64,000 bases of DNA, from assembly GCF_900104045.1 (NCBI RefSeq), contig NZ_FNIN01000001.1, forward strand, positions 248,001 through 312,000, given 5' to 3'. Of the stretch, positions 1 to 64,000 are shown one piece after another (position 1 is the stretch's first letter; each line of letters starts with the position of its first letter). The translations under genes were made by a program, and so were the position numbers. The stretch comes from Desulfonauticus submarinus. GTDB lineage: Bacteria > Desulfobacterota > Desulfovibrionia > Desulfovibrionales > Desulfonatronovibrionaceae. Below the pieces are notes generated by a model, which saw only the letters and a program-made list of their open reading frames with translations, did not search any database and was not told the DNA's origin.

Positions 1-2081
1 GCAGTTTCAGTCATTTCAACCATAAAGGTAGATTGTCCTTGAGCGAGGTTATCTGAAGCACCTACTCTAGAAAAAATTCGGTCAGTAATTCCTATTTTGG
101 CATATGAAGCAGGAACAAAAGATCCCATCTGAGTAAGAATGCAAATAATTGCTGTTTGCCGTAAGATTGTAGATTTTCCAGCCATATTAGGTCCTGTAAT
201 GATAAGCAATTTCGCTTCGTTGGACAAAATAATGTCATTAGGAATATAGTTATTTTTACCAATTACTCCTTCAATACTTGGATGCCTACCTTGTTTAATT
301 TCTAGCTCCAAAGAGGTTGTAATTTCAGGCTTTGTCCATCCCCATTTACGAGCTGTCTCTGCTAGTGATTGCCAATAGTCTAATTCTGCAATTTGTTTGG
401 CCATAAATAAAAAACGATCTTTTTGTTGTGCCAATTGATCTCTTAAAGATTGAAACAGTTCATATTCTCTAAGTTTTCTTTTTTCACTAGCAATAAGAAT
501 TTTATCTTCCAATTCTTTTAGTTCTGGAGTAATAAATCTTTCACTATTTACTAAAGTCTGTTTTCGTTCAAAATAGGATGGAACTTTATCTTTATGAACT
601 TTACTAAGTTCTAAATAATATCCAAATACTTTATTATATCCTAACTTTAGCTGAGGTATATTGTGTTTTTCTTGTTCCTTTTTTAATAATTCTTTTAATT
701 TTTGTTCTCCGTGTTCAGTAAGATCTATTAAATCATCTAATTGCTTATCAAATCCTAATTTAAAAATATTACCTTCAGTAATAAGAGGAGAGGGATTATC
801 TAAAATAGCTTTTTCCAAAATTTCTTTTATATCTTCTAAATTATCCCATTTTTTATAATTTTGTATTAAAAAATGAGGAATATTTTTTTGTTTTTTTAAA
901 AGTAAATGGACTTGAGGCAATATTGTTAAAGTTTCTTTCAATGATACTAAATCTTTTGGCGTTGTTTTAGAAAGAAAAATACGTATTGCTAATCTTTCTA
1001 AATCATATACTTTGTTTAAAAGTGATCTTATTTCATTTCTTAATTCATCTGATGTATAAAAAAAGGAAACAACTTCTTGATGTTGAGTAATAATTTTAAC
1101 TTTACGCCAAGGCTTAGATAAACGTTCTTTTAATAGACGCCCGCCCATTGGAGTAAGTGTATTGTCTAAAATATAGATTAAGGTTCCAGGTCCTTTTTTT
1201 CCGTCTAAAAGAGTAAATAATTCCAAGTTTCTTTCTGTAATCTCATCTAAAATTAAATAATTAGTTGGATTTAATACTGTAAAAGAGTGAAGATGAAACT
1301 TATTAGTTTTTTGGGTTTGTAAATGATAAGACAAAATACTTCCGCATACTCTTACAAGCTCTGGTTTATCTTCTAAATCTAAAGTTTTTAAAGATGTTAT
1401 TTGTTCTGCTTTATAAAGAAGCTCAGTACCTGTATTTAAAGAGTAATAAGATGATTTAGGAAGAATACGAATTTTGTCTTTAAAAATATTGTGGTTTTTT
1501 ATGGGAAGATTAAAATTATCAGGGACAAGTATTTCATTAGGATTTAACTTAAATAACCATTGCCAAATTTCTTCTAAACTAGAGGTTTGGATACCTGTCC
1601 AAAATCCTGTGGAAAAATCTGCCCAAGCAATTGCACCTTGTTGTTTTTTTTCATTCCAAAAAATGGAGACTAAAAAGTTATTGTTTTTGGATTCAAGATT
1701 TAAATCTTCTACAACAGTTCCTGGGGTTAAAACTTTGGTTACTTCTCTCTTAACAATTTTTTTAGCTAGTTTAGGATCCTCTACTTGATCACAAATTGCT
1801 ATTTTGTATCCTTTATTTAAAAGTTTTTTTAAATATTCATTAACTGCATGATGGGGAACTCCACACATGGGTATTTTAGTATCAGCATTTGGATTACGAG
1901 AAGTAAGAGCTATTTGTAATTCCCGGGCAGCTATTTTTGCGTCTTCGAAAAAAAGTTCATAAAAATCTCCCATTCGAAAAAATAACAAACAATCCTGGTA
2001 ATTTTGTTTTATACCCAGGTATTGTTCAAGCATTGGCGTTAATTTTAATTTAGAAGGGTAGTTAAAATTTTTTTTACTCAT
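1..2081 (-). CDS. mutS: DNA mismatch repair protein MutS (partial, C-terminus outside window)
   Basis: Mismatch recognition ATPase that starts methyl-independent mismatch repair with MutL. About 693 residues are visible. The N-terminal mismatch-reading motif FFRMGDFYE lies at residues 34-42 (Phe40-x-Glu42 wedge). The ABC-type ATPase begins near the window edge with Walker A TGPNMAGKST (bases about 164-199), followed by the DNLAxGxSTFMVEM segment. The reading frame is open to base 1, so the C-terminal part of the ATPase and the dimerisation helices are missing only because the window ends. The ATG at 2079-2081 overlaps the last codons of lapB (ATGAGTAA), so translation is probably coupled. Confidence 0.97.
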   Translation of the reverse strand, partial: MSKKNFNYPSKLKLTPMLEQYLGIKQNYQDCLLFFRMGDFYELFFEDAKIAARELQIALTSRNPNADTKIPMCGVPHHAVNEYLKKLLNKGYKIAICDQVEDPKLAKKIVKREVTKVLTPGTVVEDLNLESKNNNFLVSIFWNEKKQQGAIAWADFSTGFWTGIQTSSLEEIWQWLFKLNPNEILVPDNFNLPIKNHNIFKDKIRILPKSSYYSLNTGTELLYKAEQITSLKTLDLEDKPELVRVCGSILSYHLQTQKTNKFHLHSFTVLNPTNYLILDEITERNLELFTLLDGKKGPGTLIYILDNTLTPMGGRLLKERLSKPWRKVKIITQHQEVVSFFYTSDELRNEIRSLLNKVYDLERLAIRIFLSKTTPKDLVSLKETLTILPQVHLLLKKQKNIPHFLIQNYKKWDNLEDIKEILEKAILDNPSPLITEGNIFKLGFDKQLDDLIDLTEHGEQKLKELLKKEQEKHNIPQLKLGYNKVFGYYLELSKVHKDKVPSYFERKQTLVNSERFITPELKELEDKILIASEKRKLREYELFQSLRDQLAQQKDRFLFMAKQIAELDYWQSLAETARKWGWTKPEITTSLELEIKQGRHPSIEGVIGKNNYIPNDIILSNEAKLLIITGPNMAGKSTILRQTAIICILTQMGSFVPASYAKIGITDRIFSRVGASDNLAQGQSTFMVEMTET

Positions 2082-3198
2082 TTAGATTTTTACGAAATGT
2101 AATAGAGTGCCAAGAAGCACATCTAGGACATAAAAAAAATAAATTTTCTCGCTTTAAACCACACCTTTTACAAATAAAATGTTTAACTTTAAATGCTTTT
2201 GAAATAAAAAAATTAAGATGTGTTTTAAAATTTTGGGACAGTGCTTGTTTATCCATATCTAACTGTAACAAGATTAAACGTGCTGGCCAGAATTCAGAAT
2301 CTAATAATAATGTCTTATCTAACCAAATTCGTGATTTTTCTTTTTCGTCAATTAATAATAAAAATCTTGCATTATAATAGGTTAATAAAATATCTTTATT
2401 TATTGTTGTTATAACATTAGTGATAATATCATGTATAATCTCAACAAAAGGACTAATATCTTCTTTTGTGTTATCTTTAAATTGCTGATATATGCCCTCT
2501 AAAATTGTGAAGTTAATACTAGAATGAACTGAAGATAAAGCTTTTTTTAAATTAGATTTAAAATCTTTTATTTGTTTGGTTTGCCAATATATTAAAAGTA
2601 ATTCTAACCATGCCTCTGGACTACCGATATAAGCTTCTAAAGCTTTTTTTATTAATTTTAATTTTTCTCGGTTATTTTGCTTATTATGTCTGGCCCACTT
2701 TATGAGGTAATGAGCATAAGCTATATTGTTATTTAATTGATTATAATAATAAGCTGCTTGCTTAAAATCACCACTTTGAGCATAAATTTTAGCTAAAATT
2801 TCTAATATTTCTTTATTTTTGCCAGCAATTTTTTCTGCTTGTTTTAAAGCATAAATGGCTCTATCAACAAGTCCAGCTCTTTTGTAATCTATCCCAAGTT
2901 CATACCATGCTCTTGCCTTAAAAGCTGGTTGAAGATTAGGTCTAGCTATTATGCTTTGACGGATTAAAATAGCACGTTCTAATTCACTTTGGGCTCTAAA
3001 AAGATTACCCAAAGCAAGGTATATTTCTATGGCGTCGGGATTATCTTTTACAACTGCACTTAATTGATTAATAGCAGCTATGGTATCCTCTCCTGCAGGG
3101 AGATACCATAGCTGATTTTTCTTTTTTATTTGTCTTGGGAATAAATCTATCTGTCTTTTAAAGAAAATTTTATTTAAAAATTTTTTAAAAAAAATCAT
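2074..3198 (-). CDS. lapB: LapB/YciM-like TPR protein with C-terminal zinc ribbon
   Basis: 374 residues. Tetratricopeptide repeats fill residues about 40-320 and the C-terminus carries two Cys pairs (CKRCG and CPRCA), the rubredoxin-like zinc site of LapB. In the E. coli family LapB is an inner-membrane adaptor that controls LpxC and lipopolysaccharide synthesis, with its metal site packed on the TPR superhelix. The N-terminus here is basic and lacks a clear membrane helix, so anchoring may depend on LapA. The gene starts in a TAATG junction with lapA and its end overlaps mutS. The LapA neighbour strongly supports the call. Many deltaproteobacterial copies are simply annotated as TPR protein. 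Confidence 0.8.
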   Translation of the reverse strand: MIFFKKFLNKIFFKRQIDLFPRQIKKKNQLWYLPAGEDTIAAINQLSAVVKDNPDAIEIYLALGNLFRAQSELERAILIRQSIIARPNLQPAFKARAWYELGIDYKRAGLVDRAIYALKQAEKIAGKNKEILEILAKIYAQSGDFKQAAYYYNQLNNNIAYAHYLIKWARHNKQNNREKLKLIKKALEAYIGSPEAWLELLLIYWQTKQIKDFKSNLKKALSSVHSSINFTILEGIYQQFKDNTKEDISPFVEIIHDIITNVITTINKDILLTYYNARFLLLIDEKEKSRIWLDKTLLLDSEFWPARLILLQLDMDKQALSQNFKTHLNFFISKAFKVKHFICKRCGLKRENLFFLCPRCASWHSITFRKNLNE

Positions 3199-3545
3199 TA
3201 GGACCCTTCTGTAGTATTTGGAGCAACATAATCATTATCATTTAAAGGTATGTTTCTAAGAGACGTTAATTCTTTTTCTAATTCACTTATTTTTTGACGA
3301 TATTCTTTAACTTGTTTACTAAGTTTCATTCTATCAGAGATAAGGTAAATTAAAGTAAATAGGGCTCCTAAAACAAAAGCTAATAAAATTAAAAGATAAA
3401 CAGGAATATTAGGGGTGGCAAAGGTGTTTCCAAAAATATCTAACTTGAGAGATATAGTTGTACTAATTAATTCAGTGTTTTGAATAAAAAAAAGCATTGA
3501 AAAGAAAAACAAGGCAATTAAAAAGATAACTTTAATGTAACGCAT
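3198..3545 (-). CDS. lapA: LapA family (DUF1049) small inner-membrane protein
   Basis: 115 residues with two hydrophobic helices (about 5-22 and 46-70) joined by a short loop, then a charged, probably coiled-coil cytoplasmic tail (DRMKLSKQVKEYRQKISELEKEL). This is the LapA/DUF1049 layout. LapA works with LapB in lipopolysaccharide assembly. The gene sits directly before lapB with a one-base stop/start overlap. It follows the HIT gene by 17 bases, so it probably belongs to the same transcript. Confidence 0.82.
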   Translation of the reverse strand: MRYIKVIFLIALFFFSMLFFIQNTELISTTISLKLDIFGNTFATPNIPVYLLILLAFVLGALFTLIYLISDRMKLSKQVKEYRQKISELEKELTSLRNIPLNDNDYVAPNTTEGS

Positions 3546-3562
3546 TTTTAACTCCTTATGGT

Positions 3563-4045
3563 TTAAATTTTATTAAAAAAAGGTTTTAACTTTTTATATG
3601 TTTTTTTTAAATGTTCGGGAATCACAGATGTTTCATTGATTACAGCCATAAAAGAATGATCTCCTATCCACCTAGGTAAAATGTGGAAGTGGAGATGTTC
3701 TTCTATGCCTGCACCTGCAGCTTCGCCTATATTTAGACCAATATTAATTCCATTAGGATTAAATACTTGCTTTAATATATTAGTACAAATTTTTAAATAA
3801 GACATAATTTCTTGGGATTCTACATCTGTTAGTTCGCTAAGACAAGAAACATGTCTATAGGGGGTTACCATGATATGTCCGCTCATATATGGATATTTAT
3901 TCATTACTACAAAGCAGTGCTCTGCACGATGTAAAATCAATCTTTCTTCATCTTGTTCCTTTGTCTTGGGTATGCAAAATACGCATTCATCTGGCTTGGG
4001 ACCTAAGATATATTCTATTCTCCATGGCGCCCATAAAGTCCGCAT
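3563..4045 (-). CDS. HIT family nucleotide hydrolase/transferase
   Basis: 160 residues. The histidine triad H117-L-H119-F-H121 is intact and supplies the nucleophile for nucleoside phosphoramidate or dinucleoside polyphosphate cleavage. An N-terminal CVFC pair (21-24) is typical of the bacterial AP4A-phosphorylase-like branch of HIT proteins. The motif WAPWRIEYI near the N-terminus is characteristic of the same branch. A good ribosome site (AGGAGA) precedes the ATG. The gene follows the ABC ATPase gene by 10 bases, so it lies at the end of that operon. The physiological substrate cannot be told from sequence. Confidence 0.9.
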   Translation of the reverse strand: MRTLWAPWRIEYILGPKPDECVFCIPKTKEQDEERLILHRAEHCFVVMNKYPYMSGHIMVTPYRHVSCLSELTDVESQEIMSYLKICTNILKQVFNPNGINIGLNIGEAAGAGIEEHLHFHILPRWIGDHSFMAVINETSVIPEHLKKTYKKLKPFFNKI

Positions 4046-4055
4046 AAAATTTCTC

Positions 4056-4793
4056 CTATAAAATCTGACTCAAAAACTTTTTAGTTCTGGGATGCTCTGG
4101 ATTCATAAAAAAGTGCTCAGGAGAACCAACTTCTAAAATCTCCCCCTCATCCATAAATACTACTCTGTCGGCCACTTCCCTAGCAAAACCCATTTCGTGC
4201 GTTACTACCACCATTGTCATTCCTTCATGCGCTAAATTGATCATGACTTCTAATACTTCTCCAATCATCTCAGGGTCTAAGGCAGAAGTTGGCTCGTCAA
4301 ATAGCATAACTTTAGGTTTCATTGCTAGTGCTCTAGCAATAGCCACTCTTTGTTGTTGTCCACCAGAAAGTTGAGCAGGGTAGACATGAGCTTTATCTTC
4401 TATTCCTACTTTTTTTAAAAGTGAAAAGGCAATGTTATTGGCTTCCTTTAGTGGTATTTTTTTTAATTTTATTGGAGCCATAGTAATGTTTTGTAAAACC
4501 GTTTTATGAGGAAAAAGATTAAAATTTTGGAACACCATCCCGACTTCCATTCTTATTTTATTAATGTCGCATTTGGGATCTGTGATATCAAAACCATCGA
4601 CAATTATTTTACCCTTATCTATTTTTTCCAATCTATTGATTGTTCTAAGAAGAGTGGATTTACCAGAGCCACTGGGTCCTATTATTACTACTTTTTCTTT
4701 GGGTTTAATCTGTAAAGAAACATTTTTTAATGCTACTACATTATGAAAAAATTTGTAAACATTTTGGATATCTATAATGAATTTACTTTTCAT
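4056..4793 (-). CDS. glnQ: Polar amino acid ABC transporter, ATP-binding protein (GlnQ/HisP type)
   Basis: 245 residues, the usual length for this family. Walker [11 protein letters not shown]-loop [10 protein letters not shown], signature [16 protein letters not shown], Walker B VMLFDEP and the H-loop VVTHEMGFA are all present. It powers uptake with the permease encoded immediately upstream; the two genes overlap by 11 bases (4783-4793). Family membership is clear. The substrate (Gln, Glu, basic amino acid or other) is not resolved by the ATPase. Confidence 0.93.
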
Positions 4794-5568
4794 ATGGCCT
4801 CATCTTTTCTTCAGTTATGCTTACTATTTTGGATAGAATTAATGTTATAAGTAAATACACTAAAGCTACCATTGTATAGGTCTCAAAATAAGCAAAAGTC
4901 TCTGTAGCAAATTCTCTACCTCTACGTAAAAGATCACCAACTGCTAAAATAGATACAAGAGATGTGTCTTTTAAAAGAGCAATAAACTCATTTCCTACAG
5001 GAGGCAAAATTGTTCTCATGGCTTGAGGAATGATTACATAAAACATAGTTTGTCTTCGATTAAAACCAAGAGATCTTGCTGCCTCAGTTTGACCATAGTC
5101 TATAGATTCTATACCTGCTCTAAAGACTTCTCCCATATACGCACCATAACAAATAGTCATAGCTGTAATTGCTGCCACAAATGGTGGTACTTGGAAAAAG
5201 CTTCCTAAAGCATAATAAATATAAAATAATTGCACTAGAAGAGGGATACCTCTAATTACTTCCACATATACAGAGGCAATTAGATTTATAAATTTATTTT
5301 TTGAGATCCTACCTAAACCAGTAATTAACCCTACGATAAGAGAGAAAAAAATTGAGGCAAAGGTAACTTCAAACGTAACTAAAATACCATCAGAAACAAA
5401 GGTTAATATTTTTAAATAAGGATCAGGATGAACAATAATAAGATAAAGCAAAAGCGCTATGGAAGAAAGTAAAGTGATACGCCAAGCAGTTAACAATCCT
5501 TTATCTTTTTTAGTTGGAATTGCTGCTCCATCCGTTACATCTATTTTAACAGACTTATTTTTGCCCAT
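4783..5568 (-). CDS. Polar amino acid ABC transporter permease (HisM/GlnP type)
   Basis: 261 residues. A basic, probably cytoplasmic N-terminus is followed by a membrane helix (about 31-49) and then the His/Glu/Gln/Arg/opine permease domain. The coupling loop [24 protein letters not shown] is the family EAA motif that contacts the ATPase. Only one permease gene is present, so the channel is probably a homodimer. It overlaps the ATPase gene downstream and follows the binding-protein gene by 63 bases. Confidence 0.92.
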
Positions 5569-5631
5569 AATTTTATAGTTCCTTTATTCATTTAATTAGG
5601 GGAGGGGGATGTACCCTCTCCCCTTAAACTT

Positions 5632-6366
5632 TTATTGTCCAAACCATTTCTTTTTAAGTTGATCTTCAATTCCTTTTTCTTTTACAGCTTTAATACCTTT
5701 ATTTATAAGATCTAATACTTCTTTATTTCCTTTACGAATAGCAATTCCATAATATTCATCACCAGCCTCAATAATTGCTGCAATTTTTAATTTTTTAGCA
5801 AAATTCTTTTCTCTTAAAGCATAATTAGCAGCAACAGGGTCGTCACAAATTACACCATCTAAGCGTCCATTGACTAAATCTTGCATTGCCAACCCAATTT
5901 CATCATATGATTTAGGAATAACACCTTTTACTTTTTTTATGGAAAAATATCCTGTAGTTCCGATTTGTGCACCAACTTTTTTACCTTTTAAATCCTCAAG
6001 AGATTTTGCTTTGCTATTAATAGGAACAACTAAAGCTTGTCTTACCTTAAAATAAGGAATACTGAAGTCCATTGCTTTTTGTCTTTCTTTAGTAATACTT
6101 ACTGAAGAACAAATAGCATCATAACTACCACTAGCTAATCCTGCGAAAATACCATCCCAAGCAGTGCTTTTAAATACAGGAGTAAAGCCTGCTTCTTTAG
6201 CAGCTGCTTTCATGTAATCAATAGAATAACCTACAATTTCCTTGTTTTCATCTACAAATTCCATTGGGGGCCAAGTGGAATCAACTGCAAACACAATAGT
6301 TCTTGCCCAAACCGTATGAGCCATAAAAAGACCCAATAAGAGAAACAATAACACTTTTTTTGACAT
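5632..6366 (-). CDS. Periplasmic amino acid-binding protein of ABC transporter (SBP family 3)
   Basis: 244 residues. A signal peptide ends near VWA (residue 21), then the solute-binding family 3 fold begins with IVFAVDSTWPPMEFVDENKEIVGYSIDYM. The internal segment GKKVGAQIGTTGYF and the DAICSSVSITKERQKAMDFSIPYF stretch are typical of the family. It delivers a polar amino acid to the permease encoded next. The strong AGGAGG ribosome site and separate upstream promoter make it the first gene of the importer operon. The ligand is not predictable from sequence alone. Confidence 0.92.
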   Translation of the reverse strand: MSKKVLLFLLLGLFMAHTVWARTIVFAVDSTWPPMEFVDENKEIVGYSIDYMKAAAKEAGFTPVFKSTAWDGIFAGLASGSYDAICSSVSITKERQKAMDFSIPYFKVRQALVVPINSKAKSLEDLKGKKVGAQIGTTGYFSIKKVKGVIPKSYDEIGLAMQDLVNGRLDGVICDDPVAANYALREKNFAKKLKIAAIIEAGDEYYGIAIRKGNKEVLDLINKGIKAVKEKGIEDQLKKKWFGQ

Positions 6367-6410
6367 CCTCGTCCTCCTTAAAAAAATATTGATTTAACAC
6401 CAAGACTGGT

Positions 6411-6439
6411 TTTTTAGTTTATTGTGGTTGCTTGGTCAA
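6411..6439 (-). promoter_or_regulatory. Candidate promoter of the amino acid importer operon
   Basis: On the minus strand a TTGACC box (bases 6434-6439) is followed after 17 bases by TAAAAA (6411-6416), a weak -10 match. It sits in the 94-base gap before the binding-protein gene. This is pattern matching only. Confidence 0.35.
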
Positions 6440-6460
6440 GGAACTAGGTTTGTTCTCTAT

Positions 6461-9133
6461 TTAAAAAGTTATTTTTTTCCGATCAATGAGTTTCTTAGCT
6501 AATTCTAATTGGGATTGTTTGTCATAAATTTGATTATCTAAAGAAATTTGTTTTACTTCTTTTAAAATTTCGCCAAAAATCGGTCCTGGTTTTAATCCAA
6601 GAGCAATAAGATCTTTACCACTTATAGCTAATTTAATACGTCTAAATTTAGCAACATAAATAGCAATTTTTTGTCTTAATTCTTCATTCTTAATTTTTGC
6701 GATAATAAATAAAATCCCTTCTATAGGTATATCATCTAAAAGCAAATATAGTTTGCTAATTTTAGTTATATACTTTTTAGGATATCTATCAAATTCAATA
6801 AGGCAAAATTTTGTTTTTTCTCTTAATTCAAAAAATATGTCTTTTTGTTTTTTGGAAAAATTTAATCTACTGATAACTTTTTTAGTATCTTCATATTTTA
6901 AATTTGAAAGTAGTACTAAAAAATATAATAATTCTATTTTTACCTTTTCATTTAAGTATAATAGATTATACCAATTTAATATATTATTAATCTCTAAGAA
7001 AAGATTTTGCAAATTTTCCGTAAGATTTAATAAAGGATGAATTGACTTTAAAATATTGTATTCTTGTAATTTGAATAAGCACTGTATACTCTTTTTTTCT
7101 TTAAAAATTAAAATTAACTCTTGATATATTCTATTACCTGAAACTTTATTTAGTATATCTAATTTCAACGCATTTTTTATAAGCCTAAAAGTTTGTTTTC
7201 CTATATGAAAATTAAAGCGTTGTTCAAAACGAACTGCCCTTAAAATGCGAGTAGGATCTTCAATAAAGCTTAGTGCGTGTAAAACTCTAATTTTCTTTTG
7301 TTTTAAATCTCTTTGTCCTCCAAAAAAATCTATTAATTTTCCGAACCTACTAGGGTTTAAATGAACTGCTAGAGTATTAATAGAGAAATCTCGCCTATAT
7401 AAATCCATTTTTAAAGAAGATAATTCTACAGTAGGAAGGGCTGCAGGATACTCATAATATTCTAATCTTGCTGTAGCTACATCTATCTTTTGTCCACTGG
7501 ATAGAATGATAACAGCTGTTTTAAATTTTTTATGACTTTTTATTCTACCTTTAAAAATTTGGGCTAATTTTTGAGCAAAAGCAATGCCATCGCCTTCTAC
7601 TACTAAATCTAAATCAAGAGTAGGGAAGTTTAGTAATATATCTCGGACAATGCCTCCGACCATATATACTTGATATCCCATTTCTTCTGCTATTTTGCCT
7701 GCAGTAGTAATAATATTAAAAAATTCAGTAGAAAGCTTTTCTTTTAATAAAAATTTGATATTTTTTTCTTTCTTTTTTCCATTTTTAAATAAATCTTCAG
7801 ATATTGGAATAGATTCTTGAACTAAAAAATTAATCAAATCTGTTCTAGTAAAAACTCCAAGTAATTCTTTTTTTTCATCTACTACAGGAACTAATCTTTG
7901 TTTGTGTTCTAAAATAATTTCAACTATTTTATGTAAAGAAGAATTAGGACTCACAACTTGTATATTTCTTTGCATATAATCTTGAATCACTAAATTTCCT
8001 AAATTGTGAATTACTGCTTTATGTGCTAGTTGATGTTCTAAAATGCCGACACAATGTTTTGTGTTAGGCTGTACTATTGGGATCGCTTTTAAACCCAATC
8101 TAGTCATTAACTTTGCTGCTTCTTCTAAAGTTTTATTGCTTTCTAGAAAAATAGGGGGAGTAGACATTAAAGTTTTAATCGAAATCTGCTGATTAATTTT
8201 AGAATATAAAATAGCAAAAAGCTCTTCTTTAATTTGATTCAAAGTTTTATTTTTAATAGAAGCTGATGCGGCAAATGTATGTCCACCTCCACCAAAATAA
8301 TTACATATTTTTCCTACATCAACTTCTTTTAATTTACTTCTTGCCACTAAATGTACTCTGTCGTTCATTCTTCCTAAAGCAAAAAGAACTTTTATATTCT
8401 CCATTTCCATAAATTTATGAACAAGTAGGGCAAAATCTCCCACATATTCTTCTAAAGAAACTTCCGTAATTACAATATCTATTCCATTAATATGATGTTT
8501 AGAAGCATTTTGGATAAGGTTATTTAAAATAAATATTTGTTCAGCACTTAATTCTTTATGTATAAATTCAGCAATTGTATTCACATCCATTTTTTGTTCT
8601 CTTAACCAAGAAGCAGCTATAAAATCATAAGGAGTAGTTGAATTAAAAGTAAAAGATCCAGTATCTTCATATATACCAAGTCCAAATAAAGTTGCTTCGT
8701 CTGGCGTAATAGATATATTTTTCTCTTTTAATTTAAGTACAATAATTGTGGTAGTAGAGCCCCAGGGTTTATATTCAATAAAGTCAGCTTCCAAATCTTC
8801 TTCAGAAGAAGGATGATGATCGAATATATGTATTTCTAATTCTTTATTTTTTAATATTTTTTTGACATGGTCCAAACGACTTGTCTGGCGTGTGTCTACA
8901 ACCACTAAGGTTTCTACAGATTCAGGAATAATATCATTAATAGTTTTAAAATTATATAAATAGCTTGCAGATTCAATAAAAAAATTACGCAAGCTTTTTT
9001 CTTGAGAACCAGGAAAAATTAAAACACTATTTGGGTATAATTTTTTAGCCGCTACCATAGCAGCCAAAGCATCGAAATCAGCATTATTATGACAGGTAAT
9101 AACTATCTTAGGTTTTAATTTATTTTTTTGCAT
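6461..9133 (-). CDS. DHH/DHHA1-CBS-CBS-poly(A) polymerase family fusion (tRNA nucleotidyltransferase type)
   Basis: 890 residues in three parts. Residues about 10-310 form a DHH phosphoesterase with NADFDALAA, IFDHHPSS and the DHHA1 glycine motif GGGGHTFAASA. Residues about 310-440 form two CBS domains. Residues about 475-890 form a class II nucleotidyltransferase with the head motif GGIVRDILL followed by DLDLVV, then RRDFSINTLA and EDPTRILRAVRFEQRF. In bacteria that split CCA addition, this architecture belongs to tRNA 3'-end (A- or CC-adding) enzymes; it could also be a poly(A) polymerase. The DHH part suggests an added nuclease or oligonucleotide phosphatase activity, and the CBS pair a nucleotide sensor. 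It lies 5 bases after xerD. Confidence 0.88.
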   Translation of the reverse strand: MQKNKLKPKIVITCHNNADFDALAAMVAAKKLYPNSVLIFPGSQEKSLRNFFIESASYLYNFKTINDIIPESVETLVVVDTRQTSRLDHVKKILKNKELEIHIFDHHPSSEEDLEADFIEYKPWGSTTTIIVLKLKEKNISITPDEATLFGLGIYEDTGSFTFNSTTPYDFIAASWLREQKMDVNTIAEFIHKELSAEQIFILNNLIQNASKHHINGIDIVITEVSLEEYVGDFALLVHKFMEMENIKVLFALGRMNDRVHLVARSKLKEVDVGKICNYFGGGGHTFAASASIKNKTLNQIKEELFAILYSKINQQISIKTLMSTPPIFLESNKTLEEAAKLMTRLGLKAIPIVQPNTKHCVGILEHQLAHKAVIHNLGNLVIQDYMQRNIQVVSPNSSLHKIVEIILEHKQRLVPVVDEKKELLGVFTRTDLINFLVQESIPISEDLFKNGKKKEKNIKFLLKEKLSTEFFNIITTAGKIAEEMGYQVYMVGGIVRDILLNFPTLDLDLVVEGDGIAFAQKLAQIFKGRIKSHKKFKTAVIILSSGQKIDVATARLEYYEYPAALPTVELSSLKMDLYRRDFSINTLAVHLNPSRFGKLIDFFGGQRDLKQKKIRVLHALSFIEDPTRILRAVRFEQRFNFHIGKQTFRLIKNALKLDILNKVSGNRIYQELILIFKEKKSIQCLFKLQEYNILKSIHPLLNLTENLQNLFLEINNILNWYNLLYLNEKVKIELLYFLVLLSNLKYEDTKKVISRLNFSKKQKDIFFELREKTKFCLIEFDRYPKKYITKISKLYLLLDDIPIEGILFIIAKIKNEELRQKIAIYVAKFRRIKLAISGKDLIALGLKPGPIFGEILKEVKQISLDNQIYDKQSQLELAKKLIDRKKITF

Positions 9134-9138
9134 TGCAG

Positions 9139-10029
9139 TTAATCCTCATTTCGGGGATGTAGGGTAGAGTAAAGCTGTTTTAATCGTAATGAATTTATAT
9201 GAGTATAAATTTCTGTCGCAGTAATATCTGCGTGTCCTAATAATATTTGAACAGTTCTCAAATCTGCTCCACCTTCCAGAAGATGAGTAGCAAAGGAATG
9301 TCTAAGAATATGTGGAGAAATATCTTTAGATAAATTAGCTTTTAAAGCATATTTTTTTATCATTTTCCAAACACCTTGTCTGCTTAATTTTTTGCCTGAA
9401 CGATTTAAAAAAATAAAAGGCTCTTTTGGCTTAAAAAGAGGTCTAATATTCTTTAGATATTCATCTAAATATCCTTGAGCCTCTGTGTGAAGGGGAACCA
9501 AACGTTCTTTATTTCCTTTTCCTAAAACCTTTAAAATGCCCACGCTAGAATCAAAGTCTAATACTTTTAAATTAATTAATTCAGATACCCTTAGGCCACC
9601 AGCATATAAAATTTCTAAAATAGTTCTGTCTCTAAAACCAAGTGAAGTAGAGCAATTAGGAATAGATAAAAGTGTTTTTACTTCTTCTAAAGATAAAACT
9701 TTGGGTAATAATTTAGGAAGTTTAGGATTTTCTAAAAAAAGGGCGGGATTTTCTTCTAAAAAATTATTTTCTTGTAAGTATCCAAAAAAATTACGCAATG
9801 ATGCTAAATGCCTAGCTAGACTTCGGCTTTTTAAGCCTTTTTGACGCAGAAAAATTAAATATAAAAACAAAATATCTTCCGAAATTTCAGAAAGTTGTAT
9901 AATATTTTTTTCTTCTAAAAAAAGAATAAAACATTCAAGGTCTTGTAAATAAGATTTAACAGTTTGAGGCGACAAGCCCCTAATGGCAAGTAAATAATGT
10001 CCAAAGCTTTGAATATATTTTTTTATCAT
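9139..10029 (-). CDS. xerD: Tyrosine site-specific recombinase XerD/XerC type
   Basis: 296 residues, the normal Xer length. An N-terminal SAM-like DNA-binding domain (about 1-95) is followed by the catalytic domain with Arg in GGLRVSEL, HILRHSFATHLLEGGADLRTVQILLGHADI (His, Arg, His) and the Tyr nucleophile in EIYTHI. It resolves chromosome dimers at dif together with FtsK, which is encoded in this window at 58.2-60.2 kb. No dif site was recognised nearby. The single Xer seen here could act alone (XerH/XerS style) or with a partner elsewhere. Confidence 0.9.
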   Translation of the reverse strand: MIKKYIQSFGHYLLAIRGLSPQTVKSYLQDLECFILFLEEKNIIQLSEISEDILFLYLIFLRQKGLKSRSLARHLASLRNFFGYLQENNFLEENPALFLENPKLPKLLPKVLSLEEVKTLLSIPNCSTSLGFRDRTILEILYAGGLRVSELINLKVLDFDSSVGILKVLGKGNKERLVPLHTEAQGYLDEYLKNIRPLFKPKEPFIFLNRSGKKLSRQGVWKMIKKYALKANLSKDISPHILRHSFATHLLEGGADLRTVQILLGHADITATEIYTHINSLRLKQLYSTLHPRNED

Positions 10030-10075
10030 TTGTAATTCCCTTGCTCTTTAAGGCAGCTAATATTATAACTTAAAA

Positions 10076-10597
10076 ATGGAATTTAGTTATCAACCTAGCT
10101 ATTTAAGCCTTTATATTGGCTTGGGCTCTAATTTGGGAAAATCTATTTTATATTTAAAAAACGCTAAAAAAAGGCTTTGTTCATTACGTTTTTTGATATT
10201 TGTAAAAGAGTCTAAAATTTATTGGACAGAACCTCAAGAAAAATTGAACCAACCTTGGTTTGCTAATCAGGTGTTAAAGTTTTATGTACCTGCTCATATT
10301 GATCCTAAAAATTTATTAAAATTTACTTCTAAGATTGAACAAGAAATGGGTAGAGTAAGAAAAGAAAAATATGGTCCCAGAACTATAGATATAGACATTT
10401 TAATTTATGGGAACAAAATTTTAAACGATTCTAAATTATTTTTACCTCACCCTAAAATTACCAAAAGAGCTTTTGTCTTAATTCCTTTACAAGAAATTGA
10501 ACCAAATATAAAGTTGTTTGACCAACCAATTGTTTTTTATTTAAATCAGCTTGATTATAAACTTTTAGGCAAAAAAATTTGGCAAAAAAATTATTAA
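10076..10597 (+). CDS. folK: 2-amino-4-hydroxy-6-hydroxymethyldihydropteridine diphosphokinase
   Basis: 173 residues. It transfers pyrophosphate from ATP to hydroxymethyldihydropterin in folate synthesis. The opening YIGLGSNLG and the signature GPRTIDIDILIYG (metal-binding Asp pair) are intact, as is LPHPKITKRAFVLIPL. It is divergent from xerD, with a 46-base gap that must hold both start regions. Confidence 0.95.
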   Translation: MEFSYQPSYLSLYIGLGSNLGKSILYLKNAKKRLCSLRFLIFVKESKIYWTEPQEKLNQPWFANQVLKFYVPAHIDPKNLLKFTSKIEQEMGRVRKEKYGPRTIDIDILIYGNKILNDSKLFLPHPKITKRAFVLIPLQEIEPNIKLFDQPIVFYLNQLDYKLLGKKIWQKNY

Positions 10598-10632
10598 AGT
10601 TTAACTTTTAAAAAACAGGCAAAGGAGTTGAA

Positions 10633-10887
10633 ATGTTTAAGTTATTACTAACCATAGCCGCAATCTATATTTTATTTAAACTAATTACTAATGATAAAAA
10701 AAAGAAACAGCAAACATTTCAAAACAAAGAAAATACAAAAGTCCCTAGCGGAGAAATGGTAAAAGATCCAATTTGCGGGACTTTTGTACCTAAAAATAGT
10801 GATATACGAGTTAGAATCGGAGAAAAGGTAGAATGTTTCTGTAGTTATGAATGTAGAGATAAATTTTTAAAACAATTAGAGAAATAA
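10633..10887 (+). CDS. Small membrane-anchored YHS-like protein
   Basis: 84 residues. An N-terminal hydrophobic helix (about 3-18) is followed by a Lys-rich linker and a small cysteine domain with DPICGTFVP and CFCSYECRDKFL, resembling the TRASH/YHS-type metal-binding module (often annotated PP0621-like). It probably binds a metal ion at the inner membrane. A clear AAGGAG ribosome site lies before the ATG. It follows folK by 35 bases and is followed by a strong intrinsic terminator, so folK and this gene form one short transcript. Confidence 0.75.
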   Translation: MFKLLLTIAAIYILFKLITNDKKKKQQTFQNKENTKVPSGEMVKDPICGTFVPKNSDIRVRIGEKVECFCSYECRDKFLKQLEK

Positions 10888-11300
10888 AAATATATTTTTA
10901 ATTTTTTTCTCATAAAACAAACCAACCCAGTAGGAAGGTCTGAAGACCTTCCTTTTTTTATTTTTTCTCCGATTTTTATTTTTTCTCCGAATTATTCTCA
11001 ATTTAAGAATTAAAGTTAAACTTTCAAAAGCACATCTATCTTACTGAATTTAAATTATTATCAACATCCAAACAACTTCATATCAGCCCCGTAAAAACAC
11101 GCCACCTGAGATCCTTTTTAGACCTAAATTTCGATTTATTTTTTGTCTCATAATGTAAATTATGTAAACTTTAACATTAAAATGTTTCTTAATTTTGAAC
11201 AAACCACTACCTTCCCTCATTTTTCAAAAACAAAGTTAGAAAATAGCCAATCTAATCTCATTGATTGACTGTTTTTCTTAAAATAGGTAAATTTTTACCT
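10888..11300. other. Gene-free AT-rich stretch between the YHS-like and MscS-type genes
   Basis: Apart from the terminator it holds a 13-base direct repeat (ATTTTTTCTCCGA at 10960-10972 and 10978-10990, period 18) and a 20-bp palindrome at its right end. No open frame, RNA gene or convincing sigma-70 promoter was recognised. Confidence 0.6.
10932..10960 (+). terminator. Intrinsic terminator after folK/YHS-like operon
   Basis: A 9-bp perfect stem (AGGAAGGTC at 10932-10940 with GACCTTCCT at 10945-10953), loop TGAA, followed by a run of T. This is a textbook rho-independent terminator. Confidence 0.92.
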
Positions 11301-11302
11301 AT
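11283..11302. promoter_or_regulatory. 20-bp palindrome over the channel gene start
   Basis: ATAGGTAAA (11283-11291) and TTTACCTAT (11294-11302) are perfect inverted repeats around a TT centre. They overlap the likely ATG at 11301 and include the only AGG-like ribosome site. It could be a repressor operator or an RNA hairpin that hides the start. Confidence 0.55.
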
Positions 11303-12773
11303 GTTTATTCAAAATTTTTTATCTTCTTTTTTGGTTTCTCATTTAAAATCTATTTGGTGGTTCTTATCCTTTTTGATTTTAAGCTATTTTTTGGCAAGTT
11401 TTTTATTAAAAAGTTGTGTAAAAAAAGAAAGTCTTAAACAAAATCTAGAATTCCTAAAATGGCTAGGTTTAATTTTTATTGCAAATTATCTTGATAAATT
11501 TTTCATTGATTCAAAACATATCTATTCTAAGTACTTATTTGGACTAAATTTATTTTTAATTTGGATGCTTTTTAACTCTTTTTTAAATGGTTTATTTGTG
11601 AATATTTATTTAAATAAAATTAAAAAACAAAAAGTAAATCATATTTTTATAGACTTAACTAAATTAATTGCTTTTGGTGTTTTATTCATAATTTTTTTAA
11701 AAGAAGTTATTAATATTGATCCTGGCTCTATTTTAACTTCTTCTGCTATTTTAACAGGTGTAATTGGCCTTTCTATGCAGGATACCATAGGAAGTTTAAT
11801 CTCAGGATTATTAATTCAAATAGAAAAACCTTTTTCTTTAGGAGACTGGATTAAAGTAAAAGAATTTGAAGGACGAGTAGTTGAAATAAGTTGGCGTTAT
11901 ACAAAAATTCAAACAATTAGTTTTGATTATATTTTGATTCCAAACAATAGTATATCTAGAGATACCTTAATTAATTATAGTCGGCCTCTTCCAAAAATTT
12001 TTAGAGCAGTAGAAATTGGAGTGGATTTAAACATTCCTCCTGTAAAAGTAAAAAGATCTATTTTAGAAGTTTTAAATACTGTTTCTGGAATAGCAAATAA
12101 TCCTAAACCAAGAATTGCTATTTTACGATATGAAAATTTTCGTATTATTTATAGAATAGGCTATTATATTTATAATCTTGAACAATATAGACAAATACAA
12201 GACGAAGTTCTAACATCTATTTGGTATCAATTTAAACGTCATAATATAGAAGTATCTTTGCCAAAATATATTTTCTTCAGAGGAAAGGAGAAAATTACAG
12301 ATTATTCTGAAATAGAAAATCTTATTGCCTCTTCTATTTTGTTCAAAAATTTATCAAAGCAAGCCTTAAAACTTTTAATTGAATCATCTTATATAAAAAC
12401 ATTTAATCCAAAAGATTTTATTATTAAAAAAGGAGAAAAAGATACAGAAATGTATTTTATTATAAAAGGACGTGTAGAAGTTAAAGATAAAACCACTACT
12501 CTATCTATTTTAAAACAAGGAGATTTTTTTGGAGAAATGTCTTTGCTTACTGGTCAACCCAGAAGTGCAGATGTTATTGCCTTGGATAAAGTTGAATGTC
12601 TTATTGTTGATAGAGAAGGTTTTAGAATGATTTTATCTCAAAACAAACAGTTGTTAGAAAATATTCAGGAAATTTTTGAACAGAGACAAAAATCTTTTCA
12701 AGAAAATAAATTTTCTGAAACGAATAAGGAAAACTTGTGGAAAAAATTTAAAAATATATTTCACTTACTTTAA
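11301..12773 (+). CDS. MscS-family channel with C-terminal cyclic nucleotide-binding domain
   Basis: About 490 residues. Four or more N-terminal membrane helices lead into the MscS pore and beta domain (GSILTSSAILTGVIGLSMQD, then PFSLGDWIKV and IPNNSISRDTLINYSRP). Residues about 345-465 form a cyclic-nucleotide-binding fold with phosphate cassette FFGEMSLLTGQPRSA, which keeps the Gly-Glu and Arg-Ser contacts for a cyclic nucleotide. This matches the bacterial cyclic-nucleotide-gated branch of the MscS superfamily, where ligand rather than tension may gate the pore. I chose ATG 11301; an in-frame TTG at 11265 would add 12 residues but has no ribosome site. Confidence 0.87.
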   Translation: MFIQNFLSSFLVSHLKSIWWFLSFLILSYFLASFLLKSCVKKESLKQNLEFLKWLGLIFIANYLDKFFIDSKHIYSKYLFGLNLFLIWMLFNSFLNGLFVNIYLNKIKKQKVNHIFIDLTKLIAFGVLFIIFLKEVINIDPGSILTSSAILTGVIGLSMQDTIGSLISGLLIQIEKPFSLGDWIKVKEFEGRVVEISWRYTKIQTISFDYILIPNNSISRDTLINYSRPLPKIFRAVEIGVDLNIPPVKVKRSILEVLNTVSGIANNPKPRIAILRYENFRIIYRIGYYIYNLEQYRQIQDEVLTSIWYQFKRHNIEVSLPKYIFFRGKEKITDYSEIENLIASSILFKNLSKQALKLLIESSYIKTFNPKDFIIKKGEKDTEMYFIIKGRVEVKDKTTTLSILKQGDFFGEMSLLTGQPRSADVIALDKVECLIVDREGFRMILSQNKQLLENIQEIFEQRQKSFQENKFSETNKENLWKKFKNIFHLL

Positions 12774-12792
12774 AGTTTTAAAGAGGTTTTAA

Positions 12793-14697
12793 ATGAAAAA
12801 AAAAATTTGTTATTTTTGTATAGGTATTAGCATATTTATAGCAACTATTGGGTGGACAAAAACAAGTCCTAATCAAAATTTTGATTTATGGTTATACAAG
12901 ATTGGAGCTTATAATTTATTTATAAATAAACAGCCATTTACAACTTCAGAAAACATTGTTCCCTATTTGACATCTTGTTTTAATTTAAAAAGATTTAATG
13001 AAATAGAAAAAATTTTTATCTCTCAGCAAAAAATAATTAATAAACTTTCTAAAAAAGAAAAGGCTAAAGCATATCTAATTTGGGCTAGAACTTTAAGAGC
13101 AGAATTAAAATATTTTGATTCTGTTTTTGCCTATTCTTGTCTGCAGGATTTTTTATCTTATAAAGATATTAAAAAACTATTAAAACAAGAACCTAACTTG
13201 GAGTTATTTTTTGAATGTACGTGTTTAAATGAATATTGGTCAGAAATAAATCCTAATACTAAAAAATGGTCTAAAATTTTAAAATTTGCAACTACCCTTT
13301 GGCCCAAAAAACGTGTTTTTAGCTTTTTACAAAAAAAATTAGAAAATAATCAGCAAAATATTAAATCCCTCATTGCCCTTAATAATGAAAATAAAATTTT
13401 TATAAAACTCATTTTAGCTCATTATTTACATTTAAATAATCTTATGGATAATTTTTATAATAAAATAAAAGATAAACAAATTAAACAGTTTGTTGATAAT
13501 TTATTTTTAAAAGCAAATAACAATACAAATATATTTAATGTTTTGTTTTGCGAAGATATTAAAAAATTTAAAGAAGATAAATTTATTTTTAAAAATGAAA
13601 AAATAAAAGTTTTTATAGAAAAATTAAATAATTATAATTTAGAAGAATCTTTAGAACTAATAAGAAATCAATTACAGTCTCTTTTTATAGAAGGTGAAAC
13701 AAAAAAAGAATTAGAAAAAATTTATTTATGTTTTTTATTTTTTAACGATAAATATGATAAATTAAACGAAATAAATATTCAAGATATGAGTTCACCAAAA
13801 TTAATGCTTGCTACTTCTATTGACCATTTAAATATAGATTTTAATAAAATCGACCTTCCCTATTCTAAAACATTTTTCAAGTATATTCTCAAATTAAGCG
13901 GTTTTAATTTATCAATAGACTATCCTTGGAACTCCATAAAACATATCTACTCTCCTGTAGGTTATTACTATGCAATTAAACAATCACTTCAAGAAAAAAG
14001 AGTAACATATGAAAATAATTATAAATTATCTTTCCTGTATCCACTCTCTCCTTTAGGTCAAAAGGCTCATCTTTATTTAGCAAAATATGTATATAAAAAA
14101 GGGGAAAAAGAGCTTGCTTGGAATTATTTGCAAAAAATTCAACCAAATCTTCTTACTGAACAGCAAAAAATTGAGTTATTAAAAGCAAAAGCAGGTATTT
14201 TAATGGATTTAAATAAACCAGAGCAAGCCTTAGCTACCTATATGAATTTATTATCTTTAGGAGTAGATATTAAAAATTCTAGTCTCCCGCCTTTAAAAAT
14301 TTTAAAATTGGGATTATTAGCACAACGCTTAGGAAAATTAGCCTTAGCTGAAACCATTTTCACAAATCTTTTAACTTTTAAAAAACTACCCTCTTCTTTA
14401 AAAGCAGAAGCTTTGTTCTGGTTAGCTGAAACTTATCAACTCCAAGCAAAAGATAAAGAAGCAATTGAAAAATATTTAGAGTTAGGATATTTTTATCCCA
14501 AAGAACATATCTGGGCTATTACTGCCCTTTATAGAGCCGCTCAATTAAGCGAAAAGCATAAAAACTTTGAAATGGCTAAAAATTTATATAACCTTGTAAT
14601 AAAAGGTGCAGACAGAAAATCTCAAAAACAAGCTGCTAAACAACGCTTAGATGCCTTAAAAACTAAACAACAATTTTCTTTTCAATGGGTATATTAA
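12793..14697 (+). CDS. Exported TPR-repeat protein of unknown function
   Basis: 634 residues. A signal peptide or membrane anchor occupies residues 5-22 (CYFCIGISIFIATIGWT). The first 400 residues are helical, Lys/Asn-rich and match nothing I recognise. Residues about 410-625 form tetratricopeptide-like repeats (GQKAHLYLAKYVYKKGEKELAWNYL split over several units; EALFWLAETYQLQAKDKEAIEKY; ALYRAAQLSEKHKNFEMAKNLY). It follows the channel gene by 19 bases and is probably cotranscribed. It may be a periplasmic scaffold. It is the last core gene before the defence island. Confidence 0.7.
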   Translation: MKKKICYFCIGISIFIATIGWTKTSPNQNFDLWLYKIGAYNLFINKQPFTTSENIVPYLTSCFNLKRFNEIEKIFISQQKIINKLSKKEKAKAYLIWARTLRAELKYFDSVFAYSCLQDFLSYKDIKKLLKQEPNLELFFECTCLNEYWSEINPNTKKWSKILKFATTLWPKKRVFSFLQKKLENNQQNIKSLIALNNENKIFIKLILAHYLHLNNLMDNFYNKIKDKQIKQFVDNLFLKANNNTNIFNVLFCEDIKKFKEDKFIFKNEKIKVFIEKLNNYNLEESLELIRNQLQSLFIEGETKKELEKIYLCFLFFNDKYDKLNEINIQDMSSPKLMLATSIDHLNIDFNKIDLPYSKTFFKYILKLSGFNLSIDYPWNSIKHIYSPVGYYYAIKQSLQEKRVTYENNYKLSFLYPLSPLGQKAHLYLAKYVYKKGEKELAWNYLQKIQPNLLTEQQKIELLKAKAGILMDLNKPEQALATYMNLLSLGVDIKNSSLPPLKILKLGLLAQRLGKLALAETIFTNLLTFKKLPSSLKAEALFWLAETYQLQAKDKEAIEKYLELGYFYPKEHIWAITALYRAAQLSEKHKNFEMAKNLYNLVIKGADRKSQKQAAKQRLDALKTKQQFSFQWVY

Positions 14698-14727
14698 TTT
14701 AATTAATAACTACACTTAAAAATAAAA

Positions 14728-17700
14728 TTATAAAACAATTTCATCTGCAATTACTTCTGCTTGTTTTAATACTGTTTCTGTTGCGAGTTTTTGCATATCT
14801 GGTGGATAGCCAAACTGCCTTAAAGTCCTTTTTACTATTACCCTTAATTTTGCCTTTGCGCTTTCTCTTATTGTCCAATCAATAGAGGTGTTTTTCCTCA
14901 CCCTGTCAAAAAGCACTATGGCCAGCTCTCTTAATTTTTCTTTGCCCATAAGCTCTCTTGCGCTCTCATTATTCGCAACAGCAGTATAAAAAGCATACTC
15001 ATATTCACTAAGCCCAAGTTCTTTAGGTTCCTTGTCAGATTCTTTTATCTCTTTTGCAAGTTTTATAAGCTCTTCTATTACCTCTGCTGCAGTCAATAAC
15101 TTGTTGTTGTATTTTTTAATAAGACTATCCAGAGATTCCATTAAGGAACGGCTTTTTACAAGATTTGTCTTTATCCTTCCCTTTATTTCATCATTTATTA
15201 GTTTTTTAAGCACCTCTATGGCAATGTTTTTTTGCTTCATTGATTTTACTTCTTCTAAAAATTCATCAGAAAGTATGGAAATATCAGGCTTTTTAAGACC
15301 TGCTGCATCAAATATATCTATTACCCCATCCGACGCAATTGCTTTATCTATTATCTGTTTTATAGCGGTTCCAATTTCCTCTGTTGTTTTTGCACTTTCA
15401 TTTCTATTAAATTTTATAAGTCTTGATTTTACTGCCTGAAAAAAAGCAACTTTTTCTTTTATTTTAAGGGCCTTTGGATGAGGAATTGCCACTGCAAATG
15501 CTTTTGATAGGGCAGATACTGCATCAATAAATTTACGTTTTCCATTTTCAAGTCCTAAAATAAAATCTTCAGCCTCAAGTATTATTGAAAGTTTTTCTGA
15601 AGTATTGGCATTAAAATATCTTTTGTAATCAAAACCAAAAAACATATCCTTAACTATTTCATATTTTTCAAGCATTATCTTTACTGCTTCTTCCTGGAGC
15701 TTGGCAGGGTCTCCCTTGCCACCACTTTCAGCATAAAAAGAAAGAGCCTCCTTTAAATCCGCTGCAATTCCAAGATAATCTACAATAAGTCCGCCTGTTT
15801 TATCTTTATATACCCTGTTTACCCTTGCAATAGCTTGCATTAGTGTGTGACCTTTCATTGGTTTGTCTATATACATGGTGTGAAGAGATGGCACATCAAA
15901 GCCTGTAAGCCACATATCAACTACAATTACCAATTTCAGCTCATCTTCTGGATCTTTGAATCTGTCAGCAATTATCCTTCTCTGTTCTTTTGTTAAATGA
16001 AATTTTGCTATTTCAGGCTCATCAGATGAAGAAGTGGTCATTACAAGTTTTATAACACCTTTTTTTAGCTCATCACTGTGCCAGCCTGGGCGAAGTTTTA
16101 CAATTTCATTATAAAGCCTTGCTGCAATCCTCCTTGTCATTGCCACCACCATACCCTTTCCATCCATTACCTCAAACCTTTGCTCAAAATGGTTCACAAT
16201 ATCTCTTGCAATTTGCTCTATGCGTGATTTGCTGCCTACTAGGGCTTCAAGTTTTGCCCATTTGGTTTTTGCCTTTTCCATATCTGAGAGATTCTCTTGT
16301 TCAAGCTCTTCTTCAAACTCTTTAATTAATTTTTTACCTTCTTCTGTAAGATTTATTTTTACAAGGCGGCTTTCATAATAGATGGGAACTGTAACACCAT
16401 CTTCAACAGCATGGGAAATATCATAAATATCTATGTAGTTGCCAAAAACCGCTGGTGTGTTTCTGTCAGTCTTTTCAATTGGCGTTCCAGTAAAGGCAAT
16501 GTATGTGGCGTTTGGGAGAGCATCCCTTAAATATTTTGCAAAACCATATTTTATTTCCCCGCTATTTCTATCTATTTTTGCTCTAAACCCATATTGGGTT
16601 CTGTGTGCCTCATCAACCATTACAATTATATTATCTCTTTGTGATAGTGTTTCATAGATGTTGCCCTCTTCAGGCCAAAACTTTTGAATTGTAGTAAAAA
16701 CAATTCCTCCAGCATCCACCTTAAGTAAGTTTTTTAGATGCTCTCTGCTTTCTGCCTGTATGGGCTCTTGCCTTAAAATTTGTGTTGAGGCAGCAAATGT
16801 ATCAAAAAGCTGATCATCAAGGTCGTTTCTATCTGTGATTACAACAACTGTGGGATTATCAAGAAGTCTCACTATTTTGGCAGTATAAAATACCATGGAA
16901 AGGGATTTTCCTGAGCCTTGAGTGTGCCAAATAACACCTGCTTTTTTGTCTCCTTTGGGTTGCTTTTTTACATCAGCAAGCCCATAAGAGGCTGGAGATT
17001 CCTTTAGTAACAGGTTATTTTTTCTGCCTGATGCCCTTATTGTGGATTCAACTGCCTTGTTTACAGCATAATATTGATGGTATGCTGCAATCTTTTTGGT
17101 TATTTTTACAGTTGTCTGTCCTGACTTGTCCTGTTTTTTGGTTTTATCAAAAACAACAAAGAACCTAATGTAGTCAAGGATTGTCTCTTTGTTTAAAAGC
17201 CCTTTGATTAACACCTCAAGCTGACTCATAAGATAAGAGGCTTCTCTTTTCCCATCAATGGATTTCCAGGCCATAAAGCGGTCAAATCCTGCTGACAAAC
17301 TCCCAGCCTTTGCTTCAAGACCATCTGAAATTACAAGGATTTCATTATAGGTAAAAAGCAAAGGAATTGTCTGTTTATATGTTTGAAGCTGATTAAAGGC
17401 TGATTTTATGGTTGTATCCTCATGAGCTGGATTTTTAAGCTCAATAACAACAACAGGAATTCCATTTATAAAAAGAACAACATCAGGACGCTTATTTATA
17501 TTATTTTCAATTACTGTAAATTGATTTACAACCAAAAATTTATTGTTTTCAGGGTGTTCAAAATCAATAAGCCAGACAATGTCGCCTTTTTCCTCTCCAT
17601 TTTTTCTGTAAATAACATTTATTCCCTGTGTGAGCATCCTGTGAAAAAGTTCGTTGTTTGCAATTAAATTGGGCGTGTTTATGTTTTGAATCTGTTTTAT

Positions 17701-17925
17701 GGCATCATCAATTGCATCTTCAGGAATATCAGGATTTATGCGCATAAGAGAGGATTTTAAAACATCAAATAACAAAACATCGGAAAAAGATTGACGATTG
17801 GCGATTTGCGAATGGCGATTTTCACAGTCAGGAGCAATGTCAGGTCCAAAGATGTAATCCCAACCAAGGGATTGAAGAAGTTCTATGGTAAGTTGTTCAA
17901 TATCATTTTCAATTAATTTAGACAT
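14728..17925 (-). CDS. hsdR: Type I restriction enzyme HsdR (translocase/endonuclease subunit)
   Basis: 1065 residues. The N-terminal PD-(D/E)xK nuclease shows RPDVVLF and VVVIELKNP (about 145-165). The SF2 translocase follows with Walker A HTQGSGKSLS, MVDEAHRTQYG, IAFTGTP and motif VI QAIARVNRVY, then a helical C-terminus. With HsdM and HsdS it cleaves DNA far from the recognition site after ATP-driven translocation. Residues 36-46 (NRHSQIANRQS) are encoded by an in-frame heptanucleotide repeat that interrupts the usual start of the nuclease domain. The ATG lies inside the 3' end of a decayed RAYT gene (TATTATGTCTAA). Base composition looks less AT-rich than the flanking core genes. Confidence 0.96.
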   Translation of the reverse strand: MSKLIENDIEQLTIELLQSLGWDYIFGPDIAPDCENRHSQIANRQSFSDVLLFDVLKSSLMRINPDIPEDAIDDAIKQIQNINTPNLIANNELFHRMLTQGINVIYRKNGEEKGDIVWLIDFEHPENNKFLVVNQFTVIENNINKRPDVVLFINGIPVVVIELKNPAHEDTTIKSAFNQLQTYKQTIPLLFTYNEILVISDGLEAKAGSLSAGFDRFMAWKSIDGKREASYLMSQLEVLIKGLLNKETILDYIRFFVVFDKTKKQDKSGQTTVKITKKIAAYHQYYAVNKAVESTIRASGRKNNLLLKESPASYGLADVKKQPKGDKKAGVIWHTQGSGKSLSMVFYTAKIVRLLDNPTVVVITDRNDLDDQLFDTFAASTQILRQEPIQAESREHLKNLLKVDAGGIVFTTIQKFWPEEGNIYETLSQRDNIIVMVDEAHRTQYGFRAKIDRNSGEIKYGFAKYLRDALPNATYIAFTGTPIEKTDRNTPAVFGNYIDIYDISHAVEDGVTVPIYYESRLVKINLTEEGKKLIKEFEEELEQENLSDMEKAKTKWAKLEALVGSKSRIEQIARDIVNHFEQRFEVMDGKGMVVAMTRRIAARLYNEIVKLRPGWHSDELKKGVIKLVMTTSSSDEPEIAKFHLTKEQRRIIADRFKDPEDELKLVIVVDMWLTGFDVPSLHTMYIDKPMKGHTLMQAIARVNRVYKDKTGGLIVDYLGIAADLKEALSFYAESGGKGDPAKLQEEAVKIMLEKYEIVKDMFFGFDYKRYFNANTSEKLSIILEAEDFILGLENGKRKFIDAVSALSKAFAVAIPHPKALKIKEKVAFFQAVKSRLIKFNRNESAKTTEEIGTAIKQIIDKAIASDGVIDIFDAAGLKKPDISILSDEFLEEVKSMKQKNIAIEVLKKLINDEIKGRIKTNLVKSRSLMESLDSLIKKYNNKLLTAAEVIEELIKLAKEIKESDKEPKELGLSEYEYAFYTAVANNESARELMGKEKLRELAIVLFDRVRKNTSIDWTIRESAKAKLRVIVKRTLRQFGYPPDMQKLATETVLKQAEVIADEIVL
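17789..17821. repeat. Heptanucleotide repeat inside hsdR
   Basis: Read on the minus strand the unit is about ATCGCCA with variants TTCGCAA and ATCGTCA, four tandem units plus a partial unit. It stays in frame and encodes NRHSQIANRQS. It belongs to the same family as the repeats at 26571-26612 and 28298-28323. Confidence 0.8.
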
Positions 17926-18221
17926 AATATTTATCTTCCTTCCATTTTAAGGGGTTATTTTCAATGTATTGTTTAATACTGAGATAATCTTTTTCATCTC
18001 TTATAATGTGTTCATAGTAGTTCCGCTGCCATATTCGTTATTTTATCCACCATTTTTACCGCAATATTTAAAATCATTTTATTATCAATAATTTTACCAA
18101 ATAAATTGGTCTTATTTTGTGTGCAAATGGTAATAAAATACAACCCAGGTTGGAAATAATCGTAATTCTTTAATCGAATGGAACGGCGATGGTGGATGTG
18201 TTTCTTTGTTATTATCACCAC
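17918..18221 (-). pseudogene. REP-associated tyrosine transposase (RAYT) remnant
   Basis: The first 55 or so codons read HHRRSIRLKNYDYFQPGLYF then ITICTQNKTNLFGKI, the N-terminus of RAYT (Y1/IS200-like) transposases. Around 18020 the frame shifts and the text continues as IWQRNYYEHIIRDEKDYLSI and IENNPLKW, the RAYT C-terminus, ending with TAA at 17918-17920. The middle of the protein with the HxH motif and catalytic Tyr region is deleted, so the gene is dead. Its last codons overlap the hsdR start codon. Confidence 0.85.
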
Positions 18222-18246
18222 AGTTTTTCCTTTTCAATATTTTTGG

Positions 18247-19485
18247 TTAATATAAAAAACCAAACAAATACAACGGTATTACGCCCTTCTCCGCGTATAA
18301 AACATCATCTTTTACTATGAACGCCTTATCTTTTTGTTGTTTTATCTGTTTCTTGCTTTTGTTTTTCCCGCCTATTTCAAAATAATAGTTGTCATCCACT
18401 ATAAAATCTCCGACCTCTTTACTATATCTTATATTATAATTAGAGTTTTTTACTTGACTTACAAATATTAGTTCTCTTAAATTTCCAATATTTGTATTGT
18501 TTCTAATTTCTTCATTTATTGCATTATACAATGTCCCATTTTCAATATAGATTTTTTTCGGGCTTCTTATCATAGTGCTAGCAATACCTTCTTTAAACAA
18601 TAGATTCAACAACCTTGCATCTTCCAGTTTGGTAATAAAATTTATAATGGTCTTATTGTCCTTTTTCAAATTTTTGCTAAGGTTATTTATATTAATCTCT
18701 CCTGGTTGCATGGTTGCTATAAAGTATATTAGTTTTTTTAAAACAATTAAATTTTCTGTATTTAAACTTGTAACTTCAACAATATCTTCATAAATGACCT
18801 TCTCATACATATTTATTACTTTAGAAACTATAGCTTTGCTATTTTCAAAATATATAGGATAGTATCCATATTTGTAATATTCCTGAAAATCCAGGAGGAT
18901 TTTACTATTTTCAGCAATGCTAAATGCCATATCCTGATAGTTTTCTACTATTTCTTTAAAATCATAAGGTTTATAGTTCTCATCATATTTTATATTCAAA
19001 AACTCTCTAAAAGAAAGACCGTTTAAAAAATAGGTGACACATCTTCTTGAAAGATCATATTTAGCTTGTTTTATGTTTATACTTGAGCTTCCAGAAACAA
19101 TAATTTGAACATCATTATAAAAATCATAAATATTTTTAATTTCCTGCTGCCAATTTTTGTATTTATGAACTTCATCAAGAAAAAAATTTTTTATCCCGTA
19201 TTTTGTGTAGAAATCTTCAATAACATTAATCAATCTATTCTCAAGAAAAAAGATATGATCCAGTGTAAGATAGATTGTTTCTGATAGTTTGTACTTTTCT
19301 TTAATTAGTTGCAGCATTAAAGTGGTTTTTCCAGTGCCCCTTGCTCCTAATATTGCTATTAGCTTATTGTTTAAATCTATTTTTTCATAAAGATATCTTT
19401 TGTTTTTTATGTTTATGCCTTCTATTTTACCCCTTGATAATTTTAGCAAAAATTCCAATTTTAACCCCATATATCTTGACTCCAT
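18247..19485 (-). CDS. AAA ATPase with DUF4143 C-terminal domain
   Basis: 412 residues. Walker A GARGTGKTT at 47-55, Walker B FFLDEVHKYKNW, and the sensor-like segment IIVSGSSS followed by RRCVTYFLNGLSFREFL identify the AAA_14/DUF4143 family. The C-terminal half (about 230-400) fits DUF4143, with a possible PD-(D/E)xK-like element (GDFIVDDNYYFEIGGKNKSKKQ). These proteins are widespread, often in mobile or accessory regions, and their role is not established. It lies between RAYT fragments within the restriction operon, in very AT-rich sequence, which suggests separate acquisition. Confidence 0.85.
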   Translation of the reverse strand: MESRYMGLKLEFLLKLSRGKIEGINIKNKRYLYEKIDLNNKLIAILGARGTGKTTLMLQLIKEKYKLSETIYLTLDHIFFLENRLINVIEDFYTKYGIKNFFLDEVHKYKNWQQEIKNIYDFYNDVQIIVSGSSSINIKQAKYDLSRRCVTYFLNGLSFREFLNIKYDENYKPYDFKEIVENYQDMAFSIAENSKILLDFQEYYKYGYYPIYFENSKAIVSKVINMYEKVIYEDIVEVTSLNTENLIVLKKLIYFIATMQPGEININNLSKNLKKDNKTIINFITKLEDARLLNLLFKEGIASTMIRSPKKIYIENGTLYNAINEEIRNNTNIGNLRELIFVSQVKNSNYNIRYSKEVGDFIVDDNYYFEIGGKNKSKKQIKQQKDKAFIVKDDVLYAEKGVIPLYLFGFLY

Positions 19486-19540
19486 TCTATTTTCTATAGA
19501 AATATATACAATATTTTAGGAATAAAATCAATTTTTTTTG

Positions 19541-19681
19541 CTAAAAATTGTGACTATAGTCATAGTTGAGATCACCTATGTATTTCATAAACCACAAAAT
19601 ACCGTGGAGATGATTCGGAATTACCACATATTCCGATAATATTGTATTGTGTCTGATTAAATTTTTGTTAAGGTTTAGCAT
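19541..19681 (-). pseudogene. Second RAYT fragment (HxH region)
   Basis: A 46-codon open frame contains SEYVVIPNHLHGIL, the central histidine motif of RAYT/Y1 transposases, with plausible upstream residues and an unrelated tail. The N- and C-terminal parts are absent. It is not simply the missing middle of the remnant at 17918-18221, because it lies upstream of that gene's 5' end on the same strand. Confidence 0.7.
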
Positions 19682-19692
19682 TCTTGTATTCC

Positions 19693-22600
19693 TCAATGTT
19701 TAAAATACTTTAATCTGCGAATATCAAATGCTTTTAAGGTGCCTTCTAGTATATTAGAAGCATGTTTATTGATAACAGGATTCTCAATAGAACCTGACTC
19801 AAAGCTGAATTTATTTCCATTCTTTTTGTCAATATTAACAAAAATTATTTGCTCTGCATCTCCTACTATAGCTAAATTGGGATTATGAGTAACCATTATC
19901 AATTGTCTTCGTTGTTTTGCCAATCTGATAAATTTTGTTAGGATTTTATATATACTCTCGTTGTCTAAATTTTCTTCAGGTTGGTCTATTATTAATGGAA
20001 TATTATCCTTATCTAACATTAAATAAAAAACAATTAACAATGCCCCTTTTTCACCAGGAGACAACTGGGATATACTTTTTGATCCTAATTTTAGTTCATA
20101 AATAGGCTCAATATATTCCAGCGAGAAAAGATAGTTATAAAAATTTTTTAATTCTTTGACTTGCTCAAAAATATATCTCCTTTTTTCTTTTTCATCTTTT
20201 TCTTTAAAAGGCTCTCTGTGATCAACTTCTAATAAGTTAATTACATCTTTCAAAAAATTTACAATGTTGTCTTTTAAATTTACATCAATATCATTTAATT
20301 TTTCTTTTAATAAAGCCTCTCCCTCTTCTTTACCGCAGAAACTTCCTTTTAATTTTTGGTTTATGAATGAGAGAAACTTGTTAATAAATTCATTGTTAAT
20401 ATTCAATGCTGCTTCTATGATTATTTCATAATCTGAAAGTATCTCTCTATGACTGGCTATTTTGTCATCAACTGCCTTTTTAAATTGTTTGTATATTTCT
20501 ACTAATTCATTTTTCTTTTCATATATCTTTATTGCCTTTTCTATCCTTTGTTCTCTTAACTTATTTAATCTACTGTCTAATTCGGAATCAATAAATCTTA
20601 TTTGTTTCTTTAACCATTCTATAGTGTCCGTCTTAGATTCATTTCCCAATATTGCATTTTTATCCATTTGCCATTTTTTTAGTTTTTCTAAATATTCCTG
20701 ATATCTTTTTTCTGGCTCAGATAATTTATCATTAATTTTTTGTATTTGTATATTAATTTCATTTTTCCTTACAATTAAACTTTCTTTTTTCAGTCTAGCT
20801 TTTTCTTCTTCTTCTATTTCCATTTCTCCTATTTCACTGTCAGAAAGAAGAAGTTCTTTAATAGCTTTTATCTGTTCATTTTTCTCTTTGATTATTTGTT
20901 CCAATTTTCGAGTATCTATTTTTATATTTATTATTTCTTCAATCTTTAAGCCAAATTTTTCGAATTTATGTTTATTTTCGTCTTTAAATCTTTCAATTCG
21001 TTGTTTCTCTAATTTTAAATTTTTAGATAGTTGTTCAAGTTCTTCTTGTTCCAACATTAAATTGTTAAGTGTTTCTCTATTTTTGTGTATTTCATCTTCA
21101 ATTTCTTTTATTTTTTCTTTTAATTGCTTTAAATCTTCATAATATTTTTTTTGTTCTTCTGAAATAGTAGTATCTACCGCAGGATTTTTTACTTCTTTTG
21201 GTTTATTTTTTTCAAGTTCTTCCAGTTCTTTCTGTTTTAATACTAATTTTTCTTTTAATTCTTTTTTGTAATCTGGATGCTGTTTCTTTTCTAAATCAAT
21301 TATTTTCTCATTTAATTGATCAATCTCGTCAAGAATAAGTTTTATTTCTTTTTCTATTGTTTCTTGTTTAAATTTTATTAACTCTTGGAATGAACTTCTA
21401 CCTAATTTCTGCTCCTCCGGTAAATGACTAAAAACAATATTTTCTAATGTTTTAGGAAATTCCCTTTCTTCAATTTCATTTGTTAACTTCTCAAAAAAAC
21501 TTTGAGGAAGATATCTTACTCTCTCAGGTGAGGCTAAATCCGATTCTTCGAATAAGTTCTTTTTTATTATGGAACCGTCAAACCATTCCAAGCTCGCGTC
21601 AAAATTTTTAGCAAGTCCTTTATTAAGAAATCTATCTTTTCTGAGAAAAGAGAAATCATTATTTTGATGTGAATTACCGCACAATCCCAAGATATCTACA
21701 ATTGCACTTTTGCCACTTCCTCTATTTCCAATTATTGCAACAAGACCTGGATTGAATGGAATATCTATATTTTTAAACCAAATACCATGCCTTTCATCAT
21801 ATCCAGCAATCTGATTGATTTTTAATGACTTTATAAATTTTGTTTTGTTTTCATTAACTCGCTTCAATAATTCAGGTTCTTCAAAGGATACCCTGTCTTC
21901 TGGCTCATATATTATTTGTTTTAATCCTTCAAATGTAGGATCGGCTTTTATCCACACAAATTTTTGTCCTAAGTAATATCGTCCTTCTGCAGCATCCGAA
22001 GGATTAATGGTTCTACAATCTGAAGCATTTATATATGTCATATTTCTTTTATAATTCGTATCAATACCATGTATTACTTTATACATAAAAGTATTTTCGG
22101 GATACTCAAATATTTTCTTTGAAATTTGTGTAATATTTATAAAATCTTTATGCCATTCTTGGACTCTCCTTGTTCCTCTAATAGTGTCGGGGTTCAATAC
22201 ACCATTTTCTCTATCTGCATGAGCAAAGATAAAAATCGAATCAAGGTTTGCTTCATCTATTATTTCTTTTATTTCATCAATAGTTTTATTGCTTACTGGA
22301 ATATTTCCGTTATTAGGAATAAGAGTTTCCCCAGGACTAAAACATTGATCAACTACACTTTTAATTCTGGAAATATCAGTATTTTCTGGAAACAAAATTA
22401 GCAAATGGATCCCACTTCCTTCTCTTGCAGTAATTTCAAATCCCGGTAAAATGGTAATATGGTTATTTTCTGCTTCTTTCTTAATATAAGGAAGTAAGGA
22501 ATCATCTAAATTATTACAAAAATTATGATCAACTATACCCAAAACTGAAAGATTTTGTTGCAATGCAAATGAAATATATTGTTTTGCAAATTGTTTTTTG

Positions 22601-22707
22601 TTTTCCTCTGATGATAAATCAGGTCTGTTGATCCATTCATGATCAACAGGTGTATGCACATGCAAATCCCATTTACGCCATTCAGAGCCTCTTAAATAAT
22701 TATTCAT
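19693..22707 (-). CDS. PHP-domain / SMC-like ATPase (Ppl/TrlF-type, probable defence protein)
   Basis: 1004 residues. The N-terminal PHP phosphoesterase has DLHVH (14-18), IVDHNF, PGFEI and FAHADR as metal ligands. Residues from about 290 form an SMC/RecN-like ATPase head: Walker A GNRGSGKSA, long coiled coils (about 440-760), signature LSPGEKGALL, Walker B LIIDQPEENLDN and H-loop MVTHNPNLA. From memory, the same PHP plus SMC architecture is annotated TrlF-family and is close to the Ppl single-gene antiphage system reported by Gao and colleagues; both names need a profile search. It starts 14 bases after hsdS, so it is probably translated from the same operon and may act as an added nuclease arm. 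Confidence 0.85.
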   Translation of the reverse strand: MNNYLRGSEWRKWDLHVHTPVDHEWINRPDLSSEENKKQFAKQYISFALQQNLSVLGIVDHNFCNNLDDSLLPYIKKEAENNHITILPGFEITAREGSGIHLLILFPENTDISRIKSVVDQCFSPGETLIPNNGNIPVSNKTIDEIKEIIDEANLDSIFIFAHADRENGVLNPDTIRGTRRVQEWHKDFINITQISKKIFEYPENTFMYKVIHGIDTNYKRNMTYINASDCRTINPSDAAEGRYYLGQKFVWIKADPTFEGLKQIIYEPEDRVSFEEPELLKRVNENKTKFIKSLKINQIAGYDERHGIWFKNIDIPFNPGLVAIIGNRGSGKSAIVDILGLCGNSHQNNDFSFLRKDRFLNKGLAKNFDASLEWFDGSIIKKNLFEESDLASPERVRYLPQSFFEKLTNEIEEREFPKTLENIVFSHLPEEQKLGRSSFQELIKFKQETIEKEIKLILDEIDQLNEKIIDLEKKQHPDYKKELKEKLVLKQKELEELEKNKPKEVKNPAVDTTISEEQKKYYEDLKQLKEKIKEIEDEIHKNRETLNNLMLEQEELEQLSKNLKLEKQRIERFKDENKHKFEKFGLKIEEIINIKIDTRKLEQIIKEKNEQIKAIKELLLSDSEIGEMEIEEEEKARLKKESLIVRKNEINIQIQKINDKLSEPEKRYQEYLEKLKKWQMDKNAILGNESKTDTIEWLKKQIRFIDSELDSRLNKLREQRIEKAIKIYEKKNELVEIYKQFKKAVDDKIASHREILSDYEIIIEAALNINNEFINKFLSFINQKLKGSFCGKEEGEALLKEKLNDIDVNLKDNIVNFLKDVINLLEVDHREPFKEKDEKEKRRYIFEQVKELKNFYNYLFSLEYIEPIYELKLGSKSISQLSPGEKGALLIVFYLMLDKDNIPLIIDQPEENLDNESIYKILTKFIRLAKQRRQLIMVTHNPNLAIVGDAEQIIFVNIDKKNGNKFSFESGSIENPVINKHASNILEGTLKAFDIRRLKYFKH

Positions 22708-22721
22708 AACTTAACCTCCCT

Positions 22722-23876
22722 CTAAAATTTCACCCTCACCTCTCCGCTCATTAGTTTGGGTAGTAATGTGTCACGGAGTTTTTCTAATGTGCGGATTTGG
22801 ATTAAGTTTACATTAATTTTATCAATGAACCCTTTAACTTTTTTTGTAAAAAAAACTATTTTTTCCTTGGGAGGAACAAAAAAATCAAAGTTAGGAATAG
22901 CATCCTTGCTTAAATGCAATACCGTAGAACCATTGGAAAATCCAATACAATGTTCTTTAAATAGCCTTGTTCGCATTAAATAATATAAAAATTCTTTGCT
23001 AAACCAATCATTCTTAGGTTCAATTTTAAGTACATCAGTGGATATTATCAATTTTTCATACCCTAATAAATTAAATATCAATAAAGGATTACCAATAATA
23101 TCTGCATTTTGGGTTATATCCGTTTGAGCTACTACCAAATCTCCTGAATTAACTACCTGTTCTTCTTTATATTTGCCAGTGTACTCTTTAAAACCATCAA
23201 ATCTTAATGAACCATCTCTCCCAAAATTTTTTAAAGTAACTAAAGCAACTTTGGAATTATTTAATTCACTACTTTTATATGAAACACCTCTGTATACTTT
23301 AACATAGTTTTCAAGTGTATTATATTCCCAATCCTCCTTTGCCTCTTCGATAAACCACTTTCTGAACAGAGCTTCCGCCATGGCTTCGAGGGTTTTGTTC
23401 TGACGGTGGAGGAGGTCTATTTTGTCGTCAAGAGAGGAGAGGACAGAGGCAATGGCGCGTTGTTCATTAATAGATTCGGGGATAATTATTTCTAAAGAAT
23501 AAGCAGTGTTTCTGTTTAAACCTGGGACTGCACTATCTTCATTTAATTCTTCTAAATTTAGATTTAGCAACAAATAATATAAAAAATCAAAGTCGTATTT
23601 TTCATTGGGTAATATATAGTATGTTGTATCTATTGGATAAAACGGAATATCAGACTTATACACTTTTCCGATAGTTCCTTTTCTTCCAATTATTATTCCC
23701 TTTGAATTTACCAAGGCTTCATTGTGCCACCCTGTTATACCAGCAGAGCTAAAAACAGGCACATTGCCTTTAAGTCTTTTCTTTTCAGGTAATGACTTAC
23801 CATAATTTAAATTTACTATATCTCCCAACCTTGTCCTTCTCCACCCATTAGGTATTATATTATAATTTAAAGCCAT
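22722..23876 (-). CDS. hsdS: Type I restriction specificity subunit HsdS
   Basis: 384 residues with the two-target-recognition-domain layout. TRD1 begins IPNGWRRTRLGDIV, the central helix reads SLDDKIDLLHRQNKTLEAMAEALFRKWF (split here as two parts), TRD2 begins WEYNTLENYVKVYRG, and the distal helix ends LEKLRDTLLPKLMSGEVRV. It sets the bipartite sequence read by HsdM2HsdS and HsdR. The ATG overlaps the last 10 bases of the reverse transcriptase gene, an unusual coupling of a specificity subunit to a retron. Confidence 0.95.
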   Translation of the reverse strand: MALNYNIIPNGWRRTRLGDIVNLNYGKSLPEKKRLKGNVPVFSSAGITGWHNEALVNSKGIIIGRKGTIGKVYKSDIPFYPIDTTYYILPNEKYDFDFLYYLLLNLNLEELNEDSAVPGLNRNTAYSLEIIIPESINEQRAIASVLSSLDDKIDLLHRQNKTLEAMAEALFRKWFIEEAKEDWEYNTLENYVKVYRGVSYKSSELNNSKVALVTLKNFGRDGSLRFDGFKEYTGKYKEEQVVNSGDLVVAQTDITQNADIIGNPLLIFNLLGYEKLIISTDVLKIEPKNDWFSKEFLYYLMRTRLFKEHCIGFSNGSTVLHLSKDAIPNFDFFVPPKEKIVFFTKKVKGFIDKINVNLIQIRTLEKLRDTLLPKLMSGEVRVKF

Positions 23877-24985
23877 TTTATTTCTCCATACTTTTTCTTC
23901 AATTTCTCCACAAAATCACTATCAACTTGCCTAGCAAACGATATAAGACCTTTTATATAATACTGCATACTCAGGTAACTTTTAAAGCCTCGCTTCTCAG
24001 CATGTTGTGTAATATCCTTTGTACAATAATACCAGTGACATTCCAGTTTATTCCTAAAATCTTTTGGCAATCTTACCTTTTCTGAGTCAACTAGAAGTCC
24101 CAAAACAATTTTCCTGCCACCAGGTGGAATAATTTTAGTTTTTTGACGATTAGGTAATAACCCATGCTTAGGTAAAATGTTGAAAATATCTTTTATAAAA
24201 CATTTTGCTTTTTTATAATCAAAAGAACTATCTATTGTTGAAAAAATCATGTCATCTGCATATCGGGTATAAACAAGAGAGAATTTTTGAGCGATATTAT
24301 TAACTTCAAAATCTAAGTTTTTCATTATCAGATTTGATAATTTTGGACTTGTTGGTGCTCCTTGAGGTAAATGGCCAATGACATCTGCATTATATAGAGG
24401 AATTTTTTCTCTCGGATAACTTTTCCAATATGGATTATAAAGTTTCCATCCTGATTTTGACTGCTTTGTACACAATCTTGCCATTTCAAAAGAAACTAAA
24501 TTATTATAACCAGCCACTTTAAAAACTCTATATACTTGAATTTCTGAGAGAGACTCAAAAAAATTTCTCAAATCTATTTTGATCAACCATCTACAAGATA
24601 AATGCTGTGAAGCGCAATCAACTATAGATTGTCCCTCCTCAAAAGCATAACTATACGGGCTACTTTCAAGATTACTTAATATAAATTTGTCAATCCATCT
24701 TTGAACTTTTAATAAATCTTTATTAGGAACACAAATCACACGATATCCTGAACTTCTCTTTCTTATTCGAAAAATTCTGTAAGCATTTACTTGTCTTGCT
24801 ACTAATTTTCGTAATGTTTGATAAGGTATATCAGTATGTCTTGCAAGATGACCTAAAGTTAGAACTACTGGCAAATTTCTATTTTGGAGGATATCTGCTT
24901 GATTTAAAGCATTTTCAATAAGTTTGTCATCTTTCTTATTTTTTTTACCATAAATTTTATATAAATGAGGGGACCAACGCTTCAT
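23867..24985 (-). CDS. Retron reverse transcriptase
   Basis: 372 residues. Motifs in order: YRVICVPNKDLLKVQRWI (RT1-2), CASQH at 124-128 in the place of the retron region X (NAxxH), LIKIDLRNFF with Asp138 (RT3), LPQGAPTSPKLSN at 206-218 (RT4), YTRYADDMIFS with YADD 242-245 (RT5), HGLLPNRQKTKI (RT6) and VLGLLV at 294-299 in place of the VTG of region Y. The LPQGAPTSP form separates it from diversity-generating RTs, and there is no maturase or endonuclease domain as in group II introns. The AGGAGG ribosome site can be trapped in a 5-bp hairpin. It is preceded by a structured non-coding stretch and a PRTase gene, and overlaps hsdS. Confidence 0.93.
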   Translation of the reverse strand: MKRWSPHLYKIYGKKNKKDDKLIENALNQADILQNRNLPVVLTLGHLARHTDIPYQTLRKLVARQVNAYRIFRIRKRSSGYRVICVPNKDLLKVQRWIDKFILSNLESSPYSYAFEEGQSIVDCASQHLSCRWLIKIDLRNFFESLSEIQVYRVFKVAGYNNLVSFEMARLCTKQSKSGWKLYNPYWKSYPREKIPLYNADVIGHLPQGAPTSPKLSNLIMKNLDFEVNNIAQKFSLVYTRYADDMIFSTIDSSFDYKKAKCFIKDIFNILPKHGLLPNRQKTKIIPPGGRKIVLGLLVDSEKVRLPKDFRNKLECHWYYCTKDITQHAEKRGFKSYLSMQYYIKGLISFARQVDSDFVEKLKKKYGEIKWL

Positions 24986-24993
24986 CTACTTTG

Positions 24994-25007
24994 ACCTCCT
25001 GAGAGGT
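24994..25007 (-). promoter_or_regulatory. Hairpin enclosing the RT ribosome-binding site
   Basis: In RNA sense, ACCTC and GGAGGT pair (loop TCAG) directly over the AGGAGG site before the RT start. The ACCTC arm is also the candidate a2 segment, so a1/a2 pairing would free the ribosome site. Confidence 0.45.
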
Positions 25008-25151
25008 AAGATATGATGTTGTGACAAAGCGAGACATCGAGCGGCCGAAGGCGGCACAACATCATGCCTTAGTCCGCAAGCACCCGCTTTTCTACAGAGA
25101 TTTGGTAATCCAAATCCCCAGACCGTTAAATTAACAGTCATTTCTACCTCC
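25002..25151 (-). ncRNA. Candidate retron ncRNA (msr-msd) upstream of the RT
   Basis: The 145-base gap before the RT is more GC-rich and structured than its surroundings. In RNA sense: candidate a1 GGAGGTAG (25144-25151, inside the 3' end of the PRTase gene); msr hairpin GATTTGG-ATTA-CCAAATC (25099-25116); msd hairpin with an 11-bp perfect stem (25013-25023 with 25055-25065) and a 31-base inner part holding a GCC/GGC mini-stem; then candidate a2 TTACCTCT (25002-25009). The a1/a2 helix is 8 bp with two terminal G-U pairs and can extend to about 13 pairs with one bulge and one mismatch. Order, spacing and strand fit a retron. The branching guanosine was not assigned. Confidence 0.72.
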
Positions 25152-26447
25152 ATTTTCCAAAGAGGTAGTTTTACTAGATAAAGCAGTTAATCCCCTCAAT
25201 GACATAGGATAATAATATTCTTCTTTAATAATGCAAATATTTTCTTGGGATTTCTTCATATGTTTTTTTATTGATTTTAGTATATTTCTACCTTGCTTTG
25301 TAAGAATTAAGTTAGATGTTATCAAATTGTATTCAAGGCATTTATCTCGCAACTTCTCAACATAAATTATAGGGAGTTCCATCACTTCTGAAATAATAGA
25401 TATTCTTCTTTTTTTCTTTGACAAACATAATAAGAATAAAAACAATCTTTTTGAGTCTTCACTTTGAGCCTTTAAAAAAGCATCAAAATTAAACTTATTA
25501 TCGTCAAATCCTAATTTCTTTAAAGATTCCTCTACCTTACTTAAATTTAACCTTGTTAAATCAATAATCTGAGCAGGAAAAACATTTTTAGGGAAAAGAG
25601 GTTTCCATTTTTGATTTTTTCCCCACCAGATTATCCCAGGTGTAGTATTAGGAACACTATGAGGGAAAATTATGGTTGAAAAAGTCTTATTAAATCCCAA
25701 TATCCATTTCTCTGGAATATTATATTTTTTAGCATATTTATAACATAGTCTTATTATTTCGTTTTTATCTTTAGATATCCAAAAACTTCTACCATCATTT
25801 AATTTTATATTGAATTTAATTTGTTCATCTGGAATAATATTTAGTGTTCTAATAATATCCTTTGATCTTTTCTTTCTTTCTGCATTTGTCTTTGTATCAT
25901 TATTATATAAGTAATTGCCCTTTAATCCTTTTTCTGTAACAGCATAAGTTACTATTAAAAACTTTATCCATTTAAAAGAATACCAGCTTTTTATAGTCTT
26001 ATTTCCATAAATCCATTCTATAAATTCTCTCATTCTTTTTCCAGAAGCAATTATATCATCAACACATATAATACTTCTAATCTTCTTTTCTTTTAGTTCT
26101 TTCAAGCTTAAATTGAAATAGACATTTTTCTTTGATGTAGCATAATCCCTGCAAAATTTTTGTAATATCCCTTCCGAACCTACATGGCTAGCTTCAGACA
26201 TATGAGGAGTACCATCTTCTTGAAAAAAAGAAGAAGTATTTTTCTTTTTTTCAAAGACTGGATACAAAGCCGCAGGTAAATTTGTGGAATGTTTTGTCAA
26301 TTCATCAAGAGCAGTACTTAATTCATTTAAAAACCTATGTTCGGATATAATAATTAAACTATCTATAAATTTCTTTGCTATCTGTTGATCTTCCCTATCA
26401 AATTGTTCTATATATTTCTTCCCAAGGTCAGTTTCAGATAATAACAT
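25131..26447 (-). CDS. Retron-associated phosphoribosyltransferase-like protein with C-terminal winged helix
   Basis: 438 residues. The segment SIICVDDIIASGKRMREFI (126-142) is a PRPP-loop-like motif of type I phosphoribosyltransferases, with acidic pair Asp130-Asp131. Residues about 345-405 look like a winged helix (SIISEVMELPIIYVEKLRDK then LILTKQGRNIL). From memory of the published retron classification (Mestre and colleagues), a PRTase-like plus winged-helix protein next to the RT marks the type III retrons, where it would be the toxic effector. It may modify a nucleotide or nucleic acid with PRPP; no substrate is evident. The ATG lies inside a truncated hsdS start. Confidence 0.82.
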   Translation of the reverse strand: MLLSETDLGKKYIEQFDREDQQIAKKFIDSLIIISEHRFLNELSTALDELTKHSTNLPAALYPVFEKKKNTSSFFQEDGTPHMSEASHVGSEGILQKFCRDYATSKKNVYFNLSLKELKEKKIRSIICVDDIIASGKRMREFIEWIYGNKTIKSWYSFKWIKFLIVTYAVTEKGLKGNYLYNNDTKTNAERKKRSKDIIRTLNIIPDEQIKFNIKLNDGRSFWISKDKNEIIRLCYKYAKKYNIPEKWILGFNKTFSTIIFPHSVPNTTPGIIWWGKNQKWKPLFPKNVFPAQIIDLTRLNLSKVEESLKKLGFDDNKFNFDAFLKAQSEDSKRLFLFLLCLSKKKRRISIISEVMELPIIYVEKLRDKCLEYNLITSNLILTKQGRNILKSIKKHMKKSQENICIIKEEYYYPMSLRGLTALSSKTTSLENGGRNDC

Positions 26448-26499
26448 TTTCCTCCCCCAACTTCACCCTTTTCCAGTCCTTCGGCAATTTTTCACTCAT
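26434..26499 (-). pseudogene. 5' remnant of a second hsdS gene
   Basis: A 21-codon frame reads MSEKLPKDWKRVKLGEENVI, then Ile and a stop. LPKDWKRVKLGE is the standard opening of HsdS TRD1 (compare IPNGWRRTRLGD in the intact hsdS). It keeps its own ribosome site (AGGAGATAGGAG). The PRTase ATG (26445-26447) falls within it, so the junction of the retron cassette with an older hsdS lies here. Confidence 0.8.
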
Positions 26500-26570
26500 T
26501 TCTAATACTCCTATCTCCTTTTAAATGCCATAGCCTGTTTTTCTATTAAAAAATCTCTTTGTTTCCATAA

Positions 26571-26612
26571 TAAATCTACAAATCGTAAATCTGTAATCGA
26601 AAATCGTAATTC
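26571..26612. repeat. Intergenic heptanucleotide repeat
   Basis: Six units of about AAATCGT (variants AAATCTA, CAAATCG, TAAATCT, GTAATCG) lie between the AlbA-type gene and the hsdS remnant. The same family is found in frame in hsdR and hsdM. Confidence 0.75.
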
Positions 26613-26616
26613 TTCC

Positions 26617-28047
26617 TCAATCCAAAACCTCCCAATATCCGCCTTTGTCAGATCCTACTCTTCTGATTTTGCCTTGTTTTTTAAGTCTGGCAATCTGTTT
26701 CTCCACTGCTCTAGTTGAAATTTTAAGATTTTGGGACAGTTCCGATATAGTAATGTTTTTATTCTCTTTCATGTAGGCTATTATTTTCTCCGAACTTTTC
26801 TCCGAACTTTTCTCCGAACTTTTCTCCGAACTCTTTTCCACAGTTTTCTGGGTAGTTTTCTCTGTCCTATTAGGCACAAGGGGAATAATGATTTTAAATA
26901 TGTCGCCTTCTATCAGTTGAGGTTGTCCGCCTTTTGAATAAATTGGAGTGTACTTAAAGATGTTCCTTACGCCGGATCCCAACTCATCAGCCCTTCCTAT
27001 TTCTCTGAAAACTCTTGCAATTTTTGGATTTTTCGGAAACGCTGTGAAATTCTGAGGCGTGATGTGACCAAAACCGTAAGCTCTATTTGCATTTTCCGTG
27101 ACCACGCGCTCTTTTTCAATAACAAGCCTGGCAGGATAAGGGCTTGAATATTCCCTGTGTATAAGGATGTTGCCTATAACTTCTCTAAAAATTTTATCTC
27201 TCAAGGAAACTCTGTGAACATTATCTTCAAGGTAAAAGGGATCGGGAAGGTGTTTTCTTATAAACTGCATGAGTATTTCAAAGGAATCTATCAGGTTTGT
27301 GTTTACGATTTCCCTGTCGTCGTACCTGTCAATGTTTTCTTTTCGCACTATTGCATCAGTTTTGTAATAAGCCAGTGTTGAGTAAATTACTTCGTCCATT
27401 CCAAAAAGAAGCAAGGCTCCAAGAGTAAAGCCTTCTTTGCCTGTATTAGCATCCTTTTGATAAAAACCAAGGCTTTTTAACATTGTAAAGTTGTCCATTT
27501 CTGGCAAAGGACTGTTGGAATTCCATGCTTTTATCATTTTCTTAACTTTATCAATCACTTTTTCGTTAAAGTCTTGTAGTGTTAGGTACGGATAGACTTT
27601 GTTTTCCGAAAAACTTGATTGTTTTCTCATGTAAAGCATGGCAACAGTGTCCGTGTGATTTGTTATATCAAAATCTCCATCTTCATTTCTATCATAAATC
27701 TTTCCATTACATCTGTGTACTTGTGAGCTTTCTGGAACTGTAACAATAATTAAATGTTTTCCTTCAACAATAATATCCTCTGCAAGCAAAGAAACTGGAG
27801 GGTTAATTTTTTGTGGGTTATTGGCAGAGGTTATTATTTCTTTATTTATCTTAATTACAAATTCAGGATCAATGCCCACAATTTTGCCATTATCTTTAAC
27901 TCCCAGAAGAATATGTCCGCCAATACGGTTTAGAAATGCACAAATGGTCTGATAAACATCTTTATTAACAGCCTTTTTACTCTCTTTGAATTCAATGTTT
28001 ATACATTCACCCATTTGAATTAGTTTTATGACATCTTGTTCTGTCAT
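26617..28047 (-). CDS. AlbA_2/Schlafen-domain ATP-binding regulator with C-terminal HTH
   Basis: 476 residues. The N-terminal AlbA_2 domain (INIEFKESKKAVNKDVYQTI, then NRIGGHILLGVKDNG) is followed by the RecG-like/ATP-binding region (EVIGNILIHREYSSPYPARL, ELGSGVRNIF). The C-terminus is a winged helix (ITISELSQNLKISTRAVEKQ). This protein type is commonly found next to or inside type I restriction operons, probably as a DNA-binding regulator. Its start overlaps the hsdM stop by 4 bases. Before the HTH is a KSSEK linker encoded by four perfect 12-base repeats. Base composition resembles hsdM rather than the retron genes. Confidence 0.85.
   Translation of the reverse strand: MTEQDVIKLIQMGECINIEFKESKKAVNKDVYQTICAFLNRIGGHILLGVKDNGKIVGIDPEFVIKINKEIITSANNPQKINPPVSLLAEDIIVEGKHLIIVTVPESSQVHRCNGKIYDRNEDGDFDITNHTDTVAMLYMRKQSSFSENKVYPYLTLQDFNEKVIDKVKKMIKAWNSNSPLPEMDNFTMLKSLGFYQKDANTGKEGFTLGALLLFGMDEVIYSTLAYYKTDAIVRKENIDRYDDREIVNTNLIDSFEILMQFIRKHLPDPFYLEDNVHRVSLRDKIFREVIGNILIHREYSSPYPARLVIEKERVVTENANRAYGFGHITPQNFTAFPKNPKIARVFREIGRADELGSGVRNIFKYTPIYSKGGQPQLIEGDIFKIIIPLVPNRTEKTTQKTVEKSSEKSSEKSSEKSSEKIIAYMKENKNITISELSQNLKISTRAVEKQIARLKKQGKIRRVGSDKGGYWEVLD
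26784..26831. repeat. 12-base tandem repeat (four exact copies) in the AlbA-type gene
   Basis: The plus-strand unit TTTTCTCCGAAC occurs four times without change. On the coding strand it encodes repeats of Ser-Ser-Glu-Lys. Because 12 is a multiple of 3, gain or loss of copies would change only linker length. Confidence 0.95.
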
Positions 28048-29693
28048 TTTACCCCTTCTTTTTCTATATCTATTTCTATTTTTCCCAGATTTTTAAGTAT
28101 CAGTTTATTTAGCCTCTCTTCTTCTTTCAACTGCTCCAAAAATTCTGCTTTAAGTTTTGAAAATCTCTCCTCAAAGTCAAAATCTTCTTCATCATTGGGA
28201 AGTCCCACATAACGGCCAGGTGTAAGCACATAGTCCAGTTCTCTTACCTGCTCAATGGTTGCGGACTTGCAAAAGCCCTTAATATCAATATATTGAAGAT
28301 TTTCGATTTTCGATTGACGATTTAATAAGAGGTCTTTCCATTCTTTAAAATTAATATTATCTTTCTCAAAATCCTTAAATAGCAAATCGTCATCCGAAAA
28401 TTCTTTCTGCCACAGGTGATATGTAGTAGCGATTACTTTTATATCTTCTTGTGTTAAAATTCTGTTTCTACGATTTATAAGTTTTCCCATCTCCCTTGCA
28501 TCAATAAAAAGAATCTCGCCTTTTCTGGTCTTCTTGTTTTTTCTAATAAACCATAAAGAGGCTGGAATTTGGGTATTTAAAAAGAGTTTAGGGGGCAGAT
28601 TTACGATGCAATCAATAAGATCATCTTCTATTAGATTTTTTCTTATTTCATATTCTGCTTTTTGCTTTGTTGTAAGCGCACCTTTTGCAAGAACAAAACC
28701 TGCTTTTCCATAAGGCGCAAGATGAAAAATAAAGTGTTGAATCCAGGCATAGTTTGCATTTCCTTCTGGTGGAATACCATATTTCCACCGCACATCTTTT
28801 CTCACAAGATCTCCGCTCCAATCGCTATCATTAAACGGAGGATTGGCTATTACAAAGTCTGCTTTTAGGTCTTTGTGGGCATCATTTAAAAAAGAGCCTT
28901 CAGGATTCCATTTGACCTGAGTTGAATCAATCTGTCGTATGGCAAGGTTCATTTTGCAAAGACGCCATGTGGTTTGATTGCTTTCCTGACCAAAAATTGA
29001 AATGTCATCAACCCTGCCCTGATGTTGTTTTACAAATTTTTCTGATTGAACAAACATTCCCCCTGATCCACAGCAAGGGTCAAAAACTCTGCCTCTATAA
29101 GGTTCAAGCATCTCAACTAAAAGTTCAACAACACTTCTTGGAGTATAAAATTGCCCTCCTTTTTTACCTTCTTGCAGGGCAAATTCCCCTAAAAAATACT
29201 CAAATACATGTCCAAATATATCAGCACTTCTTTTTTTGGCTTCATCAAAGGCAATATTGCTAAATTCATCAATGAGTCCACCAAGGGAAATTGAATCAAT
29301 ATTTCCTTTTGCATATACTTTTGGAAGCACTCCTTTTAGGGATGAATTTTCTTTTTCTATGACTTCCATTGCCTCATCTATAAGTTTGCCAATCTCAGGA
29401 TTTTTTGCATTGGATTTTAAATAATTCCATCTTGCTTTAGGAGGGACAAAAAATACATTTTCTGCTCTGTATTCATCTATATCTTCAGGGTCAGCTCCTG
29501 CGTATTCCCCTTCACCTGCTTTTAATTTTTCATACAAATGTTCAAAAACATCTGATATATAACGCAGAAAAATAAGGCCTAGCACTACATGTTTATACTC
29601 AGCAGCATCTATATTTTTTCTAAGTTTATCTGCTGCTTTCCATAGTTTTTGTTCCAAAGAAAGAGTTTTATTATTATTTATTTTTTTTCTCAT
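28044..29693 (-). CDS. hsdM: Type I restriction-modification methyltransferase HsdM
   Basis: 549 residues. The HsdM N-terminal helical domain (LEQKLWKAADKLRKNIDAAE) is followed by the SAM-binding motif I VFDPCCGSGGMFV and catalytic motif IV NPPF (VIANPPFNDSDWS), an N6-adenine methyltransferase signature. It protects host DNA and is the core of the restriction complex. Residues NRQSKIEN near position 460 come from an in-frame heptanucleotide repeat. It is the first gene of the island operon, with an AGGAGG ribosome site, and overlaps the AlbA-type gene. Confidence 0.96.
   Translation of the reverse strand: MRKKINNNKTLSLEQKLWKAADKLRKNIDAAEYKHVVLGLIFLRYISDVFEHLYEKLKAGEGEYAGADPEDIDEYRAENVFFVPPKARWNYLKSNAKNPEIGKLIDEAMEVIEKENSSLKGVLPKVYAKGNIDSISLGGLIDEFSNIAFDEAKKRSADIFGHVFEYFLGEFALQEGKKGGQFYTPRSVVELLVEMLEPYRGRVFDPCCGSGGMFVQSEKFVKQHQGRVDDISIFGQESNQTTWRLCKMNLAIRQIDSTQVKWNPEGSFLNDAHKDLKADFVIANPPFNDSDWSGDLVRKDVRWKYGIPPEGNANYAWIQHFIFHLAPYGKAGFVLAKGALTTKQKAEYEIRKNLIEDDLIDCIVNLPPKLFLNTQIPASLWFIRKNKKTRKGEILFIDAREMGKLINRRNRILTQEDIKVIATTYHLWQKEFSDDDLLFKDFEKDNINFKEWKDLLLNRQSKIENLQYIDIKGFCKSATIEQVRELDYVLTPGRYVGLPNDEEDFDFEERFSKLKAEFLEQLKEEERLNKLILKNLGKIEIDIEKEGVK
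28298..28323. repeat. Heptanucleotide repeat inside hsdM
   Basis: On the coding strand, units AATCGTC, AATCGAA, AATCGAA and AATCTTC run in tandem and encode NRQSKIEN in frame. The unit matches those at 17789-17821 and 26571-26612. Confidence 0.8.
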
Positions 29694-29882
29694 ATTTCCT
29701 CCTATACTTTCATAATCTTTATGCTAACTTTTACTGCTGTTTTACTTCTCAGCACGCTAAAAAGCATTGCAACTCCCTATATGTAAAGACGTAGGGAAGA
29801 TATCTTCTGCCACCCCCACTTGAGCTCACAGATTGTGATCTTAAAAATTTATACTCTTCTTTTATTAATTGAAACAAAAAAT
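29694..29882. promoter_or_regulatory. Island upstream region with palindromes
   Basis: This 189-base gap precedes hsdM and marks the right edge of the island. It holds the 12-base palindrome GAAGATATCTTC (29796-29807), an inverted repeat CCCTA/TAGGG (29775-29779, 29792-29796) and TCACA-GAT-TGTGA (29826-29838). These are candidate operators for the restriction operon. No convincing -35/-10 pair was assigned. Confidence 0.4.
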
Positions 29883-31586
29883 CTACACAAACAATGAAAC
29901 AACTTCAAACTTTTCTACATCTACCAAACCCTTATCTGTTAATTTTAATTTTGGAATAACTGGAAGGGCTAAAAATGATAAATGCATAAAAATTTTGCTT
30001 CCTAAAGAACTTACTTTTTGTAGTGTATCATCAATTTCTAATAATTTATTTACAACATTTTCTATATTTTCCAAACTCATAAGCCCAGCAAAAGGCAAAC
30101 TTAAAAAAGAAATCACTTTTTGACCTTCTACAAATACAATTCCTCCACCTTGATCTCTTAAATAATTTGCTGCAAACAACATATCTTTATCATTACATCC
30201 TGCTACAACAAGATTATGAGAATCGTGTGCTATTGTACTTGCTATAGCTCCTTTCTTTAGCTTCAGACCTTTTACAAAACCAAGACCTATATTGCCTGTG
30301 TTTTTATGTCGTTCTATTACAGCTAATTTAATTATATCTTCGTTTATATTAGAAACTACATTATTATTTTCTATTTTAGGTTTTACAATTATTTGTTCAG
30401 TAATAATTTGATGAGGAATTATCTTAATAACCTTAAGTTGATCACCTTGAGGAATTATTTTAAAATCGTCTAAATTTAATTTAGGACAATTTAAAATATT
30501 AGTTGAAGAATTGTATTTATATTTAATAAAATCTAAGGAAGAGTATTTTTTGCCTTTTAAATACACATCAACAATATTAAATTCTTTTAAATTATCTAAA
30601 ATAACAATATTTGCATAATATCCTGGTGCAATTGCTCCATATTTTTTTAACCCAAAATATCTTGCTGGGTTGATTGTAGCCATTTTTATGGCTAAAATAG
30701 GGTTTAATCCATTATCTATGGCTTTCTTTACATTATAGTTAATATGACCATATTGAAAAAGTTCATCAGCATGTTTATCATCTGTCACTAAACAGAAATT
30801 TTCTCCATTTTTAAAATTAACTATGGGAATAAGATCTTTTAAATTTTTTTCTGTACTACCTTCACGAATAAAGATAGTCATGCCTTTACGTAATTTTTCC
30901 AAAGCCTCTTCTTGTTTAAGGCATTCATGATCACTTTTAGGACCAGCTAGAATATAGGCATTTAAATTTTTGCCTCCTAAAAGAGGGGCATGTCCATCTA
31001 TTATTTTATTTTCAGCTTGTTTTAATTTATCTAATACTTCTTTATTTCCTAAATAGGTTCCAGGAAAGTTCATCATCTCAGCAAGACCTAAAACTTTTTG
31101 AGGATATTTTTTAAATAAATATTTTATATCTTTTACATCTAAAATTGCTCCAGAAGTTTCTAAATGACTTGCTGGCACACATGAAGAAGCCATGAAATAA
31201 AAATCAACAGGTAATTTATCTGTTGCCTTAATAAAAATTTCTATTCCCTCAATTCCTAAAACATTTGCTATTTCATGAGGATCACACACTACACAACAAG
31301 TTCCCCATTTTCCCACTATCTTTGCAAATTCCCAAGGACTTAAAAAACTAGATTCTATATGAATATGACCTTCAATAAACCCAGGGCAAGCGTATTTTCC
31401 TTTGTAGTCTAATTCCTCTTTTCCCTTATAATCCTTTCCCACACCAACAATCATATCTTTATAAATTGCTATATCTTCTGAATAAATTTCTCCACTAAGT
31501 ACATTAATTAATTGAACATTTTTTAAAACTAAATCAGCGGGTGCTTCTCCTCTTGCCACTTCTAACATCTTGACGTAATTATTCAT
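29883..31586 (-). CDS. ade: Adenine deaminase
   Basis: 567 residues. It converts adenine to hypoxanthine plus ammonia in purine salvage. The amidohydrolase metal site EGHIHIESS, the segment CDPHEIANVLG, GLAEMMNFPG and DGHAPLL are the hallmarks of the Ade family. The C-terminal domain includes TIAHDSHNLVVAGCND. Full length for the family. It stands alone on the minus strand next to the island edge. Confidence 0.96.
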   Translation of the reverse strand: MNNYVKMLEVARGEAPADLVLKNVQLINVLSGEIYSEDIAIYKDMIVGVGKDYKGKEELDYKGKYACPGFIEGHIHIESSFLSPWEFAKIVGKWGTCCVVCDPHEIANVLGIEGIEIFIKATDKLPVDFYFMASSCVPASHLETSGAILDVKDIKYLFKKYPQKVLGLAEMMNFPGTYLGNKEVLDKLKQAENKIIDGHAPLLGGKNLNAYILAGPKSDHECLKQEEALEKLRKGMTIFIREGSTEKNLKDLIPIVNFKNGENFCLVTDDKHADELFQYGHINYNVKKAIDNGLNPILAIKMATINPARYFGLKKYGAIAPGYYANIVILDNLKEFNIVDVYLKGKKYSSLDFIKYKYNSSTNILNCPKLNLDDFKIIPQGDQLKVIKIIPHQIITEQIIVKPKIENNNVVSNINEDIIKLAVIERHKNTGNIGLGFVKGLKLKKGAIASTIAHDSHNLVVAGCNDKDMLFAANYLRDQGGGIVFVEGQKVISFLSLPFAGLMSLENIENVVNKLLEIDDTLQKVSSLGSKIFMHLSFLALPVIPKLKLTDKGLVDVEKFEVVSLFV

Positions 31587-31730
31587 AATTATCTCCTTGT
31601 TAGTAAAATTTTAAAAATCAAATTGACTCAAATATTTTTATTAAGAATAATAAAATATATTTAAGCAAGCAATGAGTTTAACAATTTAAAAAATTTAAGC
31701 TAATATTTCTATTCTTTACTATCGACTAAA

Positions 31731-31760
31731 TTAAAAAAAATAGTTATAAAACTCTATAAT
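31731..31760 (+). promoter_or_regulatory. Candidate promoter of the 77-residue gene
   Basis: A perfect TATAAT (31755-31760) follows TTAAAA (31731-31736) after 18 bases, 31 bases before the ATG. Confidence 0.5.
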
Positions 31761-31791
31761 AACAAACTAAAAGTTAATAGCGGAGGATAAA

Positions 31792-32025
31792 ATGAAATAT
31801 ATTATTTTTGAAGATTTTGCTGGTCAAGCTATTCCTATTATTTTCCCAGAACGGGTAGATTATGTAGAATTCAGAGAACAAATTCCTTATCCTGCTGTAT
31901 TAGCAGCAGGAAAAGTTAAATTAACTGATACAGGATTTATTTGTTATGGTGAATCTAAAGAGCTAGGAGTAAAATCATCTTCAAATGATGCTAAAATTAT
32001 TGAACAGTATTTAAAAAAAGATTAA
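31792..32025 (+). CDS. Small conserved-type protein of unknown function
   Basis: 77 residues, soluble, no signal or Cys pairs. It begins KYIIFEDFAGQAIPIIFPER, with a beta-rich centre (PAVLAAGKVKLTDTGFICYG). A strong ribosome site (GGAGGATAA) and a TATAAT box upstream support a real gene. It converges with the acyltransferase gene, overlapping by 4 bases. I do not recognise a function. Confidence 0.7.
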   Translation: MKYIIFEDFAGQAIPIIFPERVDYVEFREQIPYPAVLAAGKVKLTDTGFICYGESKELGVKSSSNDAKIIEQYLKKD

Positions 32026-32894
32026 TTGGGGCGAGTTTTCCAACGTCTATGCAACCAATACCATTGCTCTGGATAAGATAAAACTTTTTTTTCAACTGCT
32101 TGGGTATAAAATTGGGTTATTACTTTTATTTTATCTTTTAATGTTCCGTTTAAAGTTTTAGTATCAAGGGGTTTTTCTAAAAAGAGACGAATTTTTGTGC
32201 CTTCTCTAATTACAAATGCTGGCCAAATTAAGGCCTTTGCCCTTAAGGCAATCAAAGCTGGGCCAATATTAACAGCTGCTATTTCACCTAAAAATGGTAA
32301 AAAAATTGCTTCTTTTTTTAATGTATTATGATCCACTAAAAACGCAGCCATCCCTCCTTGGCGTAAATTAGGAAGGAGCTTATAAGTAATTAATCTATGA
32401 CCGACAATTTCTGCATTTCGTTCTGTTCTCAATCTTTTTATTAATTTTGCCATAAATTTATTTTTAGGGAATTTTACTACTACTTGAGTTGATTTATTTG
32501 GTAAATAAAATTTTAATAATGCTAATAACATTTCCCATGGACCTAAATGCCCAGTAACAATAACTGCAGGTCTTTTACTATTTTTTAATAAGTTTATATT
32601 ATCAAGATCATCTGTTACAACATTATCGCACATAAATTTATAATCAAAATTTTGGACTAAAAAAGATTCAAAATAAGCCATTCCAGTATGAATAAAGCTT
32701 TGCTTAGCTAAAGATTTAGCTTGTATAAAATCCAAACCAAGATGTTTTTGAATGGAAAAAATAGTTTGTTCTCGTCTTTTTTTTAGTAAATTCCATAATA
32801 AAAGACCAATAATTCTACCATACCTATCACAAGAATAAATATTTATACTTCTTGACCAATTAATAAGAAGTTGAATAAAAATCTCATCTAACAT
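32022..32894 (-). CDS. LpxL/HtrB-family lipid A acyltransferase
   Basis: 290 residues. The catalytic H-x4-E motif is seen in GHLGPWEML, followed by later LPLAT-type segments (AAFLVDHNTLKKEAIFLPFLG, then GPALIALRAKA). The family adds secondary acyl chains to Kdo-lipid A at the inner membrane. The start overlaps the DUF374 acyltransferase gene by 11 bases, so two acyltransferases are made together. Acyl specificity is not predictable. Confidence 0.87.
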   Translation of the reverse strand: MLDEIFIQLLINWSRSINIYSCDRYGRIIGLLLWNLLKKRREQTIFSIQKHLGLDFIQAKSLAKQSFIHTGMAYFESFLVQNFDYKFMCDNVVTDDLDNINLLKNSKRPAVIVTGHLGPWEMLLALLKFYLPNKSTQVVVKFPKNKFMAKLIKRLRTERNAEIVGHRLITYKLLPNLRQGGMAAFLVDHNTLKKEAIFLPFLGEIAAVNIGPALIALRAKALIWPAFVIREGTKIRLFLEKPLDTKTLNGTLKDKIKVITQFYTQAVEKKVLSYPEQWYWLHRRWKTRPN

Positions 32895-33504
32895 AAAGCA
32901 AATCTAATTCCTTATATAAATATTTTTTATAAAATTCAAAATTTTTATCTTTTACTAAAATTGGTTTTCCATATTTAACTTCACATTTAGCAAAAGGATA
33001 AGGTAATTCAAATTTATCCCATGAATTAAAAACAAACTTTTTAGATATACATACTCTTACTGGTATTATAGGTAACTCTAACTTATAGGCAAGAAACAAA
33101 ATACCATCTTTTATTTTATGACGTGGTCCTGTAGGACCGTCTAATGTGATAACCATATCTCTTGGATCTTGACGAAATTTTTTTAACATAGAAATTAGGG
33201 CTTTTACTCCTGTTTTGTTACTAGAGCCTCGCGCTAAAGTATAACCTAATTTTAACAATACATTGGCAATAATTTCTCCATCTCTGCTAGGGCTTACAAG
33301 AACGCGTATATTTTGATTGCGATGTAAATAACATAAAGGAAAAAGTTCTCCATGCCAAATTCCAAATAACACAGGTTGTTCTTGTTTTTTCAAACAAATA
33401 TAATTATCATATTCAATTTGTTTATAACGAAGCGTTGATGACCATATTTTAGCCAAAGCAGTTATAATAGAAAAAGGAATTTTAATTTTTTTACTCTTAG
33501 ACAT
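32884..33504 (-). CDS. DUF374 lysophospholipid acyltransferase-like protein
   Basis: 206 residues. The DUF374/LPLAT signature is present: GIWHGELFPL (His catalytic region), VLVSPSRDGEIIA, ARGSSNKTGVKAL and ITLDGPTGPRHKIKDG. In Gram-negative relatives this family attaches an acyl chain during lipid A or related lipid synthesis. It is encoded immediately before the LpxL-type gene. Confidence 0.88.
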   Translation of the reverse strand: MSKSKKIKIPFSIITALAKIWSSTLRYKQIEYDNYICLKKQEQPVLFGIWHGELFPLCYLHRNQNIRVLVSPSRDGEIIANVLLKLGYTLARGSSNKTGVKALISMLKKFRQDPRDMVITLDGPTGPRHKIKDGILFLAYKLELPIIPVRVCISKKFVFNSWDKFELPYPFAKCEVKYGKPILVKDKNFEFYKKYLYKELDLLYVR

Positions 33505-33541
33505 TTTTAAACCTTAAAATAATATTTAACGAGTTGTTATC

Positions 33542-34405
33542 ATGGTAAAAAACACTGCTTGTCAAGATATAGAATTAAAATCAAAAAAATTAAAAATAGG
33601 TCAGATATCTTATCTTAATATTTGGCCTTTTTTTTATTATTTAAAAAGAGAACCTTTTAAATTTTCTATAAAATACGTTAAAAATCATCCTTCTGCTTTA
33701 AATAAGCTGTTATTTCAAGATGAACTTGACTTAGCTCCTGCCTCATCTTTTGAATATTTAATCCACAGTGATCGTTATTTATTGTTTCCCAACTTAAGTA
33801 TTAGTGCTAAAGAAGCGGTACAAAGTGTATTATTATGTTCTAACCTTCCTTTAGACTCTTTTAAAAAGAAAAAAAATCCAATAGTTTATCTTAGCCAAGC
33901 ATCTGCAAGCTCTATTAATCTATTAAAAATATTATGGAACTTTTATTGGAAATTACCTGAACCCAAATGGACATTTGTTAAGCCTGGAGAAACTAAAAAT
34001 TTTCCTTTTTTAGAAATTGGTGATTTTGCTTTAAACATATATTACAAACAAAAAAATAATTTTTATATTTATGATTTAGCACATGAATGGTTTAAATTTA
34101 CAAATCTTCCTTTTGTTTTTGCTTTATGGATTATAAATAAAAACCTTTTTTTTATTAAAAAAGAACTTATTTATTTTCTCTATGAAACTTTAATTAAATC
34201 TAAACACTTATTGAAAATAGAAAAAAAACATCTTTTACAAAAAACTAAAACTAAATTTAGTTTTGATTTGAACGTTATCTCTAATTATTGGGATCTAATG
34301 GATTACAACCTAGACAAAGAACACAAGGCAAGTCTTATTTTATTTGCTCACTATTTAGAAAAAATGAAAATTATTGAAGGGATTCCTACCTTACAGTGGA
34401 TTTAA
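33542..34405 (+). CDS. mqnA: Chorismate dehydratase MqnA
   Basis: 287 residues. MqnA forms 3-[(1-carboxyvinyl)oxy]benzoate, the first committed step of the futalosine menaquinone pathway. The opening IGQISYLNIWPFFYYL, the DELDLAPASSFEYL segment and AHEWFKFTNLPFVFALW are typical of this periplasmic-binding-like fold. No signal peptide follows the start, as expected for a cytosolic enzyme. Other mqn genes are not in the window. It implies menaquinone-based anaerobic respiration. Confidence 0.92.
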   Translation: MVKNTACQDIELKSKKLKIGQISYLNIWPFFYYLKREPFKFSIKYVKNHPSALNKLLFQDELDLAPASSFEYLIHSDRYLLFPNLSISAKEAVQSVLLCSNLPLDSFKKKKNPIVYLSQASASSINLLKILWNFYWKLPEPKWTFVKPGETKNFPFLEIGDFALNIYYKQKNNFYIYDLAHEWFKFTNLPFVFALWIINKNLFFIKKELIYFLYETLIKSKHLLKIEKKHLLQKTKTKFSFDLNVISNYWDLMDYNLDKEHKASLILFAHYLEKMKIIEGIPTLQWI

Positions 34406-34406
34406 C

Positions 34407-35063
34407 TTATGGACTTAATTCTTTAAAACTTTCTTCTTTACCTACGATAGCAAGTATATCTCCTTTTTTTAACTTTTGATCAGCTTTTGGCACAAATGTA
34501 TATTCTCCTTTTTCCTGGGTTTTGATAGCAATTGCTTGTACTCCATACTGATTAGTAAGATCCAATTCTCTTAAAGTTTTTCCTTCCCACTTAGAAGAAA
34601 CTATTATCTCCTTTAATAATACTCCCTTACCCATAGGCAAATAGTCAATTAGCCCAGGAACTACTAAACTTCTTGCTAGCTGTTCTGCTGCAAATCGCTC
34701 AGGGAAAATAACATGATCTACGCCTATTTTTAATAAAACCTTTTCATGCTCATCACTAATAGCTTTACACCAAATATCCTTGGCTCCTAGTTCTTTAAGA
34801 TATAAAGCAATTAAAATGCTAGCTTCCATGGAATGGCCAACACTTATTATTACATGGTTTAAGTCTGCAAACCCTAACTGAGATAAGGCTCCTTTGTCTG
34901 TTGCATCTGCTTCATATACCTGAGTTAAAATATCCTGAGCTCGTTTTATTCTATCGGATTTATTGTCTAAACCAACTACATTGTGGCCAAGGTTGACTAA
35001 AGATTTTGCTAAATAAAAACCAAACTTTCCTAATCCTATAACACCTACTTCAAACTTTGCCAC
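34407..35063 (-). CDS. trkA: Potassium uptake regulatory NAD-binding protein (TrkA/KtrA)
   Basis: 218 residues, the single-RCK size of KtrA. The N-terminal Rossmann domain has GLGKFGFYLAKSL and the acidic end VVGLDNKSDR. A C-terminal TrkA_C domain follows (about 135-215). It gates the membrane K+ channel encoded just upstream (12-base gap) in response to nucleotides. Confidence 0.94.
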   Translation of the reverse strand: MAKFEVGVIGLGKFGFYLAKSLVNLGHNVVGLDNKSDRIKRAQDILTQVYEADATDKGALSQLGFADLNHVIISVGHSMEASILIALYLKELGAKDIWCKAISDEHEKVLLKIGVDHVIFPERFAAEQLARSLVVPGLIDYLPMGKGVLLKEIIVSSKWEGKTLRELDLTNQYGVQAIAIKTQEKGEYTFVPKADQKLKKGDILAIVGKEESFKELSP

Positions 35064-35075
35064 TACCTTTTCCTC

Positions 35076-36416
35076 CTAACCTATTAATAAGGTATTTTCT
35101 GGCCATTTAAATCTTTCTTGTGATTGCCAACTCTGTAAAAGAGTTAAAAATAAAATAGGCCCTAACCTTCCTATAAACATTAAGGCTATAATAACCATTT
35201 TTCCAATAACAGATAAGTTTGGAGTTAATCCAACAGATAATCCTACTGTACCAAAAGCAGATACTACTTCAAACAAAATTTCTAAAAAAAGTCCTTTTGT
35301 TAAATGATGAGGAATATCTCCTCCTTCTGTTGCTAAGAGAATAGCAGTAGCTAAAAAAATAAGACTCATAGCAAATATAATTAAAGTTAATGCTTTGTTA
35401 AGACTTTTATCATCTAAAGCATATTTCCCAATGACGCATTGTTTTCTTCCAATAAGATTAGACCAGCCAAAAGAGACAAAAGTTCTAAAAGTAGTTGTTT
35501 TAATACCACCAGCACAAGATCCAGGAGAACCTCCTATAAACATCAGGAAAATCATAATTAAAAGGGAAAGATTTGTCATTTTATCAATTTCCACAGTATT
35601 AAATCCTGCTGTTCTACATGTAATAGACTGAAAAAAAGAAGTTAATATGCTTTTTTTCAAATCTATATATTCTGGATGAGCAAAAAACTCAGCAATAAAA
35701 ATTAAAATAGTTCCACCAACAATTAATGCTAATGTTGTTTCTAATACTATTTTAGAATGCCAACTAAGTTTTTGTTTAGTACGAACATGTATTTTTCGTT
35801 CATATATTTCTAAAATTACAGCAAAACCAAGCCCACCAGAAACTATTAAAATAATAAAAATAAGATTAACTAAAAAAGAACTTTGCCATTCAATTAAACT
35901 AGAAGAAAATAAAGAAAAACCAGCATTACAAAATGCAGAAATAGAATGAAAAATTGCAGAAAAAGGAGAAAATTTTATAGGATCTAAGAGGTATAGCAAT
36001 AATGCTCCCCCAAGTTCAATAAAAAACACAAATTGTATCATCTGTGTTAAAAATTTTCCTAGATGAAATGATGGATCGTGAAGTAAAGATTGTCCCACAG
36101 CTATCCTATCTGTAATACTTATTTTTTTTCTCCATAGATAAAAAACTAAGCTGGTATAAGTCATTATACCTAAACCGCCTAATTGAATTAAGGTTAAAAT
36201 TACGCCCTGTCCAAATGGAGAAAAAAATGATCCTGTATCTACAACAATTAAACCTGTAACGCAGGTAGCTGAAGTAGCTGTAAATAAAGCATCTAACCAG
36301 GAAATAGAATTGCCTTTAAGACTTATAGGATGATGTAGGATAATGGCACCTATTAAAATAGTTAAAGCAAAAAAATAAACAGGCAAAGAAAAAGGAGAAA
36401 TGAAATTTTTTTTCAT
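35076..36416 (-). CDS. Potassium uptake channel subunit (TrkH/KtrB)
   Basis: 446 residues with about ten membrane helices. The four selectivity-loop regions can be seen: TATSATCVTGL, SISAFCNAGFSLF, SITCRTAGFNTV and VVSAFGTVGLS. The intramembrane loop region GGSPGSCAGGIKTTT matches KtrB/TrkH. It imports K+ together with the RCK protein encoded next. Confidence 0.95.
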   Translation of the reverse strand: MKKNFISPFSLPVYFFALTILIGAIILHHPISLKGNSISWLDALFTATSATCVTGLIVVDTGSFFSPFGQGVILTLIQLGGLGIMTYTSLVFYLWRKKISITDRIAVGQSLLHDPSFHLGKFLTQMIQFVFFIELGGALLLYLLDPIKFSPFSAIFHSISAFCNAGFSLFSSSLIEWQSSFLVNLIFIILIVSGGLGFAVILEIYERKIHVRTKQKLSWHSKIVLETTLALIVGGTILIFIAEFFAHPEYIDLKKSILTSFFQSITCRTAGFNTVEIDKMTNLSLLIMIFLMFIGGSPGSCAGGIKTTTFRTFVSFGWSNLIGRKQCVIGKYALDDKSLNKALTLIIFAMSLIFLATAILLATEGGDIPHHLTKGLFLEILFEVVSAFGTVGLSVGLTPNLSVIGKMVIIALMFIGRLGPILFLTLLQSWQSQERFKWPENTLLIG

Positions 36417-36483
36417 TTTTTTATTTATTACTTAAAAATAATGAGCTATTCTTATCCTTAACTTTTTTAAAAAGCAAACACAA

Positions 36484-36521
36484 AAAAAGCCTACCCTTTA
36501 TCAAACAAGGATAGGCTTTTT
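36484..36521 (-). terminator. Intrinsic terminator after rpsT
   Basis: AAAAAGCCTA pairs with TAGGCTTTT, and CCTT with AAGG, around a small loop and one mismatch. The T/A tracts on both sides allow termination in either direction. It separates rpsT from trkH. Confidence 0.88.
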
Positions 36522-36542
36522 AAATAACCCTTTTATCCTTAA

Positions 36543-36806
36543 TTATTCAATACTATTGACTAACTTTGTTAATTTAGAAACCTTACGAGCAGCTGTCTTC
36601 CAATGTAAAATTCCCTTTTGAGAGGCCTTTCCAATAACAGAGGTTGCTGTTCTTAATTTTTCAATAGCTTGAGTTTTATCTTTTTCCTCAACAGCTTGCC
36701 GTACAGCCTTTACAACATTTTTTATCCTAGTTTTAACTGCCCTATTGCGAGCTCTTCTTTTTAAACTTTGCCTATGTCTTTTAATTGCAGACTTGTGATT
36801 GGCCAA
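36543..36806 (-). CDS. rpsT: Small ribosomal subunit protein bS20
   Basis: 87 residues, very basic and helical, with the family opening [20 protein letters not shown] and the segment [16 protein letters not shown]. It binds 16S rRNA. It has an AGGAGG ribosome site and its own terminator. Confidence 0.97.
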
Positions 36807-36851
36807 GACATAACCTCCTTTTAAATTTTGTATTTAAATTTTTTATTTCTT

Positions 36852-38927
36852 CTATACTTGTAATGCTGCAAAATCAGCTACAATCTCAAGCGTATTAGTC
36901 ATACTTTTTAACATGGTCAAGCGATTTTTTCGTAAATTTTCATTTTCACACATAACCATCACATTATCAAAAAAATCATCTACAAATGGCTTTAATTCTA
37001 AAAGTAAATTTAAAAACTCTTTATATTTTTTGCTAGTTAAGAATTGTTTAAACTTTGTCTCTAATTCTTTTAATTTTTCATATAATCTCTGCTCAGCAGG
37101 TTCTTCTAATAGATCAACATTTATTTCAGTAAAAAAAGTTTCTTGTTTAGCCTGTTTTTTTATAATGTTAGATACTCGTTTAAACGTTAACACAGCTGTT
37201 TCAAATTCAGCTTGTTTAGAAAATTCATTCAACGCTTTTAACCTAAGAAATGTATCAAAAATATTATCAAAACTAGCTCCCAATGCTGCTTCTACAATTT
37301 GACTTTTAAAGCCTTGTTCTTGCCATAAATATTTTAAACGCTGAGCAAAGAAATCATTTAACTTATCAAAAAATTCTTTTTTATTTAACTTAAATTCAAC
37401 ATTTTCATAAAGATCGTAACTATAAGAAATTAAGTTGGATAAAGAAAGAGAAAGTTGTTTATCTAAAACTATCTGAATTATCCCAAGAGCATTTCTTCTA
37501 AGCGCATAAGGATCAGCTGCTCCTGTAGGAATAATATTTAATCCAAAACATCCAACCAAAGTATCTATTTTATCTGCTATACTAAGCAAAGCTCCTTCTA
37601 AAGATTGAGGCAGGTTTCCTTGCCCTTTTGGCAGGTAATGTTCATAAATAGCAGTTGCCACAACAGGATCTTCACCCATTTTACGTGCATATATACCTCC
37701 CATTATACCTTCCAAATCGGCAAACTCTCCTACCATTTCAGAAACAAGATCACACTTAGCTAAAAGACCTGCTCTTTTAAGTTCAGATAACTTCTGAGGA
37801 TAAAATTTTTTACCTAAATATTCCATTAACATCGATAGCCTAGTTGCTTTTTGTCGCATACTTCCAAGAGGTCCTAAAAAAGTAACTTTTTCAAGCTGTT
37901 GCAGCCATTTGTTAAAAGAAGACTTTAAGTCAGTATGCCAAAAAAAGCTGGCGTCTTCTAGCCTTGCCTTTAAAACTCGTTCCCAACCTTTTTGAATAAT
38001 ATCTTTTTTTTCAGGCTCTAAATTTATTATAGTTAAAAAATAAGGTAATAATTTATTATTTGCTTTTACACCAAAACTTTTTTGATGACTCTCCATACTC
38101 ATAAGTAAAACTTCTTCTGGTAATTCTAAAAATTTTTCATCAAATTTGCCTAATATTGGTTTAGGATATTCCACTAAGTAACAAACTTCTTCTAATAAAG
38201 AATTTTTCCAAGCTATTTCTCCTTCAACTTGCTTTGCCAAAAGATTCCCTTGGTGAAGAATATTTTTTTTACGCTCCTCAAAATTTAAAATAATTTTACC
38301 TTTGGTTTCTAAAACATTACTTAATTCTGAAGCATGTTCTACTTTAAAAGGACCTTTTCCCATAACCCTGTGTCCATAGGTGATATTAGAACTTTTAAGA
38401 CCTGCTATTTGAAAATTTACTATTTTATCTTCAAACAATGCTAAAACCCAACGAATAGGACGTCCAAAAGTAAAATTATCTACCCAACGCATTTTTTTAG
38501 GAAAATGTAAATTTTCAATAATCTTAGGACATAAGCTTTGTAATACGATTATAGTATCTTGCCCTCCTATTTGTTTTTTTACAGCAAGATAACTTCCTTT
38601 AGATGTTTCTACCTCATAAGCATCTTCAAAAGATACTCCCTGAGATTTTATAAACCCCAATCCTGCTTTAGTTAAACTTCCATCTTCTTTTTTTGCTATT
38701 TTCAAAGGAGGACCTATAACTTCTATTATTTCTGTTTCTTGCTTTGAAGCAATATTATTTATTAGTACAATAAGCCTTCTTGGAGTAGAATAACTTTGAA
38801 TATTATTAAAATATACTTTCTTTTCTTTTAAATAATTACTAAACATACCTGCTATATCTTTTTCTAATTTTTTTAAAAAACGTGCAGGCATTTCCTCAAA
38901 ACCTATTTCTAAAACAAATAAACTCAT
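36852..38927 (-). CDS. glyS: Glycine-tRNA ligase beta subunit
   Basis: 691 residues. It begins LFVLEIGFEEMPARF, with the later TFGRPIRWVLAL and YALRRNALGIIQI segments of bacterial GlyS. It forms an alpha2beta2 enzyme with GlyQ and carries the tRNA-binding part. It follows glyQ by 17 bases as the last gene of the mfd-glyS block. Confidence 0.97.
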   Translation of the reverse strand: MSLFVLEIGFEEMPARFLKKLEKDIAGMFSNYLKEKKVYFNNIQSYSTPRRLIVLINNIASKQETEIIEVIGPPLKIAKKEDGSLTKAGLGFIKSQGVSFEDAYEVETSKGSYLAVKKQIGGQDTIIVLQSLCPKIIENLHFPKKMRWVDNFTFGRPIRWVLALFEDKIVNFQIAGLKSSNITYGHRVMGKGPFKVEHASELSNVLETKGKIILNFEERKKNILHQGNLLAKQVEGEIAWKNSLLEEVCYLVEYPKPILGKFDEKFLELPEEVLLMSMESHQKSFGVKANNKLLPYFLTIINLEPEKKDIIQKGWERVLKARLEDASFFWHTDLKSSFNKWLQQLEKVTFLGPLGSMRQKATRLSMLMEYLGKKFYPQKLSELKRAGLLAKCDLVSEMVGEFADLEGIMGGIYARKMGEDPVVATAIYEHYLPKGQGNLPQSLEGALLSIADKIDTLVGCFGLNIIPTGAADPYALRRNALGIIQIVLDKQLSLSLSNLISYSYDLYENVEFKLNKKEFFDKLNDFFAQRLKYLWQEQGFKSQIVEAALGASFDNIFDTFLRLKALNEFSKQAEFETAVLTFKRVSNIIKKQAKQETFFTEINVDLLEEPAEQRLYEKLKELETKFKQFLTSKKYKEFLNLLLELKPFVDDFFDNVMVMCENENLRKNRLTMLKSMTNTLEIVADFAALQV

Positions 38928-38944
38928 TTGTGTTACCCTCTTTT

Positions 38945-39823
38945 TTATTTTTTTAGCAAAGGATATCCCATTTCTTCTCTTTGTTTAGCATAAAGACGAG
39001 CTATTGTAGAAGCAAGGTTTCTAACTCTACTAATAAAAGAAGTTCTCTCAGTTATAGAAATAGCTCCTCTAGCCTCTAGCAAATTAAATAAATGTGAACA
39101 TTTTAAACAATAATCATAAGCAGGCCAAAGTAATTTATTTTCACATAGATTTAAACATTCTTGTTCACATTTATTAAAAAATTCTAATAACATCTTAGCA
39201 TTGCTATAATCAAAATTATAATAAGAATGCTCTACTTCTGATTTATAGTGAACATCTCCATAAGTTATATTATCATTCCATTGTAATTCATATACTGACT
39301 CTTTTTCTTGCAAATACATAGAAATACGCTCTAAACCATATGTTATTTCTACACTAATAGGATCTAAATTAATTCCTCCCACTTGCTGAAAATAAGTAAA
39401 CTGAGTTATCTCCATGCCATCTAACCATACTTCCCAACCTAATCCCCATGCTCCTAAAGTAGGAGATTCCCAGTCATCTTCTACAAAGCGTATATCGTGT
39501 TCATTAGAATTAATCCCTAAAGCTACAAGACTTTTAAGATACAGATCAATAACATTAGAAGGTGCTGGTTTTAAAATTACTTGAAATTGATAATAATGTT
39601 GCAAACGATTAGGATTTTCTCCATACCTGCCATCTGTAGGCCTTCTAGAAGGTTCTACATAAGCCACTCTCCAGGGTTCTGGACCTATTACTCTTAAAAA
39701 AGTAGCAGGATTAAATGTTCCTGCACCTACCTCAATGTCATATGGTTGTTGAATAATACAACCATTCTTTGACCAATATTCTTGTAAGACCATTATGACA
39801 TCTTGAAAATACATCATGGACAT
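38945..39823 (-). CDS. glyQ: Glycine-tRNA ligase alpha subunit
   Basis: 292 residues, class II catalytic subunit. It contains [41 protein letters not shown] (split motif 2 region) and [18 protein letters not shown]. It is 3 bases from recO, so it is tightly packed in the operon. Confidence 0.97.
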
Positions 39824-39826
39824 CTC

Positions 39827-40549
39827 CTAAATGCTTATTTCTAAATGATATTCAATAAACCTACTTACTATTTCATAACATGCTTTTTGGAATGTCTTAT
39901 TAATATCTATTTGTATCCAATCTTTAGGTTTAGATTGTGATATATATTTTAAAAATAAAATTATGTTACTATCTAATTTAAAATTGAGCCCTTTTTTCAG
40001 CCCACAAGAGACACAAAAAAAACCTCCTTCTTGAAAAGAAAAAAAAACAATTTTATGTTTTTGAAGTAAGGGCTTTTTACAATGTAAGCAATAAGAAAAT
40101 AATGGCAAATATCCTAAATTAAATATTAAATTGGCTTTAAAAAGTAAAGGAAAATATGAAATATCAGATACTTTAGATATAATAGAAATAAAATTAACAA
40201 AAAGATCAAAAACTTGTTTATATTCGTCAGGTGTTATTTTAATTTTTTCCAAGAATTTGGTTATATTAGCAATTGCACCTATTTTATTAGAGTTTTGTTT
40301 CAGATCGATAAATTTATTAATTAAATAAGATTCTTTTAAAGTTAAATATTCTTTACGCTTACTTTTTTCAATTTTACCATATAATAAATTAAATTCATCT
40401 AAACAACCACAAAAACGTTTTTTGCTAACTAAACCACCAAAAGCAAAAAAAGTAGTTAAACCAAAATGGGGAGATAATACTTTTAACCATAAATCAACTT
40501 CTTTAAATCTCCCTTTTCTTAAAATAATAAAATTTTCATTGATTTCCAT
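39827..40549 (-). CDS. recO: DNA repair protein RecO
   Basis: 240 residues. The N-terminal OB-fold (FIILRKGRFKEVDLWLKVLS) is followed by a helical domain and the Cys4 zinc site CLHCKKPL ... CVSCGL. RecO loads RecA on SSB-coated DNA with RecR. It sits 3 bases after the RodZ-like gene. Confidence 0.92.
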   Translation of the reverse strand: MEINENFIILRKGRFKEVDLWLKVLSPHFGLTTFFAFGGLVSKKRFCGCLDEFNLLYGKIEKSKRKEYLTLKESYLINKFIDLKQNSNKIGAIANITKFLEKIKITPDEYKQVFDLFVNFISIISKVSDISYFPLLFKANLIFNLGYLPLFSYCLHCKKPLLQKHKIVFFSFQEGGFFCVSCGLKKGLNFKLDSNIILFLKYISQSKPKDWIQIDINKTFQKACYEIVSRFIEYHLEISI

Positions 40550-40552
40550 AAA

Positions 40553-41401
40553 TTACTGAGTATTCAAAGGAAAATGTAGGGTTTTTACTTCTCCTTTTTC
40601 AGCATTTAAAGATATTTCCTTATTATTTAAATACACTTTTACTCCACCTGCATTACCTAACTTTAATTGTAAATTATTATTAAATTCTATAGTTATTCTC
40701 TCATTAGGATACAAATAATATTCTTGCGTTTTATTATTGTCTAAATTGGCTTGTACCCAACACTGGTCTTCAGCAACAACTTCTACTTTTTGAGTAGATA
40801 TAAAAGATGATTTTTTCTCTATATTTTGAGTTTCATTAATATCAGAGTTATTTTTGTTTATATTTTTTTGTAAAGTATTATTTTTCTCTGCCCAAGAAAG
40901 TGTTTCATTAATATTTCTACTTTGCTCTTCTAAAACATTTTCTTGAGGTGTACTTTCATTTATCTGAGAAGAATTATTATAAACAGCACTTTCTTCAATA
41001 GGATTCCCTTTTTTAGAAAAAAAACTAAAAAATAAAATAATCACCATTACTAAAGCAATAATGCTAAGATAAAAACCTATTTGGCGATAATATTTTTTAT
41101 TATCTTCAATTGTGGTTGGTAATTTATCTAGTTTATCTATTTTATTGTCAAATTTATACAAATCAGAATATTCTTCTCCTATCTTTTTCCAGTCTAAATC
41201 CAAAAATTTAGCATATGCTTGGATAAAACTTTTAGCATATATGGGGTGTGGTAAAGATTTTTCATCTCCTTCTTCTATGGCTTTTAAAATATGAATACCA
41301 ACTTTAATATGCTCATGAACCTCTTTTAAATCAATGTTTTTAGATAACCTAGCCTCTTTTAAAATTTTTCCAATATCTTCTAGAGACATGGCATTCTCCA
41401 C
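40553..41401 (-). CDS. RodZ-like helix-turn-helix membrane protein
   Basis: 282 residues. An N-terminal HTH_25 domain (SLEDIGKILKEARLSKNIDL, then IEEGDEKSLPHPIYAKSFIQAYAKF) is followed by one membrane helix (about 107-127), a long Asn/Ser/Glu linker and a DUF4115 beta domain at about 205-282. RodZ couples MreB to the elongation machinery. Here it lies between a SurA-like protein and recO. Confidence 0.85.
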   Translation of the reverse strand: MENAMSLEDIGKILKEARLSKNIDLKEVHEHIKVGIHILKAIEEGDEKSLPHPIYAKSFIQAYAKFLDLDWKKIGEEYSDLYKFDNKIDKLDKLPTTIEDNKKYYRQIGFYLSIIALVMVIILFFSFFSKKGNPIEESAVYNNSSQINESTPQENVLEEQSRNINETLSWAEKNNTLQKNINKNNSDINETQNIEKKSSFISTQKVEVVAEDQCWVQANLDNNKTQEYYLYPNERITIEFNNNLQLKLGNAGGVKVYLNNKEISLNAEKGEVKTLHFPLNTQ

Positions 41402-41452
41402 TTTTGTTAAATGTTAAAAAAAGACATCTATATAACCCCTTATAACTAAAAT

Positions 41453-42394
41453 TTAAAGTTTAATTTCTATTACAGCCTTTTTTCTAAGATTATTTAAAAA
41501 CTCTTTAAACAGCTTTTCAAATTTTTTAGCATAAAGCTTTTGTCTAATTTTATTTTTTACCTTATCTAAAGATTCAAGAATACCACTCTGAATATTAACT
41601 AACTTTAAAATAACTCCCTTATCTCCATATTCAAAAGGTCTTGAAATCTCTCCTGCTTTTAATTTATCCAGAACTTCCTTCCATTTAGAATTTAAGTCAG
41701 AATATTCTAAACATCCTAAATCACCACCATTTTGGGCATTAGGCCCTATAGAATACCTTTTTGCTGCTGTTTCAAAATCAATATTAGATTGTATCTCTTG
41801 ATAAATCTCTTTAGCTTTACCATATGAGGGTAAAAGAATTATTTTTAAGCAAACCTTTTTATTTTTTTTATATTCTTTCTTATGTTCTTCATAATAGCTT
41901 TTAATCTCTTTTTCTGTAACAAGCACTTTTCTTTTTACTAATGCAGTTATAATTCTATGTCGTAAAATATCATCTCTTACTTTATTATAAAATTCTTCAT
42001 ATGTCATACCTTCTAATTTAAGTTGTTGTTTTAATTCTTCAGTTGTAAGATTATTTCTCGTTCTAAAATTATTTATATAGTTTTTTATTTCTAAATCAGA
42101 TACGTTTATTTTATATTTTTTTGCTAAATTTTTAATTAAAATATCATCAATCATATCATTTAAAACTTTTCTTTTTAATTTCATAATTAAAATTTTATCA
42201 TTATCGGATAGTTCTTTACCCTTAAATTTTTCTAAATATGGAGCCAATCTTTTATTTAAATCCACTAAAGTTATGATTTCTCCATCAACAACAGCCACAA
42301 TTCTATCTACTATTTCTACAGAATATCCTCTATGTATAAATATTAAGAGAAATATAAAAATTAACAAGAATATATTTATAATTTTTTTATACAT
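41453..42394 (-). CDS. surA: SurA-like periplasmic peptidyl-prolyl isomerase
   Basis: 313 residues. A signal peptide ends near GYS (residue 25). The SurA N-domain (RIVAVVDGEIITLVDLNKRL) and one parvulin rotamase domain (about 165-265; AAKRYSIGPNAQNGGDLGCL) follow. It helps outer-membrane proteins fold. It is 4 bases from a second SurA-like gene. Confidence 0.9.
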   Translation of the reverse strand: MYKKIINIFLLIFIFLLIFIHRGYSVEIVDRIVAVVDGEIITLVDLNKRLAPYLEKFKGKELSDNDKILIMKLKRKVLNDMIDDILIKNLAKKYKINVSDLEIKNYINNFRTRNNLTTEELKQQLKLEGMTYEEFYNKVRDDILRHRIITALVKRKVLVTEKEIKSYYEEHKKEYKKNKKVCLKIILLPSYGKAKEIYQEIQSNIDFETAAKRYSIGPNAQNGGDLGCLEYSDLNSKWKEVLDKLKAGEISRPFEYGDKGVILKLVNIQSGILESLDKVKNKIRQKLYAKKFEKLFKEFLNNLRKKAVIEIKL

Positions 42395-42398
42395 CTAA

Positions 42399-43313
42399 TT
42401 ACCCCTCCAATAAAGACTTATTGATCTTTATTTCAGCATTTCTTAAAGACTTTATAAACCAGTTATATAAGTATTGATTAATTTTTTTAGATAAAATTGC
42501 TCGTTCAATTAAAGGGTAGGCCTGAGCTGGTTCAAGATATTTAGATGAATATTTTTTATTAACTTTAAGTAAATAAAAACCCTTTTTATCATTTTTTATT
42601 TTACTGAAATGCCCTTCTTGAGTAAATTCCAAAGCAGTTTTCCATAACATAGGAGTCTGTTCTAAACTTAATTTATAATCATGAACAATTACCTCAGGAT
42701 ATTTATTTTTAATCGATTCTATAGATAATTTATTTTTCCTTATCTCTTGTAATATATTTTTATTAGCACAATAGAATAAAGTGAAACTAATCATATTTGG
42801 AATATAAAAATCTTTAATATGATTTTTATAATAAGATTCTACCTCTTTAAAATTTATTTTAATATTAGGTTTTATTATTGTATTAATAAATTTATTAATA
42901 CTTAACCTAATTCTTAAAAACTTTTTCCAGCTATCATAATCAATATATTCTTCTATTAAAATTTTTTCAAATTCTCCTGGTGGATAATCTGACTTTATTT
43001 TTTCTTCTTCTTTTTGCACTTCTTCATCTGTAACAGCTAATCCTCTTTTTTTAAGTTCTTGATCAATTAATTTATATAAAAATAAATTCATTAATTCATT
43101 TCTATATTCTTTTTTTACTTTTGCAATATTTAAAAAATCTTCATCATATTCAAAATGAATAAAATCATATTTCTTCTCTATTTCATCTAAATATATATAT
43201 TCTCCATTAATAGATGCTATCACTCCTGGTGGAGCATTATCTATCTTACAAGAAATAATAAACAAAAAAAATAAAATTATTATAACAGGGATAAAAGTCT
43301 TTATTTTACACAT
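42399..43313 (-). CDS. SurA-like lipoprotein (chaperone, degenerate PPIase)
   Basis: 304 residues. The signal peptide ends in a lipobox-like IISC with Cys22, so the protein is probably lipid-anchored. A SurA-type N-domain (VIASINGEYIYLDEIEKKYD) and helical region follow. The PPIase-like part (about 165-260) lacks the clear parvulin GGDLG motif, so it may be a chaperone only. The gene overlaps mfd by 13 bases. Confidence 0.8.
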   Translation of the reverse strand: MCKIKTFIPVIIILFFLFIISCKIDNAPPGVIASINGEYIYLDEIEKKYDFIHFEYDEDFLNIAKVKKEYRNELMNLFLYKLIDQELKKRGLAVTDEEVQKEEEKIKSDYPPGEFEKILIEEYIDYDSWKKFLRIRLSINKFINTIIKPNIKINFKEVESYYKNHIKDFYIPNMISFTLFYCANKNILQEIRKNKLSIESIKNKYPEVIVHDYKLSLEQTPMLWKTALEFTQEGHFSKIKNDKKGFYLLKVNKKYSSKYLEPAQAYPLIERAILSKKINQYLYNWFIKSLRNAEIKINKSLLEG

Positions 43314-46300
43314 AACAAACTCTCTTGAAGATTTTTAATAATAAGAGAAAAATCATTAATTATTTTAGAAGAATCAAAACATTTCTCTTTATTATGATAA
43401 ATTTTAATTTCTCCAGAAGGTAATAATTGAGCATTATTTTTTTCAACCCATGCCAAAACTTTTTTAACATCAAATTGAAAATCTTCTGCTTCCCATTTAA
43501 TCATATAATAATTATTTTTAATAGAAAGTTTAGAAATACTTATTTTCCTTGCTTCCTGTTTTAACTTTATAAGTTCTATGAAATTTTGAAATTCTTTAGG
43601 AAAAAATCCATACTTATCTTTTATTTCTTTTAAAACCTCATCAAAAGAATTATCTTCATTTTTAGCCAATAAACGATAATACCTTAGCCTCTCTTTTTTA
43701 TCTAAAATATAATTTTGCGGAATATAAGCACTTAAATTTATTTCTATTTCAGGCTCTTTCTTTTGTGTTATCACTTTTCCTTGTAATTTCTTTATTTCAT
43801 CATCTAACATTTCTAAGAAAAGGTCTAATCCTACCTTTCCTATTTGTCCACTTTGAGCTTCTCCTAAAATATTCCCAGCTCCTCTCAGACGTAAATCTTC
43901 CATTGCCAAGCGAAAACCTGCACCTAAATAGTCTAAAGATAAAATTACTTGTAAACGTTTCTTAGCTTTAGGTGGAAGTTCTTTTAAGCTTGGAACCAAA
44001 AAGTAAGCAAATGCTTGTTTTTCTGACCTACCTACTCTACCTCTTAATTGATATAGTTGCCCTAACCCAAAGAGGTGGGCATTGTCCACAATTAGAGTGT
44101 TTGCATTTGGAAAATCAAGTCCAGATTCTATAATGGAAGTACAAACAAGAATATCTATATTTTTTTTATAAAAATTGTGCATAACTTGTTCTAAATCTTT
44201 CTCTAACATTTGACCATGGGCAATTTCTATTTTTGCGTGAGGTACAATTTTTTTTATCTTCTCAGCAACAGCAGCTAAACCTTTCACTCTATTGTGCACC
44301 CAAAAAACTTGGCCTTTTCTATCCAATTCAAACTCTAAGATAGATTTTAAAGCAGCAAAATTTTTTTCTAATAATTGAGTTTTTACGGGTTTTCTCTCTG
44401 GTGGAGGAGTTTCTATTACACTTAAACTTCTAATCCCAGATAAAGAAAGCTGTAATGTTCTAGGTATAGGAGTTGCTGTAAGAGTAAGCACATCTATTTC
44501 TTTTCTCATTTTTTTCAATTTTTCTTTATGTTGAACTCCAAACCTTTGTTCTTCATCTAAAATAAGAAGCGCCAGTTGAGGGATTTTAACATCTTTAGAA
44601 AGAAGCCTGTGGGTTCCTATTATAATATTTATCTTTCCTTGTTCCAACTCTTGAATAATTTTTTTTTGTCTTTGAGAAGCTACAAACCTACTTAATACTT
44701 CTACTCGTATTCCAAATGGTTCCATTCTCTTCTTAAAATTATGAAAATGTTGCTCTGCTAAAATAGTAGTAGGACACAATACACATACTTGATGTCCATC
44801 TTTTACAGCCCTAAATGCAGCTCTTAATGCTACTTCAGTTTTACCAAACCCCACATCACCACAAACAAGCCTATCCATAGGAATAGGATTTTCCATGTCT
44901 GCCATTACTTCTGCAATGGCTTTAGCCTGATCTGGAGTTTCTTCAAAACCAAAATTGGCTTCAAATTCATAGTAATCTTCGTCAAGAGGACTATAAGAAT
45001 GACGTTTAGCTATCTTTCGATATGCATATATTTGAACTAAATCTTTCGCTATTTTTTCAACTTGTTTTCTAACAGCTGCCTTAACTTTATTCCATCTAGA
45101 GCCTCCTAATTTATCTAAAGGAGGAACAACTCCTTCAGGACCTTTATACTTTTGAATAAGATTAACCTTTTCTACAGGGAGATATAATCTATCATCATTA
45201 GCATATAGTAAAACAAGATATTCTCCTGTAAGATTATTAATACTTAAAGTTTTTAAACCAGAAAAATAAGCAACACCATAATCTCGATGAACTATTAAAT
45301 CTCCTTCTTCAAGATCATCATAACTTTTTAGTCCAGAAAATTTTTTTATTCTATATCCTGCTGAAGGAAGTAATAAATCAGAACTTATAACAATGCTATT
45401 TTCCCATTTTAAAATATACCCTTTGGTTGTAGGCGAAATTAAAGCATAAAACCCTCTTTGATTTTGATTAAATTTATAAAATATATTTCTAGGTAAAACA
45501 CTATTTAATGTTCGAATAAATTTATTTCTACTTTGTTCAGATTTAAAACTTATAATAACTTGATTATAGTTTTTTATCCATTTTACCAAATAATGTTTTA
45601 AAGTTCTTATTGGCCTAATTTTCTCTTCTGGCTTCCAAAATAAATCATCATAAGATATTATTTTTTCTTCTTCTAATTTAAATTTAGTTAAGTCTGAGTT
45701 TTTAGAATTAATTAAAGATGGAAAAAATATCTTTTTTCTATGGGATAAATATTGTTTGATTTCATTTTTTTGAAAAAAAGTATAAATAAAAGGAATACAA
45801 TTTTTTCTACAAAATTCTTTAATTTTATGTTCATAACTCTCTAAATTCAAAGATAATTCTTCAGATGTAGGTATAAATAAAATACTTTCATTAAAATAAT
45901 CCAAAATATTACATAATTTTTTTATGTAAAAATTAAAAAAATAAAGCTCTTTTTCTAAATAATCATTTATATCCTTTTTAGTTTCTCCAATCTGATTCAA
46001 TTCTTTAAACTCTATGCTTTTTTCAGGAGGTTTGATAAAAAAAGGTATTATAAAAACCTCATCAACCTCTTTTATAGATTTTTGAGAAATAGGATGAAAT
46101 AGTTTTATTTCTTCAATAAAATCTCCAAACAAATCTATTCTTATTGGATATTCATAATAAGGAGAAAATATATCTAAGACACTTCCTCTAACCGCAAATT
46201 CTCCTTTATCTACAACTTGAACAACTCTTTTATAATTAAACTTTATTAAAGTATCTATAAAATTCTCTAGCAAAATATCCTGACCTTTTTGAAGCAAAAC

Positions 46301-46672
46301 AGTATGTTCTAAAAAAAATTTTTTTTGGGGAACTCTCCAAAAAAGTAAGGACAATGGAACAAATATGATTTTAAAATGATTATGTTGATTTAAGAATAAA
46401 GAGTAACAAGAATAAAATAAATCAGACCAAAAGTTAGAATTTTGTTTATCATATAAAAAATTAGGGAAAGTTATTATATCTTGTTTTGGATAAAATAAAC
46501 GTCCTAATTCTAAATATTCTTTAAAATTATCTTTAACTAGAAAAATAACATTCTTATTTTTATTATAAAAATAATTAGAAATTTTAATTTGTGTGCAAGG
46601 ACCTGAGTTATAAATATAAATCTCATTATGTTTTATAAGTGAAGACTCTATTTTAGAAGTTATCATAATCAA
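43301..46672 (-). CDS. mfd: Transcription-repair coupling factor Mfd
   Basis: 1123 residues. UvrB-like domains occupy the N-terminus, then the RNA polymerase-interacting CarD-like domain (LEEGDLIVHRDYGVAYFSGL), the RecG-type translocase (Walker A GDVGFGKTEVALRA, LILDEEQRFG, TATPIPRTLQ, QLRGRVGRS) and the TRCF C-terminal domain. It removes stalled RNA polymerase and recruits UvrA. UvrC is encoded further on in this window. Confidence 0.97.
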   Translation of the reverse strand: MIMITSKIESSLIKHNEIYIYNSGPCTQIKISNYFYNKNKNVIFLVKDNFKEYLELGRLFYPKQDIITFPNFLYDKQNSNFWSDLFYSCYSLFLNQHNHFKIIFVPLSLLFWRVPQKKFFLEHTVLLQKGQDILLENFIDTLIKFNYKRVVQVVDKGEFAVRGSVLDIFSPYYEYPIRIDLFGDFIEEIKLFHPISQKSIKEVDEVFIIPFFIKPPEKSIEFKELNQIGETKKDINDYLEKELYFFNFYIKKLCNILDYFNESILFIPTSEELSLNLESYEHKIKEFCRKNCIPFIYTFFQKNEIKQYLSHRKKIFFPSLINSKNSDLTKFKLEEEKIISYDDLFWKPEEKIRPIRTLKHYLVKWIKNYNQVIISFKSEQSRNKFIRTLNSVLPRNIFYKFNQNQRGFYALISPTTKGYILKWENSIVISSDLLLPSAGYRIKKFSGLKSYDDLEEGDLIVHRDYGVAYFSGLKTLSINNLTGEYLVLLYANDDRLYLPVEKVNLIQKYKGPEGVVPPLDKLGGSRWNKVKAAVRKQVEKIAKDLVQIYAYRKIAKRHSYSPLDEDYYEFEANFGFEETPDQAKAIAEVMADMENPIPMDRLVCGDVGFGKTEVALRAAFRAVKDGHQVCVLCPTTILAEQHFHNFKKRMEPFGIRVEVLSRFVASQRQKKIIQELEQGKINIIIGTHRLLSKDVKIPQLALLILDEEQRFGVQHKEKLKKMRKEIDVLTLTATPIPRTLQLSLSGIRSLSVIETPPPERKPVKTQLLEKNFAALKSILEFELDRKGQVFWVHNRVKGLAAVAEKIKKIVPHAKIEIAHGQMLEKDLEQVMHNFYKKNIDILVCTSIIESGLDFPNANTLIVDNAHLFGLGQLYQLRGRVGRSEKQAFAYFLVPSLKELPPKAKKRLQVILSLDYLGAGFRLAMEDLRLRGAGNILGEAQSGQIGKVGLDLFLEMLDDEIKKLQGKVITQKKEPEIEINLSAYIPQNYILDKKERLRYYRLLAKNEDNSFDEVLKEIKDKYGFFPKEFQNFIELIKLKQEARKISISKLSIKNNYYMIKWEAEDFQFDVKKVLAWVEKNNAQLLPSGEIKIYHNKEKCFDSSKIINDFSLIIKNLQESLLCVK

Positions 46673-46705
46673 AAAGTTAAAGCCGCCTTTAAAATAAAGG
46701 CGGCT
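46671..46705 (-). terminator. Intrinsic terminator after cheW
   Basis: An 11-bp perfect stem (46681-46691 with 46695-46705, loop AAA) is followed on the minus strand by TTAACTTTTT. It lies between cheW and the mfd start. Confidence 0.85.
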
Positions 46706-46732
46706 AAAAAAATTATATTCCTATATTTTACT

Positions 46733-47206
46733 TTATACTTGAGATAATTCTTCTTGTTCTTTATGTGTCAATAACTTATCTAAATCTAAAAGGATAAGCA
46801 ATCTATTATCTAATTTGCCAACACCACTTATATATTCGGAGTCAACTCCTGCAACAACAGGAGAAGGAGGCTCTACAGTATCCTTTGGAATACGTAAAAC
46901 TTCGAAAACAGCATCTACAACAAATCCAACTACTGTATTGTTTATTTCTATAACAATTATTCTTGTATTTTTATCATATTCTTTTGCTTTCAATTTAAAC
47001 CTTTTACGCAAATCTAAAATGGGTATTACTTTACCTCTTAAATTAATCACCCCTTCTACAAAATCAGGAGCATTAGGAACCTTTGTTATATTTAACATAC
47101 GGATAATTTCTTGGACCTTTAAAATGTCCACTCCAAATTCCTCTTCTCCTATCCCAAAAGTAACTAATTGCAAAATCTCTTTTTCTCTTTTAGTGTTTTC
47201 TTTCAT
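46733..47206 (-). CDS. cheW: Chemotaxis coupling protein CheW
   Basis: 157 residues, one CheW domain: LVTFGIGEEEFGVDILKVQEII, VINLRGKVIPILDLRKRF and GFVVDAVFEVLRI. It links chemoreceptors to CheA. No other chemotaxis gene is near, and a terminator follows, so it is monocistronic. Confidence 0.95.
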   Translation of the reverse strand: MKENTKREKEILQLVTFGIGEEEFGVDILKVQEIIRMLNITKVPNAPDFVEGVINLRGKVIPILDLRKRFKLKAKEYDKNTRIIVIEINNTVVGFVVDAVFEVLRIPKDTVEPPSPVVAGVDSEYISGVGKLDNRLLILLDLDKLLTHKEQEELSQV

Positions 47207-47277
47207 ATCTCTGACTCCATTTTCTGAAGTATAAAAAAATCAGTTATTTCTTTAGGTTATTAACCGAAAATTAAAAG

Positions 47278-47307
47278 TTGTCAAATTATTCACTCCTTTG
47301 CTATAAC
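47278..47307 (+). promoter_or_regulatory. Candidate promoter of the 72-residue gene
   Basis: TTGTCA (47278-47283) and TATAAC (47302-47307) are 18 bases apart, 32 bases before the start codon. Both boxes match the sigma-70 consensus at five of six positions. Confidence 0.65.
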
Positions 47308-47338
47308 AACTTGAAATTACAAGGAGGGATTATTTTAG

Positions 47339-47557
47339 ATGGGAGAATTTATAACCGAAGAACAAGAATTTAGTTTAGAAGAACAAATAAAATCATTAGG
47401 GGATGAAGAATTATTAGATTTTTGGGAAGAAACCCATTTTTTTAATCAAATAGTAGAAAAAGATATTTCTTTAACCACATTATCTAAAAATAATTATGAA
47501 CGTCTTATTTTAAATGAGTTAAAAATTAGAACTTGTCGAAGGATTTTAAATAAATAG
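47339..47557 (+). CDS. Small acidic protein of unknown function
   Basis: 72 residues, acidic N-terminal half (ITEEQEFSLEEQIKSLGDEE) and a basic C-terminus (IRTCRRILNK), probably helical. A good promoter, AAGGAGG ribosome site and a following terminator support a real single-gene transcript. I do not recognise its family. Confidence 0.7.
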   Translation: MGEFITEEQEFSLEEQIKSLGDEELLDFWEETHFFNQIVEKDISLTTLSKNNYERLILNELKIRTCRRILNK

Positions 47558-47570
47558 AATATAAAATTAA

Positions 47571-47594
47571 AAAAGCCCGCTTTAAGCGGGCTTT
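47571..47594. terminator. Bidirectional intrinsic terminator
   Basis: AAAGCCCGCTT and AAGCGGGCTTT form a perfect inverted repeat between convergent genes (the 72-residue gene and the RRM gene). A/T runs flank it. Confidence 0.92.
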
Positions 47595-47627
47595 CATTGT
47601 GTTTAATTAGTTTTCAAACTAAAAAGA

Positions 47628-47873
47628 TTAGAATTTTTTAGGACGAGCGTGGTTTACCTTTAAATTACGACCTCCAAATTCAGTGCCATCTAAGGCAAGG
47701 GCCTCATCACCACCACTACTCATTTCCACAAAACCAAAACCTCTTGACCTTCCTGTTTCCCTATCAGTAATAATTTTTACTGAAGAAACTTCTCCATACT
47801 GGGCAAATAGGTCAAACAATTCTTGTTCTGTGGTCCTCCAAGGCAAATTTCCTACATACAAATTAGCAGACAT
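47628..47873 (-). CDS. RRM-type RNA-binding protein
   Basis: 81 residues from the ATG at 47873. RNP2 LYVGNL and RNP1 RGFGFVEM are intact, giving one RNA recognition motif with a short basic tail (NHARPKKF). Such single-RRM proteins are often cold-induced. I chose the ATG 9 bases after GGAG; an upstream in-frame TTG at 47888 would add five residues and overlap that ribosome site. A structured leader precedes it. Confidence 0.93.
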   Translation of the reverse strand: MSANLYVGNLPWRTTEQELFDLFAQYGEVSSVKIITDRETGRSRGFGFVEMSSGGDEALALDGTEFGGRNLKVNHARPKKF

Positions 47874-47909
47874 AAAACAAAACTCCAAAAAAACTAAAAC
47901 GTTTACCTT

Positions 47910-47961
47910 TTTTCGCTGCTTAACTCACCCTTTGAGTTAGAAAAAAACCTCTCAGCGAAAA
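47910..47961 (-). promoter_or_regulatory. Nested-hairpin leader of the RRM gene
   Basis: A 9-bp perfect outer stem (47910-47918 with 47953-47961) encloses a 7-bp hairpin (47921-47927 with 47933-47939, loop of five). It lies 37 bases before the start codon, inside the probable 5' untranslated region. Confidence 0.6.
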
Positions 47962-48035
47962 CTCTTTTTTAGAAATGACATGTTTTCATAATTATGGCAA
48001 GCTTTTTATTAAAAAAAATTTTAATCTCATTAATT

Positions 48036-49289
48036 TTATTTTATTCGCCAAATTTTGGCCCCTACTTTAGAAAGCTTTTGTTCTATTTTTTCATATCCTC
48101 TATCTAAGTGATATACTCTATGAATCTCTGTAACTCCTCTCGCAGCTAAACCAGCTAAAACTAAACTGGCACTTGCTCGTAAGTCTGATGCCATTACAGG
48201 AGCACCCCTTAAAAAAGAAACTCCTCTAATCAAAGCTGTATCTCCGCTCAGTTTAATATTCGCCCCAAGACGCACTAATTCTAAAACATGCATAAATCTA
48301 TTTTCAAATATAGTTTCTTTTATCATTCCGCTTCCCTTTGCCACACACATTAAAGCCATTATTTGAGCTTGCATATCTGTAGGAAATCCAGGATAAGGAG
48401 CAGTTATTACATCAATTCCTTGAATATCTGTAGATTCCAAAATCTGAACTATCTTTTTCTCACTATCTACACTGCATTTTACTCCCATTTCTTTAAGTTT
48501 AGTAATAACAGCATCTAATTCTTCTACAGGACAGTTCGTAATTGTTATCTCTCCTCTAGTAATTGCTCCTGCTATCATATAAGTACCTGCTTCTATTCTA
48601 TCTGGCATGACTTCATATTTTATTCCTTTGAGTTTATTAACTCCTTGAATTTTAATTATACTTGTACCATGGCCTTGAATTTTTGCTCCTGCTTCAATTA
48701 AAAAATTAGCTAAATCAATAATTTCTGGTTCTTTAGCTGCATTTTCTAAAATTGTCTCTCCTTCAGCTAAGCAAGCTGCCATTAATAAATTTTCTGTTCC
48801 GCCAACTGTAGGAAAATCAAAATAAATATGAGTTCCCTTTAATTTGGAGCAGGTACCAATAATATATCCCTGTTCCAATTGAAAACTGGCCCCCATTTTT
48901 TCAAGCCCTTTTAAATGTAAGTCCACAGGCCTAGAGCCAATTGCACACCCTCCTGGTAAGGCAACCTTTGCCTTTCCCAACACTGCCAACAAAGGCCCTA
49001 AACACAAAATAGAAGCCCTCATTGTCCGCACTAAATCATAAGGAGCTTCGGGCTGAATTTTTGAAGCACAAACTTTTATAATTCCTCTATTTTTATTTAC
49101 CTTGCAGCCTAAATATTCGAGAAGTTTTAATGTAGTATTAATGTCCCTAAGATTAGGTACATTATACAAAGTAGTCTCTTGCGAGAGCATTAAACAAGCC
49201 ATTAAAATAGGTAAGGAGGCATTTTTAGAGCCACTAACCTGAATCTCTCCATAAAGAGGACGTCCACCTTCTACTAACAACTTATCCAT
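48036..49289 (-). CDS. murA: UDP-N-acetylglucosamine 1-carboxyvinyltransferase
   Basis: 417 residues. It makes enolpyruvyl-UDP-GlcNAc, the first committed peptidoglycan step. The PEP-binding Cys is present in [17 protein letters not shown], with [11 protein letters not shown] at the N-terminus and [14 protein letters not shown] near the end. The active-site Cys means the fosfomycin-sensitive form. Single gene with its own promoter. Confidence 0.97.
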
Positions 49290-49336
49290 AAAATTTTTCT
49301 CCTATTGCTAGAATAAAAAAGACTTGACTTGTCACG

Positions 49337-49365
49337 TCTATATAAGGCATTTGTAGTTTATGCAA
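49337..49365 (-). promoter_or_regulatory. Candidate murA promoter
   Basis: On the minus strand TTGCAT (49360-49365) and TATAGA (49337-49342) are separated by exactly 17 bases, 48 bases before the murA start. Confidence 0.55.
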
Positions 49366-49374
49366 TTACTAAAT

Positions 49375-49504
49375 TACGCTACGGACAAATTTAATTTTCC
49401 CTTTTTTGCCTTTTTTAACTTTAATAAATATTATATGTCCGTGGCGTAGAAGAGATAATATAAAAAAAACAAAGCCACGGACCTAAAAGTTCGTGGCTTT
49501 TTTT
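49375..49504 (+). promoter_or_regulatory. Attenuator-like leader before the phenylacetate-CoA ligase gene
   Basis: Four segments can pair in mutually exclusive ways. Segment 1 (49375-49387) pairs with segment 2 (49436-49448) over 13 positions with one G-U. Segment 2 (49437-49445) pairs perfectly with segment 3 (49474-49482) over 9. Segment 3 (49471-49482) pairs with segment 4 (49489-49500) over 12 (one G-U), followed by a T run to 49504, a full intrinsic terminator. The 1:2 fold allows termination; the 2:3 fold prevents it. No known riboswitch class was recognised. Confidence 0.65.
49471..49504 (+). terminator. Intrinsic terminator in the paaK leader
   Basis: A 12-bp stem with loop CTAAAA and T run, 29 bases before the start codon of the ligase gene. 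No plus-strand gene lies upstream for it to end, which supports a regulatory role. Confidence 0.85.
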
Positions 49505-49532
49505 ATAACCAACAACTAAAAGGGGTGGGAAG

Positions 49533-50837
49533 ATGTTATATGATGTAGAGCGTGAAACCATGCCAAGAGATGAACTCGAATCTTTGCAACTTAAAAGATT
49601 AAAGTATTTGGTGGAAAAAGTTTATCACAACGTTCCTTTTTACAAAAAACGCTTTGATGAACTAGATCTAAAACCCGAGCACATTAAAACCTTATCAGAT
49701 TTAAAATACTTACCTTTTACGGAAAAACAAGATTTAAGAAATAACTATCCTTTTGGACTTTTTGCAGTGCCCAAAGAAAATGTAGTAAGAGTGCATGCAT
49801 CTTCAGGAACCACTGGTAAAGCTACTGTAGTTGGATATACTAAAAGAGATATATCCATTTGGGCGAATCTTATGGCCAGATCATTTGTTGCCACAGGTGT
49901 AACAAGGCGAGACATTGTTCACAATGCCTATGGATATGGATTATTTACTGGTGGCCTTGGAATGCATTATGGAGCAGAAACTTTAGGCGCTACGATTGTT
50001 CCTATTTCTGGAGGAGGAACAAAACGCCAAGTTATGTTAATGAAAGATTTTGGTTCTACTGTACTTTGCTGTACTCCTTCTTATAGTCTATATTTATATG
50101 AAACAGCTCTAGCTCAAGGTATTGATATAGATAGTTTAAAATTAAGAATAGGCATTTTTGGAGCAGAACCATGGACAGAAAAAATGCGCTTAGAAATAGA
50201 AAAAAAGTTTAAAATTAAAGCATTAGATATTTATGGTCTTTCTGAAATTCTAGGCCCTGGTGTAGCTATTGAATGTGAAACAGAACAACATGGTCTACAT
50301 ATATGGGAAGACCATTTCCTCATCGAAATTATAAACCCTGAAACAGGAGAACAACTTCCTTTAGGAGAAACAGGTGAGCTAGTAATAACCACTCTAACTA
50401 AAGAAGCTCAGCCCTTAATTAGATATAGAACCAGAGACATTACTTCTATCATTCCTATCCCATGTAAATGTGGTCGAACACATTATCGTATAGAACGATT
50501 AAAAGGACGTAGTGATGATATGCTAATTATCCGAGGAGTAAACGTGTTCCCATCTCAAATAGAAAGTATCTTATTAGAGACTGAGGGATTAACCCCTCAT
50601 TATCAAATCATTGTAAAACGAGAGGGAGCTTTAGATGTTTTAGAAATTCAAGTAGAAGTAGATGAAAAAATATTTTCAGATGAAATAAAACACTTACAAA
50701 GATTAGAAAGGAAATTAATTCAAACTATTAAAGAATTTTTAGGTGTAAGTACAAGAGTAAAATTGGTCGAGCCTCAATCTATTACTCGCTCAGAAGGTAA
50801 GGCAAAACGAGTCATAGACTTACGTAAACAATCTTAG
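49533..50837 (+). CDS. paaK: Phenylacetate-CoA ligase family enzyme
   Basis: 434 residues, the usual PaaK length. The adenylate-forming motifs are [18 protein letters not shown] and [12 protein letters not shown], followed by a C-terminal domain with [20 protein letters not shown]. It activates an aryl acid to its CoA thioester with ATP. In anaerobes this gene pairs with an ACT protein and commonly serves aromatic amino acid degradation through aryl-acetates (linked to indolepyruvate oxidoreductases). Start is preceded by AGGGGTGGGAAG. Confidence 0.92.
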
Positions 50838-50846
50838 GAGGTAAAA

Positions 50847-51278
50847 ATGAAAGTAGAACAAATTTCTGTATTTTTAGAAAACAGAGCTGGTAGATTAGAA
50901 GAAGTAACCAAAATATTAGCTGAGGCGAAAATAAATATAAGAGCTTTATCTCTAGCAGATACTTCTGACTTTGGCATCTTAAGACTAATAGTAACAGACA
51001 ACAATAAAGCTAAACAGGTATTAAAAGAAAATGGGTTTACTGTAGGAAAAACTAATGTAGTAGCTGTAGAAGTAGATGACAGACCAGGAGGATTATATAA
51101 TATTTTATCTATTTTAAGTAAAAATAAAGTAAATGTTGAATATATGTATGCCTTTGTTCAACAAAGTGGTAAAAATGCTGTCTTGATTTTTAGATTTGAT
51201 AGAACAGATGATGCAATCAAAATACTAAGTGAAAATAATATTAAGATTATACCAGGAAAGGAATTATACAATATATAA
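50847..51278 (+). CDS. Tandem ACT-domain amino acid-binding protein
   Basis: 143 residues with two ACT domains ([19 protein letters not shown] and [19 protein letters not shown]). ACT domains bind small ligands, mostly amino acids. It lies 9 bases after the ligase gene and is probably cotranscribed, so it may sense an aromatic amino acid for that pathway. Confidence 0.92.
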
Positions 51279-51296
51279 AATAATACCTTAAATACA

Positions 51297-53081
51297 TTAA
51301 GATTTATAAAGACAACTTTTTACTTTATTAAATTGTTTATAAAAATAAAGTGCCTTTTGAGGCCCAATACCGTTTACTTTTTGTAAATCTTGCGGACTAG
51401 CATTTAAAATATTTTCTAATGTTTTAAATTTCTGCCATAAATTTAAAGCAGTATTGGGCCCTATTCCTTTTACTTTCAAAAGGATATCGTCAATTTTCTC
51501 TTTGGAATATTTTTTAGTTTGAGCTTGCAAAACAAATCTATGAGCTTCATCCCTTAGGCTTTGTAAAAACAATAATAAATCATTTTTTAATTCAAGATGG
51601 TCCTGCTCATATTTAGAATAAATTTTATCATCTAAATTACCTAATCTTCTACTTGAACCTTTAGCAATAGCTAATACTTCAATATCCTTAGGAGCTTGTA
51701 TTTCTTTAAGTACCTTTAAAAAATATTGCAGATGCCCTTTTCCCCCATCGATTAAAAATAAATCTGGCCATGTTTTTTTTTCTTTCTTTTTTTGTAAAAA
51801 AAGCTTATATGGTAGAAAATCATTTCCATTTATATTATCAAATTTAAACAATCTATATTCATCTCTAATAAACTTATTACCTTTAAAAACAATAGAAGCT
51901 AAATATGTATATTGACCATAAAAATGAGAAATATCTATAGCTTCTATGCTATATATCTTTTTATCTGCAAAAATAAAGTTTAGTAAATCACAATCATATA
52001 ACTTAATTTTTTGTTTAAAATTGAAATAAATATTTTTTTTAGCAATATCTAATAACGATAAGATATCTTTATTTTTAGGTAACATAATTTTTACATCTTT
52101 ATTAAATTTATATTTAAAAAAATTAACAATATTTTTACTATCTATATGTTCTGAAACAACTATTTTTGCAGGTAACTGTTGTTTAAATAAATAAAATTGG
52201 CTTAAAATAAAAAACCACAGTTCATTTTTATCTTTTAAAATGATATTAGAAAAATTAAAGTTATCTTTATCTATAACTCTTCCCTCTCTAACATATAATA
52301 TACTCAAGTATATATTTTCTTTATGTATTTTTAAATAAAAAACATCTATAGATTCGTTTTTAAAATAAACTACCACTTGTTTTTCCAAACTACTAGAAAT
52401 AGCCTGAATTTGATCACGTAACAAAGCAGCCCTTTCAAAATCAAAATTATTAGCATAATTCCACATTTGTTTTTCTAATAAACTTATTAAATCTCTTTTT
52501 TCTCCTTTTAAAAAAAGTTCAACTTTTCTCACTTCTTCCCAATATTTTTTTTCATCTACCTTATAACAACATGGAGCAAAACAACGTTGTAAATGATACT
52601 GAAGACAAGGACGAACTCTATTTTTAAAATTTTTATTATTACATTTTTTTAATTTAAAAATTTTATTAATAATCCTCATTGTCTCTCTAGCTTTATATGC
52701 AGAAGTAAAAGGTCCAAATACAATATCATCTTTGGAAAATCTTCTCGAAATTTTTAAAGATGGATATTTTTCTTTTTTATTTAAAACAAATAACAAATAC
52801 TGTTTATCATCTCTAAAATAAACATTATATTTTGGTTTATATTTTTTTATTAAATTAGATTCTAAAATCAATGCTTCTTTTTCTGAATTAGTGATAATAA
52901 AATCTATATTTTTTACTTTAGACACCATCTTTTTGACTTTTAAATCATTCTGACTTCTAAAATAGCTACTTATTCTTTTATATAAATTTTTTGCCTTTCC
53001 TACATAAATAATCCTATCATTTTCATCTTTCATTAAATAAACACCGGGTTCTTTTGGGACATTACATGTTAACTTGTTCAT
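51297..53081 (-). CDS. uvrC: Excinuclease ABC subunit C
   Basis: 594 residues. GIY-YIG nuclease at the N-terminus (PGVYLMKDENDRIIYVGKA), UVR motif (NFDFERAALLRDQIQAI), RNase H-like second nuclease domain with IDISHFYG and LIDGGKGHL, and C-terminal HhH pair (VKGIGPNTALNLW, VNGIGPQKAL). It makes both incisions in nucleotide excision repair. Confidence 0.96.
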   Translation of the reverse strand: MNKLTCNVPKEPGVYLMKDENDRIIYVGKAKNLYKRISSYFRSQNDLKVKKMVSKVKNIDFIITNSEKEALILESNLIKKYKPKYNVYFRDDKQYLLFVLNKKEKYPSLKISRRFSKDDIVFGPFTSAYKARETMRIINKIFKLKKCNNKNFKNRVRPCLQYHLQRCFAPCCYKVDEKKYWEEVRKVELFLKGEKRDLISLLEKQMWNYANNFDFERAALLRDQIQAISSSLEKQVVVYFKNESIDVFYLKIHKENIYLSILYVREGRVIDKDNFNFSNIILKDKNELWFFILSQFYLFKQQLPAKIVVSEHIDSKNIVNFFKYKFNKDVKIMLPKNKDILSLLDIAKKNIYFNFKQKIKLYDCDLLNFIFADKKIYSIEAIDISHFYGQYTYLASIVFKGNKFIRDEYRLFKFDNINGNDFLPYKLFLQKKKEKKTWPDLFLIDGGKGHLQYFLKVLKEIQAPKDIEVLAIAKGSSRRLGNLDDKIYSKYEQDHLELKNDLLLFLQSLRDEAHRFVLQAQTKKYSKEKIDDILLKVKGIGPNTALNLWQKFKTLENILNASPQDLQKVNGIGPQKALYFYKQFNKVKSCLYKS

Positions 53082-53097
53082 GATAAATACGAAACAT

Positions 53098-53844
53098 CTA
53101 TTTGAATAAACTTTGAATTTTTTTTCTATGATCTCTATAAATTATGTTCAATAAGGAATTAATTTTCTTGATCAATTTTTTATTTAGAGAAGGAATATCT
53201 GGATATTCCTTTAATTCAAACTCCGATAAACTTAATTTATTAAATTTAAAATCATTATCTATATCATAAACAAACATTGAACCAGTTACATTACTTTTGT
53301 CTAAAGATGTAATAGATGAAGAAATTTCTTTAGAAAATTGTAAAAATTTACTTGGAGAATAATATGTATTTATTTCATCAATTTTTTTATTAATCTGTTT
53401 TATAATTTTAATTAATAGATAATAGTTAAATGATATCTTTTTTATTTTTTTTTCTTTATCATATATTTCTTCACCATATTTATATATTTCTATCTTTTTA
53501 AACAATACATTATAATAATAAAAAAAACATTTTTTATATTTTGATTTTAAAAATAAAGAAAAAGGACAGGCTGATATTTTTTTTATTTCTACATTAAAAG
53601 AACCTAGATCTACCCCTAAAATATCAGAAAATTTCATCCAATTTTCTTGAGTTATTACCATTAATTGAATAATATTTTTAACATCTTCTATTTGTTTTGC
53701 TTTTAATTTTAATTCTTCTATTTTATTTTTAATAAATTCTATTTCCGTTTCTAAACGACTCCTTCTTCCAAAAAAATTATCTGCAGAGTCTTTTAATATG
53801 CCAAAAATAAGTTCTTTATTTAAATCTTCTGTATTGGTACTCAT
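53098..53844 (-). CDS. Protein of unknown function upstream of uvrC
   Basis: 248 residues, very Lys/Ile-rich, no signal peptide. The first 60 residues are a likely coiled coil (FGRRSRLETEIEFIKNKIEE). Later text shows no motif I recognise. It precedes uvrC by 16 bases and is probably cotranscribed. Lineage-specific protein is the best description. Confidence 0.6.
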   Translation of the reverse strand: MSTNTEDLNKELIFGILKDSADNFFGRRSRLETEIEFIKNKIEELKLKAKQIEDVKNIIQLMVITQENWMKFSDILGVDLGSFNVEIKKISACPFSLFLKSKYKKCFFYYYNVLFKKIEIYKYGEEIYDKEKKIKKISFNYYLLIKIIKQINKKIDEINTYYSPSKFLQFSKEISSSITSLDKSNVTGSMFVYDIDNDFKFNKLSLSEFELKEYPDIPSLNKKLIKKINSLLNIIYRDHRKKIQSLFK

Positions 53845-53886
53845 TTTTTCTTGCCAACTTAACCATTTTGGATAAAAATAGATTAC

Positions 53887-54081
53887 ATGTCCAATAAAAC
53901 TAAAAAAAAGAAGCTACCACCATTTTGTCCTTATTGCAAAAATGTTTTAAAACTAAAACCATCTTGAAAAAAAATATATCTTTATTGCAAGGTCTGCAAT
54001 AAATACTTTGATATTTCTAAAAATACAATATCAGATATTTTAGAAGAACATCTAGCCAATATCCCCTGTGATCGTTTATAA
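53887..54081 (+). pseudogene. Small zinc-ribbon protein gene with in-frame TGA
   Basis: Reading from ATG 53887 gives a 64-codon frame with Cys pairs CPYC and CKVC, interrupted by TGA at codon 27 (53965-53967) in the context KPS-stop-KKIYLYC. The frame and the second Cys pair continue intact to TAA at 54079-54081. A Trp at the stop (TGG to TGA) would give the expected small zinc ribbon. It may be a recent nonsense mutation, a recoded stop or a sequence error. No GC-rich hairpin follows the TGA, so a selenocysteine signal is not apparent. Confidence 0.7.
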
Positions 54082-54124
54082 TTTACTTGCACCTTTTAAA
54101 ACTAACTGTTAATCTTTACTAATT

Positions 54125-54766
54125 ATGGAATCACTTTATTCTAGTTTACGAGAGCTATCTATTTTTATTTTTCCACTAATTTTAGGTATCACTCTTCACG
54201 AAGTTGGCCATGGATATGTAGCTTATCTTTTAGGTGATCCCACAGCTAAAAATGCTGGGCGTTTGACCTTAAATCCACTTAAACACTTAGATCCTATAGG
54301 CCTTCTAGTTCTTATAGTAACAAGAACCATTGGCTGGGCTAAACCAGTACCTATAAATCCTAACTATTTTAAAAATTTAAAACAAGGACTTTTACTAGTC
54401 TCCATAGCAGGACCTTTAGTAAACTTCTTTTTAGCTCTTGTTTTCTGGCTTATTTTTAAACTTAGTATTTTTTTTAATCCATTTGGAATATCTTTTGGAC
54501 AAGTATATATAGTATATCCTGTTTATCAAATATCTGCTGCAGGAGTAATCGTAAATATTATTTTAGGAGTTTTTAATCTTATCCCTATTCCTCCTCTTGA
54601 TGGAAGTAAAGTTGTAGCTTATTTTCTACCCTCTTCTTGGCTACCTAAATATTTAGGATTAGAAAAATACGGGTTTTTTATTATTCTCTTATTTGTATTT
54701 ACTGGCCTTTTAAATGGTTTTTTAGAAAATACTTTAAACATTATCTATAAATATATTCTAAGTTAA
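54125..54766 (+). CDS. Site-2 protease family (M50) membrane metalloprotease
   Basis: 213 residues with about five membrane helices. Zinc motif HEVGH (LHEVGHGYVAYLLGD) and the second motif NLIPIPPLDGSKV (Asp ligand) are intact. It cleaves substrates within the membrane; the target is unknown. It lies 14 bases before trpS, an arrangement common in this lineage. Confidence 0.92.
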   Translation: MESLYSSLRELSIFIFPLILGITLHEVGHGYVAYLLGDPTAKNAGRLTLNPLKHLDPIGLLVLIVTRTIGWAKPVPINPNYFKNLKQGLLLVSIAGPLVNFFLALVFWLIFKLSIFFNPFGISFGQVYIVYPVYQISAAGVIVNIILGVFNLIPIPPLDGSKVVAYFLPSSWLPKYLGLEKYGFFIILLFVFTGLLNGFLENTLNIIYKYILS

Positions 54767-54780
54767 AGGAGTAATTTTGT

Positions 54781-55767
54781 ATGACTAAGGACAAAATTGT
54801 TTCTGGAATGAGACCCACAGGACCATTACATTTAGGACATTACTTTGGTGTTTTACGAAACTGGATAAACTTTCAAAATGAATATGAATGTTATTTTTTT
54901 GTAGCAGACTGGCATGCCTTAACAAGTGAATATAATAATCCTCAAAAAATAAAAACTTTTATTACCGAGTTGATAAAAGATTGGTTTTCTGTAGGATTAA
55001 ACCCAGAAAAATGCATCATATTCTTACAATCACAAGTAAAACAACATGCGGAATTACACCTTATCTTATCAATGCTTACCCCTTTAGGTTGGTTAGAAAG
55101 AAATCCAACTTATAAAGAAGTAAAACAAGAACTAGTTGCAAAAGATTTAAATACCTATGGCTTTTTAGGATATCCTGTTCTTATGGCTTCTGATATTTTA
55201 ATTTACAGGCCACAATATGTGCCTGTAGGAGACGATCAATTACCTCATCTTGAACTTACTAGAGAAATTGCGAGAAGATTTAACTTTTTATATGGAAACA
55301 CCTTTCCTGAACCACAAGCTAAATTAACAGAAGCATCACGTCTTCCTGGACTAGATGGTCGTAAAATGAGTAAAAGTTATGGCAATGCTATTCTTTTAAA
55401 CGAAGATATGAATTCTGTCCAAAAAAAGATAATGTCTATGCTTACCGATACCAATAGAAAACGAAAAACTGATCCAGGAGATCCTAATAAATGTAATTTA
55501 TATCCTTACCACAAACTCCTTACTCCTAAAGAAATACGAGAGGAAATAAAATTAAACTGTACTCAAGCAAAATGGGGATGTGTTGATTGTAAAAAAATAT
55601 TACTTACAAATTTAGAAAAATTTCTCATACCTATTCATGAAAAAAGAAAACAAATAGATAAAGATAAATCTTTAGTTGAAGAAATATTAAACAAAGGAAA
55701 TAAAAAAGCACAAGAAGAGGCTGAAAAAACTATGTTATTGGTTAGAAAAAATTTAAATTTCTTTTAA
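54781..55767 (+). CDS. trpS: Tryptophan-tRNA ligase
   Basis: 328 residues, class I synthetase. The HIGH motif appears as PTGPLHLGHYFG and KMSKS as GRKMSKSYGNA. VPVGDDQLPHLELTREIA is the Trp-binding part. It overlaps the comEC end by 4 bases (convergent). Confidence 0.97.
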   Translation: MTKDKIVSGMRPTGPLHLGHYFGVLRNWINFQNEYECYFFVADWHALTSEYNNPQKIKTFITELIKDWFSVGLNPEKCIIFLQSQVKQHAELHLILSMLTPLGWLERNPTYKEVKQELVAKDLNTYGFLGYPVLMASDILIYRPQYVPVGDDQLPHLELTREIARRFNFLYGNTFPEPQAKLTEASRLPGLDGRKMSKSYGNAILLNEDMNSVQKKIMSMLTDTNRKRKTDPGDPNKCNLYPYHKLLTPKEIREEIKLNCTQAKWGCVDCKKILLTNLEKFLIPIHEKRKQIDKDKSLVEEILNKGNKKAQEEAEKTMLLVRKNLNFF

Positions 55768-58151
55768 TTATTGATACAAAAGTAGGTCAATTGTTGTTTT
55801 ATTTTAGAATCAAAAACTACTTTAATTTTTTTATTATTTAAATTGATAATATCTATTTGTCCTAAATTAGCTGTAGTATAGAGAGGAATATTTTTACTTT
55901 GAAAATAGGTTAAAATAGTTTTATCAGGAAAATTAAAATGGTTTAAAAAACCACAACTAACTACTACAATCTCAGGATTAACTTTTTGATAAAATAAAGG
56001 ATAAAATGCTGTTTTACTACCATGATGTGGTATAATTAGCACTTTTGATTTTAAATTCTCTACACGGGATGCTAAATACTTTAATCCGTCTTTTTCTATA
56101 TCTCCACATATTAAATAGTTATTTTTCCCATTTTCTACTACTTGTAATACAAGAGAATTGTTATTTTTACTTTTGAAATGATAATCCACAGGTGGATGTA
56201 AAATCCTAATATAATCATCATCACTGATTTTTATAAGGTTATCTTTATATAATATTTGATACTCTACTTTATTTAAAATCATTTTAAAAATCTTTTTATC
56301 ATAAGAAGATGCTGGCAAACTTCCATTAAAATAAAATTTCTTATATTTAAAATTATTTAATATATAATAAAGTCCTCTCAAGTGATCTATATCTGGATGA
56401 GTTAAAAAAACAAAATTTAAAAAAGGTCTCTTTTGATAAGTTAATATTTTTGATAAAATCTTTCTTCCAAAATCATAATTTTGATTAAAACTCCCTCCAC
56501 CATCAATCAAAACCCTTTTTCCTTTTCTTTCATAAAGAATCGATTGACCTTGACCAACATCATAAATAACTAATTTAGAATAAAATTTGTTTTCCAATTT
56601 AAAAATTATAACCACAAAAATAGAAAAAGATATTAATAGGACATAAATTTTATATCTCTGTTTTTTAATAAACAACAGAGAAAGCATTATATAATATAAA
56701 ATAATTAAATATCCATTTGGTCTAAATGATAAAACAATTTTTAATAAATCGTTCTTATTTAAATAATGTAAAAAAATTAAAAATTTATCCAAATTTAAAA
56801 GCATTATGTGAAAAAATATTTTAGAAATATAAGGGAAAAATGAAAAAATTAATCCCAAAAATCCACTTGGAATAATTATAAACGATAACCATGGGATCCA
56901 AATAATATTAACCCATAAAGATAAATAGATTTGATTAAAATAATATACTTGTAATGGCAAAATGAACAAATTTGCAGCAACAGTTGAAATAAATATATAA
57001 AATATATACCTTGCTAATTTAAACTTAATATTTAATTTCGATATATAAAAAGTATAAAATAAATATATACCAATAACAGCTAAAAAAGAAAACTGAAAAG
57101 ATATATCAAATAATGACTGGGGAGAATAAATTAAAATAAAAAAAAGAGCTAAAAAATAACCATCAAGAAAAAAATTTTTTTTATTGAATAAAAATAATAA
57201 TCCCCAACAAAAAAACATTATTTCTGCCCTCACAAGAGAGATCGGATAGCGAGCAAGAAATAAATAAAAAATAGAAAATAAAATAGAGAAAATTATACCT
57301 AACTTTATTCTAGGTATAAATAAGCCAGTATTGGGAAAAATGTAAAATATAATCCAACTTAAGACAAAGCCTAATAATAGGATAACACTTAAATGAAGTC
57401 CTGATAAAGCTAAACTGTGAGACAACCCCCCTTTTCTAAATATTTCTATCAAATTAAAATTTAAATAAGATTTATCATTTAAAAGAAATATTAAAGATAA
57501 CGCTTTTGCTTCATTACTATATTGCCTCAAGGTAGAAAAAATCTTCAAAATACGATTTTTAACCTTTTTCCAACCTTTAAAAGCAAAATATTTCCACGAA
57601 TTACTTCGAGTTTTTTCTATTACAAAATTTTTTTTATTGTATTGATATGTCTTAAAAAATATATTTTTCTTTAACCAATAAAAACTATAACCAAAATAAC
57701 CTTTATTTTTTAATCCAGTTATTGGTTTAACCTTAAATACTCCCCTTATTTTATCTCCTATATCTAATTGTTTTAATTGATAATTTAAATTAATAACTAA
57801 ATTATGACCAACTGGATTCTTATTAAATTTTAAATTATCTAAAATTATTCTACTATAGCTGTTTGGAAGAAATAATATATTTTCAATACAGCCCTCTACA
57901 TATATTTTACTTTTAAAGAAACTTAAATCTTTTTCTATACAAAATGATGGTAACCTATAATATAAGTAAAAAATACCACTAATATAACTTAATGAAAAAC
58001 AAAAAAATAATTTTGTTTTATTTTGTTGAAAAAATATAAAAAATAAAGCTAAAAATAAAATAGAACCATAGAAAGGAAATCTAAAGGTAAGGATCCCAAG
58101 AACAAAAAACAAAAGACATTTTTGCCATAAAAAAAGACTTACTTTATTCAA
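55764..58151 (-). CDS. comEC: ComEC/Rec2 DNA-uptake channel and nuclease-like protein
   Basis: 795 residues. DUF4131-type N-terminal domain, the ComEC competence domain with many helices (FRKGGLSHSLALSGLHLSVI), and a C-terminal metallo-beta-lactamase domain (YDVGQGQSILYERKGKRVLI, FLTHPDIDHLRGLYYIL, IIPHHGSKTAF). It transports single-stranded DNA into the cytoplasm in natural transformation. Confidence 0.93.
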   Translation of the reverse strand: MNKVSLFLWQKCLLFFVLGILTFRFPFYGSILFLALFFIFFQQNKTKLFFCFSLSYISGIFYLYYRLPSFCIEKDLSFFKSKIYVEGCIENILFLPNSYSRIILDNLKFNKNPVGHNLVINLNYQLKQLDIGDKIRGVFKVKPITGLKNKGYFGYSFYWLKKNIFFKTYQYNKKNFVIEKTRSNSWKYFAFKGWKKVKNRILKIFSTLRQYSNEAKALSLIFLLNDKSYLNFNLIEIFRKGGLSHSLALSGLHLSVILLLGFVLSWIIFYIFPNTGLFIPRIKLGIIFSILFSIFYLFLARYPISLVRAEIMFFCWGLLFLFNKKNFFLDGYFLALFFILIYSPQSLFDISFQFSFLAVIGIYLFYTFYISKLNIKFKLARYIFYIFISTVAANLFILPLQVYYFNQIYLSLWVNIIWIPWLSFIIIPSGFLGLIFSFFPYISKIFFHIMLLNLDKFLIFLHYLNKNDLLKIVLSFRPNGYLIILYYIMLSLLFIKKQRYKIYVLLISFSIFVVIIFKLENKFYSKLVIYDVGQGQSILYERKGKRVLIDGGGSFNQNYDFGRKILSKILTYQKRPFLNFVFLTHPDIDHLRGLYYILNNFKYKKFYFNGSLPASSYDKKIFKMILNKVEYQILYKDNLIKISDDDYIRILHPPVDYHFKSKNNNSLVLQVVENGKNNYLICGDIEKDGLKYLASRVENLKSKVLIIPHHGSKTAFYPLFYQKVNPEIVVVSCGFLNHFNFPDKTILTYFQSKNIPLYTTANLGQIDIINLNNKKIKVVFDSKIKQQLTYFCINN

Positions 58152-58157
58152 AACAAC

Positions 58158-60227
58158 TTATTTACTAATTAATACCCGTCTAGGTTTACTACCTTCTTGA
58201 GGACCTATAATCCCATCTTTTTCCATTTGTTCAATAAAAAGAGCAGCTTTATTAAATCCAATTCTAAATCTTCTTTGAATTAAAGAAATCGAAACTTTTC
58301 CATTTTCTATAGCATATTTTACTGCCTCTGAATATTTAGGATCATCTATGATATCATTTCTACCATTTTCCAATTCAGTTTCTGTTTGAGCTGTTTTCCA
58401 ATTTTGAAAATCAATTAAATATTGAGTAGGTTGTTTTTTCTGCCAAAATTCTACTATCCTACCAATATCTTCTTCTCCAACGTACGCTCCATGCACCCTC
58501 TTCAACTCTCCACCACTAGATTTAAATAACATATCTCCCATTCCTAAAAGATATTCAGCCCCATTACTATCTAAAATAGTACGCGAATCGTGTTTAGAAC
58601 TAACCTGAAATGCTATTCTAGCAGGAAAATTTGCTTTAATAATACCTGTTACTACATCAACAGAAGGTCTCTGTGTAGCTAAAATAATATGGATTCCTGC
58701 AGCTCTAGCCAACTGAGCTAACCGTACAATACTGGTTTCTACTTCTTTTCCCCCAGTCAACATTAAGTCAGCCATTTCATCAATTATAACAACAAGATAC
58801 GGTAATTCAGCATCTTCTTGCTCTACTTTTTGATTGTAAGTTTGAATATTTCTAACGCCTAATTGAGCCATTAATTCATATCTTTGTTCCATTTCTGCAA
58901 CAGCCCATTCTAACGCTACTTTAGCCAAACCTGATTCTGTAACTACTGGATGTACCAAATGAGGTAAATTATTGTATACAGAAAGCTCTATCCTTTTAGG
59001 ATCTATAAGCAATAATCTTAAACTTTTCGGTGGATGAGCAAATAATAAGCTAAGCAAAAAAGAGTTTAAACAAACACTTTTTCCAGCTCCTGTAGCACCT
59101 GCAACTAAAAGGTGGGGCATTTTAGCTAAATCGACTACTATTGGACGGCCTTGAATATCTTTACCCAAGGCTAAGGGCAAAGCATTGCTTTTTATATCAA
59201 AGACCTTGCTTGCCAAAATTTCTTTTAAATACACATACTCTCGTGTAGGATTAGGAATTTCTATACCTACAGTATCTTTTTTAGGTAAAGGAGCTATAAT
59301 TCTCACTCTAGAAGATTTTAAATTTAAGGCTAAGTCATCACTTAAATTTGCTATTCTACTTACTTTTATACCTGGAGCAGGTTTAAACTCTAACATACTT
59401 ACCACTGGCCCAGGAGTAACCTTTTCTACTTCTCCTTGAATTCCAAAATGTTCTAAACACTGTTGTACTTTTTGAGATAAGTCTTTTAAATGTTCAGAAG
59501 AAAAAGAAGATTTTTGCTTTGGAACATCTTTTAGTAAATTAATATCTGGTAGCTTTAAATTACTATTAACAAGATATTTTTGCTCTTTATTTACTTTAGA
59601 CTCAATAATATCTTGTTTTACTTTCTTTTTAACTGTTTTAATTTTAGATAAACTTTTGGATTTTGGTAAATTTTGGGGAATAAAATTATCTCCATTTTCT
59701 TCAGTTGGAACTAATTTTTTAAATAAACTTAACCACGAGAAGTTAAAAGTACATTGCACACTAACGATAGTAAAAGTAGATAAAATTATAATTCCGCCCC
59801 AAAACTTTAGGTAATGATTTAAAAAATAGTATAAATACTGCCCTATAAATCCCCCCCCAGAAATAGAGTGAAAAGAAAATGTTTTTAAATAAGGATAACA
59901 AAGCCAGGTAAAAATACAAAAACAAAGACAAATTAAACTAATCCAGCGCCAAGTATAAAAATATTTATGACCTTTTAAAATTAAAAAAATTAAAAAAAAT
60001 AGAATAGGAACAAAAATAAAAGCTCCCAAACCAAATAAATCAAAAAGCAGGCCTGCCAGATATGCCCCAACTAAGCCTGCTTTATTATTAACTTTTAAAT
60101 TAATAAAGCCAGAAGAAGTAAAAGAAGGATCTTTTGGAGAATAAGTGAGTAAACTTATAACTAACAGAATTGTAAATGCAATTAAAAAAATAACCCCTGC
60201 TTCCTTAAAAAGCTTTTTTTCTCCCAA
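58158..60227 (-). CDS. ftsK: DNA translocase FtsK
   Basis: 689 residues. Four N-terminal membrane helices (to about 165), a charged linker, the alpha/beta motor (Walker A GATGAGKSVCLNSF; Walker B LVVIIDEMADLML) and the C-terminal gamma winged helix (SISLIQRRFRIGFNKAALFI). It pumps chromosome ends apart at division and activates XerD at dif. Confidence 0.96.
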   Translation of the reverse strand: MGEKKLFKEAGVIFLIAFTILLVISLLTYSPKDPSFTSSGFINLKVNNKAGLVGAYLAGLLFDLFGLGAFIFVPILFFLIFLILKGHKYFYTWRWISLICLCFCIFTWLCYPYLKTFSFHSISGGGFIGQYLYYFLNHYLKFWGGIIILSTFTIVSVQCTFNFSWLSLFKKLVPTEENGDNFIPQNLPKSKSLSKIKTVKKKVKQDIIESKVNKEQKYLVNSNLKLPDINLLKDVPKQKSSFSSEHLKDLSQKVQQCLEHFGIQGEVEKVTPGPVVSMLEFKPAPGIKVSRIANLSDDLALNLKSSRVRIIAPLPKKDTVGIEIPNPTREYVYLKEILASKVFDIKSNALPLALGKDIQGRPIVVDLAKMPHLLVAGATGAGKSVCLNSFLLSLLFAHPPKSLRLLLIDPKRIELSVYNNLPHLVHPVVTESGLAKVALEWAVAEMEQRYELMAQLGVRNIQTYNQKVEQEDAELPYLVVIIDEMADLMLTGGKEVETSIVRLAQLARAAGIHIILATQRPSVDVVTGIIKANFPARIAFQVSSKHDSRTILDSNGAEYLLGMGDMLFKSSGGELKRVHGAYVGEEDIGRIVEFWQKKQPTQYLIDFQNWKTAQTETELENGRNDIIDDPKYSEAVKYAIENGKVSISLIQRRFRIGFNKAALFIEQMEKDGIIGPQEGSKPRRVLISK

Positions 60228-60240
60228 TGATTATTACCTC

Positions 60241-60798
60241 TTATTCCCTACCAATATATTCACCACTTCTAGTATCAACTTTTACTTTATCTCCTTCAGA
60301 AATAAATAAAGGCACTTGAATTACTAAGCCAGTTTCTAATTTTGCAGGCTTAGTAGCACCGGACACAGTATCACCCTTTACTCCTGGTTCTGTTTCCACA
60401 ACCTCTAAAATTACTGAAGCAGGTAAATCCAAATCAATAGGTTGGTTTTTATAAACAAGAGCTTTTACTTCTTCTCCCTCTTTTAAAAAACCTACTTTAT
60501 CTCCAAAAGTATCTTTACTTACATTTATCTGTTCATAAGTAGTCATATCCATAAACACAAAGCCATTATCTTCTTTATAAAGATATTGATAACTTCTAGT
60601 TTCTAAATCTGGTTTATCAAACTTCTCTCCAGCTCGAAAAGTTTCATCAATTATACTACCTGTGAGTAAATTTTTTAATTTTGTTCTAACAAATGCTCCA
60701 CCTTTCCCTGGCTTTACATGTAAAAACTCCAAAATTTCATAAGGGGTCCCTTCTATCTCTATTTTTAATCCCCTTCTAAAATCTGTTGTAGAAAGCAT
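60241..60798 (-). CDS. efp: Elongation factor P
   Basis: 185 residues, three beta-barrel domains. The loop [14 protein letters not shown] carries Lys32, the usual site for lysyl-type modification. It rescues ribosomes stalled at polyproline. Start is adjacent to the aroQ stop. Confidence 0.97.
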
Positions 60799-61248
60799 TT
60801 AACCTCCTCTAACCTTAATTTTCTTTATTAGGGCTTCCACCCCTAACACATAACTATCAATTCCAAATCCACAAATCACACCAACAGCATTTTTAGCAAT
60901 AAAACTTTTATGTCTAAAAGACTCTCTTGCATATACATTACTTAAATGAACCTCTATATAAGGTATATTTATCCATTTTAAACAATCAGCTAATGCAATA
61001 CTCGTATGAGTATAAGCTCCAGCATTTATAACTATACCATTTCCTTTATTTATCCAAAACTCCTCAATATAATCTATTAACTTACCTTCTGAATTAGATT
61101 GATATATATCTAATTCTAAATCCTTAACATTATGTATATTAGCAAGAATATATTTTCTTAAGTCTTTTAAAGAATGCTTACCATATATATTTGTCTCTCT
61201 TTGTCCAATAAATTTTAAATTAGGACCATTTATAATTGCTATTTTCAC
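60799..61248 (-). CDS. aroQ: 3-dehydroquinate dehydratase type II
   Basis: 149 residues. IINGPNLKFIGQRETNIYG, EGKLIDYIEEF, INAGAYTHTSIAL and EVHLSNVYARESFRHKS contain the catalytic Tyr, Arg and His residues. Third step of the shikimate pathway. The gene ends next to efp. Confidence 0.96.
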   Translation of the reverse strand: MKIAIINGPNLKFIGQRETNIYGKHSLKDLRKYILANIHNVKDLELDIYQSNSEGKLIDYIEEFWINKGNGIVINAGAYTHTSIALADCLKWINIPYIEVHLSNVYARESFRHKSFIAKNAVGVICGFGIDSYVLGVEALIKKIKVRGG

Positions 61249-61250
61249 CT

Positions 61251-62057
61251 TTATTTAGATTCCTTAGGTAAATTTGGTTCTTCTAAGTATTTTGGTTCTA
61301 CTACAATCTCTTCTTGCTGAGAAGTCGTTGATCCAACTACTGGCTCATTAATAGCCCGGACTTTAATAATTGGCAAGAAAATCAAATCGCCTTTTTCAAT
61401 TTCTTCTTGAACTTCATAAAGCTCTCCTTGAACTAACAACTTATATCCCTTATCTTTATCTTTTCCTACATTACTTTCTGGGATAGCCTGAACAATTCTA
61501 CCCACACCCACGATCCTTACTATATCTTCTTGAGGAGAAAACTTACCAATAAAAAAATAATTCTTCTGTAAAGCCAACGGGTGATAAATACCTATATAAC
61601 AAAATTCATATTCACCAATCGTATAACTATTTTCTTTTAAACTAATTACTCTGCCTGCCAACACAAAGTCAGGAATTAATTCTACATTAATTTCAAAGTT
61701 TTGAATATATTCATTAGAGTAAGAATTATAAATAGGATTTAAGTCTCCAGATTTAGAAAAAAGAATTTGTTCAGGATTAAGACCAATATTTGTAGGTCTC
61801 ACAATAAGCTGTTCTTTTAATATTTGCCTATTTATTGCTACTAAGCCTTTTTTTAAAGCCTTTTGCCATAAAATATCTTTTCCTTGCTCTTGATATTCTT
61901 TTTTACTTATCTTTACCTTTACTTTAATAGACTTGGAAACTTTTTGTAGAGCATTTTGAGGTTTAAAAATAAGTTCTTTTTTTATTTTAGGCTTAGAAGC
62001 ACAACCACTTCCAATCAACAAAAACAAACTTACTAAAAATAAAAATAATCTTCTCAT
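61251..62057 (-). CDS. Lipoprotein of unknown function
   Basis: 268 residues. The signal ends LIGSGC with the lipobox Cys19. The mature part is beta-rich (FVLAGRVISLKENSYTIGEY, EEDIVRIVGVGRI-like stretches) and looks like a surface or periplasmic anchor protein. I do not recognise the family. It precedes aroQ by 2 bases. Confidence 0.65.
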   Translation of the reverse strand: MRRLFLFLVSLFLLIGSGCASKPKIKKELIFKPQNALQKVSKSIKVKVKISKKEYQEQGKDILWQKALKKGLVAINRQILKEQLIVRPTNIGLNPEQILFSKSGDLNPIYNSYSNEYIQNFEINVELIPDFVLAGRVISLKENSYTIGEYEFCYIGIYHPLALQKNYFFIGKFSPQEDIVRIVGVGRIVQAIPESNVGKDKDKGYKLLVQGELYEVQEEIEKGDLIFLPIIKVRAINEPVVGSTTSQQEEIVVEPKYLEEPNLPKESK

Positions 62058-62144
62058 TTCTTAACTCCTTTTTTAATATTATAAACAAATTCAGTTCGTA
62101 TTAAACTCTATACTTTTTCAAAAAAAAATTCTAGACTTTTCCGC

Positions 62145-62729
62145 ATGAAAAGAGAATTAAAATTAATTAAAACTATTTATACCCTAGAGCAATTAAAATG
62201 TGAACCCCTTTCTCAAATAGCCATAGCAGGTCGTTCTAATGTAGGCAAATCATCTTTAATCAACTGCTTAGCAGGACAAAAAAAACTTGCTAAGACAAGC
62301 TCTTCTCCTGGTAAAACTCGCAGTCTTAATTTTTATCTAATTCTTCCAGAAAAATTTTATTTAGTTGATTTGCCTGGATATGGCTATGCAAAATGTTCTA
62401 AAAAAGAAAGAGAAAAATGGGCAAACCTTATCTACCATTACTTAAATAACAACCCCTATTTAAAAGCAATAATCATCTTACTTGATTCTAGACTAAGCCC
62501 CCAAAAACTAGACTTAGAATTAATTTCTTTCCTAGAACAAGAAAACATAAAAATTGTTCCAGTACTAACAAAAATTGATAAATGTACCCAAAAAGAAATA
62601 TCGCGCCAAGTGAAAAACTGGCTACCTATTCTTAATACAGATCCTAAAGACCTAATACTTTTCTCTAGTAAAACAGGAAAAGGGAAAAATAAATTATGGC
62701 AAAAATTAATAGATCTAGGCAAAAATTAA
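62145..62729 (+). CDS. engB: Ribosome-biogenesis GTPase EngB/YsxC
   Basis: 194 residues. G1 AGRSNVGKSS, G2 SSSPGKTRSLNFY, G3 DLPGYGYAK and G4 TKIDK are all present. It assists large-subunit assembly. It ends 4 bases into the convergent lptG gene. Confidence 0.97.
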   Translation: MKRELKLIKTIYTLEQLKCEPLSQIAIAGRSNVGKSSLINCLAGQKKLAKTSSSPGKTRSLNFYLILPEKFYLVDLPGYGYAKCSKKEREKWANLIYHYLNNNPYLKAIIILLDSRLSPQKLDLELISFLEQENIKIVPVLTKIDKCTQKEISRQVKNWLPILNTDPKDLILFSSKTGKGKNKLWQKLIDLGKN

Positions 62730-63802
62730 TTTTTTAAAATTATTGGAAAAAACGATATACATACACCTAAAAATAATAAATTTGCCAACCATGCTCCTAT
62801 AAAAGGAGATAATATCCCTTCCTCAGCAAAAGAAATTCCTGTTACAAACAAGGCATAATAGATAAATATACAAATTAAGCCAATAAAAAAGCTTTTATAG
62901 ATATTTTTTACAAAAAAAACAATAATTGAACTTAAAAAAGATAAAATAAGGATAGAAAAAGAATAAGAAAATTTGCTATATAATGTAGTTAAAATACCTG
63001 TAATATTGCTACCGTTCTTTTTAAAATGTGCTAAAATACCTTTTAATTTCCACACAGAAAGAGCTTCCTTAGGAAAATCTGATTTTAAAGTAGCAATAGA
63101 TTCTAAGTCCAAGTGTGCTTTTAACTCTAATTTATTATATTTAGAATTTAAAAACTTATTTGGAGAAATGCTAATCCCATTTAATAAAATAATTCTTTTT
63201 TTATTTTTTAAATATAAAAAATTTGTTGCATAATAAAGTTTTAAAACTTTTTGTCTTTCTAGATCTACAACATAGCAAATAATGTTATTACCTTTCTTTT
63301 TCTTTAAATTATATTTATTAAAATAAATAATTTTGTTTTTATCTTTAACCCAAGAATTAAATATTTCTTGTTTTACTAAATGCTTATTTCTAACTTCTTT
63401 TTTCCAAATCTTAGCAGTTTCAAATAAACCATAACTACCTAATTCTTGAATAATAAAAAAATGAGTAAACATAAATATTAAAGAAATTGAAAATATAATA
63501 AAAACTAATTTTTTATATTCTATACCACCTGACATCAACGCAACCATTTCATTTCTATTGTAAACAAGTGATAGAAATAAAATGATAGATAAAAAAAATA
63601 TTCCTGGAGATATTTGGGATATTATTAGAGGTATTTTCCACAAAAAATAGACAATAATAGTTTTAATAACGACCTTTTTTTCTATAAACTCATCAACCCT
63701 ATCTAGAAAATCAAATAATAAATAAATTGATATTCCTGCTATAAAAAAATTAAAAAGTAATAAAGAAAGATTTTTAAATATATATTTTGTTAAAACTCTC
63801 AT
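62726..63802 (-). CDS. lptG: LPS export permease LptG
   Basis: About 358 residues, six membrane helices in two groups around a periplasmic beta domain, as in YjgP/YjgQ permeases (FFLSIILFLSLVYNRNEMVA, LMSGGIEYKKLVFI). With LptF, LptB and LptC it extracts lipopolysaccharide from the inner membrane. I chose ATG 63802; a TTG at 63820 would overlap the lptF end by 11 bases. Confidence 0.88.
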   Translation of the reverse strand: MRVLTKYIFKNLSLLLFNFFIAGISIYLLFDFLDRVDEFIEKKVVIKTIIVYFLWKIPLIISQISPGIFFLSIILFLSLVYNRNEMVALMSGGIEYKKLVFIIFSISLIFMFTHFFIIQELGSYGLFETAKIWKKEVRNKHLVKQEIFNSWVKDKNKIIYFNKYNLKKKKGNNIICYVVDLERQKVLKLYYATNFLYLKNKKRIILLNGISISPNKFLNSKYNKLELKAHLDLESIATLKSDFPKEALSVWKLKGILAHFKKNGSNITGILTTLYSKFSYSFSILILSFLSSIIVFFVKNIYKSFFIGLICIFIYYALFVTGISFAEEGILSPFIGAWLANLLFLGVCISFFPIILKN

Positions 63803-63809
63803 AATAAAT

Positions 63810-64000
63810 TTATGAATCAACTCTTAAAAATTTTCTATTTTGTAACCAATAATACAATTTTGAATCAACTAAATTCACTTGATAATTTAAAATTGATAAA
63901 ATCAAAAAAATTATATTTGGCATCCACATAGATAAATTAGGGGAAATTTTCCCTGTTTCTCCAAAAGAATAAAACAATAAATATAAAGAGTAATAAATTA
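63810..64000 (-). CDS. lptF: LPS export permease LptF (3' end only)
   Basis: The last 60 or so codons are visible, ending RVDS at 63810. GETGKISPNLSMWMPNIIFL then a hydrophobic helix and basic tail match the LptF C-terminus (GERGKLPPWLAAWLPN type). The rest lies beyond the window. Together with lptG this is the usual lptF-lptG pair. Confidence 0.82.
   Translation of the reverse strand, partial: IYYSLYLLFYSFGETGKISPNLSMWMPNIIFLILSILNYQVNLVDSKLYYWLQNRKFLRVDS

Follow-up and report, generated by a model that had tools for sequence, protein, structure and literature searches.

A putative phenylalanine-codon transcription attenuator upstream of the paaK-ACT operon of Desulfonauticus submarinus

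Which signal governs the paaK-ACT operon of Desulfonauticus submarinus, and what senses it? The operon lies in a 64,000-nucleotide stretch of the genome (hereafter, the window). Its first gene, paaK (49533–50837, forward strand), encodes a phenylacetate-CoA ligase-like protein of 434 aa that matches PF00501 and PF14535 and scores 614 bits against TIGR02155, just under the 646-bit cut-off. The second gene (50847–51278, forward strand) encodes a 143-aa ACT-domain-pair protein (PF19571, ACT_8, 107 bits) and adjoins paaK in 89 of 109 related loci. In the classical view, PaaK opens the pathway of phenylacetate breakdown, and the pair of PaaK and ACT, widespread in anaerobes, is usually annotated as aromatic breakdown. 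The original prediction had described a three-way switching leader before this operon, with an aromatic amino acid or an aryl acid as its possible signal.

Alternative helices and a leader open reading frame

The four segments on which that prediction was built agree in position with the sequence, and the three mutually exclusive helices were borne out. Segment 1 (49374–49387, forward strand as are all leader features) pairs with segment 2 (49436–49449) over 14 contiguous base pairs, two of them G-U, which extends the 13 pairs given originally. Segment 2 has segment 3 (49471–49482) as its other partner: nine pairs join 49437–49445 to the core of segment 3 (49474–49482) and form an antiterminator, which overlaps the end of the leader open reading frame (ORF) described below. 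The whole of segment 3 also pairs with segment 4 (49489–49500) in a 12-bp stem with a loop of 6 nt; with the U run (49498–49504), this stem forms an intrinsic terminator (49471–49504) between the leader ORF and paaK. The 2:3 and 3:4 helices compete for segment 3, hence the antiterminator excludes the terminator, and the proposed terminator/antiterminator logic is supported. The leader folded with an energy of −38.5; its dinucleotide-shuffled versions gave −18.8 ± 3.2, which corresponds to a z score of −6.1. Even a looser three-way set (9/8/9 pairs and a T run) appeared in none of 1000 shuffles, the 1:2 duplex had a better energy than all 300 shuffles, and the 2:3 duplex reached −19.4 kcal/mol versus −5.5 in shuffles. 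We also noted an A-rich run ahead of the terminator stem (49462–49504), so that the hairpin resembles a bidirectional terminator; a leftward transcript is not expected here.

The statement that no short leader peptide is present proved wrong. An ATG-initiated ORF of 29 codons (MQLLNYATDKFNFPFFAFFNFNKYYMSVA, 49360–49449) spans segments 1 and 2, and its translation contains seven Phe and three Tyr residues. The control codons (49390–49434) comprise the seven Phe codons at 49390–49422, followed by two Tyr codons at 49429–49434. Segment 1 falls within leader codons 5–10, and the stop codon, TAG (49447–49449), lies inside segment 2. The ORF has no clear Shine-Dalgarno sequence. When the 181-nt stretch from the start of murA to the terminator was shuffled, an ATG ORF with at least 10 aromatic residues arose in 0.13% of cases; the aromatic density of the leader gave p values of ~0.0003–0.001 in dinucleotide shuffles (0.0003 in the tighter density test).

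Ribosome-mediated attenuation, as in trpL and pheL, is defined by the way in which the control codons, the stop codon, and the alternative helices are interlocked. Since ORF, control codons, and helices interlock in the same manner here, the paaK-ACT leader has the anatomy of a pheL/trpL-type attenuator. On these grounds, it is very probably a ribosome-mediated transcription attenuator that senses the charging of tRNA-Phe, and perhaps of tRNA-Tyr too. With ample Phe, the ribosome would pass the Phe codons, reach the stop codon in segment 2, and mask that segment, thereby allowing the 3:4 terminator to form. When charged tRNA-Phe is scarce, it would stall at 49390–49422, leaving segment 2 free to pair with segment 3 and permitting read-through into paaK-ACT. 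If the leader were untranslated, 1:2 would form and the terminator would stay on. We infer both the stalling and the direction of the response.

Recurrence and covariation in relatives

Such a leader might be mimicked by chance, if T-rich DNA coding for Phe lay beside an ordinary terminator. The genome, being AT-rich, does contain many Phe-run DNA patterns (419 matches), and a search of the genome for the Phe-run codon pattern found it about as frequent as the control. The shuffle tests above speak against coincidence, as does the divergent orientation of murA, which leaves no same-strand upstream gene for a terminator to serve. We therefore regard chance as extremely improbable, and its improbability is reinforced by the recurrence of the arrangement in relatives of differing GC content and by the covariation reported below.

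Desulfonauticus is placed within Desulfovibrionales in the taxonomy database, and the closest relatives of paaK are those of two other Desulfonauticus loci, L036 and L037, at 87% identity. A search upstream of paaK in relatives, as the original prediction had proposed, recovered a Phe/Tyr-rich leader and a terminator in five loci: L036 (MQSRNFPFLFSFYYFFYFCVKLGSGG), the Desulfoplanes-type L031 (MNQTFTTFSLFYFYFFTFAHKGESVVSA), the Desulfoplanes locus L042 (MTNTYTSFSFFYFFTFTKRKRSVVSV), L120 from a second Desulfovibrionales family (MTAFPSTISFFATYWYFWYGFRSESVVV), and L055 from a more distant genome (MRKREEYFWFYFKGYP). The terminator occupies the same place as in the window, and aromatic density was significant in each of the five leaders (p = 0.0003–0.0007). 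The aromatic codons recur even in L120, which is GC-rich (GC 0.58). The 2:3 duplex was better than shuffles in the window and in all five (p ≤ 0.014). A weaker form with the same layout and fewer Phe codons (only 1–4) was found in genus g14 of family f3, which we take to be Desulfomicrobium-like (for example, MQSIVDSPRFPIFTGPFWKGATV and MRYIIDSVFFLIFRSPFHGVTV); in these GC-rich leaders, the 2:3 duplex was mostly no better than shuffles.

To the claim that the helices covary, the alignment gave a positive answer for both 2:3 and 3:4. It consisted of nine rows set in register by hand, with one bulged base of L036 dropped and with L119 and L055 left out. In helix 2:3, 90% of cells were paired and four pairs had changed on both sides, whereas slid controls gave 27–38%; in helix 3:4, 94% of cells were paired and six pairs had changed on both sides (slid controls, 26–39%). 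Because strand 3 is shared by the two helices, each change in it needs two matching changes, and mostly has them.

The covariation also bears on whether the terminated leader serves mainly as a source of a trans-acting small RNA or peptide, with attenuation secondary, as for rnTrpL/peTrpL of Sinorhizobium meliloti (PMC7298713). As with rnTrpL, a short terminated RNA would be expected here, with its start close to the ATG. The paired partners, however, are cis elements that covary, and we consider a chiefly trans-acting role very unlikely.

An equally slight probability attaches to the proposal that the leader is a riboswitch or a protein-bound RNA, responding to an aryl acid, an amino acid, or an RNA-binding protein, in which the ORF is incidental. 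The three-way helices are present irrespective of translation, and an amino acid is a conceivable ligand of the downstream ACT protein. Against this, the relatives have in common the leader ORF, the aromatic codons (kept in L120 despite its GC content), and the helices; an aptamer-like core is not what they share. Moreover, Rfam gave no match of any kind, riboswitches included, anywhere in the window at gathering scores. An aromatic amino acid is supported as the ultimate signal, but a ligand-binding RNA as its receptor is not: given the Phe-rich leader ORF, the sensor is most likely the translating ribosome, reading charged tRNA-Phe.

The attenuator is not universal. The survey covered paaK loci outside genus g12 of family f5; no attenuator was found before paaK in Desulfonatronovibrio-type genomes or in the examined genomes of three other families, so that many Desulfovibrionales carry paaK-ACT without this control. 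In L037, AGG stands in place of the leader ATG and the terminator is absent as well; the loss of both together would count in favor of an attenuator. With these two losses, the sequence between ~120 and 75 nt ahead of paaK (L037/L008), in the same genus as the window, has the appearance of a decayed attenuator. No terminator was found upstream of the other paaK paralogue, L002, nor were T-boxes, as an independent form of aromatic control of paaK, found in 14 Clostridia-type loci.

A promoter-like element (49324–49352, forward strand) precedes the leader and consists of TTGACT (49324–49329), a 17-bp spacer, and GCATTT (49347–49352), a poor −10 match unlike TATAAT. TTGAC lies 35–36 nt before the leader ATG in the window, L036, L119, L120, and the g14 group, and 39–40 nt before it in L031 and L042; GGCA follows ~16–17 bp downstream of TTGAC in many of the attenuator loci. 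This spacing puts the leader ATG at approximately +1, hence the leader is possibly leaderless, with transcription probably starting near 49360, at about the leader ATG. That a transcript begins upstream of 49375, as the original prediction presupposed, is suggested by the conservation of this element. TTGAC-N16-GGCA is also conserved before paaK at loci that lack the attenuator (L012–L018, L021–L030, and L044–L052), and in some species (L021 and L119) the element is an inverted repeat.

Known leaders and the aro/pheA operon

The best weak Rfam match of the paaK leader, in permissive mode, was Phe_leader (RF01859), at 33.6 bits against a gathering score of 55 (E = 3.8e-4). With a score below gathering, the paaK leader is Phe-leader-like in its predicted working but not a scoring member of RF01859. 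It shares with this enterobacterial pheA/pheST-type family a Phe-rich peptide, a stop codon in segment 2, and an antiterminator and terminator that have strand 3 in common. Unlike Phe_leader, it precedes paaK-ACT instead of pheA or pheST, is longer, lacks a clear Shine-Dalgarno sequence, and has segment 1 upstream of the Phe codons. One point that counts against the attenuator reading is that the control codons of E. coli trpL are within segment 1, whereas the Phe codons here fall between segments 1 and 2. Leaderless attenuators are known: the leader ATG of S. meliloti trpL is at or near the transcription start (PMC7298713), and mycobacterial polycysteine ORFs are described as leaderless attenuators by Canestrari 2020, as cited in PMC13236596. 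Those systems concern other amino acids and operons, and the start site of the paaK leader is, by comparison, only a predicted one. Searches of the open-access literature yielded no description of a Desulfovibrio aromatic or paaK attenuator, and aromatic leaders are not mentioned in Rodionov 2004, on delta-proteobacterial regulation. While the mechanism of attenuation is known, paaK-ACT as its target is apparently unreported.

The same device precedes an aromatic biosynthesis operon elsewhere in the D. submarinus genome (G000:C2, locus L146). An aromatic-rich leader (MNVQLSNHNLSYFWFFWYYYFMRACGLEGEL; L146 4971–5066, reverse strand), with the core FYFWYFYF followed by a RACGLEG-like C-terminus, is succeeded by an antiterminator and a GC-rich terminator. 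We take the operon to include an aldolase-type first shikimate enzyme, dehydroquinate synthase II, and EPSP synthase; a prephenate dehydratase in it was identified by a PF00800 match. Across Desulfovibrionales (L146 and L147–L176), an aromatic-rich leader of this kind, an antiterminator, and a AAAGGGCCGCAGGC...GCCGGCGGCCCTTT terminator stand before the aro/pheA operon. The terminator was at the corresponding place in 30/30 loci. Of the 29 loci other than L146, 28 yielded the leader; the exception, L171, is on a contig that stops 116 nt upstream. An Rfam scan of one locus gave no gathering-level match. The comparison also reveals, at the aro operon of Desulfovibrionales, a conserved attenuator of the aromatic type. 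It has the same ORF-antiterminator-terminator plan as the paaK-ACT leader, occurs in the same genome and, in most loci, likewise has TTGAC ~36–40 nt before the leader ATG. By contrast, its peptide contains Phe, Tyr, and Trp and ends in the RACGLEG-like sequence, while the paaK leaders of Desulfonauticus have Phe and Tyr only.

A possible role of paaK-ACT in phenylalanine supply

Control by Phe starvation suggests that paaK-ACT supplies Phe. The proposal that PaaK-ACT in Desulfovibrionales is an anabolic, Phe-repressed module for aryl-acid salvage seems to us evenly balanced between true and false. Phenylacetate would be activated to phenylacetyl-CoA, reductively carboxylated by an indolepyruvate oxidoreductase-type enzyme, and transaminated to Phe, and the phenylacetate-activating enzyme would be made only on Phe shortage. 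As part of this salvage reading, we tentatively suggest that two pathways, de novo aromatic synthesis through its operon and a bypass from phenylacetate to phenylalanine, are each governed by near-leaderless attenuators. If so, a textbook catabolic enzyme would have been turned biosynthetic. There is a precedent in Methanococcus maripaludis, where aryl acids are converted to aromatic amino acids and indolepyruvate oxidoreductase is implicated, according to the citation of Porat et al. in PMC4162585. The genome of D. submarinus holds iorA (754.8 bits against a cut-off of 650.9; on C1, outside the paaK-ACT operon), a neighboring gene that, judging by its sequence, is probably iorB, and also a prephenate dehydratase.

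It is possible, though we think it rather unlikely, that the attenuator works in the way set out above while paaK-ACT has no biosynthetic role, serving under Phe shortage, for example, in the detoxification or re-use of aryl acids or in CoA-thioester signalling. The classical place of PaaK in catabolism favors such a role, as does the position of iorA, which is unlinked and has no attenuator-like leader upstream of its operon. Two genomes with paaK-ACT, G028 (with the leader) and G024, also have no close iorA (best identities, 36% and 32%, respectively), and the route would have to use some other oxidoreductase in them. On the other side, control of the same type is predicted for the shikimate/prephenate operon in the D. 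submarinus genome, and a gene for Phe supply would be expected to share it. Regulation is here evidence of function: a Phe-codon attenuator argues for a part of paaK-ACT in amino-acid supply in these bacteria.
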